Of a stretch of 64,000 nt of DNA, positions 1-64,000 are shown in pieces (positions within the stretch are counted from its first letter, which is position 1; each line of letters opens with the position of its first letter). Source of the DNA: Haloarcula sp. CBA1129 (GTDB lineage: Archaea; Halobacteriota; Halobacteria; Halobacteriales; Haloarculaceae). The stretch lies in the NCBI RefSeq assembly GCF_008729015.1, contig NZ_RKSM01000001.1, positions 2,728,001 through 2,792,000 of the forward strand, in the 5' to 3' direction. The notes beneath the pieces are model-generated. The model was not told the DNA's origin, ran no database searches, and was given only the letters and a program-made list of their open reading frames with translations. A program made the translations under genes and the position numbers.

Positions 1-1
1 C

Positions 2-670
2 GAGGGCATTCGCGTCCAGACCGTCAACGAAGACGACGGAATCACCGAGTACAACGCCGAGAAATGCTTAGTCGCGGTCGGCCGCGAGCCGGTCACGGAC
101 ACACTTGCGCTGGAGAACATTGACCTCCAGACGGACGAGAACGGATGCCTCCCGACTGACGACCAGTGCCGAACCGCGTTCGAATCGGTGTTCGCCGTCG
201 GGGACGTGGCTGGCGAGCCGATGCTTGCCCACAAGGCGATGGCCGAGGGTGAAGTCGCCGCGGAAGCCGCCGCCGGCGAGCCGGCCGCGTTCGACCATCA
301 GGCGATTCCGGCGGCAGTCTTTACCGACCCCGAAATCGCCACCGTCGGCATGACAGAGGGCGAAGCCGAGGCGGCGGGCTTTGACCCGGTCGTCGGACAG
401 ATGCCGCTACGGGCCAACGGTCGCGCGCTCACCGTCAACGAAAAGGATGGGTTCGTCCGCGTCGTCGCCGACGCCGACGAGGAGTTCCTGCTCGGGGCCC
501 AGATCGTCGGCCCGGAGGCGTCGGAACTCATCGCCGAACTCGGGCTGGGCATCGAGATGGGTGCGCGGCTGGAAGACATCGCCGGGACGATTCACACGCA
601 CCCGACGCTCTCCGAGGCAGTTCACGAGGCGGCCGCGGCCGCTCGTGGCGAGGCCATTCATACGCAGTGA
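2..670 (+). CDS. lpdA: Dihydrolipoyl dehydrogenase, C-terminal part (5' end outside window)
   Basis: FAD-dependent pyridine nucleotide-disulfide oxidoreductase (E3) that reoxidises dihydrolipoyl groups of 2-oxoacid dehydrogenase complexes with NAD. Only the last 222 residues are visible; the frame is open to the left edge. Seen: the second FAD-contact segment (FAVGDVAGEPMLAHKAMAEG) followed by the dimerisation domain, which ends in the HTHPTLSE box holding the active-site His-Glu pair. The redox CxxxxC motif lies outside the window. The downstream gap of 140 bp carries the promoter of the next gene, so this is probably the last gene of its operon. Confidence 0.93.
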   Translation, partial: EGIRVQTVNEDDGITEYNAEKCLVAVGREPVTDTLALENIDLQTDENGCLPTDDQCRTAFESVFAVGDVAGEPMLAHKAMAEGEVAAEAAAGEPAAFDHQAIPAAVFTDPEIATVGMTEGEAEAAGFDPVVGQMPLRANGRALTVNEKDGFVRVVADADEEFLLGAQIVGPEASELIAELGLGIEMGARLEDIAGTIHTHPTLSEAVHEAAAAARGEAIHTQ

Positions 671-809
671 GAGCGTTCTAGGACGGTTCGGGAAGGTCGG
701 TAAACACAACGCAGGTGGTGTTCACAGACAGCGAGTCTGAATCTTGCGCCGTGCAAAAAGGTTATATCGCGGATTGAGTAAACTCCCGGTAGATAGGAAC
801 CGGTAACAT

Positions 810-1439
810 ATGTCTACTGATTCACAGCCCGACGACACCATCGCTCAGGCGATCGTTTCAGGGTCGACCTACGAGCGACTCCGCTACGAACGCCATTCGT
901 ATCTCAGACAGACTGTCCCGCGGACGCTCGCGCTCCAGAGTGCGCTGCTCGGCGCGCTGGCACTGTTATTACCGATCTACGGTCTGTATCCGGACAGCAC
1001 CGCGGCGTTTCTGCCGGCAGTTGACCCCGCCGCCGCCTCGCCGAAAGTGCTGTTGCTCGGGCTGTTTGGCGGGTTCTTGCAGTTGTTCGGTGCGACGTTG
1101 CTCGTCGGGTCAGTTCTCTACCGGATCCGACTCGCTCCGTTGACTGAGCGACAGGCGCACGCGGCACTCAACGCTGAGGACTTCGCTCGCTACGTCGGTC
1201 TCGGAACCGGCGGACTGGCGATTGCCCTCTCACTTTGCCTGTTCGCTGTGGGTCTGGGTGGCGGCGAGATGGTGTCGTCGTACATCGCAACGATGGGTCG
1301 AAACCCGTTCGTCGACTCCGGGTTCGGTATGTCGGTTGCGACCGTCTCGCTGTTCGCCTTCGTCGCCAGCGTTGCGGTTTTTTACGCCTCGCGGTATCTC
1401 CTCGTTCACCTCGCGCTGTTCCACCGAAACAGCGAGTGA
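810..1439 (+). CDS. Conserved membrane protein of unknown function
   Basis: Not recognised. The 209-aa protein has a hydrophilic acidic N-terminus (about residues 1-40) followed by roughly four hydrophobic segments near residues 42-57, 83-103, 128-150 and 170-192. A basic/aromatic stretch (YERLRYERHSYLRQT) sits before the first one. No catalytic motif is visible. A TATA-like GGTTATATC lies about 45 bp upstream of the ATG, so a short leader is possible. It is monocistronic, as the next gene is on the other strand. Confidence 0.7.
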   Translation: MSTDSQPDDTIAQAIVSGSTYERLRYERHSYLRQTVPRTLALQSALLGALALLLPIYGLYPDSTAAFLPAVDPAAASPKVLLLGLFGGFLQLFGATLLVGSVLYRIRLAPLTERQAHAALNAEDFARYVGLGTGGLAIALSLCLFAVGLGGGEMVSSYIATMGRNPFVDSGFGMSVATVSLFAFVASVAVFYASRYLLVHLALFHRNSE

Positions 1440-1497
1440 GGAGGATCGAATCGGGCGTGATACGTCGATAGCGGAATTTTGCACCCGGACAACGCCG

Positions 1498-1830
1498 TTA
1501 ATTGGCCGCAGCGTCGTTGATCCCCGACTGTATCAAGAACCACGAGATGGGACCGAAGACGACAAACAGCAGAAACAGGACCACACCGCTCTGGTCGGTG
1601 ACGGCTTCGGCCGCGTTTGAGATCTGCCAGACCCCGATGATGTTCACGATGGGGATGACCGCTAAGATGGGCGTCAGGTTCTGGTCCGTTCCTGCGTCGA
1701 GTTGCTTGGCGGTCTTGTACAGCCAGTACAGGCCATAGAGTGTGCCGGTCACGACAAACAGAACGACCTGCAAGCCGAGCGACCCGGCTTCAAACGCGGT
1801 TTCATCGGTCACTTGTGGTGACGGTGACAT
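1498..1830 (-). CDS. DUF4234-like small membrane protein
   Basis: 110-aa protein with about three hydrophobic segments. The motif GTLYGLYWLYKTAKQL resembles the signature of DUF4234 integral membrane proteins, whose function is unknown. I start at the ATG at 1830 (MSPSPQVTD) because the upstream 31 codons encode an atypical Cys/Arg-rich stretch. A T-rich TTTTTTTAA lies about 30 bp upstream of this ATG, fitting a leaderless transcript. The family assignment is by motif memory only. Confidence 0.6.
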   Translation of the reverse strand: MSPSPQVTDETAFEAGSLGLQVVLFVVTGTLYGLYWLYKTAKQLDAGTDQNLTPILAVIPIVNIIGVWQISNAAEAVTDQSGVVLFLLFVVFGPISWFLIQSGINDAAAN

Positions 1831-2076
1831 ACAGGAGAGAGTCACCACGCTTGTTAAAAAAAGTGCACCCCAGTTGTGGTCGATGCTCAAACAGCGACAC
1901 CGGTCTGTCTGACGTGTTAGCACGCACTGACTGCAGTCCGAGGAACGTCGCTGCCAGCGCTATCGACCTCACCGCCGAGGAGCTGGGCCAGCTATCCTGC
2001 GGCCGCGGGCGACTGCACTGGCACAGCGCCCGTCGGTGACCGCGGTTCTTTTGGTCCCCACTGCTGTACCCCGGGT

Positions 2077-2892
2077 ATGACCACTGTTACCTTAGGTCCC
2101 GAGGGGACCTACTCCCACCGCGCCGCACAGGCAGTCACCGACGCCGAGATTTCCTTCTCCGAGTCGGTGACCGCCATCGTCGAGGCGGTCGCGGAGGGCG
2201 AGGCCGAACGCGGCGTCGTCCCCGTCGAGAACAGTATCGAGGGCTCCGTGACCGAATCGCTGGACGCCTTCGCGGAGTACGACATCGCCGTCGTCGAGGA
2301 GGTCATCACGCCGATCCGCCACGCCCTGCTGGCACAGGACGACTCCTTCTCGCTGGTCGCCAGCCACGCGCAGGCGCTGGCCCAGTGTCGCGGCTGGCTC
2401 GACGAACACTACCCCGGCGTCAATGTCGAGGCCGTCGCATCGACGGCCCGCGGCGTCGAGCGCGCCCGCGGCAACTCGGACATCGCCGCTATCGGCCACC
2501 CCGAGAACGCGACCAACGGCTCCGGACTGAGAGTCCTCGCCGAGGACATCCAAGACCGGGCCTCAAACGCGACGCGGTTCGTCGTCGTCGCCCCGAAGAG
2601 CGAACGCTCGGAAGCCGGCGGGAAAACCTCGCTCATCATCTCGCCGAACGTCGACTACCCCGGACTGTTACTGGAACTCCTTGAGCCGCTGGCCGACCGC
2701 GACATCAACATGACCCGCTTCGAATCCCGGCCCAGCGGCGAGCGCCTAGGTGACTACGTCTTCCACATGGATATCTCGGCCGGTCTCTACGAGCAGCGCA
2801 CGCAGGCGGCCCTCGAAGACATCGAAGATATTGCCGAGAAGGGCTGGGTCCGCCGTCTGGGATCGTACGACTCCCAGACGGTCGTCAACTGA
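2077..2892 (+). CDS. pheA: Prephenate dehydratase
   Basis: Converts prephenate to phenylpyruvate in phenylalanine synthesis. The 271-aa length is normal for a monofunctional enzyme. Seen: periplasmic-binding-like catalytic domain from residue 3 (LGPEGTYSHRAA) with VENSIEGSV, ending in the catalytic NATRF motif near residue 165. A C-terminal ACT domain (about 183-260) has the ESRPSG phenylalanine-binding motif, so feedback inhibition by Phe is expected. There is no chorismate mutase domain. The gene stands alone and is followed by a hairpin at 2893-2912. Confidence 0.95.
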   Translation: MTTVTLGPEGTYSHRAAQAVTDAEISFSESVTAIVEAVAEGEAERGVVPVENSIEGSVTESLDAFAEYDIAVVEEVITPIRHALLAQDDSFSLVASHAQALAQCRGWLDEHYPGVNVEAVASTARGVERARGNSDIAAIGHPENATNGSGLRVLAEDIQDRASNATRFVVVAPKSERSEAGGKTSLIISPNVDYPGLLLELLEPLADRDINMTRFESRPSGERLGDYVFHMDISAGLYEQRTQAALEDIEDIAEKGWVRRLGSYDSQTVVN

Positions 2893-2912
2893 GCCGACGG
2901 GTACCCATCGGC
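2893..2912 (+). terminator. Hairpin after pheA
   Basis: Interrupted palindrome beginning at the base after the stop codon: GCCGA and GGG arms pair with CCC and TCGGC around a TA loop, with one mismatch. There is no clear T-run behind it, so termination is an inference. Confidence 0.4.
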
Positions 2913-2924
2913 CCCGCTTCAAGC

Positions 2925-2930
2925 GTTAAG
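2925..2930 (+). promoter_or_regulatory. TATA-like box of the hsp20 gene
   Basis: GTTAAG lies 25-30 bp before the ATG at 2955, the spacing expected for a leaderless haloarchaeal transcript. Confidence 0.35.
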
Positions 2931-2954
2931 TTCCGGGCCTGTGTACCCCCGTGT

Positions 2955-3362
2955 ATGTCTGACCGCGATCCGTTCAGCGAGATCGAGCGCGCGTTCGATA
3001 TGCTTGGAGAGCAGTTCGGCGTCGACATGGGCGCTGTTCCAGTCGATGTTGTCGATGAGGGCGATGCCTTCGTCGTGCACGCGGACCTACCGGGCTACGA
3101 CAGCGAGGACATCGACGTCCAGCTCGTCGAGGAGCGGAAGCTCACGATCAGTGCCACCGCGAGCCAAGAACGGGACTCGACCGACGGCCAGTACGTCAAG
3201 CGCGAGCGCCGCCAGCAGTCGCTGAGCCGGTCGGTCCACCTCCCGGAGGCCGTCGACGAGGACGGGACCACCGCGAGCTACGACAGCGGCGTCCTCACGG
3301 TTCGGCTGGCGAAGGTCGTACACAGCGAGGACGACGAGGGGACGGATATCCCCGTGAACTGA
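2955..3362 (+). CDS. Hsp20/alpha-crystallin family small heat-shock protein
   Basis: 135-aa ATP-independent holdase chaperone. Residues about 25-125 form the alpha-crystallin beta-sandwich, with DLPGYDSEDIDVQL and, near the end, a GVLTVRLAK segment corresponding to the family's GxLxxxxxK motif. The N-terminal arm is short (SEIERAFDMLGEQFG) and the tail EGTDIPVN ends in the I-P-V motif used for oligomer contacts. The peroxidase gene starts 2 bp after this stop codon, so the two stress genes are almost certainly co-transcribed. Confidence 0.9.
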   Translation: MSDRDPFSEIERAFDMLGEQFGVDMGAVPVDVVDEGDAFVVHADLPGYDSEDIDVQLVEERKLTISATASQERDSTDGQYVKRERRQQSLSRSVHLPEAVDEDGTTASYDSGVLTVRLAKVVHSEDDEGTDIPVN

Positions 3363-3364
3363 CG

Positions 3365-3817
3365 ATGGTACTCGAACCCGGCACGGACGTGCCGACCATC
3401 AGGGCGACGAACCAGCACGGAGACTCGGTCCAACCGGGCTTCGGGCAACCGACAGTGCTGTACTTCTATCCGGCGGACGACACCCCGGGCTGTACGACTG
3501 AGGCGGAACAGTTCGAGGAGTACGCACAACAGTTCGAGGACGCCGGCGTCTCCGTGTACGGCGTCTCGACGGACGGCGTGGAGAGCCACCGCGACTTTTC
3601 CGCGGCGAACGACATCACCTTCGACCTGCTGGCCGACCCAGAGGGGCGGCTCTGTGACGCCTTCGACGTGCCGCTCGTCGACGGGCGGAGCCAGCGGACG
3701 ACGTACATCATCGCCAACGGGCGTGTCGTCGGCGTGTACGAGCGGGTCGCTCCCGATGGGCACGCAGCGAGCGTCTTCGAGGACCTCGTCGATACTGGAC
3801 TGGTCAGGGCCGAGTAA
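3365..3817 (+). CDS. bcp: Bcp/PrxQ-type thiol peroxidase
   Basis: Peroxiredoxin reducing hydrogen and organic peroxides. The 150-aa length is normal for the BCP subfamily. Seen: the active-site block FYPADDTPGCTTEAEQF with the peroxidatic cysteine at residue 43. The position five residues later, where many BCPs have the resolving Cys, is an acidic residue, so this is probably a 1-Cys or atypical form. It follows the Hsp20 gene with a 2-bp gap, suggesting a joint stress-response operon. Confidence 0.93.
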   Translation: MVLEPGTDVPTIRATNQHGDSVQPGFGQPTVLYFYPADDTPGCTTEAEQFEEYAQQFEDAGVSVYGVSTDGVESHRDFSAANDITFDLLADPEGRLCDAFDVPLVDGRSQRTTYIIANGRVVGVYERVAPDGHAASVFEDLVDTGLVRAE

Positions 3818-3849
3818 GCCGCGGCAGGCGAAAACCGGGCGGCCGCAGG

Positions 3850-6537
3850 CTACTCGTCGATGTCGATGGCCGGGCGGCCGGGACCGGCCTTGCCGACAAG
3901 GTCGGGGTCCGCTTTCTCGGGCCCCTGAACGACCACGTCAGCGCCGAACTCGCGTTCGATGAGCCACGCGGCCCGTTCGAGTGCCGCCTGTTCACGCTCG
4001 GGCGGCAGTTGCTCGTCGAGCGACTGCGCGCGGCCGGCCAGTTCCTTGGCGAAGTCCGCGGCCGCCTCTCCCTGCTCGCGCAGTTCCTCGTCCTGCATGA
4101 CGGTTCCGACGACGTTGCCGTCGGCGTTTCGAGCGAGGTCGAGGACACGATGCTTCCACTGTGGCGCGACTGCGAGCGTGATGGTCTGTGGGTCCTCGAT
4201 ACCGACCGTCTCGACGATGTCGCGGATGTCTTCGCGGGTGTTCTCGACCAGTTGGCGCTCCATCTCGTAGTCGGCGGGGGCCTCGGCTGCCGGCCACTCC
4301 GCTTCCGCGATGAGGTCGTCGTGGCCCAGTTCGGCCCACATCTCCTCAGCGGCGTGGGGGGCGACCGGGGCGAGCAGTTTCGCCGCCGTCGCCAGCCCGC
4401 GCTCGAAGGTGTCGGCGTCGGGGGCGGTCGCTTCCTGATACCGACGCAGCAGCGACACCAGTTCCCGCACGGCCTGTAGTGCGTGGTTGAACCGGAAGTC
4501 TTCAAACTCCGCCGTCGCGTTCGCGGCGGTGGCGTCGATTTCACGGGCGACGTAGTCCGCGATATCGGCCCCGCTCCCTTGGTCTGTGGTGGTCCCTGCC
4601 TCGCCATCCGCGTACTCCGAGACCAGCGTGTAGACGTTCTGGAGGAAGCTGTGGGCGGACTGGACGCCCTCGGGGCTCCAAGCGAACTCCTTCTCAGGCT
4701 GGGCAGCCTCCATGATGAACAGCCGGGCCGTGTCCGCGCCGTACTCCTCGATGATGCGCTGGGGCGAGACGCCGTTGCCCAGACTCTTGGACATCTTGTT
4801 GCCGTCCTCACCCAGCACCATGCCCTGATTCGTGAGGTTCGTGAACGGCTCTCGGACGCCATCGACCATGTCGAGGTCGTCGAGCACTTTCGTGAAGAAG
4901 CGGGCGTACAGCAGGTGCATCACGGCGTGTTCGATGCCGCCGACGTACTGGTCGACGGACATCCAGTCGCTGGCCCGCTCGGTGTCGAATGGGGCGTCGT
5001 CCATCTCCGGCGAGGTGTACCGCAGGAAGTACCACGAGGAGTCGACGAAGGTGTCCATCGTATCCGTCTCGCGGACGGCGTCGGCCCCGCAGTCCGGGCA
5101 GTCGACGTGTTTCCACTCCTCGGCGGCGTCCAGCGGGTTCCCGGTGGTGTGGACGAACTCCGGCAGTTCGACGGGGAGGTCCTCGTCTGGCACCTCGACG
5201 TAGCCACAGTCCTCGCAGTGGATCATCGGGATGGGCGTGCCCCAGTACCGCTGACGGGAGATGCCCCAGTCCCGGAGGTTGTACTCCGTGCGGTGCTCGC
5301 CGTCGAACTCCTCGACGAAGCGATCCCGGGCCTCGGCGCTTGCCAGTCCGTCGAACTCGCCGCTGTTGACGAGTCGGCCGTCTTCGGGGTAGGCCGCCTC
5401 CTGGACGTCGATGTCTTCGGGGTCGGCGTCGGCGTCCTCAGCCGGTTCGACGACCTGCACGATGTCGATGTCGTGGTGTGTGGCGAACTCGTGGTCGCGC
5501 TCGTCGTGGGCAGGCACAGCGTACAGCGCGCCGGTCCCCACGTCGGTCAACACGTAGTCGGCGACGTAGACGGGAATCTCCTCGCCGGTGGCGGGGTTTT
5601 CGGCGTACTCGCCGGTGAACACGCCGGAGGTCACGTCGAGGTCGTCCTCGTCTGCGTCCTCAGCCATCTCGATGTACTCGGCGACCTCGTCGTTGTCCGC
5701 GGCGATTTCCTGCGCGACGGGGTGGCCCGGAGCCAGCGAGAAGTAGGTCGCCCCGTGGATGGTGTCGAGTCGGGTGGTGAAGATGTCCACCTCGCCGTAG
5801 CCGGGAATCTCGAAGGCAACGCTCGCGCCCTCCTGCTTGCCGATCCAGTTGCGCTGCATCTCCCGGACGTTGTTCGGCCAGCCGTCGAGATCGTCGAGTG
5901 ACTCCAGCAGCTCTTCGGCGTAGTCGGTGATGGTGAAGAACCACTGGTCCATCTCGCGGGCCTCGATGGGCGTATCACACCGCCAGCACAGTTCCGCCTC
6001 GCCCTCGACCTGTTCGTCCGCGAGGACGGTCTCACAGGAGGGACACCAGTTCAGTTCGGCGGCCTGACGCTCGACTAAGCCTTCCTCGCGGAACTGTTTG
6101 AACAGCCACTGGTTCCACTGGTAGTACTCCGGCTCGCAGGTGGCGAGCTCCCGGTCCCAGTCGTAGCCAAAGCCCATCTCCGTGAGTTGCTCGCGCATCG
6201 AGTCGATGCACTGCATCGTCCAGTCCCGGGGGTTGGTATCCCGTTCCTCGGCGGCGTTCTCCGCCGGCAGGCCGAAGGAGTCCCACCCCATCGGGTGAAG
6301 GACACTCTCGCCGCGCAGTCGCTCGAAGCGGGCATACGCGTCCGTGATGGTGTAGTTCCGGACGTGACCCATGTGGAGGCTGCCGGAGGTGTAGGGGAAC
6401 ATCGCCAGAACGTACTCCGGGTCGGTCTCGTCGTCGTCGATACGAAACACGTCGGCCTCGTCCCACGTGCGCTGCCACCGAGGTTCGATCTCTGTGTGAT
6501 CGAACCCCCGCTCGCGTTCCTCACCGGTCGTGGTCAT
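3850..6537 (-). CDS. leuS: Leucyl-tRNA synthetase, bacterial-type
   Basis: Class I synthetase charging tRNA-Leu, 895 aa. Seen: HIGH-type motif HMGH at residues 55-58, zinc-binding CPSC and CWRC segments near 175-205, a CP1 editing domain in the middle, GTPIPMIHCEDCG, the KMSKS loop at 581-585 and a helical anticodon-binding domain. The N-terminal block (GWDSFGLPAENAA, ELATCEPEYYQW, MQRNWIGKQEG) matches the pattern of bacterial LeuRS, not the archaeal/eukaryotic form, which suggests an ancient transfer into haloarchaea. It stands alone with its own promoter. The start ATG at 6537 fits the TATA box spacing. Confidence 0.96.
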   Translation of the reverse strand: MTTTGEERERGFDHTEIEPRWQRTWDEADVFRIDDDETDPEYVLAMFPYTSGSLHMGHVRNYTITDAYARFERLRGESVLHPMGWDSFGLPAENAAEERDTNPRDWTMQCIDSMREQLTEMGFGYDWDRELATCEPEYYQWNQWLFKQFREEGLVERQAAELNWCPSCETVLADEQVEGEAELCWRCDTPIEAREMDQWFFTITDYAEELLESLDDLDGWPNNVREMQRNWIGKQEGASVAFEIPGYGEVDIFTTRLDTIHGATYFSLAPGHPVAQEIAADNDEVAEYIEMAEDADEDDLDVTSGVFTGEYAENPATGEEIPVYVADYVLTDVGTGALYAVPAHDERDHEFATHHDIDIVQVVEPAEDADADPEDIDVQEAAYPEDGRLVNSGEFDGLASAEARDRFVEEFDGEHRTEYNLRDWGISRQRYWGTPIPMIHCEDCGYVEVPDEDLPVELPEFVHTTGNPLDAAEEWKHVDCPDCGADAVRETDTMDTFVDSSWYFLRYTSPEMDDAPFDTERASDWMSVDQYVGGIEHAVMHLLYARFFTKVLDDLDMVDGVREPFTNLTNQGMVLGEDGNKMSKSLGNGVSPQRIIEEYGADTARLFIMEAAQPEKEFAWSPEGVQSAHSFLQNVYTLVSEYADGEAGTTTDQGSGADIADYVAREIDATAANATAEFEDFRFNHALQAVRELVSLLRRYQEATAPDADTFERGLATAAKLLAPVAPHAAEEMWAELGHDDLIAEAEWPAAEAPADYEMERQLVENTREDIRDIVETVGIEDPQTITLAVAPQWKHRVLDLARNADGNVVGTVMQDEELREQGEAAADFAKELAGRAQSLDEQLPPEREQAALERAAWLIEREFGADVVVQGPEKADPDLVGKAGPGRPAIDIDE

Positions 6538-6565
6538 GATATCGGAACATCCGGTAGCGACCGTG

Positions 6566-6571
6566 CTATAC
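6566..6571 (-). promoter_or_regulatory. TATA-like box of leuS
   Basis: GTATAG (minus strand) sits 29-34 bp upstream of the leuS ATG. Confidence 0.4.
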
Positions 6572-6689
6572 CTTTCCCTTCGAGGGGCTACTGGGGTCCG
6601 GCGTGCGAGCGCCCGGGCGAACAGGCGTGACCCCGGGGAGCCAGTGTACTACAGAACGGGAGCGTCGCCGCAAATCGACAAACCGCCCG

Positions 6690-8081
6690 CTATGCCTGAC
6701 AGTCGACGTTTCCGATATCGAACCGAGCGCCGCCCGACTCGCTCTCTGACATGGATATCGTCCAGCCGTGGTCCGCGGCGACCCGGCGGGCGACGTAGAG
6801 TCCGAACCCGGTGTTCTCTGCGACAGCGGTGTGACCTGCGTCGAACACGCGTTCCGGCGGGTCGACATCGATACCCGGACCGTCATCGGCGACGAAGAAA
6901 CCGTCAGCCGTCGTGCCGACGGTGACAGTGACCGACGGACCAGCGTGTTCGAGCGCGTTCTGGAACAGTATCTGGAGCAGTAGCCCGGCGGACTCCTGAT
7001 CGGCGACAATACGGGTGTCCCCATCGAACGTCAGGCGTGCCTCGCTGTCGGCGAGCGTGTCCCATACTTCCCGGCTGAGACGGGAGAGCCACATGTGTTT
7101 TCGCTTCGGGACCTGTTCGATCTCGTCGTGCTGAATCTGGCCATTCGGGTCGCTTGTGGAGAGCTCAACCACGGTATCGATAATCGTAGAGATCTGGGAG
7201 AGCGACTCCTCGATTTCGTCGGTCGGACCGTCGCAGTCAGCCAGTCCTTCGAGTTGGCCGTAGGCGATCTGGAGTTCGTTTCGGAGTTCGTGAGACGCCA
7301 CGAGTGCGACTTTCACCATCCGTTCGTTCTGGCGGCGAAACGCGTGCTCGCGGAGCTTTCGCTCAGTGATATTCTGAGTGTGGCCGACGATTCCCTGAAC
7401 GTCTCCAGTGGAATCGTACCACGGCATCTTGCGAGTGCGGACGTACGACGCGTCGAGGTCGAGGAACTCCTCCACTTCGATCTGATCTATTTCCTCCTCG
7501 ATGACGTCCATTTCATCACGCAGGGCCGCTTTCGCGTGTTCATCATCGAGTTCCGGGACTTCGACATCAGTGAGGCCGAGACGGTCTGTCGGCTCGTTGA
7601 ACCCCCGTCCCATCAGGACGTGTCGGGCCTGCTCGTCTTTCGCGTACAGGTGGTCCGGCAGCTCGTTGAACAGGGAGAGTAACAGTGTCTCCATCGGGGA
7701 GGGGAGGCGTCCGGCAACAGTCGGCGGCTCAGCGTCGAGACTGTCTCGGACGGCCTCGGCGACGGCGTCTTCGAGATGTGTCGACGACTCGACGGCCCTC
7801 ACGTCGAGATTATCCGGGACCGCCGCCGGGTCCGCTCCGGCGACGATGACCGGCAAGTCGGGAAACAGCTTCTTGACGCCGTACGCGATATCGGTTCCGG
7901 ACTGGCCGTCTGCTGTTTCAGGCAAAACAAGCGCATGGAACGCCGAATAGGTGAGCGTGTCAAAGAGGTCCGTGAGGGACGACAGTTGCGTAATCGAAGC
8001 TGCCGTCTCGTCGAGAGCAGATTCGAGAGTGGCCGTATCCAGCCCGTCGGTTGCGACGACGAGAACAGATTTGCTACCCAT
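6690..8081 (-). CDS. Sensor histidine kinase with N-terminal pseudo-receiver and PAS domain
   Basis: 463-aa cytoplasmic two-component kinase. Residues about 3-115 have the receiver-like fold pattern but lack the phospho-acceptor Asp (HALVLPETADG where a D is expected) and the conserved Lys. Residues about 135-240 form a PAS domain ending in GHTQNITERK. The phospho-acceptor box is ASHELRNELQIAYG (His264), followed by HATPase boxes QNALEHA, DDGPGI and GFGLYVARR. No membrane segment is seen. I start at MGSKSVLVV (ATG at 8081) because the receiver-like strand begins there. No cognate regulator lies beside it. Confidence 0.88.
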   Translation of the reverse strand: MGSKSVLVVATDGLDTATLESALDETAASITQLSSLTDLFDTLTYSAFHALVLPETADGQSGTDIAYGVKKLFPDLPVIVAGADPAAVPDNLDVRAVESSTHLEDAVAEAVRDSLDAEPPTVAGRLPSPMETLLLSLFNELPDHLYAKDEQARHVLMGRGFNEPTDRLGLTDVEVPELDDEHAKAALRDEMDVIEEEIDQIEVEEFLDLDASYVRTRKMPWYDSTGDVQGIVGHTQNITERKLREHAFRRQNERMVKVALVASHELRNELQIAYGQLEGLADCDGPTDEIEESLSQISTIIDTVVELSTSDPNGQIQHDEIEQVPKRKHMWLSRLSREVWDTLADSEARLTFDGDTRIVADQESAGLLLQILFQNALEHAGPSVTVTVGTTADGFFVADDGPGIDVDPPERVFDAGHTAVAENTGFGLYVARRVAADHGWTISMSESESGGARFDIGNVDCQA

Positions 8082-8348
8082 GATGCGTTCCCGGTGCACA
8101 CACTGTTGCGTGTGGTGGACTGTCACTGTTTCGGGTGTTTCGAAGGGCAGAATCCACTCAAGACTGCCAGCTTAGCGATGTCACCCGGACGTTTGAGTGG
8201 CAGGCGGTCCCGGTTAGCCCAGATCAAAGAAGGTCAACAGGGACTCTGAGACACGGCGTATCGAGCCGATAGCGTCACCCGTGCTCCGACCGGGCGAAGT
8301 CGGACAGCACACAAGATTTTTGCCGGACTCTGCAGGTGTCAAGAGTGT

Positions 8349-8534
8349 ATGGTACACTGCCCTGACTGTGACACCTCGCTCGAAACGGCCGACGACATCG
8401 AGTTCGTCGAAGTTGATTCGGCAGTCGGATTCATCAAAGCCTCCAAGCGGTTCTACACAGCCAACTGCGCGGCCTGTGGCGTCACTATCGGTAGCGGCGT
8501 CGCCGGCGCGAAGTCCAACGGGGGTGCGGCCTGA
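8349..8534 (+). CDS. Zinc-ribbon microprotein, tandem copy 1
   Basis: 61-aa protein with two CxxC knuckles (CPDC near residue 4 and CAAC near 41) separated by about 35 residues, typical of a small zinc ribbon. Function unknown. Its TGA overlaps the ATG of the neighbouring paralog (TGATG), so translation is likely coupled. The conserved core is VEF-VDS...GF-ASKRFY...C-ACG--IGSGVAGA. A short Lys/Ser/Asn/Gly tail extends beyond the paralog's end. Confidence 0.75.
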   Translation: MVHCPDCDTSLETADDIEFVEVDSAVGFIKASKRFYTANCAACGVTIGSGVAGAKSNGGAA

Positions 8535-8701
8535 TGGTCCACTGTCCGGAATGTGACGCGGAGATGACCGACCAAGACGACGTGGAGTTCCTCGACATGG
8601 ACTCGACGACTGGCTTCTTTACCGCCTCAAAACGGTTCTACCTCGTGGCCTGTGGCAACTGCGGGGCCGCCATCGGTAGCGGCGTCGCCGGTGCGATGTA
8701 G
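8534..8701 (+). CDS. Zinc-ribbon microprotein, tandem copy 2
   Basis: 55-aa paralog of the preceding gene, easily missed because of its size. It begins MVHCPECDAEM, has CxxC pairs (CPEC, CGNC) at the same spacing, and ends IGSGVAGAM. The two genes share a nearly unchanged stretch encoding SGVAG at the DNA level, pointing to tandem duplication or gene conversion. The ATG at 8534 lies inside the TGATG overlap with copy 1. Function unknown; zinc binding is inferred from the cysteines. Confidence 0.75.
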   Translation: MVHCPECDAEMTDQDDVEFLDMDSTTGFFTASKRFYLVACGNCGAAIGSGVAGAM

Positions 8702-8747
8702 GTACACCGAGGCCTAGGCTTATACACGTCTCAGTGCAAGAGAAAGT

Positions 8748-8969
8748 ATGTCGAAATCACCTGACGACGACGCGGGGGACAGCGGACGACTGCCGGCGGC
8801 GCTCCGGTCGGTCACGCCGGGGACGCGTAGCCGTCCCAACGAGGGCATGGACGTGATCGGCTGGGGGATGCTCGCCGGCCTGCTCGTCTTGCTGGTCCCG
8901 CTCCTGCCGTTCATTATCATCGTCTGGGGCATCTCGAAAGTGACCGAGATGCTCACGCCGTCGTCGTAA
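8748..8969 (+). CDS. Small single-span membrane protein
   Basis: 73 aa, not recognised. It has a hydrophilic N-terminus rich in D, S and R (about 1-33), then one long hydrophobic segment (about 37-60, LLVLLVPLLPFIIIVWG) and a short tail. Its TAA ends one base before the stop codon of the convergent downstream gene, leaving no terminator space between them. Confidence 0.6.
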   Translation: MSKSPDDDAGDSGRLPAALRSVTPGTRSRPNEGMDVIGWGMLAGLLVLLVPLLPFIIIVWGISKVTEMLTPSS

Positions 8970-9965
8970 TCAGGAGGTGTCGGTGTCGACAAGCGGGAAC
9001 GGCGTCCCGTCGCCGGCGGCCCTCGCGTTCTCGTAAACGACGTGTGCGGTTGCGACGTCCTGAATCGCCAGCCCTGTCGAGTCGAAGACGGTAACCCCGT
9101 CGTCGTCGGTCCGCCCCGAAAGCGTGCCCGCGACGATGTCGCCGAGTTCACCGTGGAGGTCGTGGTCGGTCAGGACGCCCTCGCCCCACGGGACGTTGAT
9201 TTCGCCTGAGTGAGTACACTGCTCGTAGTTGTCGATGACGAGTTTCGCGTCCAGCAGCGTTCGTTCGTCGTGTTCCTGCTTGCCGGCGGCGTCGGCACCG
9301 ATAGCGTTGACGTGCGTGTGCTCACCGAGCCACTCTCGGTCCACGATAGGCGATTCGACAGGCGTAATCGTCGACAACACGTCGCAGCCGGCGGCCGCCT
9401 CGATGGTGCCAGCGCGCACGTCGAACCGGTCGGCGAAGGCGTCGACGAACGCCTGCTGTTTCTCCGCGTCCCGGTCGGCGACGACTACTGTCTCGATGTT
9501 CCGGACCGACGAGATAGCCGCCAGTTGCGTGGCGGCCTGCGTGCCGGCCCCGACCAGACCAAGAGAGTCGGCGTCGTCGACGGCGAGGTGGTCGGTAGCG
9601 ACGGCCGCCGCCGCTCCGGTCCGCAGGCGCGTCAGGACAGTGCCATCCATCACTGCCAGCGGGAACGCCGTCTCGGGGTCCGAGTAGATGAGCGTCCCGA
9701 GCACAGTCGGCAGGTCGTGGTCGCGAGGGTTGTCCGGATGGACGTTGACCCACTTGACCGCGGCGGCGTCCCACGTCTCCGCGTTGACGTAGGCCGGCAT
9801 CGACCTGAAGTCGCCGTTGTACTGTGGCAGGTCGATGTAGGACTTGGCCGGCATGATGGTGTTCTCCTTGGCATCGGCGGCGAAGGCCGCAGCAACCGCG
9901 TCGATGACGGCCGGCATCGTCGCGTGATCCTCGACCGCATCCGCGCCGAGAAGCAGCGTCTGCAT
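8970..9965 (-). CDS. Ornithine cyclodeaminase/mu-crystallin family dehydrogenase (alanine dehydrogenase-like)
   Basis: 331-aa NAD(P)-dependent enzyme of the OCD/mu-crystallin family, which includes ornithine cyclodeaminase and archaeal alanine dehydrogenase. Seen: N-terminal substrate domain with the lysine-bearing AVKWVNVHPDN, TRLRTGAAAAVATDHLA, then a Rossmann GLVGAGTQAATQL and DSTGLAIQDVATA near the end. Substrate cannot be settled from sequence; deamination of alanine or a related amino acid is a guess based on archaeal members. It is a single gene, divergent from the lipoprotein gene. Confidence 0.85.
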   Translation of the reverse strand: MQTLLLGADAVEDHATMPAVIDAVAAAFAADAKENTIMPAKSYIDLPQYNGDFRSMPAYVNAETWDAAAVKWVNVHPDNPRDHDLPTVLGTLIYSDPETAFPLAVMDGTVLTRLRTGAAAAVATDHLAVDDADSLGLVGAGTQAATQLAAISSVRNIETVVVADRDAEKQQAFVDAFADRFDVRAGTIEAAAGCDVLSTITPVESPIVDREWLGEHTHVNAIGADAAGKQEHDERTLLDAKLVIDNYEQCTHSGEINVPWGEGVLTDHDLHGELGDIVAGTLSGRTDDDGVTVFDSTGLAIQDVATAHVVYENARAAGDGTPFPLVDTDTS

Positions 9966-10041
9966 ACGATATATTGGTGCTTGCTAGCACTTATACCCCC
10001 GCCGTCACAGGGGTTATATCGCCACACGACGAGTCACTGGT

Positions 10042-10917
10042 ATGCGTCGCGGGGTGGCGATTGCCGTGGTCTGTCTCTGTCTGCTGAGCGCCGGGTGTAC
10101 CGGTCTGTTCGGGGACGAGACGGCCGCCACGGAGACGGTGACACCAGCCCCAGTCCCGACTGCAGACGCGCCAACGAGTCCGGCACAACGCGCCCCGGGC
10201 GTCGTCGGCGACCGCGTCGTCAACGCCACCGCGCTCGGCCGTGCCCACGTTAGCCAGCTCTCGACCACTTCGTATCAGGTCCACCACACCAGAACCGTCA
10301 TGAACGGCAGCGGCCTGCACAGTCGCGTCCGAACCCGTGCCAGCATCAGCGCAGGCTATCAGTCGTACACGGCCACCCGAACGGCATCCGGCCACGGCGT
10401 GACACCGCGTGAGATTCACAGCACTTGGCGGGACGGCCGTGCGCTCAGGCGGACGACCGTCAACGGATCAACATCGACGGAAGTTGTCGCGGACAGCCGC
10501 GGTATCGGTGGCCCGCCACGCCCCCCGCGGGCCGCGCTGTTCTTCGAACCCACGTTCAACGACCGACTGATTACGTTACTTTCAGTCGTTAACATCACGT
10601 CCATTCGCCCCGGCGATGAAGTCATCAAGCAACTGTATGGGGTCTCGCTGTATCGCATCAAGGGAACCGGGGCAGCCGACGACAGCGCGGTTGCCACCCG
10701 GTCCGTCGACCGTGTGTCAAACGTCTCCCTCTCGGCGACCGTGACGCCTCACGGCGTCGTCCGAAGCTACGCCCTCCAGTACACGGTCATCAACGGGTCT
10801 GAGACCCACCGGGTGACCGAAATTCTCCGCTACAGCGATCTGGGGACGACGGACGTGGTGTTCGAGGACCAACAGCGGACCGAGCGCCATCGAACCCGAA
10901 CAGCACGCCCTGACTGA
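10042..10917 (+). CDS. Predicted lipoprotein of unknown function
   Basis: 291-aa secreted protein with a short basic N-terminus, a hydrophobic core and a lipobox LLSAGC, so it is probably lipid-anchored on the outer face of the membrane. A Thr/Pro/Ala-rich linker (about 28-55) follows. The mature part looks beta-rich, with repeated Y-x-Y-like strands and many N-x-S/T sites. It resembles the outer-membrane-lipoprotein-sorting-like proteins common in haloarchaea, but I cannot name the family. Single gene. Confidence 0.7.
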   Translation: MRRGVAIAVVCLCLLSAGCTGLFGDETAATETVTPAPVPTADAPTSPAQRAPGVVGDRVVNATALGRAHVSQLSTTSYQVHHTRTVMNGSGLHSRVRTRASISAGYQSYTATRTASGHGVTPREIHSTWRDGRALRRTTVNGSTSTEVVADSRGIGGPPRPPRAALFFEPTFNDRLITLLSVVNITSIRPGDEVIKQLYGVSLYRIKGTGAADDSAVATRSVDRVSNVSLSATVTPHGVVRSYALQYTVINGSETHRVTEILRYSDLGTTDVVFEDQQRTERHRTRTARPD

Positions 10918-11165
10918 ACCGAGCGATGCTGGGTGCCGTCGAACCACCCCAAAACGGAAAGAGGCCCCACCCGCTGTCACCAGTCCGTCCCACCAAACGG
11001 ACCGGGACAGTCGATACTTCGCAGAGATACACCTAACTGTTGCTCCGGTTTCACGTCTCGATATGCGTACTGGGACACACTCACCGCGGTACGAAACCGC
11101 AAAAAACCGGACCGCACTCAGTTATTCCTCGTTCGGAGACTTTGCTCCGGTCGACCACCCGACTC

Positions 11166-11218
11166 ACGGGCTTCGCCCGTTCGTCTTTCCGAGGTTCTTC
11201 GCGTTGCTCAGAACCTCG
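11166..11218. repeat. Two adjacent perfect inverted repeats downstream of thsB
   Basis: ACGGGC-TTC-GCCCGT at 11166-11180 (6-bp arms, 3-nt loop), and CGAGGTTC at 11190-11197 pairing with GAACCTCG at 11211-11218 (8-bp arms, 13-nt loop). The TTC loop recurs in the hairpins downstream of the other thermosome gene. Confidence 0.6.
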
Positions 11219-11250
11219 CTTGCCTCGCGGCTTCCGCCGCTCGGCCGTGA

Positions 11251-11280
11251 GGTAGGCCCTCGCTCTTGCTCGGCCCTACC
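11251..11280 (-). terminator. Stem-loop immediately after the thsB stop codon
   Basis: GGTAGG at 11251-11256 pairs with CCTACC at 11275-11280, directly abutting the thsB stop codon. Role as terminator or 3'-end stabiliser is inferred. Confidence 0.4.
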
Positions 11281-12960
11281 CTACATCATGCCGCCCATGC
11301 CGCCACCCATGCCGCCCATGCCGCCGGGGGCGCCACCGGGGCCGCCGGGACCGCCTTCGTCGCCGCCGGAGGTCGAGAGCTCGCCGGCAGCGATGATGTC
11401 GTCGATCTTGAGGACCAGGTTCGCGGCCTCTGCAGCCGAGGAAATCGCCTGGCGCTTGGCGTGTGCGGGCTCGACGACGCCGGTGTCGAGCGTGTTCTCG
11501 ACGTCACCGGAGAAGACGTTCAGGCCGGCGCTGACGTCGCCGTCCTCGTGGGCGGCACGCAGGTCGACCAGCGTGTCGATGCTGTCGAGCCCAGCGTTCT
11601 CTGCAAGGGTGCGCGGGATGATCTCCAGCGCGTCGGCGAAGGACTCGATAGCGAGCTGTTCGCGGCCTTCGACGCTGTCGGCGTAGTCGCGGAGTCGGCG
11701 GGCGACTTCGACTTCGGGTGCGCCGCCGCCGCCGAGGACGCTGCCGTTGGCAACCGTCGACGCGACGACATCGAGCGCGTCCGTGACGCCGCGTTCGAGT
11801 TCGTCGACGACGTGGTCGGTCGAGCCACGGAGCAGGAGGGTCACGCCGTGGGCCTCGTCGCCGCTGCCTTCGACGTAGAACAGGCCTTCGGCGTCGTCGC
11901 GGGTGACGGAGCCGTGACCGAGGTCCTCCGCCGTCGCGGAAGCGAGGTCGGACACGACGTTAGCACCCAGAACCTCTTTGAGGAACTCGATGTCGGACTT
12001 CTTGGCGCGGCGGACGGCCAGAATGCCCTTCTCGGCGAGGTAGTGCTGGGCCATGTCGTCGATGCCCTTCTGGCAGAAAACGACATCAGCGCCGGTGTCT
12101 GCGATCTGGTCGACCATCTGCTTGAGCTGCTGTTCTTCCTTGTCGAGGAAGTTCTGGAGCTGGCTCGGGTCGTCGACGGAGAGCTGGGCGTCGACCTCGG
12201 TCTCGTCGAGCTCGATGGCCGTGTCGACGAGCAGGATGTCGGCGTCGTCGGCTTCGGTCGGCATCTCCTCGTGGACCGGGTCCTTGTCGATGACCGCGCC
12301 TTCGAGGAGCTCGGAGTTGCCGGCAGAGCTGCCGGTCTGGGTCTCGATGTTGAGGTATTCGAGGTCGGCGATGACGGAGCCGTCCTCGGCCTCGACGGTG
12401 ACTGCGTTGACCGCGTCGACGATGAGCTGGGCGAGCAGTTCCTTGTTGAGCTCCGCGCCCTTGCCCGTCATCGAGGTTTCGGCGACCTTCTTCAGGAGTT
12501 CCTCGTCGTCGGGGTCGACTTCGGTGGCGATGTCGTCGAGTTCGGCCTTGGCCTCTGTGGCGGCCATGTTGAAGCCCTTGATGATGGCCGTTGGATGAAT
12601 GTCCTGTTCGAGGAGGTCCTCGGCGTTCTTGAGGAGTTCGCCTGCGATGGCGACGGCGGAGGTGGTGCCGTCACCGGCCTCGTCCTCCTGTGTCTCGGCG
12701 ACCTCGACGATCATCGAGGCTGTCGGGTTGTCGATGTCCATCTCCGTGAGGATGGTGACGCCGTCGTTCGTGACGGTCACGTCGCCCATCGAGGAGACGA
12801 GCATCTTGTCCATCCCCTTCGGGCCGAGCGTCGACCGTACTGACTCGGCGACCGCGCGAGCGGCCGAGATGTTGTGTTCCTGTGCAGACTTGTCTTTCAT
12901 CCGCTGGGAGTCCTCTCCCAGGATGATCATCGGCTGGCCCTGCATCTGGCGTTGGCTCAT
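11281..12960 (-). CDS. thsB: Thermosome (group II chaperonin) subunit
   Basis: 559-aa subunit of the two-ring archaeal chaperonin that folds proteins with ATP. Seen: [14 protein letters not shown] and [13 protein letters not shown] in the lower equatorial domain, VGDGTT-like AGDGTTSAV, an apical domain near 200-370, [14 protein letters not shown] near 400, and a flexible Gly/Met-rich tail from about 535. I use ATG 12960 (MSQRQMQG), since the in-frame TTG two codons earlier would lie too close to the predicted transcription start. The promoter is nearly identical to that of the second thermosome gene at 45180. The alpha/beta naming is provisional. Confidence 0.96.
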
Positions 12961-12983
12961 AATCAAGCGAAGATTGCATGTGG

Positions 12984-12994
12984 TTCTATATAAA
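12984..12994 (-). promoter_or_regulatory. TATA box and conserved promoter block of thsB
   Basis: TTTATATAGAA on the minus strand, whose 3' end is 23 bp from the ATG. The whole 37-bp block 12958-12994 matches the thsA block at 45146-45182 at 32 of 37 positions without gaps, so a shared regulator (probably heat-shock) is likely. Confidence 0.8.
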
Positions 12995-13134
12995 AGTAGG
13001 GGTTATAGGGCGCTCGCCAGCCACCTGTTGATCTAGCCAGAACAGGTGAAATCACCCGACTGAGGGAGTACTGTCCGCCAGTAGTGGTAGCTGTTGGCAC
13101 GCCACATCAGGACGCCGACGACTTGTTTATATAT

Positions 13135-13524
13135 TCATTCGACGGGTTCCGTCCAGTGGACTGTGACCGACCCAACGACGAACGCGTCCTTCGAATCGGG
13201 GTTCCGGCGGAACTGAATCGTGTTTTCGCCGACATGGAGTCGCTCGGGCGCAATCGTATCCATCCAGAGCTGCCACCCCTCGCCGGGCGCGATGTCAAAC
13301 CCCGACAGCGCTTCGTCGTTGACCACGATCTCGTGGTCGAAATCCTCGACATCGTAGACCTGCATCTGCACGTACGGGTCCGCCGGTGACGAGGTCGGGA
13401 GGTCGAAGGTAACTGGATCGGTCGAATCACCGGTGTACTCGGCCCAAGGAACGTCGAGCGAATCCGCCGACGGACCGAGGTGCTGCTGGAACTGACAGAG
13501 CGCGTAGTTGGCACGACGTGACAT
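13135..13524 (-). CDS. Conserved haloarchaeal protein, probably beta-sandwich, function unknown
   Basis: 129 aa, not recognised. After [16 protein letters not shown] the sequence alternates short hydrophobic strands and acidic turns ([46 protein letters not shown]), as in carbohydrate-binding or jelly-roll folds. No signal peptide, so it is cytoplasmic. Divergent from mutS with about 125 bp between the starts. Confidence 0.6.
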
Positions 13525-13648
13525 ACGACTGATGTCACCTGGGGAGTATAAAAATCAGTGGCCAGCCGCACTCGGAGTTCTACCCCGGGCAGTGCCGAGC
13601 GGACAGGAGAGCGGAGCGCCTATCAGGGGCCGGCTGTTGCCCTCCGGT

Positions 13649-16480
13649 ATGGACGCTGCGCTTGGCCCGCCCGAGAAGATGGCCGAGCTCGAGGAGGACC
13701 TGACGCCGATGATGGCACAGTACTACGAGCTGTGCCGGCAGTACGACGACGCCTTGGTCCTCTTTCAGGTCGGGGACTTCTACGAGGCCTTCTGTGCGGC
13801 CGCACAGCGGGTCGCCCGGCTGTGTGAGATTACGCTGACCCAGCGCGAGGACTCGACCGGCGAGTACCCGATGGCCGGCATCCCCATCGACAACGCCGAG
13901 TCGTACGTCGAAACCCTGCTCGACGCGGGCTACCGGGTCGCCATCGCCGACCAAGTCGAGGACCCCGACGAGGTCAGCGGCGTGGTCGAACGGGCCGTCA
14001 CACGAATCGTCACGCCGGGGACGCTGACCGAGAGCGAACTGCTGGGCGGGGCGGACAACAACTACGTCGCCGCCCTGACCGAAGGCGAGCGGTACGGACT
14101 GGCGCTGCTCGACGTGTCGACCGGCGACTGCTACGCCACGAGCGTCGGTTCGGAGAGCGCTGTCGCCGACGAACTCAGCCGGTTCGGCCCGGCGGAGGCA
14201 ATCGTCGGACCGGATGTCGACGTGGACCGGGACGCCGTCTTCGGCCCGGCCTGTCTGGTGACGCGCTACGACGCGGACGCCTTCGACCGGGAGCGCGCCG
14301 CGGACCGCGTGGGACAGTACTTCGGCCCGCCGGAACGACTGCTCGCCGGCGACGCGGAAATCCGGGCCTGTGGCGGCCTGTTGGCCTACGCTGAGTACAC
14401 CCGCGGGAGCAGCGGCGCGGTCGGCCCCGACGGCGAGCCGGTCGACGCAGACGTTGACCCCGCCGGCACGCTCGACTACCTCAATCACCTCACGCGGTAC
14501 GACCCGCGGGAGTACATGCTGCTCGACGCCGTCGCCGTCGAGAGCCTCGAACTGTTCGAGCGCCGGTCAGTCCGGGGCCACGAGAACCGCACGCTCGTGG
14601 ATACGGTCGACGAGACGGCGTGTGCGCTGGGGCGGCGGAAACTGACCGACTGGCTCCGCCGACCACTGCTCGACGCGGACCGCATCGAGGCCCGCCACGG
14701 CGCGGTCGCCGAACTCCAGCGCGACCCAGCGACCCGCGAGGCGCTTTCGGACCTGCTCGCGGAGGTGTACGACCTCGAACGGCTCATCTCGCGCGTCTCG
14801 CGGGGGCGAGCGAACGCGCGAGACCTCCGGTCGCTGGCTGCGACGCTGTCGGTCGTACCCGAGATTCGGAACCAACTCGCCGACGCCGATGCCCGCCTGC
14901 TCGCGGACCTGCACGCCACGCTGGACCCGCTGACCGAGACCCGCGAGGAAATCGAAGCGGCGATTCGCCCGGACCCGCCCCAAGAGGTGACCGAGGGCGG
15001 CGTCATCCGCGAGGGGTACGACGAGGAACTGGACCGACTGCGCTCGACCGAGCAGTCGGGCAAGGAGTGGATCGACGAGCTGGAAGCGAGCGAGCGCGAG
15101 CGAACCGGTATCGACTCGCTGAAGGTCGGCCACACGTCGGTGCATGGCTATTACATCGAGGTGACCAACGCCAACCTCGATTCGGTCCCGGAGGACTACC
15201 AGCGCCGCCAGACGCTGAAAAACAGCGAGCGCTACTACACGCCGGAACTCAAGGAACGAGAAGAGGAGATTCTGCGGGCCGAAAGCGCGGCCGACGATCT
15301 TGAGTACGACCTGTTCTGTGCGGTCCGGGACGAGGTGGCCGACGAGGCCGAGCGCGTGCAGGCCCTCGCGGACCGGCTCGCCCGCCTCGACGTGCTGGTC
15401 TCGTTCGCCGAAGTCGCGGCGCAGTACGACTACTGCCGGCCGACCGTCGGGAGCGACGGCATCGACATCACCGCCGGCCGCCACCCCGTCGTCGAGCGGA
15501 CAGAGGACGCCTTCGTCCCCAACGACACGCGACTCGGGAGCGGTCCAGTGGCAGAAAGCGGAGACGGAAGCGGCGACGGCGTCGCCGCGGACGATATACA
15601 GCCCTTCCTCGCCGTCGTCACCGGCCCGAACATGAGCGGGAAATCGACGTACATGCGTCAGGTCGCACTGATTTGCTTGCTGGCACAGGCCGGCGGCTTC
15701 GTTCCCGCGAAGGCGGCCGACCTCCCCATCCTCGACCGCGTGTTCACCCGCGTCGGGGCCAGCGACGACATCGCCGGCGGCCGCTCGACGTTCATGATCG
15801 AGATGACCGAACTGGCGACGATTCTGGACGCGGCGACCGCCGACTCGCTGGTCCTGCTGGACGAGGTTGGCCGGGGTACGTCGACAGCCGACGGGCTGGC
15901 TATCGCCCGCGCCGTCACGGAGTATCTCCACGACGAGATCGGCGCGTACACGCTGTTTGCGACCCACCACCACGACCTGACTGCCGTCGCTGCGGCCCTG
16001 CCCGGGGCGACCAACCGGCACTTCGAGACCAGCCGCGAGAACGGCGACGTGTGCTTCGATCACGACCTCGCGCCCGGTCCCGCGGCGGCCTCCTACGGCA
16101 TCGAAGTGGCGAGCATGGCCGGCGTCCCCGAACCGGTCGTCGACCGGTCACGGGGCCTCCTAGCGGATGCAGAGGCGGCCGATACGAACGAAGATGAGGT
16201 GAGAACTACCGGGGAATCAGAAGGAGAGATGGCTGATTCTGACGCGAATGCCGCTGCCGCGGAGACGACTGGACCGAGCAGAAACGGCACAGCGTCGGCT
16301 TCGGATGGTGAGGCGACAGCAGACGGCCACACACAGGAGACACTTCGGACGAACGGAGCCGCCGCCGAGGGCGAATTGCCGGAATCGGTGGCACAGCAGT
16401 TGGCGTCGCTCGACGTCGCGACGATGACGCCGATAGAGGCGATGAACGCGCTCGCGGACCTGCAGGACCGACTCGAATAA
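13649..16480 (+). CDS. mutS: DNA mismatch repair protein MutS
   Basis: 943-aa MutS1-type ATPase that binds mismatched DNA. Seen: mismatch-binding domain with VGDFYEAF (Phe44, Glu46), connector, lever and clamp domains, Walker [10 protein letters not shown] at about 659-667, signature STFMIEMTE, Walker [17 protein letters not shown] and the ATHHHDLT switch. Residues about 846-905 are a disordered Asp/Glu/Ser/Ala/Thr linker with codons unlike the rest, before a C-terminal helix-turn-helix ([16 protein letters not shown]). I start at ATG 13649 because the canonical N-terminus begins soon after; the frame is open 47 codons further but that part is atypical. No mutL is adjacent. Confidence 0.97.
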
Positions 16481-16487
16481 CAGGCGG

Positions 16488-17204
16488 TCAGTTGTCGCTA
16501 TCAGCGGCCCGTTCGTCGTGCGGGCAAGCGAACATCGTCGCGACGAGTTTCTGTTCGGCAGCTCGCAAGTGCTTGTGGAGCGTTGGCTCCGAGATATCGA
16601 GAAGTGCAGCCAGATCCGCAGCCGTCGCACCGCGGGGCCAGTTGTAGTAGCCCGCTTCGTGAGCCGTCGAGAGGACTTCCCGCTGGCGGTCGGTCAGCGA
16701 CTCGGAGTTTGACGCGTAGTTTTTGAAGCCGAACAGCGGTACGATGGACTCACGCTGTTTCTTCGCCGCGAGTTCGGCCTCTGGATGGGCCGTCAGGAAC
16801 GAATCGATAACCGCAGCCGTCTTGGTCTGATCCGGAACATCGGCTACGATAGTCCCCTGTCCATCAACACTCCGGGCAGTCTGTGGTACCGCCCCGAGGT
16901 CCGCGAGCGAGACAACGGGACAGTTATCCTGTACGTCTATCTCGACGAGCCCACCGTCGCTGGTGCGCTCAAGCACCCGCGCCTCACCGCCGTTGTTGTC
17001 CTCGATGCGCTCGACAAGCCGGTCAGGACGAGTGTCCGTGACTGAAAAAAACTCCGCGTACGTGTCGTCCGTCTTCGGGAGACATTTTTCAAGAATTACG
17101 GAACACGATTCGGCTGCAGACACCGAGACAAAGGGATAGGACCCATCAGAGAGAGCAAACTCCACGCGGGTCACCGCCCGGCCGTTACCAGACTGTTGGG
17201 ACAT
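16488..17204 (-). CDS. Bat-type helix-turn-helix transcription regulator (HTH_10)
   Basis: 238-aa putative DNA-binding regulator. The C-terminal part (about 170-225) starts SLTDRQREVLSTAHEAGYY and continues TAADLAALLDISEPTLHKHL, the HTH_10 domain of the bacterio-opsin activator family. The N-terminal 150 residues resemble the Bat-associated GAF-like region but contain no clear sensor motif, so the input is unknown. I start at ATG 17204 (MSQQSGNG); the open frame reaches back to 17276, but those residues look non-coding. Convergent with mutS, 7 bp between stops. Confidence 0.85.
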   Translation of the reverse strand: MSQQSGNGRAVTRVEFALSDGSYPFVSVSAAESCSVILEKCLPKTDDTYAEFFSVTDTRPDRLVERIEDNNGGEARVLERTSDGGLVEIDVQDNCPVVSLADLGAVPQTARSVDGQGTIVADVPDQTKTAAVIDSFLTAHPEAELAAKKQRESIVPLFGFKNYASNSESLTDRQREVLSTAHEAGYYNWPRGATAADLAALLDISEPTLHKHLRAAEQKLVATMFACPHDERAADSDN

Positions 17205-17324
17205 ACATAAATGTAGCCAGCATTTCGTGAAGAATGTTGGCATACAGCGTGTTTCGCCGTTTACTATACTAGCCATGCTGAACTTTACAGCTACAAGATA
17301 AATCCGGCATGAGGTCAGAGAACC

Positions 17325-17576
17325 GTGTCTGGAACATCACCAACCACTATAGAAGTCCACGGCACCGGCCAGTCTATCGTCACGGCAGTCGTTCGCGCCG
17401 TCGCAACCGCGGAGGGACGGCCGGTCGAGACGCTGCCGCCGTTGGCCGACAGTATCAACCCAGATGCACTGACGACGTGCATCGCTGATTCCAACACCGA
17501 CGGCCATGTGGCGTTCGACTACAGCGGCTACCGCGTGGTCGTCGACACCGATGGAACGGTCACCGTTGACGGATAG
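17325..17576 (+). CDS. HalOD1 domain protein
   Basis: 83-aa protein made of a single halobacterial output domain 1: SIVTAVVRAVATAEG, then LPPLADSINPDALTTC, then VAFDYSGYRVVVDTDGTVTV. The domain is presumed to act downstream of haloarchaeal signal transduction, but its biochemical role is unknown. GTG start at 17325. AGATAAAT about 28 bp upstream could be the TATA box. It lies between the Bat-type regulator and nucS. Confidence 0.8.
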   Translation: MSGTSPTTIEVHGTGQSIVTAVVRAVATAEGRPVETLPPLADSINPDALTTCIADSNTDGHVAFDYSGYRVVVDTDGTVTVDG

Positions 17577-17657
17577 CTTCGCCATCCAACCGTGTGGCGA
17601 CTGCGGCAGTCAACGCGGGTACAAGACTGACAGCTCCGTGGGAAAAGAACAGAGCAG

Positions 17658-18377
17658 TTACGGCGGCTCCAGCGAGACGAACTCCAATCCCTTCTCGGCG
17701 AGCAACTGACGCGCCCGGTCAGTCACCGAGGGCGCAACGAGGATACCCCGGACTTCGGTGTCGGCGTGTAAATCGCGGTTCAGGGCATCGACGTACCGGC
17801 CCAGTTGGCCGACGGCGTCGGGACCCACGCGGCGGCGCTTGAGTTCGAGTATCGTCGTCCGACCGTCGGTATCCTCGCCGTAGATATCGACCGCGCCGGC
17901 CGGGGTCTCGCGTTCGGTTGCAAGCGGTGTAAAGCCCGGTTCGACCAGCGCTGGCTCGTCGAGGATGCGGTCTTTCAGGTCGGCTTCCGTCCCAGTGAGT
18001 GCGAGGTCTTTGGAGTCGGTCACGTCGAAGGCGGCGGCGTGGGCGACCGTCTCGAAAACGACCTCAAGCGATTCTTCGGGGGACGACCGCGTGGAGCGGA
18101 CGACCAGCGAGCCGTCGTCGACGCTGATACTGTGCTCACACCCCGGCGGCTGCCAGTTCACCGGCTGTTGGCCCTCGTCGGTGTGGACCAGCGCGGCCCC
18201 GTCAGGCTTGAGCATCACATGGCGGTCCCCAAGGCCCAGTGAACTGGCCGCTCGGCCCTCGTACTCGACCGTACAGGTGCCCACGAGCGTCACCAGCGCG
18301 CCGCGGTCGGCGTTGCGCGACACGAGGTCCACCGCGTCGGCGGGGTCGGGGTAGGTCAGCGTCTCGACGGCGGTCAC
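17658..18377 (-). CDS. nucS: Endonuclease NucS (EndoMS)
   Basis: 239-aa nuclease with an N-terminal beta-barrel DNA-binding domain (about 1-120) and a C-terminal RecB-like nuclease domain. Seen: PAGAVDIYGEDTDG with the catalytic Asp, TILELKRRRVGPDAVGQL giving the E-x-K catalytic pair and the downstream Gln, then YVDALNRDL. In archaea and actinobacteria NucS/EndoMS cuts mismatched or branched DNA and works with the sliding clamp. The tail FVSLEPP is not an obvious PCNA-binding box. It overlaps nothing and ends 81 bp from the HalOD1 gene; mutS lies about 1.2 kb away. Confidence 0.93.
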   Translation of the reverse strand: MTAVETLTYPDPADAVDLVSRNADRGALVTLVGTCTVEYEGRAASSLGLGDRHVMLKPDGAALVHTDEGQQPVNWQPPGCEHSISVDDGSLVVRSTRSSPEESLEVVFETVAHAAAFDVTDSKDLALTGTEADLKDRILDEPALVEPGFTPLATERETPAGAVDIYGEDTDGRTTILELKRRRVGPDAVGQLGRYVDALNRDLHADTEVRGILVAPSVTDRARQLLAEKGLEFVSLEPP

Positions 18378-18386
18378 GGGTGGCGG

Positions 18387-18824
18387 TTAGCGGTCCCCGC
18401 GTAAAAAGGACGCGTCGTCGGGAGAGTAGACGGACGAAGCGCGGTTTCGGAGCGACGCGAGCAGATCGCGTCGGATGGTCGCCGGGTCCCGCCCCTTGCT
18501 ATCGAGGAGTCGACAGGCCTCGTCCTTCCGGTCGACCCACCACGTCCGGAGCGCAGCGGGGTCGGCAGTGCGGGCGAGGACGATATCGTCGATATCTGAC
18601 AGCGTCGGGTCGAGCCAGCAGACCGCGTAGGTCCGGACCGAGCCATCGAGCACGACTAGCTGATCGTGGGTCGCATTGAGGGCAGCAAGGACAGTAGCGG
18701 CCGTCCAGTCGTTCCCGAGCGGTCGGGACTGGGCGATGGGGTCGGCGTCGACGCCCCAGTGTGCGATTCGGCAGTCGTAGCGGCCGTCAGGACGGGCGAC
18801 GGCCACAAGCGTTCGACGACCCAT
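18387..18824 (-). CDS. Conserved haloarchaeal protein (DUF6735-like)
   Basis: 145 aa. The N-terminus MGRRTLVAVARPDGRYDCR followed by IAHWG resembles the haloarchaeal DUF6735 family, function unknown; this match is from memory and weak. The middle contains VLDGSVRTYAVCWLDPTLSD, and the C-terminus is Arg/Asp-rich. It is 10 bp upstream of nucS on the same strand, so the two are probably one transcript, which would make it a candidate NucS partner. Confidence 0.6.
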   Translation of the reverse strand: MGRRTLVAVARPDGRYDCRIAHWGVDADPIAQSRPLGNDWTAATVLAALNATHDQLVVLDGSVRTYAVCWLDPTLSDIDDIVLARTADPAALRTWWVDRKDEACRLLDSKGRDPATIRRDLLASLRNRASSVYSPDDASFLRGDR

Positions 18825-19010
18825 CAGAGACCACCGAGCGTGTGAGCGGGCATGAGTTCCCGTGGCAACGTGGTCCTATTTGAACGCTGGCCCACAGGAG
18901 ACCAGTCAGTCTCCACGCAGTCACGAGTGCAAGGTCCCAGACCCCACGAGATTGCTGAGCATTGGTAACTCGGCACAACCCTCAAGTAGCACGTTACCGT
19001 ACACTAACAT

Positions 19011-19298
19011 ATGATGGTGAGTGAGTGGCTCTACGGCGCAATCGCGCTTCTCGTGGGGCTCCACGTCCTGACCATGCTGTACGCGTACCGGCATCGGGGC
19101 GACCCGGCCGGGACGACCGGTCAGGCCGATACTGAAGCGCGCCGTGGCAGCGCCACCGATGACAGCACTGAATCCATCGACTGTCCCCAGTGCGGGGCGA
19201 GGAACCAGCAGGACTACCAGTTCTGCCGGCAGTGCGTCGCCGACCTGACGAGTGGGAGCCCGCAGCGCCAGCCGACGGACCGAAGCCAGCCGTACTGA
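19011..19298 (+). CDS. Membrane-anchored zinc-ribbon protein
   Basis: 95 aa with one N-terminal membrane span (about 4-25), a flexible acidic linker and a C-terminal zinc ribbon with two CxxC pairs (CPQCGARN, CRQC; about residues 57-80), expected to face the cytoplasm. The start could be either of two consecutive ATGs (19011 or 19014). Function unknown. The next gene, 110 bp downstream on the same strand, may form a functional pair with it. Confidence 0.7.
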   Translation: MMVSEWLYGAIALLVGLHVLTMLYAYRHRGDPAGTTGQADTEARRGSATDDSTESIDCPQCGARNQQDYQFCRQCVADLTSGSPQRQPTDRSQPY

Positions 19299-19408
19299 CA
19301 CCGTTGCAAGGCCCGGGTCGAAGCAAACAGTTTGAGCACTGCTGTCGGCCAAAGGATTTATTTCGACGACAACATATTTGAATATACTGTCACGGACGGG
19401 GGTAGACT

Positions 19409-20704
19409 GTGAAAAACGTCATCGATATCCGCTCCTCGGGTCGACCAGATATATTCGACCGGGCGAACACCGACGGGCTGTTCGGACGCACGCGCCGCCT
19501 TCAGCAGCCGCTAGAGAAGTATCTGCGGGGGACAGAGACACCACGATATCTCGCGTACAACGACCAGTCAGGCGTCGTCGCCGCCCGGGGAGACAATGAG
19601 TCGCTGACGCCGGCTGACAACTACCGCGCGTTTCTGCTCGCAACGACCGTTCGAGCCCTGTTCGTCGTCGGCGACGACAGCGGTGACCGGACCGTTTCGC
19701 TCCCCTACGAAGACATCGTCGCCGTAGACTGCACGTCGGGTTTCCGAACGACGACACTCGAAATTACCACCGTCGACGAGGACCGCTGGGTGTTCGAGTG
19801 TAAAGGCAACCTGACCACAATGACGCGATTCGTCGACGAAGCCACGCAGATTTGGACACGGACGCTGACCGAGCTTGACCGGGCAGAATCCCAAGTCGAG
19901 GCTGCGGCGGCGGCACTGGAGGAGACATCCTTCGGTACAGCAGCCACGCATATCACGGCCGCACAGGAGGCGCTCGATAACGGACGGGAGCGGATCGAAA
20001 CGCTAGGCGAGGGAGCAACGACGACCATCGAAGACCGCCTCCAGTCAGTACAGACCCGGATCGACACCTGCCAGCGCCGACGCCACGTCAGAGCGGCCGA
20101 GGAGCACCGCGACACGGCCCGGCACGCATGGGAGATCAGAGCGTACGAACGAGCCGCGGATGCGTACGCACAGGCTCGCAGCGAGTACGACCGAGCGCTG
20201 GCGGTAACGGCACCGGAGCCGGCGACAGAAGCCATCACAGACGCCCGAGACGCAGTCGAAGCGGAATACGCCGAACTCCTGTCGGCCCCCGTCGATGCGG
20301 CACAGGTGGCTGCAAGCGCGGCCAGAGCCACGGCAGACCCGGCGAAGCGAGCGAGCCATTGGGAGGACGCGCTCGACCGATACCGAACGGCGTACGAACT
20401 GGACTGGGGCCGTGACCGCCGGTTCGACGGCGACCGGGCGTCGCTCCGACAGGCACTCGCGGACATCGCCGTCGAACTGGTCGATGCGCATCGTGAAGCG
20501 GGACGACAGGCGCTACGGGAGACCGGCGACGAGTCAAAGCGAGAGCCGTCCGGGACCGCGTGTGAAGATGCGGTGGCCCACTTCGAGCGCGCACGCGAAG
20601 TTGCCACCGAGCTTGTACCCGACAGACGCGAGCCGCCGGCAGACGAACTGGCCGCCGTATCCGGACAGGGAGCCAGCGTCGAGGCAGAGCCGAGCGGTCG
20701 GTAA
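19409..20704 (+). CDS. PH-like domain plus long helical-repeat protein, function unknown
   Basis: 431 aa, GTG start. Residues about 30-150 look like a bacterial PH-like barrel (RAFLLATTVRALFVVG, VSLPYEDIVAVDC, TTLEITTVDEDRWVFECKG). From about 155 to 420 the sequence is Ala/Glu/Arg-rich, predicted coiled-coil or TPR-like helices, several with repeated ARATADPAKRASHWEDALDR-type segments. There is no signal peptide or span. It may bind membranes or scaffold a complex. Two TATA-like boxes lie upstream (19357-19363 and 19374-19380). Confidence 0.7.
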   Translation: MKNVIDIRSSGRPDIFDRANTDGLFGRTRRLQQPLEKYLRGTETPRYLAYNDQSGVVAARGDNESLTPADNYRAFLLATTVRALFVVGDDSGDRTVSLPYEDIVAVDCTSGFRTTTLEITTVDEDRWVFECKGNLTTMTRFVDEATQIWTRTLTELDRAESQVEAAAAALEETSFGTAATHITAAQEALDNGRERIETLGEGATTTIEDRLQSVQTRIDTCQRRRHVRAAEEHRDTARHAWEIRAYERAADAYAQARSEYDRALAVTAPEPATEAITDARDAVEAEYAELLSAPVDAAQVAASAARATADPAKRASHWEDALDRYRTAYELDWGRDRRFDGDRASLRQALADIAVELVDAHREAGRQALRETGDESKREPSGTACEDAVAHFERAREVATELVPDRREPPADELAAVSGQGASVEAEPSGR

Positions 20705-20734
20705 TTGTTTATCAGCGGAGAGTCGGGTACCAGT

Positions 20735-21718
20735 ATGCGCTTTGGCGTTATTTCAACAGCGGGAATCGCACGCAAAGACGTGATTCCGGGCATCCAGAAG
20801 TCGGGTCATACGGTCACGGCAATCAGTTCCCGAAACCGGGACCGCGCCAGCGAGGTGGCCGAAGACCTCGGTATCGACAGCGCCTTCGGCGACTACGAAA
20901 CGATGTTCGCCGAGGCGGACATCGACGCCGTCTACAATCCGCTCCCGAACGCACTCCACGCCGAGTGGAGCCAGCGGGCGGCAGACCACGGCCTCAACGT
21001 ACTCTGTGAGAAGCCACTGACCGTCGACGCTGCCGGGGCAGTAGACCTCTTCGACTACTGTGCCGAACAGGGTGTTACGCTAATGGAAGCGTTCATGTAT
21101 CAGTTCCACCCGCGAACCCGGCGAGCCAAGGAAATCGTCGAGAACGAGCTGGGCGAGGTGCACACTGTCGACGCGTCGTTCAAGTTCCCGCTCTCGGACC
21201 CCGACGACATCCGACTGGACCCCGAGTTGGCCGGTGGGAGTCTGATGGACGTGGGCTGTTACGCTGTCAGCGCGGCCCGGGGCTTCCTCGGCGAACCGGA
21301 CCGGGCGTTTGCCCATGCCCGGGACTCCCGGGACAGCGGCGTCGATACGAACCTCAGCGGCGTCCTCTCGTACGACGACGGGCGGGTCGCCTCGGTTTCC
21401 TGCGGGTTCGACGGGCCGAGACGAGAGTACTACCGGGTCGAGACCGACGACGGCTGGCTCGAAGCGCCGAACTGCTTCGGCCCGGACCACGATCAATCAG
21501 TCTCACTGACGTACAGCGTTGACGGCCGGGAGGTAACCGAGACGTTCGATCCCGTCGACCACTACCAGTTACAGGTCGAGGCGTTCGCAGACGCCGTCGA
21601 GAGCGGGGAAACGCCGCCTATCGACCGCGCCGAAACGCTGGGGAATATGCGCACCATGGACGCGCTGGCCAGAAGTGCAGACACCGGTGAACCGGTCTCC
21701 GTCGCCAGTCCCGAGTGA
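20735..21718 (+). CDS. Gfo/Idh/MocA family oxidoreductase (sugar dehydrogenase-like)
   Basis: 327-aa NAD(P)-dependent oxidoreductase. The Rossmann domain starts at residue 1 (MRFGVISTAGIARKDVIPGI), followed by the family CEKPLT motif and the C-terminal sheet domain with GGSLMDVGCYAVSAARG. Family members oxidise sugars, inositol or dihydrodiols; haloarchaeal D-xylose dehydrogenase belongs here, but substrate cannot be decided. I start at ATG 20735 because the ten codons before it precede the Rossmann strand. An aldo/keto reductase follows. Confidence 0.88.
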   Translation: MRFGVISTAGIARKDVIPGIQKSGHTVTAISSRNRDRASEVAEDLGIDSAFGDYETMFAEADIDAVYNPLPNALHAEWSQRAADHGLNVLCEKPLTVDAAGAVDLFDYCAEQGVTLMEAFMYQFHPRTRRAKEIVENELGEVHTVDASFKFPLSDPDDIRLDPELAGGSLMDVGCYAVSAARGFLGEPDRAFAHARDSRDSGVDTNLSGVLSYDDGRVASVSCGFDGPRREYYRVETDDGWLEAPNCFGPDHDQSVSLTYSVDGREVTETFDPVDHYQLQVEAFADAVESGETPPIDRAETLGNMRTMDALARSADTGEPVSVASPE

Positions 21719-21791
21719 GACACAGGCCCGGCATGTGCCGCGACACGCCGGGCGCGAAACGGTTTTGACTGCGGCGGATGAGGCATGTACT

Positions 21792-22631
21792 GTGACACCC
21801 CCAACAGTGACGCTTCCGAGTGGCGACGAACTGCCGATGGTCGGCGTCGGGACGTGGGACATCGACGGCGACACCCTCCAGAAGTCCGTTCAGACGGGGA
21901 TCGACGCGGGCTACGCCCACGTCGACACCGCCGAGGGCTACAAGAACGAGGGCGAAATCGGCGAGGCACTGGCCGACTACGACCGCGAAGACGTGTTTCT
22001 CACGTCGAAGGTCCTGCCCAAGCACCTCGACTACGAGTCCGTCATCGAAGCCTGCGAGGCGTCGCTCGACCGCCTCGGGACCGGCTATCTCGACCTGTAT
22101 CTCGTCCACTGGCCCAACCCCGCGACCTCCATCCGCGAGACGATGAACGCGATGGCCACGCTCCACGATCAGGGGAAGATCCGCAACGTCGGCGTCTCGA
22201 ATTTTAGCGCGTACCAGCTCGGGACCGCCCAGCACGTCGCCGACGTGCCCATCGCCGTCAATCAGATCGAGTACCACCCTTGGAACACACAGGATCAAGT
22301 CGTCGAGTTCTGCCGTGATACCGACACCGTTGTCGAGGCAGCCGCGCCGCTGGGCCGGACAGAAGTGTTCGCCGACGATGTCATTCAAGATCTGGCCGAA
22401 AAATACGACAAGTCGCCTGCCCAGATCATCCTGAAATGGGCGGTCGAGAACGACGTGGTGGTGCTACCGAAGTCATCCTCGCCCGAACACGTCCGGCAGA
22501 ACGTCGAGTTGTTCGACTGGGAGCTCGACGCCGCCGACCGCGAGCGCATCGACGCCATCGAACACGAGCAGGCGGTCTACGACACCGGCATCAACGACTG
22601 GGACAACGACACCTACGGCATCTCACAGTAG
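21792..22631 (+). CDS. Aldo/keto reductase
   Basis: 279-aa NADPH-dependent TIM-barrel reductase. Seen: LPMVGVGTWDIDGDTLQ, the catalytic D and Y in HVDTAEGYKNE, the lysine in FLTSKVLPK, the histidine in LVHWPNP and the cofactor region LPKSSSPEHV. I choose the GTG at 21792, because starting further upstream would overlap the previous gene with an unrelated sequence. It may share a transcript with the upstream Gfo/Idh enzyme (74 bp) and with the small membrane protein downstream (6 bp). Confidence 0.9.
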   Translation: MTPPTVTLPSGDELPMVGVGTWDIDGDTLQKSVQTGIDAGYAHVDTAEGYKNEGEIGEALADYDREDVFLTSKVLPKHLDYESVIEACEASLDRLGTGYLDLYLVHWPNPATSIRETMNAMATLHDQGKIRNVGVSNFSAYQLGTAQHVADVPIAVNQIEYHPWNTQDQVVEFCRDTDTVVEAAAPLGRTEVFADDVIQDLAEKYDKSPAQIILKWAVENDVVVLPKSSSPEHVRQNVELFDWELDAADRERIDAIEHEQAVYDTGINDWDNDTYGISQ

Positions 22632-22637
22632 TCTCCG

Positions 22638-22823
22638 ATGGTCGATCCGCCCGCACTGGACCGCTGGGACGCTACGGCCGCGGCGAGTGTCGCTGTTTTA
22701 CTCATCTTGGCGTACGTCATAGTCCCGAATCCGACGGTCCAGTACGGGACGTGGCTGGTCGTCTTCTGCATCTGGATGGCTTGGTTCGTCTTTTTCGGTG
22801 CCAAATGGTTATACGGCCCCTAA
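22638..22823 (+). CDS. Small two-span membrane protein
   Basis: 61 aa, unrecognised. Two hydrophobic segments at about 12-29 and 37-56 (WLVVFCIWMAWFVFF) separated by NPTVQYG. It starts 6 bp after the aldo/keto reductase stop, so it is likely translated from the same mRNA. Confidence 0.6.
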   Translation: MVDPPALDRWDATAAASVAVLLILAYVIVPNPTVQYGTWLVVFCIWMAWFVFFGAKWLYGP

Positions 22824-22866
22824 ACCGGTGCGTTGAAGCTTTTACTCGATTCCGTGTCAGCGGAGA

Positions 22867-22873
22867 TTTATTT
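22867..22873 (+). promoter_or_regulatory. TATA-like box of the 45-aa gene
   Basis: TTTATTT, 25-31 bp upstream of the ATG at 22898. Confidence 0.4.
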
Positions 22874-22897
22874 ACTCCCACTCTCTATACACACCCG

Positions 22898-23035
22898 ATG
22901 CCCCGTATCGAAGTCTCGGAAAACCTGTACCGGCAGATCGAGAGCGAAGCCAATAACGACGACTTCAACGACACGCTGTGGAAGATGGTGGGCTCCTATC
23001 GGCGGACGAACAATCCGGAAGCGGACCAGACGTAA
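22898..23035 (+). CDS. 45-aa conserved haloarchaeal microprotein, ribbon-helix-helix-like
   Basis: MPRIEVSENLYRQIESEA followed by FNDTLWKMVGSYRR: a short beta strand and two amphipathic helices, the pattern of small RHH/antitoxin-like DNA-binding proteins. A well-placed TATA box supports independent expression. No toxin-like partner is adjacent. The RHH assignment is an inference from the strand-helix-helix pattern. Confidence 0.6.
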   Translation: MPRIEVSENLYRQIESEANNDDFNDTLWKMVGSYRRTNNPEADQT

Positions 23036-23175
23036 ACAGACGTATCGCAGTCACCGACGGCCCGTAGCGGGACAGTTCTGAAGGTTCGATAGTTTTCGCT
23101 AGGCGTTGTACCCGCGGTCGTAGTGACATCGGCGTCCCCGTCACTGTGAGCGGCAATCACTGCCGTCGATACGCA

Positions 23176-23183
23176 TATTTTTA
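23176..23183 (+). promoter_or_regulatory. TATA-like box of the GATase gene
   Basis: TATTTTTA, 26-33 bp upstream of the ATG at 23209. Confidence 0.4.
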
Positions 23184-23208
23184 CGATTTGAGTCGCTTCG
23201 TACTGGTA

Positions 23209-23922
23209 ATGAGGCCACGAATCGCCCTGCTGAACGCGGCCCACGACGGCGAGGACAACCGCCGGAACTTCCGGCGGGAACTCGACGCCGACCTCGTGGA
23301 GTACGACGTGACCGAGCGCGAACTGCCCGACACCTTCGCGTTCGACGGCTGTCTGGTCACTGGCAGCCGCGCGTCCGTCTACTGGGAGGAACCATGGATC
23401 CGCGATCTCGAATCATGGGTCAGTGACGGGATCGACCGCGACATCGCGTTCTTGGGCGTCTGTTTCGGCCACCAGTTGCTCGCACACGCGCTCGGTGGCA
23501 CCGTCGAGCCGATGGACGAGTACGAGATCGGCTACCGGACCGTCGAACACGACGGTGAGAACGAACTGCTCGATGGCGTTGATGAGTCCTTTACCGTCTT
23601 CACGACGCATTCGGACCGCGTCGCCGAAGTGCCGCCGGGCGCGACCACGTTCGCCGAGAACGACTACGGCGTCCACGGCTTCCGGAAAGAGAACGTCTTC
23701 TCGGTGCAGTTCCACCCCGAGTACGACCCTGCGACGGCCGAGACGGTGACGAAAGGCAAGGACGACCAGCTCGCCGACGAGCGCATTGCGGCGGTGCTGG
23801 ACGGCGTCACCGAGAAGAACTACCGCGCCGCCTGTGAGGCGAAGCAGTTGTTCGACAACTTCACCGAGTTCGCTGCGCGTCGGACGCGTGATGCAACCGG
23901 CTCCGCCGCGGCCGACGACTGA
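23209..23922 (+). CDS. Class I glutamine amidotransferase (GMP synthase-type domain)
   Basis: 237 aa. Seen: nucleophile elbow FLGVCFGHQLLAHALGG with the catalytic cysteine, and FHPEYDP with the catalytic His and Glu. It lacks a synthetase domain, as in the stand-alone YfeJ/YgiQ-type GATases that act on small metabolites, so the amination partner or gamma-glutamyl substrate is unknown. I start at ATG 23209 (MRPRIALLNAAHDG), which fits the TATA spacing; the upstream part of the frame is atypical. Confidence 0.88.
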   Translation: MRPRIALLNAAHDGEDNRRNFRRELDADLVEYDVTERELPDTFAFDGCLVTGSRASVYWEEPWIRDLESWVSDGIDRDIAFLGVCFGHQLLAHALGGTVEPMDEYEIGYRTVEHDGENELLDGVDESFTVFTTHSDRVAEVPPGATTFAENDYGVHGFRKENVFSVQFHPEYDPATAETVTKGKDDQLADERIAAVLDGVTEKNYRAACEAKQLFDNFTEFAARRTRDATGSAAADD

Positions 23923-23940
23923 CTGATTCCAGTCCGAACG

Positions 23941-24417
23941 TCAGGTGAACCGGCCGGTCTCAGCGTCACAGTCTTCACAGCGCGTCACCAGCGCGTCCCG
24001 GTCATCGGTCATCTCGACGTAGTTGTGTGTACGACCGCCACAGTCCTCACAGTGCCGAAGCATATCGGTATCACCCATCTCCTGTGGTGCGCCGAGCGCG
24101 AGCGCGACCACGCGTTCCTCGCTCTCGTTGTGGCCGCGTTGCCACTCGCCGGGAGCGAAACGGATGGCCTCGCCGGCCGCAACGGACACGTCGCCGTCCT
24201 CCGTCTCGAACGTCGCTGTGCCCGACTGAATGAGAAACACCTCTTCCTGATCCGGATGGCGATGGTACCCGAAGCCGAAGGACTCGCCCGGTGCCAGTTC
24301 ATAGTAGTTCAGCGCGATATCGCTGGTGCCGAGCGGCCCGGCAAGCGCCCGCTTGACCGACGCCGGTCCCATTCGCGATTCGACGGCGTCGAGACTGACT
24401 TTCTCCATAGTTGCCAT
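23941..24417 (-). CDS. Cupin protein with C-terminal zinc ribbon
   Basis: 158 aa. Residues about 38-105 form a cupin barrel, with metal-ligand-like GYHRHPDQEEVFLIQSG and the second motif FAPGEWQRGHN. Residues about 120-155 carry two CxxC pairs (CEDCGG, CEDCDA), a zinc ribbon. The fusion suggests a sensor or regulatory role, but the ligand is unknown. The start is either ATG 24417 or ATG 24408 three codons in. Confidence 0.75.
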   Translation of the reverse strand: MATMEKVSLDAVESRMGPASVKRALAGPLGTSDIALNYYELAPGESFGFGYHRHPDQEEVFLIQSGTATFETEDGDVSVAAGEAIRFAPGEWQRGHNESEERVVALALGAPQEMGDTDMLRHCEDCGGRTHNYVEMTDDRDALVTRCEDCDAETGRFT

Positions 24418-24509
24418 ATGCAGCGGACAGGGCTTAACCGTTGGTCAGACCGGGCAATCGTGGTGACACTCGCGAGTCACGCCACAGCAGCAAAGAAACG
24501 GAGCGGCGA

Positions 24510-24674
24510 TCACTCGCGTCGGTCGATATCGAGTTCTTCGTCGAGGTCTTCGAGCCAGTCGGCGTCTTCCAGTTCCGCCATCTGTTCACGGAAATGTGTC
24601 TTGCAGACACCGACCTTGACACCGTCGTTCTCGACGGCGATGTCAGCTTCACGGTCGCAGTAGTGACACTGCAT
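24510..24674 (-). CDS. DUF6757-like zinc-finger microprotein
   Basis: 54 aa, short enough to be missed. It begins MQCHYCDREADIAVENDGV and continues KVGVCKTHFREQMAELED. Cys3, Cys6, Cys24 and His27 form a likely CxxC-CxxH zinc site, followed by an acidic helix ending DRRE. The N-terminal motif matches the haloarchaeal DUF6757 family as I remember it; function unknown. It is co-directional with the cupin gene, 92 bp upstream of that gene's start. Confidence 0.75.
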   Translation of the reverse strand: MQCHYCDREADIAVENDGVKVGVCKTHFREQMAELEDADWLEDLDEELDIDRRE

Positions 24675-24728
24675 ACTTGAATAGTAGTCCCGGACGACAT
24701 TGAACCCTCGGGTTCCGTCTGCCGGTTG

Positions 24729-25505
24729 TCAGACGCTGAGGATTGTCTGGACGCGGTCCCAAGCGGCCGCATCCAGACCCGTGCCACCCACCGTCTCCCC
24801 GTGGGCGTCACTGCCGCCCGTCGGGACGAGATCGTATCGCTCGATAGCCTCGTCGACGAGGCTGTCGTCGACCGCCCGGCCGTAGGGGTACCACCGTTCG
24901 ACAGCGTCGAGCGACGCACACTTGGACAGCGCGGCCGCCGTATCGGGGTACCTGAACGGGTGGGCGAGGCCGACCAGCCCGCACGCGTCCGAGAGGACCG
25001 CACAGCCGCGCTCGAAGGACGGGACCTCTCGGGGGACGTAACAGGGACAGTCGTCGCCGATGAGTTCGTCGAACGCGGACTGGAAGGTGTGGTCGGACAC
25101 CTCGGCGATAGCGCGGGCGATGTGTGGCCGTCCCAGCCCGTCACGCGGTTCGACGGGCAGCGAGACGCCCAAACGGTCCTCGACACAATCGATGATTCGT
25201 GCGCCGCGCTCGCGGCGGTTCCGCTGGATACGCGCACACTCAGCCCGGAGTTCGTCGATCGGGTCGACACCGTAGCCAAGCAGGTCCAGTCGCTGGGTGT
25301 CAGTTTCGACACGGAGTTCGATGCCGTGGAGAAGCGTCACACCGTCCCGCTCGGTGACGGGGCCGTCGAATGCGGGCTGGAGTCGGTCGTGGTCCGTGAC
25401 GGCGACGACCTCGACGCCCGCTCGGCTCGCGGCGGCCGGGAGCTCGTCGAATGAGAGCGTCCCATCGGAGCGGGTCGTGTGTACGTGCAAGTCAGCGACG
25501 ACCAT
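24729..25505 (-). CDS. PHP-domain metal-dependent phosphoesterase
   Basis: 258-aa trinuclear metal enzyme of the PHP superfamily. Metal-ligand motifs seen in order: DLHVHTTRSDGTLS, AVTDHD, LLHGIEL, LAHPFRYP and GGSDAHGE. This architecture matches the YciV/RNase AM-type phosphoesterases that hydrolyse 3',5'-nucleoside bisphosphates or short RNAs from the 5' end; the exact substrate is inferred. No polymerase domain is attached. It may be co-transcribed with the downstream DUF6757 and cupin genes. Confidence 0.88.
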   Translation of the reverse strand: MVVADLHVHTTRSDGTLSFDELPAAASRAGVEVVAVTDHDRLQPAFDGPVTERDGVTLLHGIELRVETDTQRLDLLGYGVDPIDELRAECARIQRNRRERGARIIDCVEDRLGVSLPVEPRDGLGRPHIARAIAEVSDHTFQSAFDELIGDDCPCYVPREVPSFERGCAVLSDACGLVGLAHPFRYPDTAAALSKCASLDAVERWYPYGRAVDDSLVDEAIERYDLVPTGGSDAHGETVGGTGLDAAAWDRVQTILSV

Positions 25506-25621
25506 ACCACTCCCACAATCCCCAGCAGGAAGCCGCTTCCGGTCAGATCATGAGTCGTGGACACACGAAACGTGGGTTCCTTATACGCATTAAGGGATAT
25601 TATGATTATCTATAGTGAAGG

Positions 25622-25628
25622 TTTATTA
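25622..25628 (+). promoter_or_regulatory. TATA-like box of the DUF5789 gene
   Basis: TTTATTA, 24-30 bp upstream of the ATG at 25652, inside an unusually AT-rich 60-bp stretch. Confidence 0.45.
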
Positions 25629-25651
25629 GGAACCATGAACTTTCGATAGAC

Positions 25652-25939
25652 ATGCGAATGCTAAGCAACGCAACGGACGCCTTCCAATCGTACGACTACC
25701 CGGTTTCCGCCGAGGAAATCATCGAGGGCGACGGCGACATGGAACTCGAACTGCCAAACGGCACCGAGCGTCTGGGCGACGCGCTGAGCCGGTCGGCTCC
25801 AGAAACCTTCGAGAGCGCGGAAGACGCCGAGTTCGCGGCATTTTCCGGTGTTTCGAGCAAAGCCATCGGCCGGAAGGGCTACTCCGACCGCGACCCGGTC
25901 TGCATGGGCGAGGACGGGCCGGACGAAGTCTCCTTCTAA
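25652..25939 (+). CDS. DUF5789-like protein
   Basis: 95 aa. The pattern YPVSAEEIIEGDGDMELELP followed by GTERLGDALSR, ETFESAEDAE, and the highly conserved VSSKAIGRKGYSDRDP near the C-terminus identify the haloarchaeal DUF5789 family (related to DUF2795), function unknown. A strong leaderless-type promoter suggests high expression. Confidence 0.75.
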   Translation: MRMLSNATDAFQSYDYPVSAEEIIEGDGDMELELPNGTERLGDALSRSAPETFESAEDAEFAAFSGVSSKAIGRKGYSDRDPVCMGEDGPDEVSF

Positions 25940-26052
25940 CGGCCGCGACTGACCGCTGTCACCCCAGCTCTGGACGGGCTTTCCGTCTCATTCGTTTTCA
26001 CACAGGCGAGCACCAGCGCCATCGGTGTCGGTGAGTGCACACACTGGAGCAG

Positions 26053-26463
26053 CTACCGGTCGAGAAAATCCGGCTTATCAACGGCATCAGTGCTGTCGAT
26101 TGACTGCCTGTCAAGCAGTTCTGAAGCCTCAAGGGCCGACGGCAGGCCGTCGCGGCCGCTGGTCGGCACGTCGTCTTCGTCGAGATACGTCTTCTCGCCG
26201 TTGATCAGGTCAGCCCAGAGGGCGTCCCGGTCTGCGCTGGTCGTCTCCGCCGCTTCCTTGGCTTCGTTGCGCCCTTCGTCGTACGCGAGTTCGACCATGC
26301 TCTTGTGGTACGCCGAGTTCATCTCGGCGTAGATGGCTTCCAGTTCCTCGCGGTTGTACTCCCCGAGGCGCTCGGCGACACCGATGGCGTAGGCCCGGTC
26401 GGTAGCCTCGTCCTTGTCGAGGGCCTCCCAGTCGGTCCCGAACTCGCGCTCGTAGCGACTCAT
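26053..26463 (-). CDS. Small acidic helical protein, partner of the KaiC-like ATPase
   Basis: 136 aa, not recognised. Mostly helical and acidic; the centre has YNREELEAIYAEMNSAYHKS and ELAYDEGRNEAKEAAE, and the C-terminus a low-complexity acidic tail. Its ATG overlaps the stop of the upstream KaiC-like ATPase by 4 bp (ATGA), so the two are translationally coupled and probably interact. Confidence 0.65.
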   Translation of the reverse strand: MSRYEREFGTDWEALDKDEATDRAYAIGVAERLGEYNREELEAIYAEMNSAYHKSMVELAYDEGRNEAKEAAETTSADRDALWADLINGEKTYLDEDDVPTSGRDGLPSALEASELLDRQSIDSTDAVDKPDFLDR

Positions 26464-27173
26464 GTCTCTACTTTTCGATCAGCGTGGACCTGCAGCCCGG
26501 TGTCAGAAAAGGTGATTTCGCGGATGTCACAGTCGATGGCGGTCCCCCGCATCTTGATGACCTGCACGCCGCGGGTCATGCTCCCGTTTTCGAGGAAGTT
26601 GTGGAAGAAGACGACGCCGTGGGCGAGGTAGTGTTCGTCACTGTAGGAGGACGGGTCGGTCATCTCGGAAATGAGCAGCGTCGTCGCATCCGTCTGTTTC
26701 AGCGCGGCGAGAAAGCCCGTAATCTCGTCTTCGACATCGTTCATGAAGTGTTGCAACAGCATCGTCGAGTCGATGACGACCCGCTGGATGTCGTTCTGTC
26801 TGATGTAGGCGACGAGTCGGTTCGTCAGGCCACCCTCACTGCCGAACTGCGTGATGGTTCGCTTCCCGCTCTCGGTGACAAGGTTCAGGAACTGGATGGC
26901 GTCGGACTGCATCGCGCGGTCGAAGCCGAAGTCGTAGCCGGCCATATCCTGCATCAACTCCGTCTTGGTCTCGTGCATCGTCACGTACAGGCACGTCTCG
27001 CCCTCTTTGACGCCCTGTGTGATGAACTGTGAGCAGAACGTGGTCTTCCCGCTGCCCGGCGGGCCGCTGACCACATAAAGGCGGTTCGGGAGTAACCCCC
27101 CCTCAATGAGTTCATCGAAACCGGGGACCCCGCTAGAGAGACGCATATCAGCTACCTGAGTCCGTCTGGACAT
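26460..27173 (-). CDS. KaiC-like RecA-superfamily ATPase
   Basis: 237-aa single-domain RecA-fold ATPase of the type called HTR-like or KaiC-like in haloarchaea, thought to act in signal transduction. Seen: SSGVPGFDELIEGGLLP, Walker A GPPGSGKTT at 37-45, a glutamate in TMHETKTE, Walker B QRVVIDSTM near 135 and the distal MRGTAIDCDIREITFSD. The circadian-clock phosphorylation sites of KaiC are not evident. ATG at 27173 or at 27146 (MRLSSGV). It forms an overlapping pair with the downstream helical protein. Confidence 0.85.
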   Translation of the reverse strand: MSRRTQVADMRLSSGVPGFDELIEGGLLPNRLYVVSGPPGSGKTTFCSQFITQGVKEGETCLYVTMHETKTELMQDMAGYDFGFDRAMQSDAIQFLNLVTESGKRTITQFGSEGGLTNRLVAYIRQNDIQRVVIDSTMLLQHFMNDVEDEITGFLAALKQTDATTLLISEMTDPSSYSDEHYLAHGVVFFHNFLENGSMTRGVQVIKMRGTAIDCDIREITFSDTGLQVHADRKVET

Positions 27174-27219
27174 ATGCTTTGACCTTCTATTTTCACTGGT
27201 GATAACTTATTCGGCTGCG

Positions 27220-27927
27220 TCAGTGTTCGATAGCGCTGGGATGGCTATCGGCCAGTTCCAGCAGTCGCTCTGTTCCCGTCTCATCGAACCGCATCGGCCG
27301 TCGCCACCACGGCCCCTTCCCCGAATCAGATGACAGCTCCGTTACCAGTTCGTTCGCGTCGGTGCCGCCGCTTGGCTCCGATAGCGGGACGACCGTGTCG
27401 TACAGTCGCGACGCGTCGGCGTTGCCGCGAATGAGAACGCGAGCGTCGAAGGGATCGCGTTTCACGTGGGCATTCGAGGCGAACTGGGCCTGTTCCTCGG
27501 GTGGGAGCGAGCGGTACGCCTCGCCCGTGACCGCGTCGCGAGCGAGTCGAAAGTGACCGATGACGTGAGCGCCCCACTCCGGCGACGCCCAGTCCGGACG
27601 CTCCTCGACAGTCGACAGCGTCGCGTAGAAGAACACGTAATCGCCAGCCGAGAGTTCCGAGAGCGGCCCCGCCTTCACGCCGTGGTCGTCGCCGTAGGTG
27701 TAGCGGTCGCCGCCGGCCTCGGGAAACTCCGGGTCGAAATGGACCGGCTGGTCGGCCACCGGAGACACGTCGGTCCGCAGGTCGAGGTCGCCGTACGTCG
27801 GCACGGGCTCGCTGGTCGATTTCGACTCGGGAATGGGAATATACTCGAAGGAGCCATCGGGACGCAGCGGGCCGCGGAAGCCGGGCTCGTTCGTGTTGGC
27901 TCCGACATTGATGGCGACACTTCGCAT
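27220..27927 (-). CDS. Nucleotide-modification-associated (Nmad3-like) protein
   Basis: 235 aa. The N-terminus VGANTNEPGFRGPLRPDGSF followed by EYIPIPESK, plus DYVFFYATLS and WGAHVIGHFRL, resembles Nmad3, a domain predicted to accompany DNA or RNA base-modification systems. The recognition is from memory and moderate. The nearby genes (KaiC-like ATPase, acyltransferase) do not form an obvious base-modification pathway. Alternative: a haloarchaeal family of unrelated function. Confidence 0.6.
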   Translation of the reverse strand: MRSVAINVGANTNEPGFRGPLRPDGSFEYIPIPESKSTSEPVPTYGDLDLRTDVSPVADQPVHFDPEFPEAGGDRYTYGDDHGVKAGPLSELSAGDYVFFYATLSTVEERPDWASPEWGAHVIGHFRLARDAVTGEAYRSLPPEEQAQFASNAHVKRDPFDARVLIRGNADASRLYDTVVPLSEPSGGTDANELVTELSSDSGKGPWWRRPMRFDETGTERLLELADSHPSAIEH

Positions 27928-27994
27928 AGCTGTCGTTGGGTGGTCTCGGAGAAAGGGCTTCGGTTGCGGAGAAGGGGTGATGTGCTGTCGCCGG

Positions 27995-28900
27995 CTACTG
28001 ATGGTCCGGCGGCGAGAGGTCGCGCTGGAACTCGTCGAACTGCTCTATGTTATCGGGTAGATCGGTCGGCAGTTGCCGCTCAGCACGGCGGTCGACGTTC
28101 GCTCCGTCAATCGGCTCCGCGACGGACTCCCAGCCGTCCTTGACCGTCAGGGACTTCGCCGGCGTCCCGGCGGCGATGTGATGGGCAGGGATATCCTTGC
28201 CAGCGATTGACTTCGCCGCGAGGATGGCGTTTTCCCCGATCTTGACGCCGGCCCGGACCATCGAGTCGTAGGTCAGGCGCACGTCGTCCTCGATTATTGT
28301 GTGGTAGTTGTCGACGTGGGTCTGGTCGACAGCGTCGTGGTCGTGGCTGTAGACGTGGGTGTCATCGGAGATAGAGACGCGGTCACCGATGGTGAGCTTC
28401 CCGCGGTCGTCAAGGTGCACGTCGTCGTGGACGACGACGTTGTCGCCGATTTCGATGTTGTGGCCGTAGGTAAAGGAGATGCCCTTGAAGAAGCGACACC
28501 CCTCGCCGCAGGATTCAAAGAGGTGATCGGCGAGCATGCGCCGGAAGCGCAGCGCGAACTCAACGTTGTCAGCCATCGGCGTCGCGTCGAACTGCCGCCA
28601 GAGCCACTGGAGGTGTTTCGAGCGTTTGAACCGCTCCTCGTCTTTCTCGGCGTAGTACTCGCTTTCGAGGGTCGTGTTACAGGGGTCATACCCCTGAAGT
28701 CGGACCCGCTCGGCCGGGGAGATATCCGCGCCGTCCTGCCAGCGCTCGTAAGCCTCCCGGTCGCCATGGAGATCGACCAACACGTCAGTGACAACATCGC
28801 AGGTGTCCTCGTCACCGGAGAGACGCTCGTCGACCTCGTCAATAAACGCCCTGAGCCCCTCTTCGGCGAGCGGTGGCAGCGACACGTGACGCTTCGTCAT
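27995..28900 (-). CDS. Hexapeptide-repeat (left-handed beta-helix) acyltransferase
   Basis: 301 aa. The C-terminal part (about 140-265) shows hexapeptide turns (IEIGDNVVVHDDVHLDDRG, KLTIGDRVSISDDTHVYSH, VRAGVKIGENAILAAKS) and the typical IAAGTPAKSL end of acetyltransferases such as Maa/LacA. The first 130 residues are a helical extension not usual for Maa. Acceptor unknown. I start at ATG 28900 (MTKRHVSLPP); the preceding part of the frame overlaps a probable promoter region. Confidence 0.82.
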   Translation of the reverse strand: MTKRHVSLPPLAEEGLRAFIDEVDERLSGDEDTCDVVTDVLVDLHGDREAYERWQDGADISPAERVRLQGYDPCNTTLESEYYAEKDEERFKRSKHLQWLWRQFDATPMADNVEFALRFRRMLADHLFESCGEGCRFFKGISFTYGHNIEIGDNVVVHDDVHLDDRGKLTIGDRVSISDDTHVYSHDHDAVDQTHVDNYHTIIEDDVRLTYDSMVRAGVKIGENAILAAKSIAGKDIPAHHIAAGTPAKSLTVKDGWESVAEPIDGANVDRRAERQLPTDLPDNIEQFDEFQRDLSPPDHQ

Positions 28901-29038
28901 GTCGAGTACGTGGCTTCGCGGGCAGATAGGGGTTTCCGTTACGTGAAACCTACCCAGTAACACCTGTGTCATGACAGCATGAACCATGCAGTCCGACGAG
29001 CAAGCCACAGTTAAGACGACGCCGTTCCAGACGACGAC

Positions 29039-30052
29039 ATGGTCAGGTCGGACTTCATTATGGAGATACGGCGCTACATCGTCAATCCCACAGAGCGCCG
29101 ACTACGAGCGCCGTGGCGGGTCACGATCTGGGTGTTTCTTGCCGGGTTCGGCCTCGTCCTTCTCTCAGGGGTAGTCGCAGTGGTGTCGTCTCTGATGCGC
29201 ATGACGCCAGCGGTCGCAGTCACGCGCCAGATTGCGCTCTTTGCTGTCGGAACCACCGCTGCTGTCGTGATCGGCTATCTGCTCGACCGACGGACGCTGC
29301 CTGACTACGGGTTGGGGTTCGACCGGCAGTGGTGGCGTGACGCGGCGTTCGGTCTCGTGCTCGGGGTGGGGCTTCCCACGCTCGTCTTGCTTGTCGAACT
29401 GGCCGCCGGGTTCGTGGAAGCCAGCGTCGCCTTCGCTACCGTCGACAGCGGGCCGCTCCCACTGACCGCGTTCGGACCGCTGGTCGCCGTCCTCCTTTTG
29501 GGGGCGTTCTTCCTCGTACAGGCGACTGCCGAGGAAGTGCTTGTCCGCGGGTATCTGCTGACGAACGCGGCCGAGGGGCTCGCCGGGTGGGTCGGGAAGC
29601 GCCGCGCGGTCATCGCCGCGACGGCGCTGACAGGCGCGTTGTTCGGTGTCCTCCACTGGACGAACCCCAGCGCGTCACTACTCAGCGTGACTAACATCAC
29701 CCTCTACGGCCTCCTGCTCGGTGCGTGTTACGTTCTGACCGGACGGCTCGGCGTCGCCAGCGGGTTCCATGTGGCGTGGAACTACACGCTGGCACTGCTT
29801 GGCTTTCCCGTGAGCGGCCTCCGGATGGGCGTCGCCCTGCTCTCGACTGACGCGACCGGCCCGGCGCTGGTGACCGGCGGCGAGTTCGGCCCTGAAGGCG
29901 GTCTCATTGCCCTTCCGCTGCTCGGCGTCGGTGGGGCCGCGCTGTACTGGTGGGTCCGTCGCGAGTACGGCGTGGTCGAAATCCTCGACGGCGTCGCGAC
30001 CCCCGACCTCCGGATTCGGACGCGGTCCGACACCGCAAACCAAGACGGCTAA
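29039..30052 (+). CDS. CPBP family intramembrane metalloprotease-like protein
   Basis: 337 aa with about eight membrane segments. CPBP/CAAX signature motifs are present: TAEEVLVRGYLL (paired glutamates), GVLHWTNPSA and FHVAWNY. In other lineages the family includes CAAX proteases and bacteriocin-immunity proteins; the substrate here is unknown. The start could be ATG 29039 or ATG 29060 (MEIRRYIV). The downstream aldo/keto reductase begins 24 bp after the stop. Confidence 0.85.
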   Translation: MVRSDFIMEIRRYIVNPTERRLRAPWRVTIWVFLAGFGLVLLSGVVAVVSSLMRMTPAVAVTRQIALFAVGTTAAVVIGYLLDRRTLPDYGLGFDRQWWRDAAFGLVLGVGLPTLVLLVELAAGFVEASVAFATVDSGPLPLTAFGPLVAVLLLGAFFLVQATAEEVLVRGYLLTNAAEGLAGWVGKRRAVIAATALTGALFGVLHWTNPSASLLSVTNITLYGLLLGACYVLTGRLGVASGFHVAWNYTLALLGFPVSGLRMGVALLSTDATGPALVTGGEFGPEGGLIALPLLGVGGAALYWWVRREYGVVEILDGVATPDLRIRTRSDTANQDG

Positions 30053-30076
30053 GTGGACAGCGCCGCTACGTCGGGT

Positions 30077-31129
30077 ATGGAATACGCGACACTCGGAAAC
30101 TCCGGCGTCGAGGTCTCGGAAGTCGGGTTCGGTGCTTGGGTCGTCGGCACGGACTGGTGGGGCGACCGCACCCGCGAGGATGCCGTCGACATGGTCCAGC
30201 ACGCGCTCGATCAGGACGTGACGTTCTTCGACACCGGCGACGTGTACGGCCACGGCGACAGCGAGGAGATAATCGGCGAGGCGCTGGCGGAACACCGCGA
30301 CGAGGTGACGGTCTCGACGAAGATCGGCTACGACTTCTACAACAACCCACAGGCCGGCCACGGCGAGCTCCCGAAGAAGGTCACACCCGAGTGGGTCCAC
30401 ACCGCGTTCGACCGCTCGCTCGACCGCCTCGGCATGGACCACGTCGAACTCCTGATGCTCCACAACGCCAACGTCGACGAGGTCGACGAGGACGTGCTGG
30501 AGGCGCTTGACGAACTCCGCGAGGAAGGGAAAGTCGACGCAATCGGCTGGGCGCTCGGCCCGTCTATCGGCTGGCTCGCCGAGGGCGACGCCGCTGTTGC
30601 CAACGAGTTCGACGCGCTCCAGACCGTGTTCAATCTCTTCGAGCAGACCCCCGGCCAGCACTTCATCGACACCATCCGGGAGCAAAACGCCGACACGTCG
30701 GTTCTGGCTCGGGTCCCACACTCCTCGGGCCTGCTGAACGAGCAGGTGACCCCCGAGACGGAGCTCGGGAAGGGCGACCACCGCTCCCACCGGCCCAGCG
30801 AGTGGTACGAGACCGGCTGGGAGAAAGTCGAGGAAATCCGCTTCTTAGAACGTGACGGGGCACGGACGATGGGGCAGGCCGCCATCCAGTGGCTGCTGTA
30901 CAACGACGAAGTGGCGTCGGTCACGCCGACGTTCCGGACGAACGCCGACATCGACGAGTGGGCCGGCGCGCCCGACACGCCGCCGCTCAGCGACGATGAA
31001 TACGACCGGGTGCAGGAGCTGTATCAGGACAACTTCGGCATCGACCGCGACGACGGGATGGACGCCCTGCGCTCGTCGGTCGGCGGCGCGGACCTCGAAG
31101 AGACCGGGATGAAATCGGCGGGCGACTGA
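30077..31129 (+). CDS. Aldo/keto reductase
   Basis: 350-aa NADPH-dependent reductase of the YajO/Kv-beta-like type. Catalytic tetrad visible as D and Y in FFDTGDVYGHGDSEE, K in VSTKIGYD and H in LMLHNANVD. WLLYNDEVASVTPTFR is the late cofactor-binding region. I start at ATG 30077 (MEYATLGNSGVEVSEVG), the canonical N-terminus. Only 24 bp separate it from the CPBP gene, suggesting one operon. Confidence 0.9.
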   Translation: MEYATLGNSGVEVSEVGFGAWVVGTDWWGDRTREDAVDMVQHALDQDVTFFDTGDVYGHGDSEEIIGEALAEHRDEVTVSTKIGYDFYNNPQAGHGELPKKVTPEWVHTAFDRSLDRLGMDHVELLMLHNANVDEVDEDVLEALDELREEGKVDAIGWALGPSIGWLAEGDAAVANEFDALQTVFNLFEQTPGQHFIDTIREQNADTSVLARVPHSSGLLNEQVTPETELGKGDHRSHRPSEWYETGWEKVEEIRFLERDGARTMGQAAIQWLLYNDEVASVTPTFRTNADIDEWAGAPDTPPLSDDEYDRVQELYQDNFGIDRDDGMDALRSSVGGADLEETGMKSAGD

Positions 31130-31598
31130 CCAGTCGAGGGTGTCCGCCCGAGACAGCGGTCGGCCGTCGAATATCGGGGGACTGACCGCGAGGCGTCGGA
31201 GCGCCAACGCACAGGCCACGGCAGATCAGGCGGGCGACTGATTTTACGCCGCTCACTCGGTTGTCGCTCTGTCCGAACATCGATAGTCGGGCACTGAAAT
31301 CTCCAGTCGACAACTCACCCTTGGAAAGCATCGACGACCAGACAGCCGTCTGCCGATTCCCGGCTACCACCCCCCTGTTTCAACAGGAGATGTATCGCCG
31401 TCCTGCGATTGGGGTGGCGAAGTTTCACATTCACCACGGTGCGTCTGACGGCCGCAAGACGCCAGACGGGAGGCGGTTCGAGATGAAACGAAGGGGTTCG
31501 GGGCGCGGGAGCAGCCCACATACCAGTCCGGCCAAAAACTGTCGCAGTTGTCGAAGACCGCCGGAGAAACGGACTGTGTTAGTGCTGTCGGAGTTAGG
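31130..31598. other. Gene-free stretch between an aldo/keto reductase and radA
   Basis: 469 bp between convergent genes. No convincing coding frame on either strand. The only structure I see is the palindromic, C-run-flanked element at 31365-31388, listed separately. Confidence 0.55.
31365..31388 (-). repeat. Isolated origin-recognition-box-like element with G-run
   Basis: On the minus strand TCCTGTTGAAACAGGGGGG resembles the archaeal ORB pattern (TCC..GT.GAAAC followed by a G-string). The core CCTGTT-TC-AACAGG (31374-31387) is a perfect 6-bp inverted repeat. Orc/Cdc6 binding is inferred; there is no second copy and no AT-rich unwinding region nearby. Confidence 0.35.
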
Positions 31599-32648
31599 TT
31601 ACTCGTTCAGCAGGCCGTCCTCTTCGACGCGCATGACGCCCTCGCCGTCCGGGAGATTCGGCGCGTCGACGAGTTTGACGATGCGCTTGTTCCCCTTGGA
31701 CTTGCGGAGGTACATCCGGAACGTGGAGGTGTGGCCGAGGATGTTGCCACCGATGGGCTGGGTCGGGTCGCCGAAGAAGGAGTCAGGGTTGGAGGCGACC
31801 TGATTCGTGACGACGACGGCGGTGTTGTTGAGGTCGCCGACCCGCATCAGGTCGTGGAGGTGCTTGTTGAGCTTCTGCTGGCGGTCGGCGAGTTCGCCAC
31901 GGCCGACGTACTCGGCGCGGAAGTGGGCGGTCAACGAGTCGACGGCGAGCAGTCGGACAGGGAACTCCTCGTCCTGACTCTCGCTGGCGATCTCCTGAGC
32001 CTTCTCGGCGAGGAGAATCTGGTGGTTGGAGTTGAACGCTTTCGCGACGTGGATTTTCTCCAGCACGGAGGCGACGAGGGCATCAAGCTGGTCCTCGTCG
32101 GTTGGGTCTGCGTCGGCCTCGTCCTCAACGATGCCGTGGAGGACCAGCGTGTCGGCCAAGACCTCGTCGGCGAGGCCCTTGACCATCTGCTCGATACGCT
32201 CAGGTCGGAACGTGTCCTCGGAGTCGACGAAGATGGCGCTGCCTTCCAGCCCGCCGTGTTCGGCCGGGAGTTGGACGTTGACTGCGAGCTGGTGGGTTAC
32301 CTGAGACTTGCCAGCCCCGAACTCGCCATAAACCTCGGTAATGGACTGGGTCTCGACGCCGCCGCCCAGCAGGTCGTCCACCTCGTCGACGCCCCACGAG
32401 AGTTTGCCGATCTGCTCGCGGCGTTCGAGCACTGTTGACCCGGTTTCGAAACCACCGATGTCGGCTGCTTCGCGGGCCGCCTGAATGATGTCTGCCGCCG
32501 ACGACTCGCCGATGTCGGCCGTGTTCGACAGTTCGCCGGGAGAGGCGACCGCAATTCCCTGATAGGAGTCGTAGCCGTTGTCTTCGAGTTTCTCTGCTGT
32601 CGCCGGACCGACACCCGGCAGCTCTTCGAGGTCCTCACTTGCGGACAT
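31599..32648 (-). CDS. radA: DNA repair and recombination recombinase RadA
   Basis: 349-aa archaeal RecA/Rad51 homolog that forms filaments on single-stranded DNA and promotes strand exchange. Seen: N-terminal helix-hairpin-helix domain ([20 protein letters not shown]), Walker A GEFGAGKS at 108-115, the Walker B-like [12 protein letters not shown], and the L2/ATP-cap region [15 protein letters not shown] and [20 protein letters not shown]. No intein, as sometimes found in haloarchaeal radA. A well-placed TATA box indicates its own leaderless transcript. Confidence 0.98.
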
Positions 32649-32672
32649 GGACGAGGCTTGTGCGTCCGGGGG

Positions 32673-32678
32673 TATAAA
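32673..32678 (-). promoter_or_regulatory. TATA box of radA
   Basis: TTTATA on the minus strand, 25-30 bp upstream of the radA ATG. Confidence 0.55.
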
Positions 32679-32750
32679 GCCTCGTTAACACCAGAGTGAA
32701 AGTGAAAGTGTGGGAAAGCGGCGGGATAGTTCGGAACGGAATCGGGAGCT

Positions 32751-32969
32751 TTAGATGGAAAGGAGAGTCGAGGCGTGGCAGAAACAGACGCAGGGCAAGC
32801 CTGTTCGATCGAGGTAGATGAGCAGGAACGGCCCGACGAAGGTGAGGCCAGTCAGCACTGTTTCAGACAGCGGGACGTAGCCCTCGCCGAACGTACCAAT
32901 GAGTGAGAACACGATTGCAATCGCGACGGGGACTGGCCTAGAGCGGACCGAACGCCAGAGGAGACACAA
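32751..32969 (-). CDS. Possible small two-span membrane protein
   Basis: 72 codons from a TTG. The body (VPVAIAIVFSLIGTFGEGY then PLSETVLTGLTFVGPFLLIY) has two membrane spans and GC-ending codons like real haloarchaeal genes, but no ATG start is available and the Cys-rich tail CVCFCHAS is unusual. It lies downstream of pspAB on the same strand. It may be a real gene with a TTG or internal GTG start, or a decayed one. Confidence 0.4.
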   Translation of the reverse strand: MCLLWRSVRSRPVPVAIAIVFSLIGTFGEGYVPLSETVLTGLTFVGPFLLIYLDRTGLPCVCFCHASTLLSI

Positions 32970-32991
32970 GGCCCACCGAGCAGTGGTGTCA

Positions 32992-33102
32992 CTACTCCTC
33001 GCTCGTGCCGACGACGCGGTAGATGCCGTCGGAAACGCGGCCGTCGCAGTCGGTCTCAGCCGGACGGAGGTGGTCGCCGACAGCGACGCCGCCCTCGGTC
33101 AT
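32992..33102 (-). CDS. 36-aa ORF directly after pspAB
   Basis: Starts ATG one base after the pspAB stop (TGAGATG) and encodes MTEGGVAVGDHLRPAETD followed by CDGRVSDGIYRVVGTSEE. GC-ending codons and the immediate junction suggest a real, co-translated gene. The sequence looks like the N-terminal beta strands of a longer domain, so it may be a truncated remnant. Function unknown. Confidence 0.45.
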   Translation of the reverse strand: MTEGGVAVGDHLRPAETDCDGRVSDGIYRVVGTSEE

Positions 33103-33103
33103 C

Positions 33104-33721
33104 TCACTCCCAAGGATGGTAGCCGGGGCGGTCCGGCCACAGTGGATACCAATATTCCTTGTCGTCCTCAACGGTTATTTCGTCGCTGAGGTTGCTGTCC
33201 AGTTTGAACTCCGCAGACGTGTTGCGTTCGTGGCTGTCGTGAGGGTCCGGCGCGAACGGGTAGTACGCGCCCCGGCGGAAGGAATACACCCAGTAGACGG
33301 TCTGGTCGTCGCGCGTGTGCTCGAACGCGAACAGCGCCGCGAGCAGGCGCGACCCGTACCGGCGCTCGACGAGCGTGTCCGCAGCGAAGTGAATCGACGT
33401 GAGCAGGTCCTCGAAGTCGTTGTCGTGGAGCACGACCCACTGGTAGCCGTGATCGTCGGTCTCGAAGGTCGCCCGCGTGCCCGTCTCGACCATCCCGGCG
33501 TCGAGGATGGATTCGACCTCGTCGATGGCGTCCTGAAAGTCCGTGCTGTCGACGTCAGCGAAACACAGCGCCGCCTCACCTGTCGGCTCGTACCCCAGAT
33601 CGGCTTCCATCGTAATGTAAGCGGTACTCATCCCGAACAGGTCATCAGGGTCGGCGTCGCGTGTCGCGTCGGCCTCGGCTTTCACCCCGAGGACGCTCTT
33701 GAGTCCGTCAAGCAATCCCAT
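33104..33721 (-). CDS. pspAB: PspA-associated protein PspAB
   Basis: 205 aa. MGLLDGLKSVLGVKAEADAT, DLFGMSTAYITMEADLGYEP and the C-terminus KEYWYPLWPDRPGYHPWE match the family annotated as PspAB, linked to the phage-shock/PspA membrane-stress response. The molecular role is unknown; it is soluble with a mixed alpha/beta pattern and AYYPFAPDPHD. In haloarchaea it is often near htpX, as here (303 bp downstream of htpX on the same strand). Symbol from memory. Confidence 0.75.
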   Translation of the reverse strand: MGLLDGLKSVLGVKAEADATRDADPDDLFGMSTAYITMEADLGYEPTGEAALCFADVDSTDFQDAIDEVESILDAGMVETGTRATFETDDHGYQWVVLHDNDFEDLLTSIHFAADTLVERRYGSRLLAALFAFEHTRDDQTVYWVYSFRRGAYYPFAPDPHDSHERNTSAEFKLDSNLSDEITVEDDKEYWYPLWPDRPGYHPWE

Positions 33722-34024
33722 ATGTGAGCCCCTACGTGCCGGGGACCAAGGTGGTTTGCGTCTCAGTTGGTGACTCAGACTGTGTGAATGAGACGGTCAA
33801 CAGCCAGAAAGCCCCACCCTGTAGCTGATTGAGCAGCCGAATCGGGTGGACTGAAAAGGGCGAGACGCTGGGTGGACGAGGCGACGTAAACATCGAAACG
33901 TAGTGAGGAGCGCAGCGAGCCACAATAGCGCAGCGTCTCGAGGCTTTCCGGCTCTGTACAGGAATTACTGCGAGACGGTACTGGTTCAGGAGCGACAGCC
34001 GGTCGGTCAGAAAACCAACTAAAG
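33722..34024. other. Gene-free spacer between pspAB and htpX
   Basis: 303 bp without a credible gene. It holds the long-range inverted repeat at 33861-33940; no clear pspAB TATA box is seen. Confidence 0.5.
33861..33940. repeat. Inverted repeat, 10-bp perfect arms, 60-nt loop
   Basis: CGAGACGCTG at 33861-33870 and CAGCGTCTCG at 33931-33940 are exact inverted copies. The loop contains GAGGAGCGCAGCGAGCC, similar to motifs scattered through haloarchaeal spacers. Could be a processed-RNA stem, an htpX 3'-end structure or a dispersed palindromic element. Confidence 0.5.
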
Positions 34025-34903
34025 CTAGCGACCTTCGAGTTCGCGTTCGAGGTCCTGCAGGCGGTCGATCCGCTTCTCGGTCGAGGGGTGAGTGCTTGCG
34101 AGGCGGCCGATCCAGCCGACGTCAATGGGGATGATGAAGAAGGCGTTCATCTCCGCCTGATCGCGCATATCCTCTTTCGGAACTTTGTCCATCTGCCCGT
34201 CGATTTTCATCAGCGCGTTCGCGAGGGCGGCAGGCTTCCCGGTAATCATCGCCCCGCCGCGGTCGGCAGCGTACTCGCGGTAGCGGCTGAGCGTCCGAAT
34301 CAGCAGGAACGAAATAACCCAGACGACCAGTGAAATGAGAATGGCGACGATGACGGGGACCTGTTGTCCGCCGCGTTCGCGGCCGCCGCTGAACAGCCAG
34401 CCCCACCGGACAATGAGGAAGGCAATCGTCGAGAGGAACGACGCGATGGTCATCACCATCACGTCGCGGTTCTTGATGTGAGCCAGTTCGTGGGCGATGA
34501 CGCCCTCCAGTTCATCCTGATCCAGTGTGTTCATGATGCCCGTCGTCACGCAGACGGCCGAGCTACTCTTGGACCGACCGGTGGCGAAGGCGTTGGGTAC
34601 CCGAGAGTCGGCGACAGCGACTTTCGGCTTCGGGAGGTCGGCCTGCTGGGCCAAGCGGTCGACGGTCCGGTGGAGTTCCGGATACTCCTCCGGTTCGACC
34701 GTCCGAGCCCCCATCGAGTACAGGGCGAGCTTGTCACTGAAGAAGAACTGCGCGCCGAGGAACAGTCCCATGACGACCACGATAAGCGCGAGGTTGCTGA
34801 AATACAGCGTGAGTGCTCCGAGAAAGACGATGTACAGCGCGAACAGCAGGAACATCGTCAGGGCCATTCGGCCGCGGAGCCCCCAGTCTGTTTGCCATTC
34901 CAT
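34025..34903 (-). CDS. htpX: Zinc metalloprotease HtpX
   Basis: 292-aa integral membrane M48 protease that degrades misfolded membrane proteins. Seen: two N-terminal spans (about 13-53), cytosolic VAVADSRVPNAFATGRS, the zinc motif HELAH at residues 138-142, two more spans (about 152-165 and 184-205), and YREYAADRGGA with the third zinc ligand Glu. The substrate-side STHPSTEKRIDRL tail is typical. Single gene followed by pspAB on the same strand. Confidence 0.95.
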   Translation of the reverse strand: MEWQTDWGLRGRMALTMFLLFALYIVFLGALTLYFSNLALIVVVMGLFLGAQFFFSDKLALYSMGARTVEPEEYPELHRTVDRLAQQADLPKPKVAVADSRVPNAFATGRSKSSSAVCVTTGIMNTLDQDELEGVIAHELAHIKNRDVMVMTIASFLSTIAFLIVRWGWLFSGGRERGGQQVPVIVAILISLVVWVISFLLIRTLSRYREYAADRGGAMITGKPAALANALMKIDGQMDKVPKEDMRDQAEMNAFFIIPIDVGWIGRLASTHPSTEKRIDRLQDLERELEGR

Positions 34904-34993
34904 ACCCGCTGATAAACGGTCGACACTCTAAAACCTCGCTATCGTGGGAAAGTGCCACACGGAAGGTGGTGGTCCGGCAGGCGGAACACACGG

Positions 34994-35000
34994 CTTAAAC
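34994..35000 (+). promoter_or_regulatory. TATA-like box of the nmd3 operon
   Basis: CTTAAAC, ending 24 bp before the ATG at 35024. Confidence 0.35.
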
Positions 35001-35023
35001 AGTTCAGTACAGTAGGACCGGTA

Positions 35024-36169
35024 ATGAGCCGGTCGGGAGAGTTCTGTCCACGCTGCGGTGACGAGATACCGGAGGGCACCGACGAGCGCCCGGAGCTTTC
35101 GGGTGCCGGCGGTCAACGCAACTCCGAGCACGTCCTCTGTGACGCCTGTTACTTCGAGGAGTTCGACCTAGTGGACGCCCCCGACATCATCCAAGTTCGG
35201 GTCTGCTCGCGGTGTGGCGCAGTCCACAAAGGGAACCGCTGGGTCGACATCGGCGCGGAGGACTACACTGACATCGCCGTCGAGCAGGTGAGCGAGGCGC
35301 TCGGCATCCACGTCGACGCCCAGTCGGTCGCCTGGCAGGTCGCCCCCGAACAGCTCGACAAGAACAACATCCGGATGCACGCGGAGTTCTCCGGCGTCAT
35401 CCGCGGGACGCCAGTCACCGAAGAAGTCACCGTCCCTGTCCGCATCTCCCGACAGACGTGCAAGCGTTGCGGGAAGATCGCTGGCGGTTCCTTCGCCAGC
35501 ATCGTTCAGGTGCGGGCCGACGGCCGCGACCCGACCGATGAAGAGCGCGAGCGGGCCGAAGAAATCGCAGAAGAGTACATCGCCGCCCGCGAGGAGACCG
35601 GCGACCGCAACGCCTTCATCACCGAGACCAAATCCGTCGACGACGGGCTGGACATGAAGATATCGACCAACCAGATGGGGCTGGGCATCGCCAAGCGCAT
35701 CACCGCTCAGCTCGGCGGCTCCTACTCCGACTCGCGGCGACTCATCTCCGAAGACGAGGACGGACAGGAGCTGTACCGGATGACCTACGCCGTCCGCCTG
35801 CCCCGCTATCGACAGGGCGAGGTCATCGACCCGGAGGACGGCGACGGGCCGGTGCTGGTCCGCTCGGTCCAAGGGAACCTCAAGGGCATTCGGCTGACGA
35901 CCGGCGAGGACTACGAAGCGAGCTTCGAGGCCGGTGAAGCGCCCGACGCCCGTCGGCTGGGGTTCCGCGAGGACAGCCAGCAGACCACGCTCGTCGCCGT
36001 CGAGGACGAGAGGGCCGTGCAGGTCCTCGACCCCGAAACCTTCGAGAGCAAGACCGTTCCGCGGCCGGACTACCTCGACACCGATGCCGACGAAGTACCG
36101 GTGCTGAAGAGCCACGCCGGGTTGCACATCCTCCCCGACGCCGATGCCGAAACGGAGACCGATGAGTGA
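35024..36169 (+). CDS. nmd3: NMD3-family 60S/50S export-adaptor-like protein
   Basis: 381-aa archaeal NMD3, a ribosome large-subunit-binding protein presumed to act in late 50S assembly. Four CxxC zinc pairs in the N-terminal half: CPRCGD, CDAC, CSRCG and CKRCG, followed by an acidic helical part and a C-terminal OB/SH3-like region. Start at ATG 35024 (MSRSGEFCPRCGD) matches the TATA spacing; the frame continues upstream without a plausible start. The last 8 bp overlap the methyltransferase-fold gene. Confidence 0.9.
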   Translation: MSRSGEFCPRCGDEIPEGTDERPELSGAGGQRNSEHVLCDACYFEEFDLVDAPDIIQVRVCSRCGAVHKGNRWVDIGAEDYTDIAVEQVSEALGIHVDAQSVAWQVAPEQLDKNNIRMHAEFSGVIRGTPVTEEVTVPVRISRQTCKRCGKIAGGSFASIVQVRADGRDPTDEERERAEEIAEEYIAAREETGDRNAFITETKSVDDGLDMKISTNQMGLGIAKRITAQLGGSYSDSRRLISEDEDGQELYRMTYAVRLPRYRQGEVIDPEDGDGPVLVRSVQGNLKGIRLTTGEDYEASFEAGEAPDARRLGFREDSQQTTLVAVEDERAVQVLDPETFESKTVPRPDYLDTDADEVPVLKSHAGLHILPDADAETETDE

Positions 36170-37202
36170 CGGCCCGAGAGAGCAGGACGACCAACAGCTC
36201 GCCGTCGTCGTCGCCAAACCCCGTTCGCAGGTCGCTATCGAATCCTTGCAAGCCGAGGGAGTCTACGACGACACCAGAAGCGTCACCGAGTGGACAGAGG
36301 ACAGCGTTGCCATCCCAGTGACCACTCCGCCACAGGAGACGCAGTTCCGGGAAGTCATCCGGCAAGTCGGTGAACGCCGCCTCCGAACGCTCGATGACCA
36401 TCTCCGGGAGCGCGGCTGGACCGACACGGAGATCGACGCCGCGCCGGGGTCGTGGGCGGTGCTCGGCTCTGTCGTGCTGGTCGACATCGGCGATAGTCCC
36501 CGACCAGCGGAGGTCGGCGAGGCACTGCTCGCGCTCCACGGCGAGGCCGAAACGGTGCTGGCCCGCCACGGTATCTCCGGCGAGCACCGCGAACCCAGCG
36601 TCGAGGTCATCGCCGGCGACGGCGACACGGAGACGGTCCACACCGAACACGGCACTCGCTACGCGATGGACCTCGCGGCAGTGATGTTCTCGCCGGGGAA
36701 CAAGGCCGAGCGGGCGCGGATGGGAGACACCGTCGCGGCAGACGAGCGAGTGCTGGATATGTTCGCCGGCATCGGCTACTTCACGCTCCCGATGGCCCGC
36801 GCCGGCGCGAACGTCACCGCCGTCGAACGCAATCCGACCGCGTTCCGGTTTCTCGTCGAGAACGTCATGCTCAACGACGTGGATGAGCAAGTCCACCCCT
36901 ACCGGGCCGACTGTCGTGATGTCGTCCCGGGGTTCGCCGAGGAGGGGCGCGCCGACCGGGTCGTGATGGGGTACTACGAGGCGCACGAGTACCTTGACAG
37001 CGCGCTCACGGCACTCGCGCCCGGCGGCGTCATCCATATGCACGAGGCGACGCCGGACCCGCTCGTGTTCGACCGCCCAATCGAGCGACTGGAGGCGGCC
37101 GCTGCCGAAGCCGACCGCGGCGTCGAGGTTCTTGACACCCGGCGCGTCAAGGAGTACAGCGAGGGCGTCGCCCACGTTGTCGTTGACGCACGGGTACGGT
37201 AG
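36162..37202 (+). CDS. taw2: Trm5/Taw2-family tRNA wyosine-pathway transferase
   Basis: 346 aa. The Rossmann part has VLDMFAGIGYFTLPMARAG (SAM-binding GxGxF-type), VTAVERNPTAFRFLVENV, and RADRVVMGYYEAHEYLDSAL. Trm5 m1G37 methyltransferases carry a characteristic N-x-P motif where this protein has MGYYEAH, the pattern I associate with Taw2 (aminocarboxypropyl transfer to imG-14 at tRNA-Phe position 37). Assignment to Taw2 over Trm5 is therefore probable, not certain. Start ATG 36162 overlaps the NMD3 stop, so translation is coupled. Confidence 0.8.
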   Translation: MSDGPREQDDQQLAVVVAKPRSQVAIESLQAEGVYDDTRSVTEWTEDSVAIPVTTPPQETQFREVIRQVGERRLRTLDDHLRERGWTDTEIDAAPGSWAVLGSVVLVDIGDSPRPAEVGEALLALHGEAETVLARHGISGEHREPSVEVIAGDGDTETVHTEHGTRYAMDLAAVMFSPGNKAERARMGDTVAADERVLDMFAGIGYFTLPMARAGANVTAVERNPTAFRFLVENVMLNDVDEQVHPYRADCRDVVPGFAEEGRADRVVMGYYEAHEYLDSALTALAPGGVIHMHEATPDPLVFDRPIERLEAAAAEADRGVEVLDTRRVKEYSEGVAHVVVDARVR

Positions 37203-37298
37203 GGCGTTTTTACTGGAACGGTCTTGGCTGGAGAGTTGTCAGACCACACTCGAAAAGGCGGTCGTAACGCCTAATTGGGCGAGTAATCAAGAGTCTGC

Positions 37299-37388
37299 AT
37301 GGATACACAGCAGATTATCGCCATCATCATGGTCGTCCTGATGGTCGGGTCGTCGGTGGTCTACGGGTTAGCCTTCGCCTTCTTTTAG
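37299..37388 (+). CDS. 29-aa single-span membrane microprotein
   Basis: Encodes MDTQQIIAIIMVVLMVGSSV then VYGLAFAFF and a TAG stop, almost entirely one membrane span. GC-rich codon ends and the position 97 bp after the methyltransferase stop suggest a genuine gene, possibly on the same transcript. Its end overlaps the convergent helicase stop by 4 bp. Function unknown. A second peptide of the same size class lies at 59890. Confidence 0.6.
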   Translation: MDTQQIIAIIMVVLMVGSSVVYGLAFAFF

Positions 37389-39124
37389 TCCCACACGTCG
37401 GAGAGCGGGTGATTTCCGTCCCCGGACCGCGAGCGCGAGCGGTCGTGTCGGCGTTTGGTCCCAGAACTGAGTCCCGAAAGCGCCTGATCCGGTGCGAACC
37501 GCGGCAGGTCAGGCTGTGAGAGCCGGTCGACCTGTGCACGGAACCAGTCGGGCATATCGTGGTCGGCGCGCTCAAACAGGTCAAGTAGCGACGAATCCGC
37601 GAGGTAGGTCGCGCCGTAGTCGTCGGGTGCACGGACGACACGGCCACAGGCCTGAATGACTGTCCGCAGTGCCGTCCGGTAGTACCAGCCCCACTGGTCG
37701 TCTTCGAGCCGTCGGGCGACGCGGGAGTCGCGGGTGTTGGGATAGGGGGCTTTGCACAGCACCTGCCAGCGACACAGGTCGCCCTCGAGGTCAAGCGCTT
37801 CCTCCATCTTCACCGAGAGAAAGACATCGGGGTTGTCGCTGCGCTTCCACGCCGCGAGTGCCCCGTCCCGACCCTCCTTGTCGTGGGTGCGGACGCGAGC
37901 ACCGACGCCAAAGTCGTCGAGCAACGTCTTCAGTTGCTCCTGAATGGCATAGGAGTGGCAGTGAATCAGTCCCTTCTCGTCAGCGTGGTGTGCCATGATA
38001 CGCACGATGGTGCGGGCGATGTCGGGCAGCGTGTCGTCGCGGTGCTCGTAGGTCATCTTCCCCTGTGCCACGTCGTACAGCGGCCGGTTCTCGACGGGGA
38101 AAGTGTGGCCGACCTCGACGAGGGCGACGTTGGCAGGGTCGAGGCCGACGTTGGCACAGAACGCCTCCTTGTTGAGGATGGTCGCCGACAGCAGGGCGAA
38201 GCGGTTGCCCCGGTCCCAGACGGTGTGTTTGAGGTAGCGCTCGGGGTTCATCGGTTTGATCGTCACCGGCGCGTGCTCGCCGTCGGCCTGATCGACGACC
38301 CACGTGGTCGCGCTCTCGGTGTCGGTGTAGTCCTCGCGGAACCACCCGAGGTCCTGCCTCAGCGTGTTCAGCGAGTCCCGCTCGGCCACCTCCTCGCCAG
38401 TCAACTCCGACTTCTGTCGTAGTTCCTTCACACGGCGCTCAGCGAGGTGTTCGACGCGCTCGGTGAACGCGACGGCTTCGTCCAGCCCGTCGATGTCGGG
38501 CACGTCGATGTCGTTCCACATCGGAATCGTCCCCGGCGAGAGGTCGATGGTGGCGTACATCTCCGCCCATTCGCCCAGCCCGTGGGCCTCGTCGATGACG
38601 ACCACGTCACGCTTGCCGAACACGTCGCTGCCGGCGGTCTGCATGAAATAGGCCAGCGTCATCGCGGCGATACGCCGATTCGAGGCGATAGCACGGTCAG
38701 AGAAGTACGGACAGCGGTGTTTGACTTGGCAGTCGAATTTCCGTTCGCGCACGCACGGGGCCTGATTCACCGGCGTGTCCGTCTCGCCGGGGAGGATGCA
38801 GTCGTAGTTGTTCTTCCCGCGGATGACACAGAGGTCTTCGAGCAGGGCGTCCTCGGCCACGTCGTCGAGCTGGGAGACCTGCGGTGTGGTGTAGTAGGCG
38901 TCGATGACCTGCTCGGCGGCAGCCTCGCCGGCGGTTCGAGCACAGCCGGCGATAGCCCGAGCGAGCAGCGATTTGCCGCTGCCGGTCGGCGCACGAACGA
39001 GGACAACGTCTTTTCCGCTCTCGAAAGCCGCACGGATGTCGGCCAGAGCCTGCTTCTGGTTGCCCCGGTAGGAGGGGGCCGGAAACTCGTCGGTAATCCG
39101 CGCGGGGTACACGCGAGAAGGCAA
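37385..39124 (-). CDS. XPD/DinG-family Fe-S DNA helicase
   Basis: 579-aa SF2 5'-3' DNA helicase. Walker A APTGSGKS at about 45-52, a four-cysteine Fe-S cluster domain (C109, C124, C132, C138, within YDC, PCVRERKFDCQVKHRCPY), DEAH box VVVIDEAHGLGEW, motif III LSATILN, and C-terminal VFLSVKMEEALDLEGD and QACGRVVRAPDDYG (motif VI). Probably acts in nucleotide excision repair or fork processing; haloarchaea have several Rad3-like helicases, so XPD versus DinG is undecided. The tail is Arg/Ser-rich. Confidence 0.9.
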   Translation of the reverse strand: MPSRVYPARITDEFPAPSYRGNQKQALADIRAAFESGKDVVLVRAPTGSGKSLLARAIAGCARTAGEAAAEQVIDAYYTTPQVSQLDDVAEDALLEDLCVIRGKNNYDCILPGETDTPVNQAPCVRERKFDCQVKHRCPYFSDRAIASNRRIAAMTLAYFMQTAGSDVFGKRDVVVIDEAHGLGEWAEMYATIDLSPGTIPMWNDIDVPDIDGLDEAVAFTERVEHLAERRVKELRQKSELTGEEVAERDSLNTLRQDLGWFREDYTDTESATTWVVDQADGEHAPVTIKPMNPERYLKHTVWDRGNRFALLSATILNKEAFCANVGLDPANVALVEVGHTFPVENRPLYDVAQGKMTYEHRDDTLPDIARTIVRIMAHHADEKGLIHCHSYAIQEQLKTLLDDFGVGARVRTHDKEGRDGALAAWKRSDNPDVFLSVKMEEALDLEGDLCRWQVLCKAPYPNTRDSRVARRLEDDQWGWYYRTALRTVIQACGRVVRAPDDYGATYLADSSLLDLFERADHDMPDWFRAQVDRLSQPDLPRFAPDQALSGLSSGTKRRHDRSRSRSGDGNHPLSDVWD

Positions 39125-39240
39125 CGGACGAGGCGGCCTAAACCTTTCCTGTCGGCCGGTGGCGTAGGCCAGCTATCCGGGGAGACAGGGTGAGTCGTGT
39201 GCACATACACACGGTCATGGTACTTCGGCTCTCGGAATGC

Positions 39241-39248
39241 TTATACAT
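39241..39248 (+). promoter_or_regulatory. TATA box of cspA
   Basis: TTATACAT, 25-32 bp upstream of the cspA ATG; the intervening sequence is AT-rich, as in strong leaderless promoters. Confidence 0.55.
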
Positions 39249-39272
39249 ATACCCCCTGTACGTATATTTGCA

Positions 39273-39467
39273 ATGGCAAACGGTAAGGTTGATTTCTTCA
39301 ACGACACAGGCGGTTACGGTTTCATCTCGACTGAGGACGCGGACGATGACGTTTTCTTCCACATGGAAGACGTTGGCGGCCCTGACCTCGAAGAAGGCGA
39401 GGAGATCGAATTCGACATCGAACAGGCCGACAAAGGCCCCCGCGCGACGAACGTCGTCCGCAACTAA
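39273..39467 (+). CDS. cspA: Cold-shock domain protein
   Basis: 64-aa single OB-fold nucleic-acid-binding protein. RNP1-like KVDFFNDTGGYGFIS and RNP2-like DDVFFHMED are both present, with an acidic surface typical of halophiles. The start ATG 39273 gives the canonical MANGKVDFF N-terminus; the in-frame ATG at 39237 is upstream of the TATA box and rejected. Flanked by a strong promoter and a strong terminator, so it is an independent transcription unit. Confidence 0.95.
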   Translation: MANGKVDFFNDTGGYGFISTEDADDDVFFHMEDVGGPDLEEGEEIEFDIEQADKGPRATNVVRN

Positions 39468-39469
39468 GG

Positions 39470-39516
39470 CAGATTTCCGGTCGCCTTCGGGCGACCACAT
39501 CTGACACTTTGTTTTA
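39470..39516 (+). terminator. Stem-loop and T-rich tail after cspA
   Basis: GGTCGCC-TTCG-GGCGACC (39479-39485, 39490-39496) within an outer CAGAT (39470-39474)/ATCTG (39499-39503) stem, then a T-rich tail containing TTTGTTTTA. It begins 3 bp after the cspA stop. Confidence 0.7.
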
Positions 39517-39575
39517 TCAGACTACTCGGAAAGCGACAGCGTCCGGTTCGCAGCGACCAAACAAAGAAGCGACAG

Positions 39576-39797
39576 TCAGTCGTCAGTCTGTGCGGACAGC
39601 GCGGCCACGTCCGCCGCAGTCACATCGCGATCGTCGGGTAACCGGTCGATACAGTCATAACAGAGGAAATGCTCCGTGTCGTCGCCGAGTTCGAGGACGA
39701 TGCCCTCGGTCGGTCTGGACTCCTGCGACCAGATGTTGGCGATACCGCCGGCTATCGAAACGTTCGTACCGCACCCGTCGCAGGCTCTGGAGGCCAT
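39576..39797 (-). CDS. Haloarchaeal zinc-finger protein
   Basis: 73 aa. MASRACDGCGTNVSIAGGI and HFLCYDCIDRLPDD give two CxxC pairs, a zinc finger of a haloarchaeal family; function unknown. I start at ATG 39797, the family's usual MASRACDGCG beginning; the frame upstream (to 39824) has no conserved sequence. Confidence 0.7.
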   Translation of the reverse strand: MASRACDGCGTNVSIAGGIANIWSQESRPTEGIVLELGDDTEHFLCYDCIDRLPDDRDVTAADVAALSAQTDD

Positions 39798-39907
39798 TAC
39801 CTGATTTTTATACGCTGTATACACTTCAAGGTAGCTGGCCCCTTCGAACAGTGCGACGCGGCTAACTCACGACATACTTTTGTCGTCCGATGGGGACCAT
39901 CCAGATA

Positions 39908-40894
39908 ATGCAAATACTGGTCACAGGGGGTGCCGGGTTCATCGGCGGCCATCTGGCACAGCGGTTCGCCGCCGACAGCCACGATGTCGTCGTACTGGAC
40001 AACCGCGACCCGTTCTACGATCTGGATATCAAGCAACATAACGTCGACGCGGGACGGGAAGCCGCCCGGAACGGCGACGGGAGCTACGAGTTCATCGAGG
40101 GCGACGTGCGCGACGCCGAACTGGTGACCGATCTGGTCGCCGACGCCGACTACGTCTACCACCAAGCCGCCCAAGCCGGCGTCCGCCCGAGCGTCAAGAA
40201 CCCCCGTAAGTACGACGAGGTCAACGTCGACGGGACGCTGAACCTGCTGGATGCCTGTCGTGACGAAGGAATCGAGCGGTTCGTGATGGCCTCCTCCTCC
40301 TCGGTGTATGGCAAGCCCCAGTACCTGCCCTACGACGAGCAACACCCGACAACCCCCGTCTCGCCCTACGGCGCGTCGAAGCTCGCCGCCGAGCGCTACG
40401 CCTGCGCCTACAGCGAGGTGTACGATCTCCCCGCCGTGGCGCTTCGCTACTTCACCGTCTACGGCCCGCGGATGCGCCCGAACATGGCGATCTCGAATTT
40501 CGTCTCGCGGTGTCACAACGGCGAGCCGCCGGTCATCTACGGCGACGGCACGCAGACGCGGGATTTCACCTACATCGAGGACGTCATCGACGCGAACATG
40601 ACGCTGTTGCACGAGGACGCCGCCGACGGCAAGGCCGTGAACATCGGGTCGACGGACAACATCGAAATCAAGACGCTCGCGACGGAAATCCGCGACCAGA
40701 TCGACCCGGACCTCGACCTCGTGTACGAGGAGCGCCACGACGCCGACGCCGAACACACCCACGCCGCGACCGACCGTGCCGAGGAACTGCTCGGCTACGA
40801 CCCGGACCACACCATCCGGGAGGGTGTCGCGAAATTCATCGACTGGTACCGCGACAACCGCGACTGGTACGAACCGCTCGTTCGACAGTCCTGA
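39908..40894 (+). CDS. NAD-dependent epimerase/dehydratase (UDP-glucose 4-epimerase-like)
   Basis: 328-aa extended short-chain dehydrogenase. NAD-binding GGAGFIGGHLAQRF, catalytic YGASK (YxxxK) in the Y/K pair, MASSSSVYGKP, and the substrate region RYFTVYGPRMRPNMAIS. Most similar in pattern to UDP-glucuronate/UDP-glucose 4-epimerases used for N-glycan or polysaccharide precursors; the substrate is uncertain. ATG 39908 gives the canonical MQILVTGGAG; an in-frame ATG lies at 39890. Followed 54 bp later by another SDR gene. Confidence 0.88.
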   Translation: MQILVTGGAGFIGGHLAQRFAADSHDVVVLDNRDPFYDLDIKQHNVDAGREAARNGDGSYEFIEGDVRDAELVTDLVADADYVYHQAAQAGVRPSVKNPRKYDEVNVDGTLNLLDACRDEGIERFVMASSSSVYGKPQYLPYDEQHPTTPVSPYGASKLAAERYACAYSEVYDLPAVALRYFTVYGPRMRPNMAISNFVSRCHNGEPPVIYGDGTQTRDFTYIEDVIDANMTLLHEDAADGKAVNIGSTDNIEIKTLATEIRDQIDPDLDLVYEERHDADAEHTHAATDRAEELLGYDPDHTIREGVAKFIDWYRDNRDWYEPLVRQS

Positions 40895-40917
40895 CGGCCG
40901 ACACGAACAGGCCACGG

Positions 40918-40923
40918 TTTTAA
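40918..40923 (+). promoter_or_regulatory. TATA-like box of the SDR gene
   Basis: TTTTAA, 26-31 bp upstream of the ATG at 40949. Confidence 0.4.
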
Positions 40924-40948
40924 CCCCGTTCCGTCCTGCAGGAAGGGT

Positions 40949-41887
40949 ATGCACGTGCTCGTGACCGGTGCGACGGGGTTCGTCGGAGGCCATCTCGTCC
41001 CGGCGCTCCTCGCGGCCGGCCACAGCGTCCGGGTGCTCGTTCGCGACCCCAGCGAGTATGACCCACCCGACGGCGTCGATGTGGCGACAGGAGACCTGCT
41101 CGACGCGGGCAGTTTCGACGCCGCCCTCGCCGGCGTCGATGTCGCATACTACCTCGTCCATTCGATGCACGCTGGTGCTGACTACGCCGAGCGGGACCGG
41201 CGCGCGGCGCGGAATTTCCGCCGGGCGGCCACCGATGCCGGTGTCGACCGGGTCGTCTACCTCGGTGGTCTCGGCGAAGACGGCGAGACGCTGTCCGAGC
41301 ACCTCCGGTCGCGCCGCGAGGTCGAGTTCATCCTCGCGGAGGGCGAGTACGACCTGACGACGTTCCGCGCGGCCATCATCATCGGTGCGGGGTCGGCGAG
41401 CTTTCGGATGATACGCGAACTGACGACGCGACTGCCCGTGATGCTGACACCGCGCTGGGTGCGGACAGACTGTCATCCGATCGCGATCAATGATGTCATC
41501 GCGTATCTTGTCGGCGTCCTCGGCGTCCCGGACACTGCCGGCGAGACCTACGAAATCGGCGGGCCGGAGGTGCTGACCTACGCGGAGATCCTGAAGCGAA
41601 CGGGCCGGCTCATGGGCACTGGCGAGCCCAGAATCGTGCCGATACCGGTGTTGACACCGAAGCTGTCGGCGTACTGGGTCTGCCTGCTGACCGACGTGCC
41701 ATCGAGCGTCGCCCAACCGCTGATAAACGGACTGAAGACGCCAGTAGTCGCCGACACCGATGCTGCTCAGGCACAGTTCGCGGTTGACCTGACGCCGTTC
41801 TCGGACGCTGTCAAGTTGGCCCTCAGTGAGCCACAGCGCCGCGAAGCGGCACAGGCGGCCGCGGCCACGGGTGGTGCGGGCAGATGA
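40949..41887 (+). CDS. Atypical SDR, NDUFA9/NmrA-like NAD(P)-binding protein
   Basis: 312 aa. Rossmann motif TGATGFVGGHLVPALL and YYLVHSM, then CHPIAINDVIAYLVG and YEIGGPEVLTYAEIL typical of the complex I subunit-like SDR group. The usual catalytic YxxxK is not evident, so it may be a sensor, chaperone or atypical reductase. The stop overlaps the next gene's start (ATGA), a translationally coupled pair with the membrane protein. Confidence 0.8.
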   Translation: MHVLVTGATGFVGGHLVPALLAAGHSVRVLVRDPSEYDPPDGVDVATGDLLDAGSFDAALAGVDVAYYLVHSMHAGADYAERDRRAARNFRRAATDAGVDRVVYLGGLGEDGETLSEHLRSRREVEFILAEGEYDLTTFRAAIIIGAGSASFRMIRELTTRLPVMLTPRWVRTDCHPIAINDVIAYLVGVLGVPDTAGETYEIGGPEVLTYAEILKRTGRLMGTGEPRIVPIPVLTPKLSAYWVCLLTDVPSSVAQPLINGLKTPVVADTDAAQAQFAVDLTPFSDAVKLALSEPQRREAAQAAAATGGAGR

Positions 41888-42618
41888 GCGGCGACAGCAC
41901 CCGACCCGAATACGGCGAGACGTGGGTGTACGAGAGCATCATCGGCGCGCTGCCGGGGATTCGGCTGCCGACGTGGGCAGCGATGGCGATTCAGCTGCTC
42001 ATCTTCGAGGTCGCCATCATCGCCCTGTCGTGGTACTACGAGGTCTGGAGCGCCGCAATCGCCGGAACGGTCGTCGTGTTCGTCGCCACCATTGGGAGCG
42101 CAGAGATGCTCCGTATCAGTACGCTCATCCGCCGCATCGACGTCCCGCCGACCTACCGAGCGCTGTTGTTCGCCTCGAACGTCGAGGTCGTGTTGTCCGT
42201 GCTCGCGTACGTGGCGCTGCTCACTCATCTGTTCGTCTTCGACCCACAGGTCAGCTCGATGCCGCTTCTGGGCCGGTTGTTCGGAGCAGAGCCGCCGGTG
42301 CTGGTGGTGTATCTCACATTGCTGATCCTCTGGGACGTGAGCTACCGCATCGGCACGGGCTGGTGGGCCAGCGTCACGGGGCTCTGGCGGTCGGCGCGGT
42401 ACCGGTTCGACCCCGAGACAGCACGGGTGTTCATCCGTGCGGACTTGGAAATCTGGGGCTTTGGTGTTCTCCAGCTCGTTCTCGTTCCGTTTGTGCTCGA
42501 CCAGCCGGTGCTGCTGGCGGCGTTAGTCGGCCATGTGATAGCCGTCACAGCCGTCACAGCTGTCTCTGTCGGGCTGTTGCGCTACCGGTCGAGAACGGGC
42601 GCCGTCAGTCAGAGTTGA
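41884..42618 (+). CDS. Membrane protein, coupled to the SDR gene
   Basis: 244 aa, about six hydrophobic segments (about 34-53, 56-76, 96-117, 135-155, 187-206, 210-232). N-terminal YGETWVYESIIGALPG is acidic-aromatic. No recognised family. The 4-bp overlap with the preceding SDR gene suggests that the two proteins work together at the membrane. The 3' end overlaps the small convergent gene by 14 bp. Confidence 0.7.
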   Translation: MSGDSTRPEYGETWVYESIIGALPGIRLPTWAAMAIQLLIFEVAIIALSWYYEVWSAAIAGTVVVFVATIGSAEMLRISTLIRRIDVPPTYRALLFASNVEVVLSVLAYVALLTHLFVFDPQVSSMPLLGRLFGAEPPVLVVYLTLLILWDVSYRIGTGWWASVTGLWRSARYRFDPETARVFIRADLEIWGFGVLQLVLVPFVLDQPVLLAALVGHVIAVTAVTAVSVGLLRYRSRTGAVSQS

Positions 42619-42778
42619 TCTGTTTGAACTGATCGAGCAACTCCTCTGTTGACTCGTCACCGTCGTAGTCGACGCTTCCGTGGTAGGTACTCCGGTCGTC
42701 GTCTTCCGACAGGTCGACCTCACTGTTCTTGCGCTCACGGCGTTCGTGTTCGTCGTCGTCGTACGCTCCCATCGACAT
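42605..42778 (-). CDS. DUF5786-like microprotein
   Basis: 57 aa, short enough to be overlooked. MSMGAYDDDEHERRERKN at the start and STEELLDQFKQINSD at the end match the haloarchaeal DUF5786 family as I remember it; very acidic, function unknown. Start at ATG 42778 or ATG 42772. It overlaps the 3' end of the convergent membrane protein gene. Confidence 0.75.
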   Translation of the reverse strand: MSMGAYDDDEHERRERKNSEVDLSEDDDRSTYHGSVDYDGDESTEELLDQFKQINSD

Positions 42779-42932
42779 AGGTTACCACAGTGAAACTTGG
42801 CTGCTAGTGACTATCAATGTAACGGTGGTCCCAGAAACCGTACCACACGGCCCACAGAGCAGCCGAGTAGACCGAACGGTGGTGTCTCGACGGGGCGGAA
42901 CGCACAAGACCACGGACCGTCTACACGACCCT

Positions 42933-43907
42933 GTGGCTGGTCCCTTACGTCTGCGACAGTCGAACGAGCGATGGAGCGAGAAGCGGGTCCGGACGGACCT
43001 GCTGACACCGCTGCAGAACACCTTCGGTGCGACGATGAACGGGCCGTGGTTCGCACCGCCGGAGGGGTGGGCCGCGCGCCGACTGGAGATGGACAACGGC
43101 GACCTCGCGCTGTTTTGCTGGAACGGCCAGCGGGCGTACTGGGTCGGGAACACGGAGACACCGGAGACGCTGTGGCGGACGGAGAAGTACACGTTCGACG
43201 AAGTCCCCGACGACATCAGCGAGTGGGTCCAACGCGAGCTGTTCGCCCAGCTAGAGGTGGAAGACCCGTGGCTCACCGAGTACGAGACGCTGGCTCGCTT
43301 CTTCCTGCCGGTGTTTCTCTCGAAGGACGGCCGGGAGTCGACCCGGACGTTCTTCCGGGACCACGCCGGCGGCTTCCCGGACGCCGACCGGGCGGATGGG
43401 CTGGCGTTCTACAATGACTTCCTCGCGACTGGCGAACTCGACGACTACCGATACACCATGGCGAGCAAACTCGGGACCAGCGAGGGCTTTGACCTCTCAC
43501 GGATGCGGGCGACGATGGGCGAATTCAACGTCGCCAAACTCCTCGTCGATGCCGGCAACGACATCACGCCAGAGGTCGAACTGGATTCGGGCCATTCCGT
43601 CGACTTCCGGGTCGAAGACACGCTCGTCGAGGTCACTCGTCCGCGGCCGCCGTCCCGACGGCAGGCCGACACCGCCGTCGCCGCGGTCAAGGCTTCCGGC
43701 GACGCGAAGACCCGCGACCAGCTAGCGGCTCACCCCGGAGCCGTCCTCGTCGTCGACTGCAGTTCCTTCCCGGATGACGACTGGCGGCGGGTATACGGAG
43801 AACAGTCCGACGTGGGCTACTCGCCGACCATCGTCTTCCGCGCCCGCCCGGACGGCAGCATGGAAGGGTACGCTTACGGCTCGGTTCCGTTCCCGTTGCC
43901 GTTCTAA
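42933..43907 (+). CDS. DUF5784 protein
   Basis: 324 aa. After a GTG start the sequence MAGPLRLRQSNERWSEKRVR, then MDNGDLALFCWN and VSF/FLPVFLSKDGRESTR, FFRDHAGGFPDADRA, VAKLLVDAGNDITPEV and VDCSSFPDDDW matches haloarchaeal DUF5784, function unknown. The C-terminal half (HSVDFRVEDTLVEVTRP, then VVDCSSFP) recalls a restriction-endonuclease-like core. An in-frame ATG at 43035 is less likely because conserved sequence precedes it. Confidence 0.78.
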   Translation: MAGPLRLRQSNERWSEKRVRTDLLTPLQNTFGATMNGPWFAPPEGWAARRLEMDNGDLALFCWNGQRAYWVGNTETPETLWRTEKYTFDEVPDDISEWVQRELFAQLEVEDPWLTEYETLARFFLPVFLSKDGRESTRTFFRDHAGGFPDADRADGLAFYNDFLATGELDDYRYTMASKLGTSEGFDLSRMRATMGEFNVAKLLVDAGNDITPEVELDSGHSVDFRVEDTLVEVTRPRPPSRRQADTAVAAVKASGDAKTRDQLAAHPGAVLVVDCSSFPDDDWRRVYGEQSDVGYSPTIVFRARPDGSMEGYAYGSVPFPLPF

Positions 43908-43922
43908 GTGTACGGCTATGTC

Positions 43923-43962
43923 GCGTTATCTTCCCCGAAATCCGGGGCGTAACATATAACGC
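43923..43962. promoter_or_regulatory. Nested inverted repeat over the ATPase promoter
   Basis: GCGTTAT at 43923-43929 pairs with ATAACGC at 43956-43962, and CCCCG (43933-43937) with CGGGG (43943-43947) inside it. The right arm overlaps the TATA-like ATATAA about 34 bp upstream of the ATPase GTG, so it could be an operator, a terminator for the upstream gene, or both. Confidence 0.45.
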
Positions 43963-43992
43963 GCCGGACCGGTAACACTGAGAGAGATAGTC

Positions 43993-45048
43993 GTGGTGGA
44001 CGACACAGAGCAACCGGAGACCAGCGGGGCTGGACAGTCGGTTTCAGAGGTAGTGGACCGACTCGAATCGCTCCGGTCGGAAGAGGAAGACCGCGCCGAG
44101 AGCGCCACCGCCGGCGTGCTACTGGACCAGCTACAGGAGGTCGAACAGCGACTACTGGCCTTCGGTGAGGGGCTGGGCGGTACGGCAGACACGGTAACTG
44201 ACCTCCCGTTCACCGAAGAAGCCGGGCTAGATCACATGCCCGAACCGCTGTACGTCCGCCACGACACCGAAATGCTGAATCAGGTCACGTCCTGGCTCCT
44301 GCAGGACCAGCACATCGGGTTAGTGAGTCCCTACGGGACCGGAAAGACCGCCTTCCGCGAGATCGTCCTGCGAGACCTCTCGAAACACGAGGGGTTTGTC
44401 ATCACGCATCTGGATAACCCACGCGAGACGACGCCACGGAAACTGTACCAGACGGTGCTGACCGCTGCCTACGCCGCGGGCTACTCCATCGACCAGCGCA
44501 ACTACTCACAGGTGCGGGACGGGATTCCGTGGGCGACCGCAGAAGCGAAAGACGCCGTCCACGAGATCGTCCGCCGCGTGCGCGAGGACGACAAGACGCT
44601 GCTGCTCGTGGTCGACGAGATCGAGGTACTTGAGGCGGATCTACTGTCGCCGCTTCAGGTAGCCGGCGACGCCGGTGTTCGTCTGTTCCTCACCGGGACA
44701 CCGGAAGGGAAACGTCGCGTCGCCGAGATTCGCGGGACACTCGACTCACGGCTTCGCTACTACGAAGGTATCGACCCGTTCTCACCGGACGACGTGGCTG
44801 AGTATGCCGCCCGCTCGCTGGCATACTTCCGGGACGAACCGTACGAGGGGCAAGCTCCGGACCTGTTCACCCGGGCGGCGATCGAGGACATCCACGAGCG
44901 GACGGAGGGCAACCCCCGCGAGGTCCGCATCGAGTGCCGCGAACTGTTCACGAGGGCGGCGTTCGTCTGGTACCGGACCGGGCAGGACATCTCTCGCATC
45001 CAGATTACGCCTGAGTTGCGCCACCGTCGGTTCGGAATGGGCCGCTGA
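43993..45048 (+). CDS. AAA+ ATPase (Orc/ExeA-like), function unknown
   Basis: 351 aa, GTG start (another GTG follows immediately). N-terminal acidic coiled-coil (about 15-60), Walker A SPYGTGKT at 112-119, Walker B LLLVVDEIEV, sensor LFLTGTPEGKRR, and the C-terminal helical lid REVRIECRELFTRA. The arrangement resembles ExeA/Orc-type AAA ATPases. It precedes the thermosome gene by 131 bp but has its own promoter. Role unknown. Confidence 0.78.
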   Translation: MVDDTEQPETSGAGQSVSEVVDRLESLRSEEEDRAESATAGVLLDQLQEVEQRLLAFGEGLGGTADTVTDLPFTEEAGLDHMPEPLYVRHDTEMLNQVTSWLLQDQHIGLVSPYGTGKTAFREIVLRDLSKHEGFVITHLDNPRETTPRKLYQTVLTAAYAAGYSIDQRNYSQVRDGIPWATAEAKDAVHEIVRRVREDDKTLLLVVDEIEVLEADLLSPLQVAGDAGVRLFLTGTPEGKRRVAEIRGTLDSRLRYYEGIDPFSPDDVAEYAARSLAYFRDEPYEGQAPDLFTRAAIEDIHERTEGNPREVRIECRELFTRAAFVWYRTGQDISRIQITPELRHRRFGMGR

Positions 45049-45145
45049 GCGGTCCTGAATGGGTATATAAACTACCCACGTCACACGGTATCACACCGCC
45101 GAGTGTGGCGTCTAATAGGGCGATACACCGCCGCCCACCGTAGCA

Positions 45146-45156
45146 TTTATATAGAA
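45146..45156 (+). promoter_or_regulatory. TATA box and conserved promoter block of thsA
   Basis: TTTATATAGAA with the ATG 23 bp downstream of its end; the block 45146-45182 is 32/37 identical to the thsB promoter (12958-12994, other strand). Confidence 0.8.
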
Positions 45157-45179
45157 TCACATTCAATCATCGTTTGACT

Positions 45180-46877
45180 ATGGCTCAACAGCAGATGGGC
45201 AACCAGCCCATGATTGTACTTTCCGAGGAGTCCCAGCGGACATCCGGAAAGGACGCGCAGTCGATGAACATCACGGCCGGGACGGCCGTCGCCGAGGCCG
45301 TTCGGACGACACTGGGTCCGAAGGGCATGGACAAGATGCTCGTCGACAATTCGGGCTCGGTCGTCGTCACGAACGACGGCGTCACCATCCTCGACGAGAT
45401 GGACATCGAGCACCCCGCCGCCAACATGATCGTCGAGGTCGCCCAGACGCAGGAAGACGAAGTGGGCGACGGCACGACGACGGCGGTCGTCATGGCCGGC
45501 GAACTCCTCTCGAAGGCCGAGGAACTCCTCGACCAGGACATCCACGCCAGCATCCTGGCTCAGGGATACCGTCAGGCCGCCGAGAAAGCGAAAGAGATTC
45601 TCGAAGACAACGCCATCGACGTCGACCCCGAGGACACCGAGACCCTCGAAAAGGTCGCCGCGACCGCGATGACCGGCAAGGGCGCTGAATCCTCCAAGGA
45701 CGTCCTCGCCGAACTCGTCGTCCGTGCCGCCCAGTCCGTCGTCGACGACGACGGCAGCGTCGACACTGACAACATCCAGATCGAGACCGTCGTCGGCGGC
45801 GCAACCGACGAGTCCGAGCTCGTCGAAGGCGTCATCGTGGACAAGGAGCGTGTCCATGACAACATGCCGTTTGCCGTCGAGGACGCCGACGTTGCCCTGC
45901 TGGACACGGCCATCGAGGTTCCGGAAACGGAACTCGATACCGAAGTCAACGTCACCGACCCCGACCAGCTCCAGCAGTTCCTCGACCAGGAAGAGGAACA
46001 GCTCAAGGAAATGGTCGACAAGCTCGCCGAGGCCGGTGCTGACGTCGTCTTCTGCCAGAAGGGCATCGACGACATGGCCCAGCACTACCTCGCGCAGGAA
46101 GGCATCCTCGCTGTTCGCCGCGCCAAGAAGTCCGACATCGAAGCGCTCTCGCGCTCGACCGGTGCGCGCATCATCTCCAACATCGACGACATCGAAGCCG
46201 ACGACCTCGGCTTCGCCGGCTCCGTCGCCCAGAAGGACATCGCTGGCGACGAGCGCATCTTCGTCGAGGACGTCGAGGACGCCCGCGCTGTCACGATGAT
46301 TCTCCGCGGCGGCACCGAACACGTCGTCGACGAAGTCGAGCGCGCCATCGAGGACTCGCTCGGCGTCGTCGCCGCCACGCTGGAGGACGGCAAGGTCCTG
46401 CCCGGCGGCGGTGCCCCCGAGACGCAGCTCGCACTCGGCCTGCGTGACTACGCCGACTCCGTCGGTGGGCGCGAACAGCTCGCTGTCGAGGCCTTCGCCG
46501 ACGCCATCGACGTCATCCCGCGCACCCTCGCGGAGAACGCCGGTCTCGACCCGATCGACTCGCTGGTCGACCTCCGCAGCAAGCACGACGGTGGCGCAGT
46601 CACCTCCGGGCTTGACGCCTACACCGGTGAGGTCGTCGACATGGAAGACGACGGCGTCGTCGAGCCGCTCCGTGTCAAGACCCAGGCTGTCGAAAGCGCA
46701 ACCGAAGCAGCCGTCATGATCCTCCGCATCGATGACGTCATCGCCGCTGGCGACCTCAAGGGTGGCCAGGGCGACGACGACGAGGACGAAGGCGGACCTG
46801 GCGGCCCAGGCGGCGCGCCCGGCGGCATGGGCGGCGGCATGGGCGGCATGGGCGGCGGTATGGGCGGCATGATGTAA
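45180..46877 (+). CDS. thsA: Thermosome (group II chaperonin) subunit
   Basis: 565-aa chaperonin subunit, paralog of the gene at 11281. Seen: [49 protein letters not shown], apical domain near 200-370, [19 protein letters not shown], and a C-terminal Gly/Met tail with repeated GGMGGGMGG. Start at ATG 45180 ([10 protein letters not shown]); the in-frame TTG two codons earlier is rejected for the same reason as in thsB. The two subunits presumably assemble as a hetero-oligomer. Alpha/beta naming is provisional. Confidence 0.96.
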
Positions 46878-46883
46878 ACCCAC

Positions 46884-46929
46884 TTTTTGCAACTCCTTCG
46901 GGCGCTTCGCGCCCTCAGTCGTGCAAAAA
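46884..46929 (+). terminator. Long stem-loop after thsA
   Basis: TTTTTGCA at 46884-46891 pairs with TGCAAAAA at 46922-46929 around an inner perfect GGGCGC-TTC-GCGCCC (46900-46914). The A and T runs make it usable from both directions. Confidence 0.7.
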
Positions 46930-46958
46930 CTTGGGGAAAAATCGCTGCTCGTTCCTGT

Positions 46959-46977
46959 CGCGCGCCTTCGGCGCGCG
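46959..46977. repeat. Perfect GC hairpin 2 downstream of thsA
   Basis: CGCGCGCC-TTC-GGCGCGCG, 8-bp arms and 3-nt loop. A weaker outer stem AATCGC (46940-46945)/GCGATT (46991-46996) surrounds it. Confidence 0.7.
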
Positions 46978-46999
46978 GTAGTCACTCGCTGCGATTGAA

Positions 47000-47020
47000 C
47001 CGGCGCGCTGCGCGCGCCGG
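47000..47020. repeat. Perfect GC hairpin 3 downstream of thsA
   Basis: CCGGCGCG (47000-47007) and CGCGCCGG (47013-47020) with a 5-nt loop. Together with the two hairpins before it, three GC palindromes stand within 140 bp. I see no gene in 46878-47175. Confidence 0.7.
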
Positions 47021-47175
47021 ATACTTCCCGCCGATTCGAGCGACAATCACCGCGGTTCTATCTTCTCTGTCTTCAATCCGACCCAGTCACGACGCTGTCG
47101 TTCTGTCGGCTGTCGCACTGCCCACGCGTCACGCGCAGACGCCACGGTCAAACCGACACGGCACCTTGCGTCGGT

Positions 47176-47400
47176 ATGGACCTAACGCGGACCGAACGGC
47201 GGTTACTGTGGACCGGGACGGCACTGGCGGGCGTGGTTCATCTGCTCGTTCCGGGGCTGTTACTGTCGCTGGCCCGACTGGGCTATCGCTGGGTGCTGGC
47301 GGTAGAGTTTACGCCACAGGAGGGGTCCCGTCGGCGGGTCAGGCTGCTCGGCGTCGGATTCCTGGCTGTCGCGGCGGCTCTCAAGCGGCTGTTGGAGTAA
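47176..47400 (+). CDS. Small membrane protein
   Basis: 74 aa with two hydrophobic segments (about 12-36 and 55-70), split by a basic/acidic loop (VEFTPQEGSRRRVR). Not recognised. It ends 3 bp before the convergent LOG-family gene. Confidence 0.55.
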   Translation: MDLTRTERRLLWTGTALAGVVHLLVPGLLLSLARLGYRWVLAVEFTPQEGSRRRVRLLGVGFLAVAAALKRLLE

Positions 47401-47403
47401 AAG

Positions 47404-47856
47404 CTACTGCACGGCAGACTCGACGTATTCGACGGCTTCGGCAGGTGTGTCGACGTGTTCGATTGCGTCGCCGCCGTCGAGGCGGTGCGTACCGAGCCCG
47501 GCGACCGGCCGGTTCATGTCCAGCGCGTGGCCGAGTTCCGAGAGCGTCCCGGTGCCGCCGTCGATGGCGATGATGGCCACACCATTCATTACGACGAGGA
47601 CGTTCCGAGCGTTGCCCAGCCCGGTCGCGATTGCGGTGTCCACGTAGTCGTTCGCCGCCGCAGAACGTTCGCCCGGAAGGATACCGATAGTGTGACCGCC
47701 GGCCTCGCTCGCACCCCGACAGACTGCTTCCATCACACCGGTGAGGCCGCCACAGACGACCTCGTGGCCCTGCTCACCGAGTCGTCGTCCGACCTCGCGT
47801 GCCTGTTGGTACTGGTCGTCGGTGACTGTCGAGCCGCCGATAACGGAGACGCGCAT
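47404..47856 (-). CDS. LOG-family/TIGR00725-type nucleotide-binding protein
   Basis: 150 aa. MRVSVIGGSTVTD, the glycine-rich CGGLTGVMEAVCRGA and the late DGGTGTLSELGHAL are the LOG/DprA-like Rossmann motifs (GGxGTxxE). Family members include cytokinin phosphoribohydrolases, molybdenum-cofactor-binding and DNA-processing-related proteins; the specific role is unknown. It sits just downstream of the PHA operon. Confidence 0.8.
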   Translation of the reverse strand: MRVSVIGGSTVTDDQYQQAREVGRRLGEQGHEVVCGGLTGVMEAVCRGASEAGGHTIGILPGERSAAANDYVDTAIATGLGNARNVLVVMNGVAIIAIDGGTGTLSELGHALDMNRPVAGLGTHRLDGGDAIEHVDTPAEAVEYVESAVQ

Positions 47857-47895
47857 GGCTAGTCGTGCAACAGGAAACAGAAAAACGACACCGGA

Positions 47896-49329
47896 TTACA
47901 GTTGGTCGAGCCAGTCCTCCGCACGGGACTCAGTGGTCTCGGCGATGTCGGCCAGTTCGGCCGCGTCGTACTCAGCCAAGTCCGCAACACTGTGGATACC
48001 AGCGTCGTACAGCCGTTCGGCGTAGGTCGGGCCGATACCGGAGACGCTATCGATATCGGCGGATTCGTCAGTCGCATCGTTTTCGTCCTCAGTAGCGTCG
48101 GCATCGACATCGGCAGTCGCGTCGACGTCGATGTCGCTGAGTTCTGACTGGTCCACTGTGTCGTCTTCGGCCGCTTCCGGGGATTCGACCTCGATGTCGA
48201 CTTCCTCGTTCCCCTTACTGCGCTCCGAGTACCATTCGGCGACCTCGGGCCAGAGGTCGGCGTGGGTCGACGACGAAACGGAGAGGCCGATGTGACCCGT
48301 CGAGAACTCGATAGTTCGCGTGTCGTCGCTAGCGATGACATCGTTGAACGGCTTCGAGGCCTCCGGTGGGATGAGGTGGTCGTACTCGCCCATGAGCTGG
48401 AGGACGGGCATATCGATGTTGTCCAGATCGACGTGCTTGCCGTCGAGTTCAAGCTCGTTTTTGTAGAGTTTGTTGTCCTGATAGACATCTTCGAGGAACT
48501 GGACGTAGGCCTCGCCGGCCACGTCGATGCCGTCACCGAGCCACTGCTCCATCCGGCCGAAGTTCTCGACGAAGCCCTCGTTCTCCATGTTCTCCGCGAA
48601 GCGGATGTACTTCGTGACGTAGTTCTCGACCGGGTCCATCAGGGCGAAGCCGATGTCGAGCATATCCGCGGGGACGTTCCCGAACGTATCGACGACATCC
48701 TGCGGGGAGTAGTACTCCTCGGAGCCCCATTCTTCGAGGACGCCGCCCGTATGGTCGAAACACAGCCCGGCGGCCATCAGCCCCAGAGTGTTGACTTTCT
48801 CCTTGTGGAGGGCGGTGTACATCACCGACATCGTGCCGCCCATGCAGTAGCCGAGGATATTGATAGCATCCTGACCGGACCGCTCGCGGACCACGTCGAC
48901 GCAGTTGTCCATATAGCGGTTGACGTAGTCGTCGAGCGTGAGGTGCTGGTCGAGCCGCGAGGGCTCGTTCCAGTCGATGAGGTACACGTCGTGGCCCGCT
49001 TCGAGCAGGCGGCGAACGACCGACCGCTCCTCCTGTAAGTCGAGGATGTACGGGCGGTTGATCAGCGCGTAGACGATGAGGATCGGAACGTCCTCCTTCT
49101 CTTCTTCCGGGACCTCGATACCGGCGGCCTCGGCGTCGTAGTGGAGGAGTTCGAGTTTGTTCTCCTCGTAGACGACGTCACTTGGCGTCTGACCGACTTC
49201 GACGGACTCCATCAGCTCCAGTCGCTCGTCGGCGATCTGGCTGGTCTCGGCGGCATCAGTCATGTTCTCCAGCGTCTTGCGCTGCCAGTTGAGCGCGGCC
49301 TCGAATGGATTGAATGGGTTGCTGGACAT
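47896..49329 (-). CDS. phaC: Class III polyhydroxyalkanoate synthase, PhaC subunit
   Basis: 477-aa catalytic subunit polymerising 3-hydroxyacyl-CoA at the granule surface. Alpha/beta-hydrolase core with LIDWNEPSR, nucleophile box GYCMGGTMS (Cys162), Asp317 in GEYDHLIPP and His346 in FSTGHIGLS. From about residue 375 an acidic linker leads to a C-terminal helix-hairpin-helix-like domain (about 425-477) with [19 protein letters not shown], unusual for a synthase and resembling the RadA N-terminus. It follows phaE by 2 bp; both subunits are needed for activity in known class III systems. Confidence 0.96.
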
Positions 49330-49331
49330 GG

Positions 49332-49877
49332 TTACTCTTCCAGATGTTCGAGAACGCGGTCGAGCTTCTGTTCGACCGCGTGCTGGCGGCGCTCTAGTTC
49401 GATGAGTCGTTCAGCCACCTCATCAACGTCGTCACGTGTCGGGAAGCCCATCTGCTCCAGAGCGTCCTGACTCAGGTCGTCCGCCTCCTGTTGCATCTCC
49501 ATCATCGACTCGACGAGCTGGCCGTTGGCGGCCGCAAACGCCGAGGTCCCCATGACGTGCTTGAACGCTTCGTTGGCGGACTGCAGCCAGATGTCACGGA
49601 ACTCGGCGGGGTCGACGTCCTCGCCTTGTGCGGCGTCGGTCGAGCGCTCGACCATCTGCTCGGCGGCGTCGATCCACTCCTCGTAGGCGCGGTTGTAGCC
49701 GTCCATCCCGTCGGCAAGGTCCTCTTCCTTGGGAATCGTGTCCTCAACGGCATCTGCCCACGACTCCACGAAGGCCGCCTGCGCCTTCATGTTCTGCTCC
49801 ATCGAGTCAGCGACCGCGTTGTTCATCTCCTCAACCATCTCCGTCCATTCCTCCTGAATGTCGTTTGTGTTACTCAT
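49332..49877 (-). CDS. phaE: Class III PHA synthase, PhaE subunit (archaeal short form)
   Basis: 181-aa non-catalytic partner of Pha[21 protein letters not shown] starts a chiefly helical protein; [20 protein letters not shown] and the C-terminal coiled coil [20 protein letters not shown] resemble known haloarchaeal PhaE, shorter than bacterial PhaE. ATG 49877 gives the normal N-terminus; the frame upstream is arginine-rich and non-conserved. The gene order regulator-phasin-phaE-phaC supports the assignment. Confidence 0.92.
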
Positions 49878-49922
49878 AATAGTACTTCGGCGGCGGGCGC
49901 ACAAAAAAACCGACTGTCGTAG

Positions 49923-50480
49923 TTACGCTTCGACGTCGACAGCGTCGGCGGCTTCGGCCTGCACTTCCTCGACCTGCTCCTGAATCTCCTCGACCTGTTC
50001 TTGGACCTCTTCGAGTTGCTCGCCGAACTGCTCGGCGGCCTCGACGGACTGGGCTTCGAGTTCCTCGTGGGCCTCGACGAGCATGTCGACCTGATCGTTG
50101 ACGGCGGTGACGTACTCGTCGGTCATCTCGTCATAGGTATCTGCGCCCTCTTCGAGCTCGGTTTCCATGTTGTCGAAGACCTCGGCGTGGTTCTCGAGCA
50201 GGAAGTCGAACTGCTCGTCGACGGTCTCGCGGATCTGCTCGACGGTTTCTGTCATGCCGGGCATCGTCGACGCCATCGCGTCGAGGTAGCTGTGGAACGC
50301 GGTCTGCTGAAGTTCGACACCGCGGCGCTGGGCCGATTCCTGCGTGTCGAGGCTATCGATGACCGCGTTGTTGACGTTCTGCTGGAAGGAAACGCTCTGT
50401 TCGAGCGCCTTCTGACTCTGCTCAATCGTGGCGCGCTGCATCTCGAACGCTGTCGTGACGGGGGTTGTGTAGTCTACCAT
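49923..50480 (-). CDS. phaP: Phasin-like PHA granule protein
   Basis: 185 aa, almost wholly helical and acidic (SFQQNVNNAVIDSLDTQESA, then EEGADTYDEMTDEY, then a coiled-coil tail EEVQEQVEEIQEQVEEVQ). Size, composition and place immediately upstream of phaE match haloarchaeal PhaP, which coats granules. ATG 50480 (MVDYTTPVTTAFEMQ) is preferred; the frame reaches further upstream but overlaps the AbrB-like gene. Granule binding is inferred, not seen. Confidence 0.88.
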   Translation of the reverse strand: MVDYTTPVTTAFEMQRATIEQSQKALEQSVSFQQNVNNAVIDSLDTQESAQRRGVELQQTAFHSYLDAMASTMPGMTETVEQIRETVDEQFDFLLENHAEVFDNMETELEEGADTYDEMTDEYVTAVNDQVDMLVEAHEELEAQSVEAAEQFGEQLEEVQEQVEEIQEQVEEVQAEAADAVDVEA

Positions 50481-50487
50481 TGTTGGA

Positions 50488-50787
50488 TTACTCGCTGTTG
50501 TTGTTAGTGACCGGGAGGACGACGGCTTGAACGATATCGCCTTCGTCGATGCCAAGCGCCTCTCGCTCCGCATCGGGAATGCTGATCCGACCCCCGCTTT
50601 GCACGCGGGTCTTGAACGTCGCCATCTGGCTCATGGCACCGAGCTGATTCATATCGAAACTCGGCATGCCTCCGCTGGCGAACATCTGTTTCATCAGCTG
50701 CTGTTGCTGTTCCATCGCGTTCTCGCTCGCCTGTTGCATCCCCTTGAACATCGGAGGCCACATCAGGCCATCATCCTCGTCGGCCAT
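50488..50787 (-). CDS. phaR: AbrB-type PHA regulator
   Basis: 99 aa. Gln/Met-rich N-terminal half (FKGMQQASENAMEQQQQLMK), C-terminal SpoVT-AbrB DNA-binding motif (GGRISIPDAEREALGIDEGD then IVQAVVLP). Matches the regulator PhaR described upstream of phasin in other haloarchaea; repression of phaP is therefore likely. Leads the four-gene operon, with 7 bp to the phasin start. It may bind the paired repeats at 50836-50855. Confidence 0.85.
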   Translation of the reverse strand: MADEDDGLMWPPMFKGMQQASENAMEQQQQLMKQMFASGGMPSFDMNQLGAMSQMATFKTRVQSGGRISIPDAEREALGIDEGDIVQAVVLPVTNNNSE

Positions 50788-50816
50788 CGGTCAACTACAT
50801 GTACTCTCCTCAACAA

Positions 50817-50822
50817 TATAAA
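50817..50822 (-). promoter_or_regulatory. TATA box of the PHA operon
   Basis: TTTATA (minus strand), 30-35 bp upstream of the phaR ATG. Confidence 0.5.
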
Positions 50823-50835
50823 CCTTCCGCTGAAA

Positions 50836-50855
50836 ACCATTGATTACCATTGAAT
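50836..50855. promoter_or_regulatory. Tandem ACCATTGAWT repeats between PHA operon and divergent hydratase
   Basis: ACCATTGATT and ACCATTGAAT lie end to end with exactly 10-bp spacing, about one helical turn, upstream of the PHA-operon TATA box. A dimeric regulator such as PhaR could bind both copies. Confidence 0.45.
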
Positions 50856-50994
50856 GGCAGAGAGTGGTATTAGCGGTTAAGCAGCGTCGAGGGGCGTGCT
50901 CCGCCCTGTAGCACCGATAACTGCAGAGCTAAATACCCGTCTGACGCCCGTTAGACGGTGTTTACCGACAGCTGAGGCGAAACCAACACCAAGG

Positions 50995-51000
50995 TTTAAT
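50995..51000 (+). promoter_or_regulatory. TATA-like box of the MaoC-type hydratase gene
   Basis: TTTAAT, 28-33 bp upstream of the ATG at 51028. Confidence 0.45.
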
Positions 51001-51027
51001 ACTCCGACCAATTAACTACCAGAACAG

Positions 51028-51633
51028 ATGAGTTCTGAATCGCCACGGAACCCGCTGTTAGACACATGGACTGAAACATCGTCACATATGTTCAACAGCG
51101 TCGTCGCAGCTAACCGGGCAGCGTTCGCCGCGTTCGGCGTCCAGCAAGAGGATGAGAACGGCGTAACGCCCGCAGACCGTATCGAACCGGACGAAGACCT
51201 CCCCGAATGGCACGTCTCGATATCCGAAGACCACCCGGGCCGTCTCGGCGTCGGCGACCACGTCGATTTCACGAAGACGATCTCGGAAAACGACGTGCAA
51301 CAGTTCGCCGCCGCGAGCGGTGACACGAACCCGCTTCACTTGGACGACGAGTTCGCGGAGCAAACGCGCTTCCGCGGCCGTATCGCCCACGGGACGCTCG
51401 TCGGCAGCCTCATCAGCGCGGCACTCGCGCGTCTGCCCGGGCTGACAATTTACCTCTCGCAGGATCTGGAGTTCCACAATCCAGTCCGCATCGGCGACCG
51501 ACTCACTGCCGAATGTGAAATCGTCGAGGACCTCGGCGACGAACAGTACCGCCTGACTACGCGGGTTCTCACTGACGACGACGTCGTCATCGACGGCGAA
51601 GCGGTCGTCCTCATCGACGACCTGCCGGAGTAA
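51028..51633 (+). CDS. MaoC-like (R)-specific enoyl-CoA hydratase, PhaJ-type
   Basis: 201 aa. N-terminal helical part (MFNSVVAANRAAFAAFG), then a hot-dog domain with SGDTNPLHLDDEFAEQT and IAHGTLVGSLI, the hydratase-2 motif with the catalytic Asp and His. Converts enoyl-CoA to (R)-3-hydroxyacyl-CoA, linking fatty-acid oxidation to PHA synthesis. Divergent from the PHA operon across 240 bp, suggesting joint control. The exact substrate range is inferred. Confidence 0.88.
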   Translation: MSSESPRNPLLDTWTETSSHMFNSVVAANRAAFAAFGVQQEDENGVTPADRIEPDEDLPEWHVSISEDHPGRLGVGDHVDFTKTISENDVQQFAAASGDTNPLHLDDEFAEQTRFRGRIAHGTLVGSLISAALARLPGLTIYLSQDLEFHNPVRIGDRLTAECEIVEDLGDEQYRLTTRVLTDDDVVIDGEAVVLIDDLPE

Positions 51634-51634
51634 C

Positions 51635-52477
51635 TCAGCAGAAGGCTCTAACAGCCCGGTTGAAGCGGTCAGGGTGTTCCCGCGGCGGACAGTGCCCGCA
51701 GTTCTCGAAGATTTTCAGCGTGCTGTCAGTGAGTGTCCCAGCAGCCTGCTCGGACCACCGACGGGGGAGCAGTGGGTCGACGGCCCCGTGAATCAGCATC
51801 GTCGGCACATCTATTTCGGCTAACCGGTCTGAGTAGTCAGTCCGGAAGCCACACCACTGGAACTCGCTACGCTGCCAGCGCCGCATCGCCCGGACAGTCT
51901 GTCGGTCGACAGCGCTATCGACATCCTCGACCAGTTGCTGTGGCGGTTCGCCGGGACCCATACTTCGGAGACTGTTTCGGATCGCCGACTGAGATGATCC
52001 CACGCCCTGCCAAAGCAGATTACCGAGTATCGGCGTCTGCAAGACGCTGCTAGCCGCTGTGCGCCAGTAGGCGTCGGTTCCCAGCCCGTAGCTGTCGACT
52101 AATATCAGGCGTTCGACGGGGCCGCCATCGAGCGCGTGGCCGAGTGCAATTGCGCCGCCCATCGAAAGGCCAGCCAGCGCGGGTGTTTCGATGCCGAGCG
52201 CGTCGATGAACTCGGACAGAGTCTCAAGATAGTAATCGGTCGTGTACGCGCGGTCGGGCTTGTCGCTGTCGCCGTGGCCCGGTAAATCAAGCGCATACAC
52301 CGTCCGCTCCGGTGCGAGTGCGGGCAGTGCGTGTCGCCACGAGACGGTTGCGGCATCCAGCCCGATACCGTGGAGAAACACCAACGGCGGCCCTTCGCCG
52401 CCGGTCCGGTAGTGAATGTTAACGTCCTCGCCGTCGACGGACAGGTCGACGCGTTCGGACGTAATCCCTGTAGTCAT
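51635..52477 (-). CDS. Alpha/beta-hydrolase
   Basis: 280 aa. Oxyanion region VFLHGIGLDAATVSWR, nucleophile AGLSMGGAIALG (Ser), acid in HGAVDPLLPR and His in NCGHCPPREHP: a complete catalytic triad. Family is broad (esterases, thioesterases, dehalogenases, PHA depolymerase-like). Ends 1 bp after the convergent hydratase stop. Depolymerase activity on PHA is possible from context but not shown. Confidence 0.88.
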   Translation of the reverse strand: MTTGITSERVDLSVDGEDVNIHYRTGGEGPPLVFLHGIGLDAATVSWRHALPALAPERTVYALDLPGHGDSDKPDRAYTTDYYLETLSEFIDALGIETPALAGLSMGGAIALGHALDGGPVERLILVDSYGLGTDAYWRTAASSVLQTPILGNLLWQGVGSSQSAIRNSLRSMGPGEPPQQLVEDVDSAVDRQTVRAMRRWQRSEFQWCGFRTDYSDRLAEIDVPTMLIHGAVDPLLPRRWSEQAAGTLTDSTLKIFENCGHCPPREHPDRFNRAVRAFC

Positions 52478-52555
52478 CGGCGTTCGTTCGGGACCGGAGG
52501 CGTATGAGCCTTTGTATCCGCCCAGTTATCACGGTGTTCGGTCGTCCGGGACCGC

Positions 52556-53860
52556 TCACTCGGAGCGCTCGTACGCACCGTCCCGCCGGAGTCGGGCCTG
52601 CTCGCGGACGATAGCCGGCGTCCGACAGCGGCCCGGTTCGCCGGTGACCTGCGGCACGGTGCAGTTGTTACAGCTCTCACACAGCGCGTCCGCGCCGTCG
52701 AGCAGGCGCACGCCGAGCCGCGGCTCCGCGTAGAACGGGCGAGCCATCCCGACTGCGTCGGCGGCGGGGTCGTCCCCACCCGCGCCGAGATACTGGTCAC
52801 AGTCGGCACGCGTTCGAAGCCCGCCCTCTAGCAGGACCGGCACGTCGACGCGCTCGCGGACCGCCCGGCAGAAGTCGGCGTTCCAGCCCGGCTCGTGGCC
52901 GAAGCGGCGGGCCTGTAGTCTGTTGAGTATCCGAACGGCGCGCGCTCGCAGCCGGCCGCCGAAGACTGCCGTGTAGTCGTCCTGCAGGTCGCTTGCATCC
53001 CAGGCGCGGTCTGGGAACGCGCCGCGGACGATGCTCATGTCCCAGAACGCCGACACCGCAACCGGAACGAGCCCGTCGTACCCGATGGCTGCCGCCCGCT
53101 CGGCGATGCTTACGCCATCTGCCCGAGAAAGATACCGTCGGACGAAACGGGGCGCAGCGGTCTCGGCCGGGACCTTCGTGACCAGCGGGACGTCGCCGGC
53201 GTGCTCCCGGACAGCCTCGTGGACCGCTTCGAGAAACCGGACGCCGTCGCGAAACTCATCGTCCCGGCGGTTGTAGAACGGCGAGAGGAACTGCTGAATC
53301 AGGCTCATGTTTGCCGCCGAGAGGTGAATACCGTCGTAGCCCGCGTCGACGGCGTAGCCGGCACACCGCCCGAACTGCTCGGCCAGACTCCACACCTCCT
53401 CAGTCGAGAGCACAGCCGGTTGCAGCGAAATCAGTCCGACCCGGTCGAGTGCCCGGAGCTGCCACGGCGGACGGCTGACAGCGAGCTGGTGCTGGTGCGG
53501 ATGCTGTCGACGATATTCGGCATGCCACGTCGCCATACTCCGGAGGCCGCCGTGGGCCAACTGCAGGAAGATGCGGCCGCCGTGGTCGTGGACAGTGCCG
53601 GTGAGCCGTTCGAGCCGTTCGACGAAGGCCGAGTCGTTGACCCGCGTCATGTTCGGTGCGGCACAGCCGCCGCGGTCGGTGACGATACTTGCCCCTTGAA
53701 AGAGAAGACCGACACCGGAGGCTGCCGTCGGTTCGAGTTCGTCGATGAGCATGTCGACGGCTGCCTCGCCGTTGCCGGCACACTCCAGTACCGGTGCGCG
53801 GTACAGTCGGTTGGGGACCTCGACGCCGCCAATTGATAGCGGCGTCTCAAGCGTGGTCAC
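52556..53860 (-). CDS. Old Yellow Enzyme-family NADH:flavin oxidoreductase
   Basis: 434-aa FMN-dependent TIM-barrel reductase of activated alkenes. RLYRAPVLECAGNGEAAVD, FLQLAHGGLRS, and DGIHLSAANMSLIQQFLSPF with NRRDDEF (catalytic core and phosphate loop; the usual H-G-A-N-type motif reads HLSAANMS). A C-terminal cysteine cluster CESCNNCTVPQVTGEPGRC resembles the Fe-S segment of 2,4-dienoyl-CoA-reductase-like members. The upstream 72-aa gene overlaps its start by 4 bp. Confidence 0.9.
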   Translation of the reverse strand: MTTLETPLSIGGVEVPNRLYRAPVLECAGNGEAAVDMLIDELEPTAASGVGLLFQGASIVTDRGGCAAPNMTRVNDSAFVERLERLTGTVHDHGGRIFLQLAHGGLRSMATWHAEYRRQHPHQHQLAVSRPPWQLRALDRVGLISLQPAVLSTEEVWSLAEQFGRCAGYAVDAGYDGIHLSAANMSLIQQFLSPFYNRRDDEFRDGVRFLEAVHEAVREHAGDVPLVTKVPAETAAPRFVRRYLSRADGVSIAERAAAIGYDGLVPVAVSAFWDMSIVRGAFPDRAWDASDLQDDYTAVFGGRLRARAVRILNRLQARRFGHEPGWNADFCRAVRERVDVPVLLEGGLRTRADCDQYLGAGGDDPAADAVGMARPFYAEPRLGVRLLDGADALCESCNNCTVPQVTGEPGRCRTPAIVREQARLRRDGAYERSE

Positions 53861-54075
53861 GACTGCTCGCGGTCGTCGAACATCGTCTCCGGACGGGCGC
53901 TGTGGTCAATCGCAGTCGAGAGGCCTTCGGCGGGTGGAGCAGCGCTGCCGTACTCGTCTGCCAGTTCCGCCACGCGGACCGGGTACGCGGCCCCGCCGGT
54001 AGTGCGGTCGACCGTCGTCTCGACCCGGCGAGCGCGCTCACTGGCCCGCCGCCGTTCCGTCCGCTGTAGTTTCAT
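53857..54075 (-). CDS. 72-aa protein overlapping the flavoenzyme gene
   Basis: MKLQRTERRRASERARRVET then GGAAYPVRVAELADEYGSAA. Basic N-terminus, acidic C-terminus; no family recognised. Its stop overlaps the ATG of the flavoenzyme (ATGA), so they are co-translated. ATG 54075 chosen; the open frame reaches 54168 but those residues lie in the convergent-free spacer and look non-coding. Confidence 0.55.
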   Translation of the reverse strand: MKLQRTERRRASERARRVETTVDRTTGGAAYPVRVAELADEYGSAAPPAEGLSTAIDHSARPETMFDDREQS

Positions 54076-54112
54076 GTGTATTACTACCATAGAAGTCGGC
54101 AAAATTCTATCG

Positions 54113-54640
54113 CTACTTTTCGACCGGCAACAGTGCGACACGCTCCCGGACAGCGTCGGGAAGCCCACCTGCTGTCGCGGCGAGTTCGGTGTCGGTCACG
54201 TCGAAAAACGACCGGACGCAGTCCTCGTCGTACTCGCCCAATGTGGACGTAGCCGTAAGCTCCTCGAAAACGTCGTCCGCGGCTGCTTCGATACTGGCTC
54301 GGCCGTCTTTTCCTACGTGAGAGTTCCCTGTTTCAGAGTCGACGACGACCGCGACGATGGGACAGGTCCCCTCGCTGACGCCCATTGTCAACGCCCGGTT
54401 GATCTGGCGGCGGCCGGCCGCGTACAGCAGTATCTCGACACCGAAGTCGTCGGCGATGGCGTCACCCCGAGCGCGGGCCCGCGTGGCGAGGTCGACGGCC
54501 AGTTCGAGGTGGGCGCGGTCCGCGACGTAGCGGGCGTCGAACGCCTGTACGGTGACGCCGTAGCGGTCACCGATTGCACTGAGTGTCTCCACGAACGCCC
54601 CCACGTCATCGATATCAGCAGTGCCCTCAATGACCTCCAT
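54113..54640 (-). CDS. KEOPS complex subunit Cgi121
   Basis: 175 aa. DIDDVGAFVETLSAIGDRYG, AHLELAVDLATRARARGD, LLYAAGRRQINRALTMGVSE and IVAVVVDSETG fit the archaeal Cgi121/DUF509 family, the tRNA-binding accessory subunit of KEOPS that helps place the t6A37 modification. Starts with ATG overlapping the stop region of hel308 by one base (shared base at 54640). KEOPS catalytic genes (kae1-bud32) are not in this window. Confidence 0.85.
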   Translation of the reverse strand: MEVIEGTADIDDVGAFVETLSAIGDRYGVTVQAFDARYVADRAHLELAVDLATRARARGDAIADDFGVEILLYAAGRRQINRALTMGVSEGTCPIVAVVVDSETGNSHVGKDGRASIEAAADDVFEELTATSTLGEYDEDCVRSFFDVTDTELAATAGGLPDAVRERVALLPVEK

Positions 54641-57042
54641 CAGAAATCACCCAGACTGGACTGGTCGTCGTTAGCTGTCGATTCGGCGCTCGTGTCTGCT
54701 TCTGAACCGTCATCGAGGTCGACGGAGACGTCAGGCGCGGGCTCGATGCCCTCCATCGACGGGTCCCGGTGACCCGCGTTCTCCAGCACGTTCTCGGCCG
54801 TCTTCCGGCGACCCCGAAGCGCCGCCAGCACGACCGACTTATCAGCGTCCCGGAGTTCGGCGCGGTCAGTGATTCCGGCCTGAAACAGCCGACGTGCGCG
54901 CTTTCGACCGACGCCGCGGACGCCGGCCAGATCGACCAGTTCTTCGCGGACGCCGTGTTCGACGCGGATTCGGGCCTCGCTGATCGCCCGTGCGGCGTCC
55001 AAGTCGACCTCGCTGGCCAGCGATTCCGCGGCCCCGAGCAGCCACTGGGCCGTCTCGACCTTCCCGCGGATGTCGCCCGGCCCAACGCCGTAGCGCTCGG
55101 TGATAGTCGCCTCGTCGACCTCTGTGGCCCAGTCTTCGAGCAGGCGGGCGGTTTTCAGCGCCGAGAGCCAGTCCTCGAAGCGGCCCTCCTCGAACTCCGA
55201 CGGCGTCGGGCCGAGCAGTTCGTCCTCGCGCTCGAACAGTTCCATCTCGTACTCCTCGCGGTCGCCCGAACGGAGATATAGCTGGTACATATCCGGCGTA
55301 CGCGAGACGAGATGGTACAGTCCCAGCGCGGAGATGTCGTCCGGGTCTCTGTTGGCATCGTCGCTCCCGTCAGCGTCTTCGGCCAGTTCGTTAGCGGTGG
55401 TGAAGCCGCTGTCTGCCGGCGGTTCCGCGGGCGCGTCAGCCGGTGACCCGCTGGCAGAGGTGCTGTCGCTGGCCCCTCGCTCCCAGTCACGGAGGCCGTC
55501 GACGATTTCGGCGGCGCTCATCGGGTCCAGATAGAGCCGCGAGACGGTGTGGCCCAGCGACGTGGCGTCCAGCTCACCCCCTTCGATTTCGAGGAAGTCG
55601 TTCCGCTGGAGATACGTGAGCACATCGTCGACCACCCGTTCGAGCTGGCCGCTGTCGTCAGTCTGGCTGGCGTACAGCGTCTGTTCGAGGAACTCCAGCA
55701 GGCCCTCTCGCGACCGTGCGAAGCCGGAGGCGACGGTCGCGAGGATGTGGGTCCGCAGGGCCGGCTCGGCCGCGAGTTTCGACCGGACCGGCTCCGGGTC
55801 GGCCCAGACGTACCGCTCGAACAGTTCATCCACCTCGTCGTGGCTGGAGGCGATGAGGACCGCCTCGCCGTAGGGGTCGAGCCCCGGGCGGCCAGCCCGC
55901 CCCATCATCTGATGCACTTCGAGCACCGATAGCGGGGCCATGCCGCCGGCCGAGCCATCGTAGCGCCGCCAGTCGCGGACGACGACGCGACGGGAGGGCG
56001 TGTTGACGCCGGCCGCGAGCGTCGGCGTCGCACAGACGACCTTCACCAGCCGGTCCCGGAAGGCGTCCTCGACGAGTTCGCGGTGGCCGCGAGAGAGGCC
56101 GGCGTGGTGGAACGCCGCCCCGTCGGCGACGGCGTCCGCGAGGTCGTCGCTCGTCTCCGTATCGCTCACGTCGCGGATTTCCTCGGCAATGTCGGCCAGT
56201 TGGGCCCGCTCCTCGGCGGTGAGATGGGGCCGAACAGTGTTTGCGAGCCGACCCGCCGCCGCCTCGGCGTTGCGCCGGGAGTTGACGAACACCAGCGTCG
56301 ATCCGTCGTCTTCCAGCGTGTCCCGGACGATGGCCGCGGTCTGTTTCTCGTTGTTCTGCACAGAGAGGCGCTGCTGGCTCCCGTCTTCGAGATGCAGCGC
56401 CTGCCCGTAGTGGACCCCCTTCTGGAGGTCGATGGGCCGCCAGTCCGAGTCGACGAGGCCCGCGTCGAGCCACGTCGCCAGCGCCTCCGCGTTGCCGATG
56501 GTCGCCGACAGCGCGACGGTCTGTAGGTCGGGGTTGAGCCGCCGGAGTTTCGCCAGCGTCACCTCAAGCGTCGGCCCGCGCTCGCCGTCGTCGACGAGGT
56601 GGACCTCGTCGGTGACGACGCAGGTGAGGTCTTCAATCCAAGGGGCGTCGTTGCGGACCAGCGAATCCACCTTCTCGCTGGTCGCGACGACGATGTCCTT
56701 GTCGGCGAGCCAGCCGCCTTCAGACTCGTAGTTGCCCGTCGAAACGCCGATGTCGAGGCCGTACTGCTCGAACTCCTCGAAGTCGGCCTGCTTCTCGCTG
56801 GCCAGCGCCCGAAGCGGGACGATGTACAGCGCCGTCCCACCGCGGGCGACCGAGGAGAGCATCGCTAGTTCCGCGATGAGCGTCTTCCCGCTCGCCGTCG
56901 GAATCGATGCGACCAGATTCTCTCCCTCGGTGACCCCGGCCTCGACGGCCTCGGCCTGAGGCGGATACAGCTCCTCGATACCGTCATCGCGCAGGTGGTC
57001 CGGGAGCCAGTCGGGCACGCCCGGCAGGTCCGCAACGTCCAT
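54640..57042 (-). CDS. hel308: ATP-dependent DNA helicase Hel308
   Basis: 800-aa SF2 Ski2-like 3'-5' helicase acting at stalled forks. Walker A IPTASGKT (about 47-54), DEVH (145-148), [44 protein letters not shown], winged-helix and ratchet domains, and a C-terminal HhH ([18 protein letters not shown]). The very end, QSSLGDF, matches the PCNA-interacting QxxLxxF box. Stop overlaps the Cgi121 start, so the two are co-translated. Confidence 0.96.
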
Positions 57043-57067
57043 TACACCCCGATTGGGTCCTGTCCCG

Positions 57068-57074
57068 ATTTAAA
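57068..57074 (-). promoter_or_regulatory. TATA-like box of hel308
   Basis: TTTAAAT (minus strand), 26-32 bp upstream of the hel308 ATG. Confidence 0.45.
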
Positions 57075-57157
57075 CTGTCGCACTGCCACCGCTTCGGTTC
57101 GCTTGGCCGTCGAGCGCCGAGGGGAACGCCTTTGCCCGCGAGCGGCCAACACGAGGT

Positions 57158-57403
57158 ATGCGAGTCGAATACGAGTATGACACCTGTATCGGTATGTTCC
57201 AGTGTGTCGCCGAGTGGGACGCCTTCGAGCGCGACGAGGACGCCGGCAAGGCGGTGCTGGCGGACAGCGAGGAACAAGAAGCGGACGTGTTCGTTCGAGA
57301 GGTCCCCGACGACGCCGAACTGGACGCGAAGTTCGCCGCCCGGACCTGTCCGGTCGACGCCATCACAATCTACGACGACGACGGCGAACAGCTCATTCCC
57401 TGA
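57158..57403 (+). CDS. Three-cysteine ferredoxin-like protein
   Basis: 81 aa. YEYDTCIGMFQCVAEWDAF and ARTCPVDAITIYDDDG are the ferredoxin cluster segments, but only Cys10, Cys16 and Cys64 are present in place of the usual CxxCxxCxxxCP. A [3Fe-4S] or Asp-ligated cluster is likely. Divergent from hel308 and convergent with the MaoC-like gene, whose end it overlaps by 11 bp. Confidence 0.8.
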   Translation: MRVEYEYDTCIGMFQCVAEWDAFERDEDAGKAVLADSEEQEADVFVREVPDDAELDAKFAARTCPVDAITIYDDDGEQLIP

Positions 57404-57839
57404 TTATTCCTTCGACAGTCGCTTCGAGCACGACGGTTCCGGCGGTAGCACCATCTTCCAAGGTCGTGGCTGCTGTGTCGGCCTGACCGGATTCATCGCC
57501 GCGGTTGACGCGCCGAACAACCACATCACCGACCAGAGCGACGCCGGCGTCTGCACGCGGGGCAACGCTCTCGACGGTCAGTTCACAGACAAGCGTTTCG
57601 CCGGTGTACACCGGACGCTGGAACTGCAGTTCCATCCGCGAGGCGAGCACTTCCAAGTCGCCGCCGATGCTGGTCAGCAGTGACGCGGTGAGCAGCCCCT
57701 GAACCATCCGCCGGCCGTCTCCAGCAGGCTCCGTGTGGCGAGGCTGGTCGTCTCCGGAGAGAGCGGCGAACTGGTCGACGTCTTCGGGCCGGAACGTCCG
57801 GGTTTCGGTGAACGTCTCGCCGACTTCGACGGGAGGCAT
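57393..57839 (-). CDS. MaoC-like hot-dog hydratase
   Basis: 148 aa. MPPVEVGETFTETRTFRPED is a typical MaoC N-terminus; SGDDQPRHTEPAGD keeps the Asp and His of the hydratase motif and MVQGLLTASLLTSIGG follows. Second PhaJ-like protein of the window but not in the PHA operon. ATG 57839 is the natural start; the frame continues far upstream through antisense sequence of the MATE gene and is rejected. Confidence 0.82.
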   Translation of the reverse strand: MPPVEVGETFTETRTFRPEDVDQFAALSGDDQPRHTEPAGDGRRMVQGLLTASLLTSIGGDLEVLASRMELQFQRPVYTGETLVCELTVESVAPRADAGVALVGDVVVRRVNRGDESGQADTAATTLEDGATAGTVVLEATVEGIIRE

Positions 57840-57923
57840 ATGCCCGGGGTGTCGGCGCTCTACGGCAAAAACCCACGGCCTCGTCCGAAACCCACAGGGA
57901 GCTGGGACCCCGAGACATCGGCG

Positions 57924-59393
57924 ATGGCGAATGGTGGTCCCCTCCGCCGTCTGCTGACTGCGTTCCCCGCGATGCTGGCCAGTGCAGGGCTCGTCGACCG
58001 AGAGAAGGCGACCGCCGCGACCGACCTCGCCGCGCCGGTAATGGTCACAGGTGGCCTCCGTATCCTCCTCCGACTCGCCGACTTCCTGATGGTCGGTCTG
58101 GCGCTCGGTGATGCAGCCATCGCCGGCCTCGAACTCGGCTTCCAGTACTATTTCGTCGGGTTCGGGCTCTCGCTTGCGGTGTCCTCCGGGACGATCAGCG
58201 TCGTCTCGCGGCTGCAGGGAGCCGACCAGCCCGAGCGGGCGGATCTCGCCGTCAAACAGTCGCTGTGGCTCGCGTTGCTCATCTCCCTCCCGCTGTCGGC
58301 GCTGTGCTGGCGCTATCCCGAGCTGCTGGTGGGAGTTCTGACCGACGACACGGCGACCATCCGCTTCGGCGCGACGTATCTGGCTATCGTGATGCTCTCG
58401 CTGGCCCCGCGGTTCTGGAGCATGGTCGCCGCCCGCGCGCTGGCGGGCAGCGCCGACACACGAACGCCGATGTACGTCCGCCTGCTCACGCTGCCGACGA
58501 ACGTCCTCCTCAACGCCGTGCTTATCTTCGGCGTCGGCCCGTTCCCCGAACTCGGTATCGCCGGCGCGGCGTGGGGAACGACCATCGCGAACACGCTCGC
58601 GGCGGTGATATTCCTCGGGCTGTTGCTGTCCGGGCGGTACGTCGTCACGCTCCACGCTGGCGGGCCGCAATTCAGTCCCGGGCTCATGCGCGAAATCGTC
58701 CGCGTCGCCCTGCCGCTGTCCGGGATGCGACTGCTCCAGACGTTCGCCCGCTTCCCGTTCCTATTCATCCTGGGCGTGCTGGGGACGCCGACGCTTGCGG
58801 CCTACGCCATCGGTCGCCGGGTCATGCTGCTGGCGCTGATGCCGGCGTGGGGCTATGCGACCGCCGCGTCAACGCTGGTCGGACAGTCGCTGGGGGCCGG
58901 TGACGAGCGGGAAGCGACCGCCTACGGCTGGCAGACGCTCCGAGTCGCTCTTGCCGTCCAGCTCGTCGTGGCACTCCTGCTCGTGATGTTCGCCCGGCCC
59001 ATCGTTTCTCTGTTCGGAACTGCCTACCCCGACTTGGCGGCGGCGTTCGTCCGCGTCTTCGGCCTGCTCGTCGCCGGCTTCTCCATCTCTCGGACGATGC
59101 GGGGCAGTCTTCGGGGAGCCGGCGACACCCGCTGGCCGCTGTACGGGACATTTCTGGGCGGCTACTGCTACCGGCTCCCGGTGGCTGCTCTCGCCCTGCC
59201 GTCGTCGTTCGTCGTGACAATCCCCGTTCTCGGCATCGCCGTCTCGCCGGGGCTCGGACTCGGACTTCCTGCCATCTTCGCCGCGCTCGTCGGTGATTTC
59301 TACCTGAAAGCCGCGGTCAACGCGGGCCGATTCTGGTCGGGCGGATGGCGCGACGTGGCCAGACAGTCGGGCGTCGGTGCGGCCGACGACTGA
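57924..59393 (+). CDS. MATE-family multidrug/sodium exporter
   Basis: 489 aa, about twelve membrane spans. ATDLAAPVMVTGGLRILLRLAD, FQYYFVGFGLSLAVSSGTIS, GIAGAAWGTTIANTLAAVIF and SLRGAGDTRWPLYGTFLGGY are MATE-type helices. Expected to expel cationic compounds in exchange for Na+ or H+; substrates unknown. ATG 57924 chosen; an ATG at 57840 would touch the divergent MaoC gene's start, leaving no promoter. Confidence 0.9.
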   Translation: MANGGPLRRLLTAFPAMLASAGLVDREKATAATDLAAPVMVTGGLRILLRLADFLMVGLALGDAAIAGLELGFQYYFVGFGLSLAVSSGTISVVSRLQGADQPERADLAVKQSLWLALLISLPLSALCWRYPELLVGVLTDDTATIRFGATYLAIVMLSLAPRFWSMVAARALAGSADTRTPMYVRLLTLPTNVLLNAVLIFGVGPFPELGIAGAAWGTTIANTLAAVIFLGLLLSGRYVVTLHAGGPQFSPGLMREIVRVALPLSGMRLLQTFARFPFLFILGVLGTPTLAAYAIGRRVMLLALMPAWGYATAASTLVGQSLGAGDEREATAYGWQTLRVALAVQLVVALLLVMFARPIVSLFGTAYPDLAAAFVRVFGLLVAGFSISRTMRGSLRGAGDTRWPLYGTFLGGYCYRLPVAALALPSSFVVTIPVLGIAVSPGLGLGLPAIFAALVGDFYLKAAVNAGRFWSGGWRDVARQSGVGAADD

Positions 59394-59431
59394 CGCCCGA
59401 CGGACGTCTCACGGCTCCGCGTCCGATCGTA

Positions 59432-59818
59432 TCACTCGACCTGTGCGACCGCCTCGACCTCGACGACAGCCTCCGGTGTGGCCAGCCCGCTCACTTCGAC
59501 CATCGTCGCCACGGGGCGGACATCGCCGAAGAACTCGCTGTGGGCCTCGCCGACCCGTTCCTGATCGTCGATGTCGGTGACGTACATCCGCGTCTGGACC
59601 ACGTCCTCGATAGCGGCGTCGAGGTCTGTGAGCGCATCCGCAACGATACCGAAGGCGTGTTGCGTCTGTTCGTACGGGTCACCCGGCGCGACGACCTCGC
59701 CATCGTCGTCCGTGGCGATGGTGCCGGCGACACGAACAGTGTCACCCGCACGGATCGCCCGCGAGTAGCCGACCTGCTGTTCCCAGTCGGTGGCCGTCGA
59801 AACGCGTTCGCGGCGCAT
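59432..59818 (-). CDS. RidA/YjgF-family protein
   Basis: 128 aa. GYSRAIRAGDTVRVAGTIAT, FGIVADALTDLDAAIEDVVQ with TRMYVTDIDD, and VRPVATMVEVSGLATPEAVV EVEA fit the RidA fold; TRMYVTD contains the conserved active-site Arg. RidA deaminates reactive imine intermediates. ATG 59818 chosen (MRRERVSTATDWE); the upstream open frame has no family sequence. Confidence 0.88.
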   Translation of the reverse strand: MRRERVSTATDWEQQVGYSRAIRAGDTVRVAGTIATDDDGEVVAPGDPYEQTQHAFGIVADALTDLDAAIEDVVQTRMYVTDIDDQERVGEAHSEFFGDVRPVATMVEVSGLATPEAVVEVEAVAQVE

Positions 59819-59889
59819 ACCCGGTAGATGTACCAGACCCCCAAAACCGTTTCTCAAGTTTTAATGTCCGGCCCGAGATACCCATTCCC

Positions 59890-59985
59890 ATGAGCAAGGC
59901 CACGAAAATCGTCCTCGGAACCATCGGCGTGTCAGCACTGCTGTCGATCGGCATCGTCATCAACCTCGTCCTGTTCTCGGCGTAG
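59890..59985 (+). CDS. 31-aa single-span membrane microprotein
   Basis: MSKATKIVLGTIGVSALLSI then GIVINLVLFSA: a basic N-terminus and one membrane span. Its TAG is directly followed by the next gene's ATG (59986), with zero spacing, so coupled translation is likely. GC-ending codons look genuine. Function unknown. Confidence 0.6.
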   Translation: MSKATKIVLGTIGVSALLSIGIVINLVLFSA

Positions 59986-60771
59986 ATGTTCACCGAGCGT
60001 TCACTGACCGGCGAGCTGCCGGCAGTACGTGAGGCATACGCCCCGGAGACGCTCGTACTGAACTGCGACCGCGACTTCGAGACGCTGGACCCCGCGGTCG
60101 CCGAGGAACTCCTGCTGGTGACCGACGGCCTCGATCAGGTGTCCTACGACGGCGCGTGGCTGCCGACGACGGCTCCAGAGGTGCTACAGGAGTACATCGG
60201 GAACGACCTCACCATCGGGATGCCGGGCGACGGCGGCGTCGCTTGGACGCGCCAGACAGTCCCGCCCTGCGTGTTCGTCAAGCCGCGACTGGAGACCTCG
60301 CCGGACCCCTTCGTCTCGTTTCTCGTCGCTGAGGCGCTGGTCGAGGTCAGCCTCGACGAACCCGAGCATTTTCTTGGCTTTTTCGCCGAGCAGTACCCGG
60401 CGTTCGTGACCGCTACCGAGGAGCATCTCGACGCGAACGCCCGGTACCAGCTCGCAGCAGCAATGTACACCGCGTATCTGGGCCTGCAGACTCGTTCGGA
60501 GTTCACCGACTGGGCCGACGACTATCCCGACCTGTACGCGGCGTGGGACGACGCCGGCGAGCGGCTACAGCCCCGACTCGGCGACCTCCCCAGCGAGATC
60601 GCACAGGGCCAGACAGAGTTCGCCGCGGCCGCCGAACTCGCCTGCAGCGGCATCAAACACGGACTCGACCTGCCCGCGCCGTTTGCCGCGCTCGACACCG
60701 ACGCGTATCTGGAGTACGGCGCTGACTACGCCGTCCAGTGGGCCGAGACGACCTTCGAGAAGATGGAGTGA
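59986..60771 (+). CDS. Conserved haloarchaeal protein of unknown function
   Basis: 261 aa, not recognised. MFTERSLTGELPAVREAYAP, LVTDGLDQVSYDGAWLP, IGMPGDGGVAWTRQT, then a helical C-terminal half (FLGFFAEQYPAFVTATEEH, LQTRSEFTDWADDYPDLYAA, AAAELACSGIKHGLDLPAPF). Soluble, acidic, no signal peptide. Forms a tight pair with the upstream microprotein. Confidence 0.65.
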   Translation: MFTERSLTGELPAVREAYAPETLVLNCDRDFETLDPAVAEELLLVTDGLDQVSYDGAWLPTTAPEVLQEYIGNDLTIGMPGDGGVAWTRQTVPPCVFVKPRLETSPDPFVSFLVAEALVEVSLDEPEHFLGFFAEQYPAFVTATEEHLDANARYQLAAAMYTAYLGLQTRSEFTDWADDYPDLYAAWDDAGERLQPRLGDLPSEIAQGQTEFAAAAELACSGIKHGLDLPAPFAALDTDAYLEYGADYAVQWAETTFEKME

Positions 60772-60795
60772 GTAGTTGCGTTAGAACACGTTGTA

Positions 60796-61923
60796 TTACA
60801 GCCGCTCCAGCACCGCATCAGCGTCGTAGTTGAGCGTCAATTCCCGCGAGCGACCGCGTCCCTCGACGTCGGTGTACTCGGCGTCGATGATGTCGAGCTG
60901 GTCGAGCTTGTTGATTATTTCCGAGTAGCGGGTGTAGCCAAGGTCTGTCTGCTCGGAGAAGGCGTCGTAGATGTCGCCGGCCTGCTGGCCGTCGTGGGCG
61001 GCGATGACCTCCACGAGCGCGGTTTCCGAGTCCGACAGCTCCCGCAGCCGCCGGGAGAGGTGGACGTATTTTGACTTGTCGTAGGCCGCCTCGACGTCCT
61101 CGGTTTCGACGGCGCGGGAGGCGCGCATCTCGGCGTTCATCCCGGCCCGGCGCAGGAGGTCGATACCGACCCGGAGGTCCCCGCCCTGCTCCTCGGTCAG
61201 TTCGGCGACGCGGTCTAACACTGTGGGACCGACGACGTCCTCGTTGAACCCCCGCTCGACGCGCTCGCTGAGTATATCTGCGATTTCGGCCTGCCCGTAG
61301 GTATTGAAATACACCTCTTCGGGCCGGAACACCGACTGGACACGCGTGTCGAGCGCGTCGATGGCGTCCAGTTCCATATCCGAGGAGACACAGATGACGC
61401 CGATTTTCGCGCCCGAGTGGGCCTCGTGGGCGCGCAACAGCGAGTACAGGGTGTCGCTGGCTTCGCTCTCGTAGAACAGGTAGTTCACGTCGTCTAAGGC
61501 GACGACGAGCACCTCGTCTTCCTCGACCAGCTTATCGGTGATCTGGGAGAACAGCTTCTTGAAGGAGATGCCCGAGGACGGTGGCTCGTAGTCAAATATC
61601 TCGGCGAACAGCCGCGAGAAGACGGCATAGCGTGTCGAGTCCATCTGGCAGTTCACACGCACAGTCTTCACGTCCGTCTGGGCGGTGAGTTCGTCGAACA
61701 GGATCTGGACGGCCGTCGTCTTCCCGGTCCCCGGTGGCCCGCGAGCGATAACGTTGAGCGGGCGCGATCCCCGAACGGCCGGCCGGAGTGCGTACTTCAG
61801 CGTCTCCATCTGGGTGTCCCGGTGTTTGAACGTCTCCGGGAGCCAGTCGATTTCGAAGACGTGTTCGTCCCGAAAGACGGACTCGTCCCAGCCGAGCATC
61901 CGGTCCTCGGGGTCGTCGCTCAT
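60796..61923 (-). CDS. Orc1/Cdc6-family ATPase
   Basis: 375 aa. Walker A RGPPGTGKTT at about 61-70, Walker B LVVALDDVNYL, sensor ICVSSDMELDAID, and a C-terminal winged helix (GQQAGDIYDAFSEQTDLGYT then RYSEIINKLDQL). Belongs to the archaeal Orc/Cdc6 family, several copies of which exist per haloarchaeal genome. No ORB cluster or AT-rich stretch flanks it, so it is probably not an origin-linked initiator. ATG 61923 chosen over GTG 61932. Confidence 0.9.
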   Translation of the reverse strand: MSDDPEDRMLGWDESVFRDEHVFEIDWLPETFKHRDTQMETLKYALRPAVRGSRPLNVIARGPPGTGKTTAVQILFDELTAQTDVKTVRVNCQMDSTRYAVFSRLFAEIFDYEPPSSGISFKKLFSQITDKLVEEDEVLVVALDDVNYLFYESEASDTLYSLLRAHEAHSGAKIGVICVSSDMELDAIDALDTRVQSVFRPEEVYFNTYGQAEIADILSERVERGFNEDVVGPTVLDRVAELTEEQGGDLRVGIDLLRRAGMNAEMRASRAVETEDVEAAYDKSKYVHLSRRLRELSDSETALVEVIAAHDGQQAGDIYDAFSEQTDLGYTRYSEIINKLDQLDIIDAEYTDVEGRGRSRELTLNYDADAVLERL

Positions 61924-62008
61924 CACTTTCACCGAGCTTCGCAGCCCACTTAACCATTTGCCACAGCTTCACGCGCAGTGACAGATACGCGGCGTCTCGG
62001 GTCAGTCG

Positions 62009-64000
62009 CTACTCGAACTTCCCGAGCAAATCGCTGTAGAAGCCGTCCTCGTCGGTCCCGTCGTCAGCGAGCTTTTCGACGATAAGCTCCGGCGTCGAGC
62101 GGGCGAGCTTTCCCTTGACAGGGGAGCGTTCGACACGCAGTTCGCCGTTTTTCAGCCCTTTCGCCTCGATGCCGTCAATGCTGATATCGGTCTCGGCGGC
62201 TTCGCGGATGTCACGCGCGAGGTGGGAGACGAAGATGGCCGTGGCCTGACGTTCGCCGAGCGCTTCGAGGATGCCGGCCATAATCTTCGCGCTGGCTCCG
62301 GGCTCGGTTATCGATTCGAGTTCGTCGACGAGCACCATCACCGGGCGGTCGTCGGTCCCGGCCGCTGGCCCATCGGTAGCGGCACCGTCCTCTGGGTCTG
62401 GATTGCGGTGATCCACATCAGCGACGAGGTCACCGAACTCCCGCAGCGTGGCCTCGAACGCGCCGGCGTCGAGCGTCCCCTGCGTCTTGGCGTGGTAGTG
62501 GAGTTCGGAGATACGACCCACGCGGGCCGCCTCCGCTGGAACGGGCAGACCCATGTGTGCCAGCGTCGTCACCAGCGCCACGAGGTCCAGCGTCGAGGTT
62601 TTCCCACCGCTGTTGACCCCCGAGAGGACGGTCACGCCCTCGACGTCGTAATCGACGGGCTCGACGGCTTCGAAGGGGACATCGAGCAGCGGCGAGCGCC
62701 CGCCCTCGATGGCGACACCCTCGGATTCTGTCAGGTCTGGCATCACACAGTCGAAATCGTTGGCGAAGCGGGCAATCGCCAGCTCCACGTCGAGTTCGAG
62801 CGCGGCATCGACCAGCCCGGCAGCGTCCTCGCGCATCTCCGCGAGGTCGTCGGCCAGTTCCCGCTTCCGGCGGGTAGCGCGCTGGTCGCGCGCGGCGGTC
62901 AGTTCCTCACGGAGACGGGCGACGACATCCTCGCTGTGTTCGACCGGGTAGGCGGGCTCGTCGGGAAACGCCCGGCGGGCCGTCGCCTCCATGTCCCGGA
63001 GCGCCAGCGCATCGACGAGATGGTCGCGGGCCTTCTCGACGGCGGCGGCGTACTCGTCGGCCAGTTCGCGCTGGAGCAGCGAATCGACGCCCGCGCCGCG
63101 CTCGACCAGCGACAGCAGGTCCGTCCCCTCGATGGTCACGTCCTGCTCCTCGATAGCTTCCCTAAGGTGGTCGTTAGCGACGCTCTCGGCCGTCGACACT
63201 GCCGCGTCGAGGTCGTCGACAGCGGTGGTGAGGCGGTCGAGTTCCTCGTCGCCGCTGACGCTCCCGTCCTCGTCGAGCTGGTCGAGCGCCGACAGCAGCG
63301 TCTGCAGGTCACACGGCGCGTCGAGGTCGGCGACGCGGTGGACCTCGGCGGCGGCCCGTATCCGGTCGCGGTTGCGGGCGAAGAAGGTGAGTACGCGTTC
63401 GGGGACGACGGATTCTGGTTCCTCTAGCGCCGTCGGTTCCACCCGCACGTCACCCTCGATATCGACGCCGGCGAAGGCCTCGTCCAGCGCGACGACCGTC
63501 GAGTACGACCGGGCGAGTTCGGCCAGCTGGCGGGCGTCGTCGACGACCTCGACGCTGACCTCCGGAATCGCGGCCTGTGCGTCGGCGTAGCGTTCGGCGT
63601 CGCGGGTGGCCAGACAGCGGTCCCGGACCCGAACGTCGCCGGGCTCGGCCAGCGGTTCGACGGCCGACAGGGCGTCCAGAACCGCTGCGTCGGGTTCTCG
63701 CTCCATCGCCGCCTCGGCGAACGAGCGGACTTCCTCGATTCGGCTGCGAACGCCGCTGGGGTAGATCGTCTCCAGTCGCTTCGCGGCGTAGTCGGTCACC
63801 GTCCGGTCGGTCAGCAGGGCCAGTGCGTCCTCGTGAATCTCTCTGGCGCGTTTCGTCGCGGCGAACCCGCCGGGGTCGTCGTGTTCGGCCCGAATCGCAC
63901 CACGAGCGATGCGGGCGGCCCGGCCCTCGCTGATGCCCGGTGCGCGTGCGAGCGACGCCACGTCGCCGTCCCGGAGTGCCGCCTCCGGGTCGTCTAGTTC
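62009..64000 (-). CDS. HhH-containing MutS-like ATPase (5' end beyond window)
   Basis: At least 663 aa; the frame is open to the right edge, so the start lies outside. N-terminal part seen so far is helix-hairpin-helix-like (VASLARAPGISEGRAARIAR). Middle: long helical core. C-terminal ATPase: Walker A SGVNSGGKTST, then EVGRISELHYHAKTQ-type segment, Walker B VMVLVDELESI with a following TEPGASAKIM. Resembles MutS2/MutS5-type proteins but no Smr nuclease domain is at the end. Probably acts in DNA junction or recombination control. Confidence 0.88.
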   Translation of the reverse strand, partial: ELDDPEAALRDGDVASLARAPGISEGRAARIARGAIRAEHDDPGGFAATKRAREIHEDALALLTDRTVTDYAAKRLETIYPSGVRSRIEEVRSFAEAAMEREPDAAVLDALSAVEPLAEPGDVRVRDRCLATRDAERYADAQAAIPEVSVEVVDDARQLAELARSYSTVVALDEAFAGVDIEGDVRVEPTALEEPESVVPERVLTFFARNRDRIRAAAEVHRVADLDAPCDLQTLLSALDQLDEDGSVSGDEELDRLTTAVDDLDAAVSTAESVANDHLREAIEEQDVTIEGTDLLSLVERGAGVDSLLQRELADEYAAAVEKARDHLVDALALRDMEATARRAFPDEPAYPVEHSEDVVARLREELTAARDQRATRRKRELADDLAEMREDAAGLVDAALELDVELAIARFANDFDCVMPDLTESEGVAIEGGRSPLLDVPFEAVEPVDYDVEGVTVLSGVNSGGKTSTLDLVALVTTLAHMGLPVPAEAARVGRISELHYHAKTQGTLDAGAFEATLREFGDLVADVDHRNPDPEDGAATDGPAAGTDDRPVMVLVDELESITEPGASAKIMAGILEALGERQATAIFVSHLARDIREAAETDISIDGIEAKGLKNGELRVERSPVKGKLARSTPELIVEKLADDGTDEDGFYSDLLGKFE

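Follow-up and report, generated by a model that had tools for sequence, protein, structure and literature searches.

Conserved tail-to-tail linkage of the mutS1B and nucS genes in haloarchaea suggests a MutL-independent mismatch-processing module

According to a review, the MutS–MutL and NucS pathways of mismatch repair exclude each other, apart from a few groups that include halobacteria (PMC8228993), and a possible interplay of the two was stated to remain to be elucidated (PMC5290159, PMC7776575). Both systems also occur in a further group, Deinococcus-Thermus. The coexistence of MutS and NucS in one genome is already known; a report of linkage between their genes was not found in the open-licence PMC literature, which was searched chiefly at the level of titles and abstracts. 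Described systems that come close to the locus studied here include canonical MutS–MutL repair, the non-canonical EndoMS/NucS repair of Thermococcus, Corynebacterium and Mycobacterium, and the mutS1b–mutLb pair of Haloferax, stated to form an operon (PMC7776575). For NucS, roles in the mismatch pocket were attributed to Tyr41, Asn76 and Trp77 (PMC6829318).

The window analyzed in this study is the whole stretch of 64,000 nucleotides from Haloarcula sp. CBA1129. It encodes a MutS on the forward strand (13,649 to 16,480, starting with ATG at 13,649 and ending with the stop codon at 16,480) and a NucS/EndoMS on the reverse strand (17,658 to 18,377). The two genes converge tail-to-tail and hence do not represent one operon. 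Their distance of 1,177 bp agrees with the 1.2 kb given by the first-pass annotation, and the two genes that it had placed between them were confirmed by Pfam as a bacterioopsin-activator-type (BAT/HTH_10) regulator (16,488 to 17,276, reverse strand) and a HalOD1 output-domain protein (17,325 to 17,576, forward strand; PF18545, 2.4e-21). A family resembling the regulator and a family of 90 aa resembling the HalOD1 protein were each found at only 7 out of 80 NucS-centred loci, in two genera, and both genes were rejected as core members of the neighbourhood. A promoter and terminator scan, based on bacterial consensus sequences that are of little use in archaea, detected nothing.

Like the MutS of the canonical system, the MutS encoded in the window features all five domains of the MutS1 family (Pfam MutS_I to MutS_V, all above the cut-off), the Phe-Tyr-Glu mismatch probe (GDFYE) and the Walker A and B motifs. 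In the tree, it was placed among the haloarchaeal MutS1B proteins, within the NucS-linked clade, and the second MutS of the genome represents MutS1A. Absence of MutL nearby, as noted in the first-pass annotation, holds for the window, but not for the genome: the search for mutL elsewhere returned a single match at C1:3062991, with MutS1A (C1:3073712) approximately 10 kb and the MutS1B–NucS pair about 0.32 Mb away. The idea of a genome devoid of MutL was thus rejected. This MutL carries the endonuclease motif. In contrast to a canonical module, mutS1B does not have mutL beside it; its adjoining partner gene is nucS.

The window NucS shares the two-domain architecture of the EndoMS/NucS family (Pfam NucS_N, 4.5e-28; NucS_C, 1.8e-31) and matched EndoMS 5gke (E 7e-57) and NucS 2vld (E 5e-53). 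Its PH-like mismatch-reading domain retains the Tyr/Asn/Trp pocket within intact YEGRA and VNWQPPG motifs, and the nuclease domain features GAVDIYG and ELK. The catalytic Asp/Glu/Lys residues, which we take to be D165/E179/K181 in Tko numbering, were present in all 106 NucS rows compared, including that of the window. However, the protein ends at LEPP, whereas 5gke and 2vld extend 14–18 aa beyond this point. Lacking the C-terminal tail that binds the clamp (PCNA), it belongs to the family, but not to its clamp-tailed type, and it further differs from the described EndoMS/NucS enzymes in that its gene is tied to a MutS gene. A clamp-like tail motif was likewise missing from all NucS linked to MutS1B (0/54). 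Clamp-type NucS, occurring as a second NucS in Halobacterium-type and other genomes (e.g., at locus L149), share the family fold and the catalytic residues, but form a separate clade (100/100), with the pocket retained in 9/10, a clamp-like tail in 10/10 and none of the ten encoded within 10 kb of MutS1B. A second NucS of this type was not found in the window genome.

The first-pass annotation had called for a comparison of this gene order with that of other haloarchaea. With the Haloferax-like family set aside, less than 10 kb separated NucS from MutS1B in 50 out of 62 genomes, all 50 being tail-to-tail, and in a further genome set the respective numbers were 58 and 56 out of 65. Among 80 named NucS-centred loci, MutS1B was linked in 70 and tail-to-tail in 69; these loci were retrieved with a query built from 12 linked NucS, which may favour linked loci, and partly duplicate species of the two genome sets. 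The remaining 12/62 and 7/65 genomes did not encode the two genes within 10 kb, five of the latter seven having them on different contigs. At six loci the genes overlap by 4 bp, and at others differing genes lie in between, as determined in a survey for which the gene caller missed one gene in each of four linked loci. The next most common neighbour families at the 80 loci, obtained by automatic gene calling, were DUF6735 (43 loci) and then families at ≤11 loci. An unconserved neighbourhood, one half of what the first-pass annotation had named as refuting its view, was thus rejected; the MutS1B–NucS pairing is conserved in haloarchaea and, given these counts, exceeds chance.

Presence and absence of the two genes also coincide where a second MutL (MutL2) is missing. 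Of 116 genomes, 69 lack MutL2; 62 of these encode both NucS and MutS1B, seven encode neither and none encodes only one of them (naive p 9e-10), with MutS1A and MutS1B being assigned from the MutS_V match alone outside the genomes typed by sequence (full-sequence typing left out G007, G101, G217 and G382). When independent pairs were compared, with G021 left out, five pairs pointed in the expected direction, with p between 0.06 and 0.25 and thus above 0.05. Genome G021 encodes a MutS1B-like sequence adjoining a 605-aa MutL; it was placed in the MutL2 class and fits the profile only by this assignment, representing MutS1B without NucS otherwise. The seven genomes without NucS and MutL2 each have one MutS and one MutL, and the five typed by sequence carry MutS1A. 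Four genomes (G207, G208, G235 and G252) have NucS without MutS1B, indicating that NucS does not depend on the presence of MutS1B.

Where NucS is missing and two MutS are present, two MutL were found in 15 out of 15 genomes. As in the Haloferax mutS1b–mutLb pair, an orthologous MutS1B stands next to a dedicated nuclease-type gene in this second arrangement; there, however, the neighbour is MutL2 on the same strand, and NucS is located elsewhere or lost. The endonuclease motif DQHA(X)2E(X)4E was identified in 14/15 MutL2 sequences. The MutS1B tree divides accordingly, with 45 NucS-linked rows on one side and 15 MutL2-linked rows on the other; rows were preselected as NucS-linked or MutL2-linked rather than sampled at random, unlinked ones being left out. 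Mismatch and ATPase motifs were intact in all 45 NucS-linked rows, two of which have the variant GPNMAGKST. Domain II of MutS binds MutL. A clustering of partner-specific residues in this connector domain was rejected, since only two of nine type-specific columns are located in domain II and the others in domains I, IV and V. Likewise rejected was a PIP box on MutS1B, the only two matches (QNSVHGYY) lying within domain sequence.

The pocket of linked NucS is not uniformly preserved, which again separates some relatives of the window NucS from the described EndoMS/NucS enzymes. It was kept in 41/54 and broken in 13/54, the latter reflecting few independent events, while the catalytic residues were intact in all 54. 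The pocket was kept in 41/42 unlinked NucS (one being truncated), in 29/29 f4 NucS and in 4/4 NucS from genomes without MutS1B. Four pairs of NucS with degenerate pockets yielded dN/dS values of 0.14–0.29, and together with the intact catalytic residues these values led to the rejection of the assumption that the degenerate copies are dead genes. For one such NucS (G067), an AlphaFold model (pTM 0.51) still matched EndoMS best (E 3e-25), albeit with TM-scores of only 0.41–0.44 and an rmsd of 10–15 Å. Within the linked type of the NucS tree, linkage characterizes every one of the deepest branches, two changes are required for the 35 NucS from genomes with MutL2 or without MutS1B, and five NucS not adjoining MutS1B are scattered in the tree; the rows of this tree were preselected as linked or MutL2-linked rather than sampled at random, G249 (184 aa, N-terminus missing) was omitted and rows above 330 aa were cut to the last 300.

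The first-pass annotation had proposed that NucS might do the cutting for MutS. This view, under which the two proteins would be coupled, is favoured by their linkage, by their co-occurrence and shared absence, by the exchange for an endonuclease-type MutL and by pocket loss in some linked lineages. Joint regulation, its second suggestion, would have to act on two convergent genes outside a shared operon. MutS1B and NucS probably constitute a two-part, MutL-independent module for mismatch or heteroduplex processing, composed of a sensor and a dedicated nuclease. The retained tail-to-tail linkage suggests that two supposedly alternative repair systems may act as sensor and scissors. MutS1B would serve as the ATP-driven mispair sensor, contact NucS and recruit or activate it, and NucS would cut at or near the site bound by MutS1B. 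The likeliest place of action would be heteroduplex that arises when the many copies of the genome recombine or undergo gene conversion, and the module may also contribute to the repair of replication errors where other systems give no cover. A broader reading, for and against which we see the balance as even, is a third layout of mismatch repair, in which sensing by MutS directly licenses cutting by NucS without MutL, NucS having abandoned its own mismatch reading and being only the blade in Halobacterium-type and two Natrialbaceae-type genomes, and this blade being swapped elsewhere for an endonuclease-type MutL; the main task of such a system may be the surveillance of heteroduplex formed between copies of the genome.

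The linkage could also reflect two independent pathways sharing a neighbourhood through ancestry, joint transfer or loss of a block, or shared regulation, which appears rather unlikely to us. Convergent orientation and the full pocket in most linked NucS are compatible with it, and loss of a block would likewise produce joint absence. Since both proteins handle mismatches, their adjacency could represent a repair island, as exemplified by locus L068, where mutL, mutS1A, nucS and mutS1B all lie within about 14 kb. However, other neighbours are far less conserved, the linkage persists despite the insertion of differing genes, MutL2-linked MutS1B form a clade of their own, and loss of the pocket with catalysis kept requires another source of targeting.

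Even less probable is that MutS1B partners the distant MutL in ordinary repair, redundantly with MutS1A, with its closeness to NucS being incidental. The genome does possess a MutL with endonuclease motif, and MutS1B has every MutS domain; yet two genomes without a MutL match (G010 and G220) retain MutS1B beside NucS as their single MutS (dN/dS 0.12), the MutL found directly beside MutS1B is MutL2 and accompanies a different MutS1B clade, and the sequence-typed genomes lacking both NucS and MutL2 kept MutS1A. We regard as similarly remote, and slightly more so, the opposite role for MutS1B, namely restraining NucS by binding heteroduplex and shielding it from double-strand cutting. Linkage and co-occurrence would also fit an antagonist, and NucS cleavage in vitro was reported to give double-strand-break-like products (PMC7690668). 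Nevertheless, a NucS without pocket would not require a shield, and the persistence of MutS1B beside an endonuclease-type MutL after NucS loss better fits a sensor with exchangeable nucleases.

Genetic data from the literature bear on the sensor–nuclease module in both directions. For Haloferax, deletions of mutS1b and nucS were reported to impair gene conversion, whereas deletion of mutS1a did not (PMC11276520), and nucS was described as not expressed under the conditions tested. As MutS1B of Haloferax is of the MutL2 type, its phenotype supports a pairing with NucS only loosely. Speaking against the module, the 5-FOA mutation frequency of Halobacterium salinarum, in which nucS (VNG_0171) lies beside mutS1B (VNG_0172), was comparable after mutS1A and mutS1B had both been deleted (5.7 vs. 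8.0 e-5); the 5-FOA table of that report contains no mutS1B single mutant (PMC2816208). The second nucS of this species could mask the effect of the deletions, which may help to explain the absent mutator effect. The linked pair makes the question of MutS–MutL and NucS interplay concretely testable. If the proposed module is correct, mismatch sensing and cutting are separate in NucS repair, and the nuclease was exchanged during evolution.

Directly upstream of nucS and on the same strand, a DUF6735-type protein is encoded (18,387 to 18,824, reverse strand; Pfam DUF6735, 1.1e-10, first 38 aa), with 9 bp between it and the GTG annotated as the start codon of nucS. Its structural model (pLDDT 89.5) gave no confident Foldseek match in the PDB (best E 0.36), and VIA-align on the Foldseek candidates reached a Z of only 4.5. 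Relatives were found at 65 out of 80 NucS-centred loci and at 18 out of 44 linked loci, and the gene is a possible third member of the neighbourhood that may be co-transcribed with nucS.

The MutS gene (13649-16480, + strand) and the NucS gene (17658-18377, - strand) noted by the first-pass annotation, together with the Bat-type (BAT/HTH_10) and HalOD1 protein genes between them, were confirmed by ORFs and Pfam domains. Genome searches of the 4.05 Mb haloarchaeal genome yielded one NucS, one MutL featuring the endonuclease motif, two strong MutS matches, of which one is the window gene and the other lies ~10 kb from MutL, and two weaker MutS-like matches. Hence, the pair was correctly described as having no MutL nearby, while the genome itself is not MutL-free. 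In searches of 71 further genomes from the class, the MutS of the window matched two MutS, one with 52-95% identity and the other with 41-47%; these are named MutS1B and MutS1A, respectively, following Halobacterium usage (PMC2816208). A MutS-like ATPase gene, judged from its sequence to be probably of the MutS5 type, lies at 62010-64000 (- strand) and continues past the window edge (locus L009, 2010-4067), and a further MutS-like match was located at C1:1363031.

To evaluate gene order in other haloarchaea, 116 genomes of the class were searched for NucS (present in 105), MutS (116), and MutL (115), and MutS1B was located in them. Outside genome family f4, NucS and MutS1B lay within 10 kb in 50 of the 62 genomes carrying both, always tail-to-tail, and farther apart in 12. 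None of the 43 f4 genomes with both genes showed them within 10 kb, 18 having them on one contig at a distance of at least 131 kb and 25 on different contigs. A further 80 genomes from a 391-genome draw, comprising 16 exceptions and members of other families, were picked ahead of seeing any of their MutS1B positions. Both genes were present in 70 of them; after removal of five genomes with a known second MutL (G249, G317, G323, G337, and G374), 65 remained, MutL having been counted in a minority of these, and the genes were within 10 kb in 58 (56 tail-to-tail, 2 on the same strand), farther apart in 2, and on different contigs in 5. Among 80 named loci fetched by NucS alignment, MutS1B was found at ≤7 kb in 70, and tail-to-tail in 69. 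The adjacency is therefore real and, as a conserved MutS1B-NucS pair, stronger than originally claimed. Up to three genes intervene in linked loci. Six loci (L070, L071, L073, L076, L080, and L081) show a 4-bp tail-to-tail overlap of the pair, so that the 3' ends of the two mRNAs are probably antisense to each other.

The two genes also occur together. Leaving out 47 genomes with MutL2, the endonuclease-type MutL found beside MutS1B, namely, 44 of f4 plus G044, G073, and G021 (the latter placed on the sequence of its MutS), 62 of the remaining 69 genomes had both genes, 7 neither, and 0 a single one (naive chance 9e-10, a calculation ignoring kinship of genomes). In a MutS1A tree of 42 genomes, five pairs differed in MutS1B on supported branches, and NucS differed in the same direction in 4.4 on average, in the opposite direction in 0, and not at all in 0.6 (p 0.06-0.25), so that this test is not significant by itself. 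A NucS match was missing in 31 of the 391 genomes, 11 of these being inferred by comparing match lists; all 15 with two MutS have two MutL, and the 16 with a single MutS have a single MutL each. NucS-bearing genomes with two MutS were checked for MutS1B in the 116 and 80 sets. NucS occurred without MutS1B in G207, G208, G235, and G252, and in the fragmented or incomplete assemblies G278, G285, G309, G376, and G389. In G010 and G220, no MutL match was found, and the sole MutS is a MutS1B adjoining NucS; dN/dS values of 0.12 for this MutS1B, indicating purifying selection, and 0.15 for the NucS pair were obtained. Each of these two genomes has a second NucS elsewhere.

All 44 f4 genomes possess two MutL, one of them ≤3 kb from MutS1B (33 from the pair search, 11 from coordinates). 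Family f4 is probably the Haloferax family, since mutLa/mutLb have been described in Haloferax (PMC11276520, PMC7776575). MutL2 lies on the same strand as MutS1B, abutting or overlapping it in most loci, and its endonuclease motif was present in 14 of 15 sequences. A tree whose MutS1B were all either NucS-linked (45 rows) or MutL2-linked (15 rows) separated these two groups (SH-aLRT 93), MutS1A falling outside. The MutL2-linked group includes f1 and f8 as well as f4 genomes, a grouping which suggests that the mutS1B-mutL2 operon was passed by horizontal transfer. In the f1/f8 genomes with such operons (L114-L118), NucS is missing or lies on a different contig. A tree of 105 NucS, the bootstrap of which had not settled completely, showed linkage in every one of the deepest branches of the MutS-linked type. 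Two changes (in f4 and in an f8/f1 group, with G207 labelled apart) are required to account for the 35 NucS from genomes that have MutL2 or lack MutS1B, and five NucS that are simply not next to MutS1B are scattered. Judging from this branching, the link seems to be ancestral, and its loss on a large scale coincides with a new nuclease or with MutS1B loss. The ~1.9 Mb genome G021 (L163) encodes a single MutS1B-like MutS beside a 605-aa MutL, with no NucS match in the genome search; the MutL2 form thus seems able to stand alone.

Characterised EndoMS/NucS proteins bind the sliding clamp via a C-terminal peptide (PMC8228993) and hold flipped mismatch bases by Tyr41, Asn76, and Trp77 (PMC6829318). 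The window NucS could be aligned with 5gke and 2vld up to where the nuclease domain ends, but is then 14-18 residues shorter than both, and a clamp-like C-terminal motif was found in none of 54 linked NucS. In Halobacterium-type genomes, among others, there is a second NucS that falls into a separate clade (100/100), with the mismatch pocket kept in 9/10 and a clamp-like end in 10/10 (e.g., ...KLTDF). These paralogs (L149 1039-1800 and L150-L158), distinct from the MutS-linked NucS, occur in several families of haloarchaea; none was found in the window genome by genome search. Long, variable, acidic C-terminal tails of up to ~70 aa, without a clamp-like motif, were observed in several f4 NucS (L085, L086, L087, L088, L091, and L092).

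Of the 54 linked NucS, 13 have a broken pocket, namely, 11 of 14 from f2, assigned to the Halobacterium/Halarchaeum family by similarity to L199 and L264, and those of G064 and G238 of f3, probably representing two or three events, while the catalytic Asp/Glu/Lys residues are intact in all 54. The pocket is intact in the window NucS, in f4 (29/29), in NucS without MutS1B (4/4) or not adjacent to it (5/5), and in 3/4 f1/f8 NucS of MutL2 genomes, the exception G249 missing its N-terminus. Pfam NucS_N values weakened from 4.5e-28 (window) to 1.7e-12 (G067), 1.4e-5 (G238), and 9e-4 (G064, under the cut-off), with NucS_C steady at about 1e-25 to 1e-31. Degenerate-pocket NucS gave dN/dS values of 0.14-0.29 (four pairs). 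A clamp-type copy is also present in f2 and G238; the NucS search revealed none in G064.

A NucS with an active site but without a reading head would require a guide, for which the neighbouring MutS1B would be a candidate, its sensor and ATPase motifs being intact in 45/45 NucS-linked rows. We infer functional coupling of MutS1B and NucS, and consider it rather probable that the conserved pair is a MutL-free sensor-and-nuclease module. In H. salinarum, nucS (VNG_0171G) and mutS (VNG_0172G) have locus tags that follow each other, and VNG_1986G is listed as a second nucS (PMC9997560); no remark on the adjacency was found in the text covered. Mutation frequencies measured there on a plasmid target were comparable (parent 5.7, mutS1A mutS1B 8.0, mutL 7.4 e-5; PMC2816208), which speaks against MutS1B as a main antimutator in this organism, although the second NucS was still present. 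In Haloferax, gene conversion is influenced by nucS, mutS1b, and both mutL genes but not by mutS1a, although nucS was without expression under the analysed conditions (PMC11276520); cells without nucS had no phenotype in earlier work, and mutSL deletion raised the mutation rate, cited as unpublished (PMC7776575). Such data point to a role in the processing of heteroduplex, although Haloferax is of the MutL2 type. Within the open-licence PMC texts covered, no report of the linkage, partner swap, or pocket loss was found.

A DUF6735-type gene (18387-18824, - strand) lies immediately upstream of NucS, which is on the same strand. It was the only other frequent neighbour in the 80 NucS-centred named loci (43 by automatic gene calling, 65 by profile search), every family beyond it and MutS1B occurring in at most 11, and it was present in 18/44 linked loci; in 45 linked loci, the third commonest family was found in 18. 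Its protein has a confidently predicted structure, with no confident fold match in the PDB, and may be a third component.
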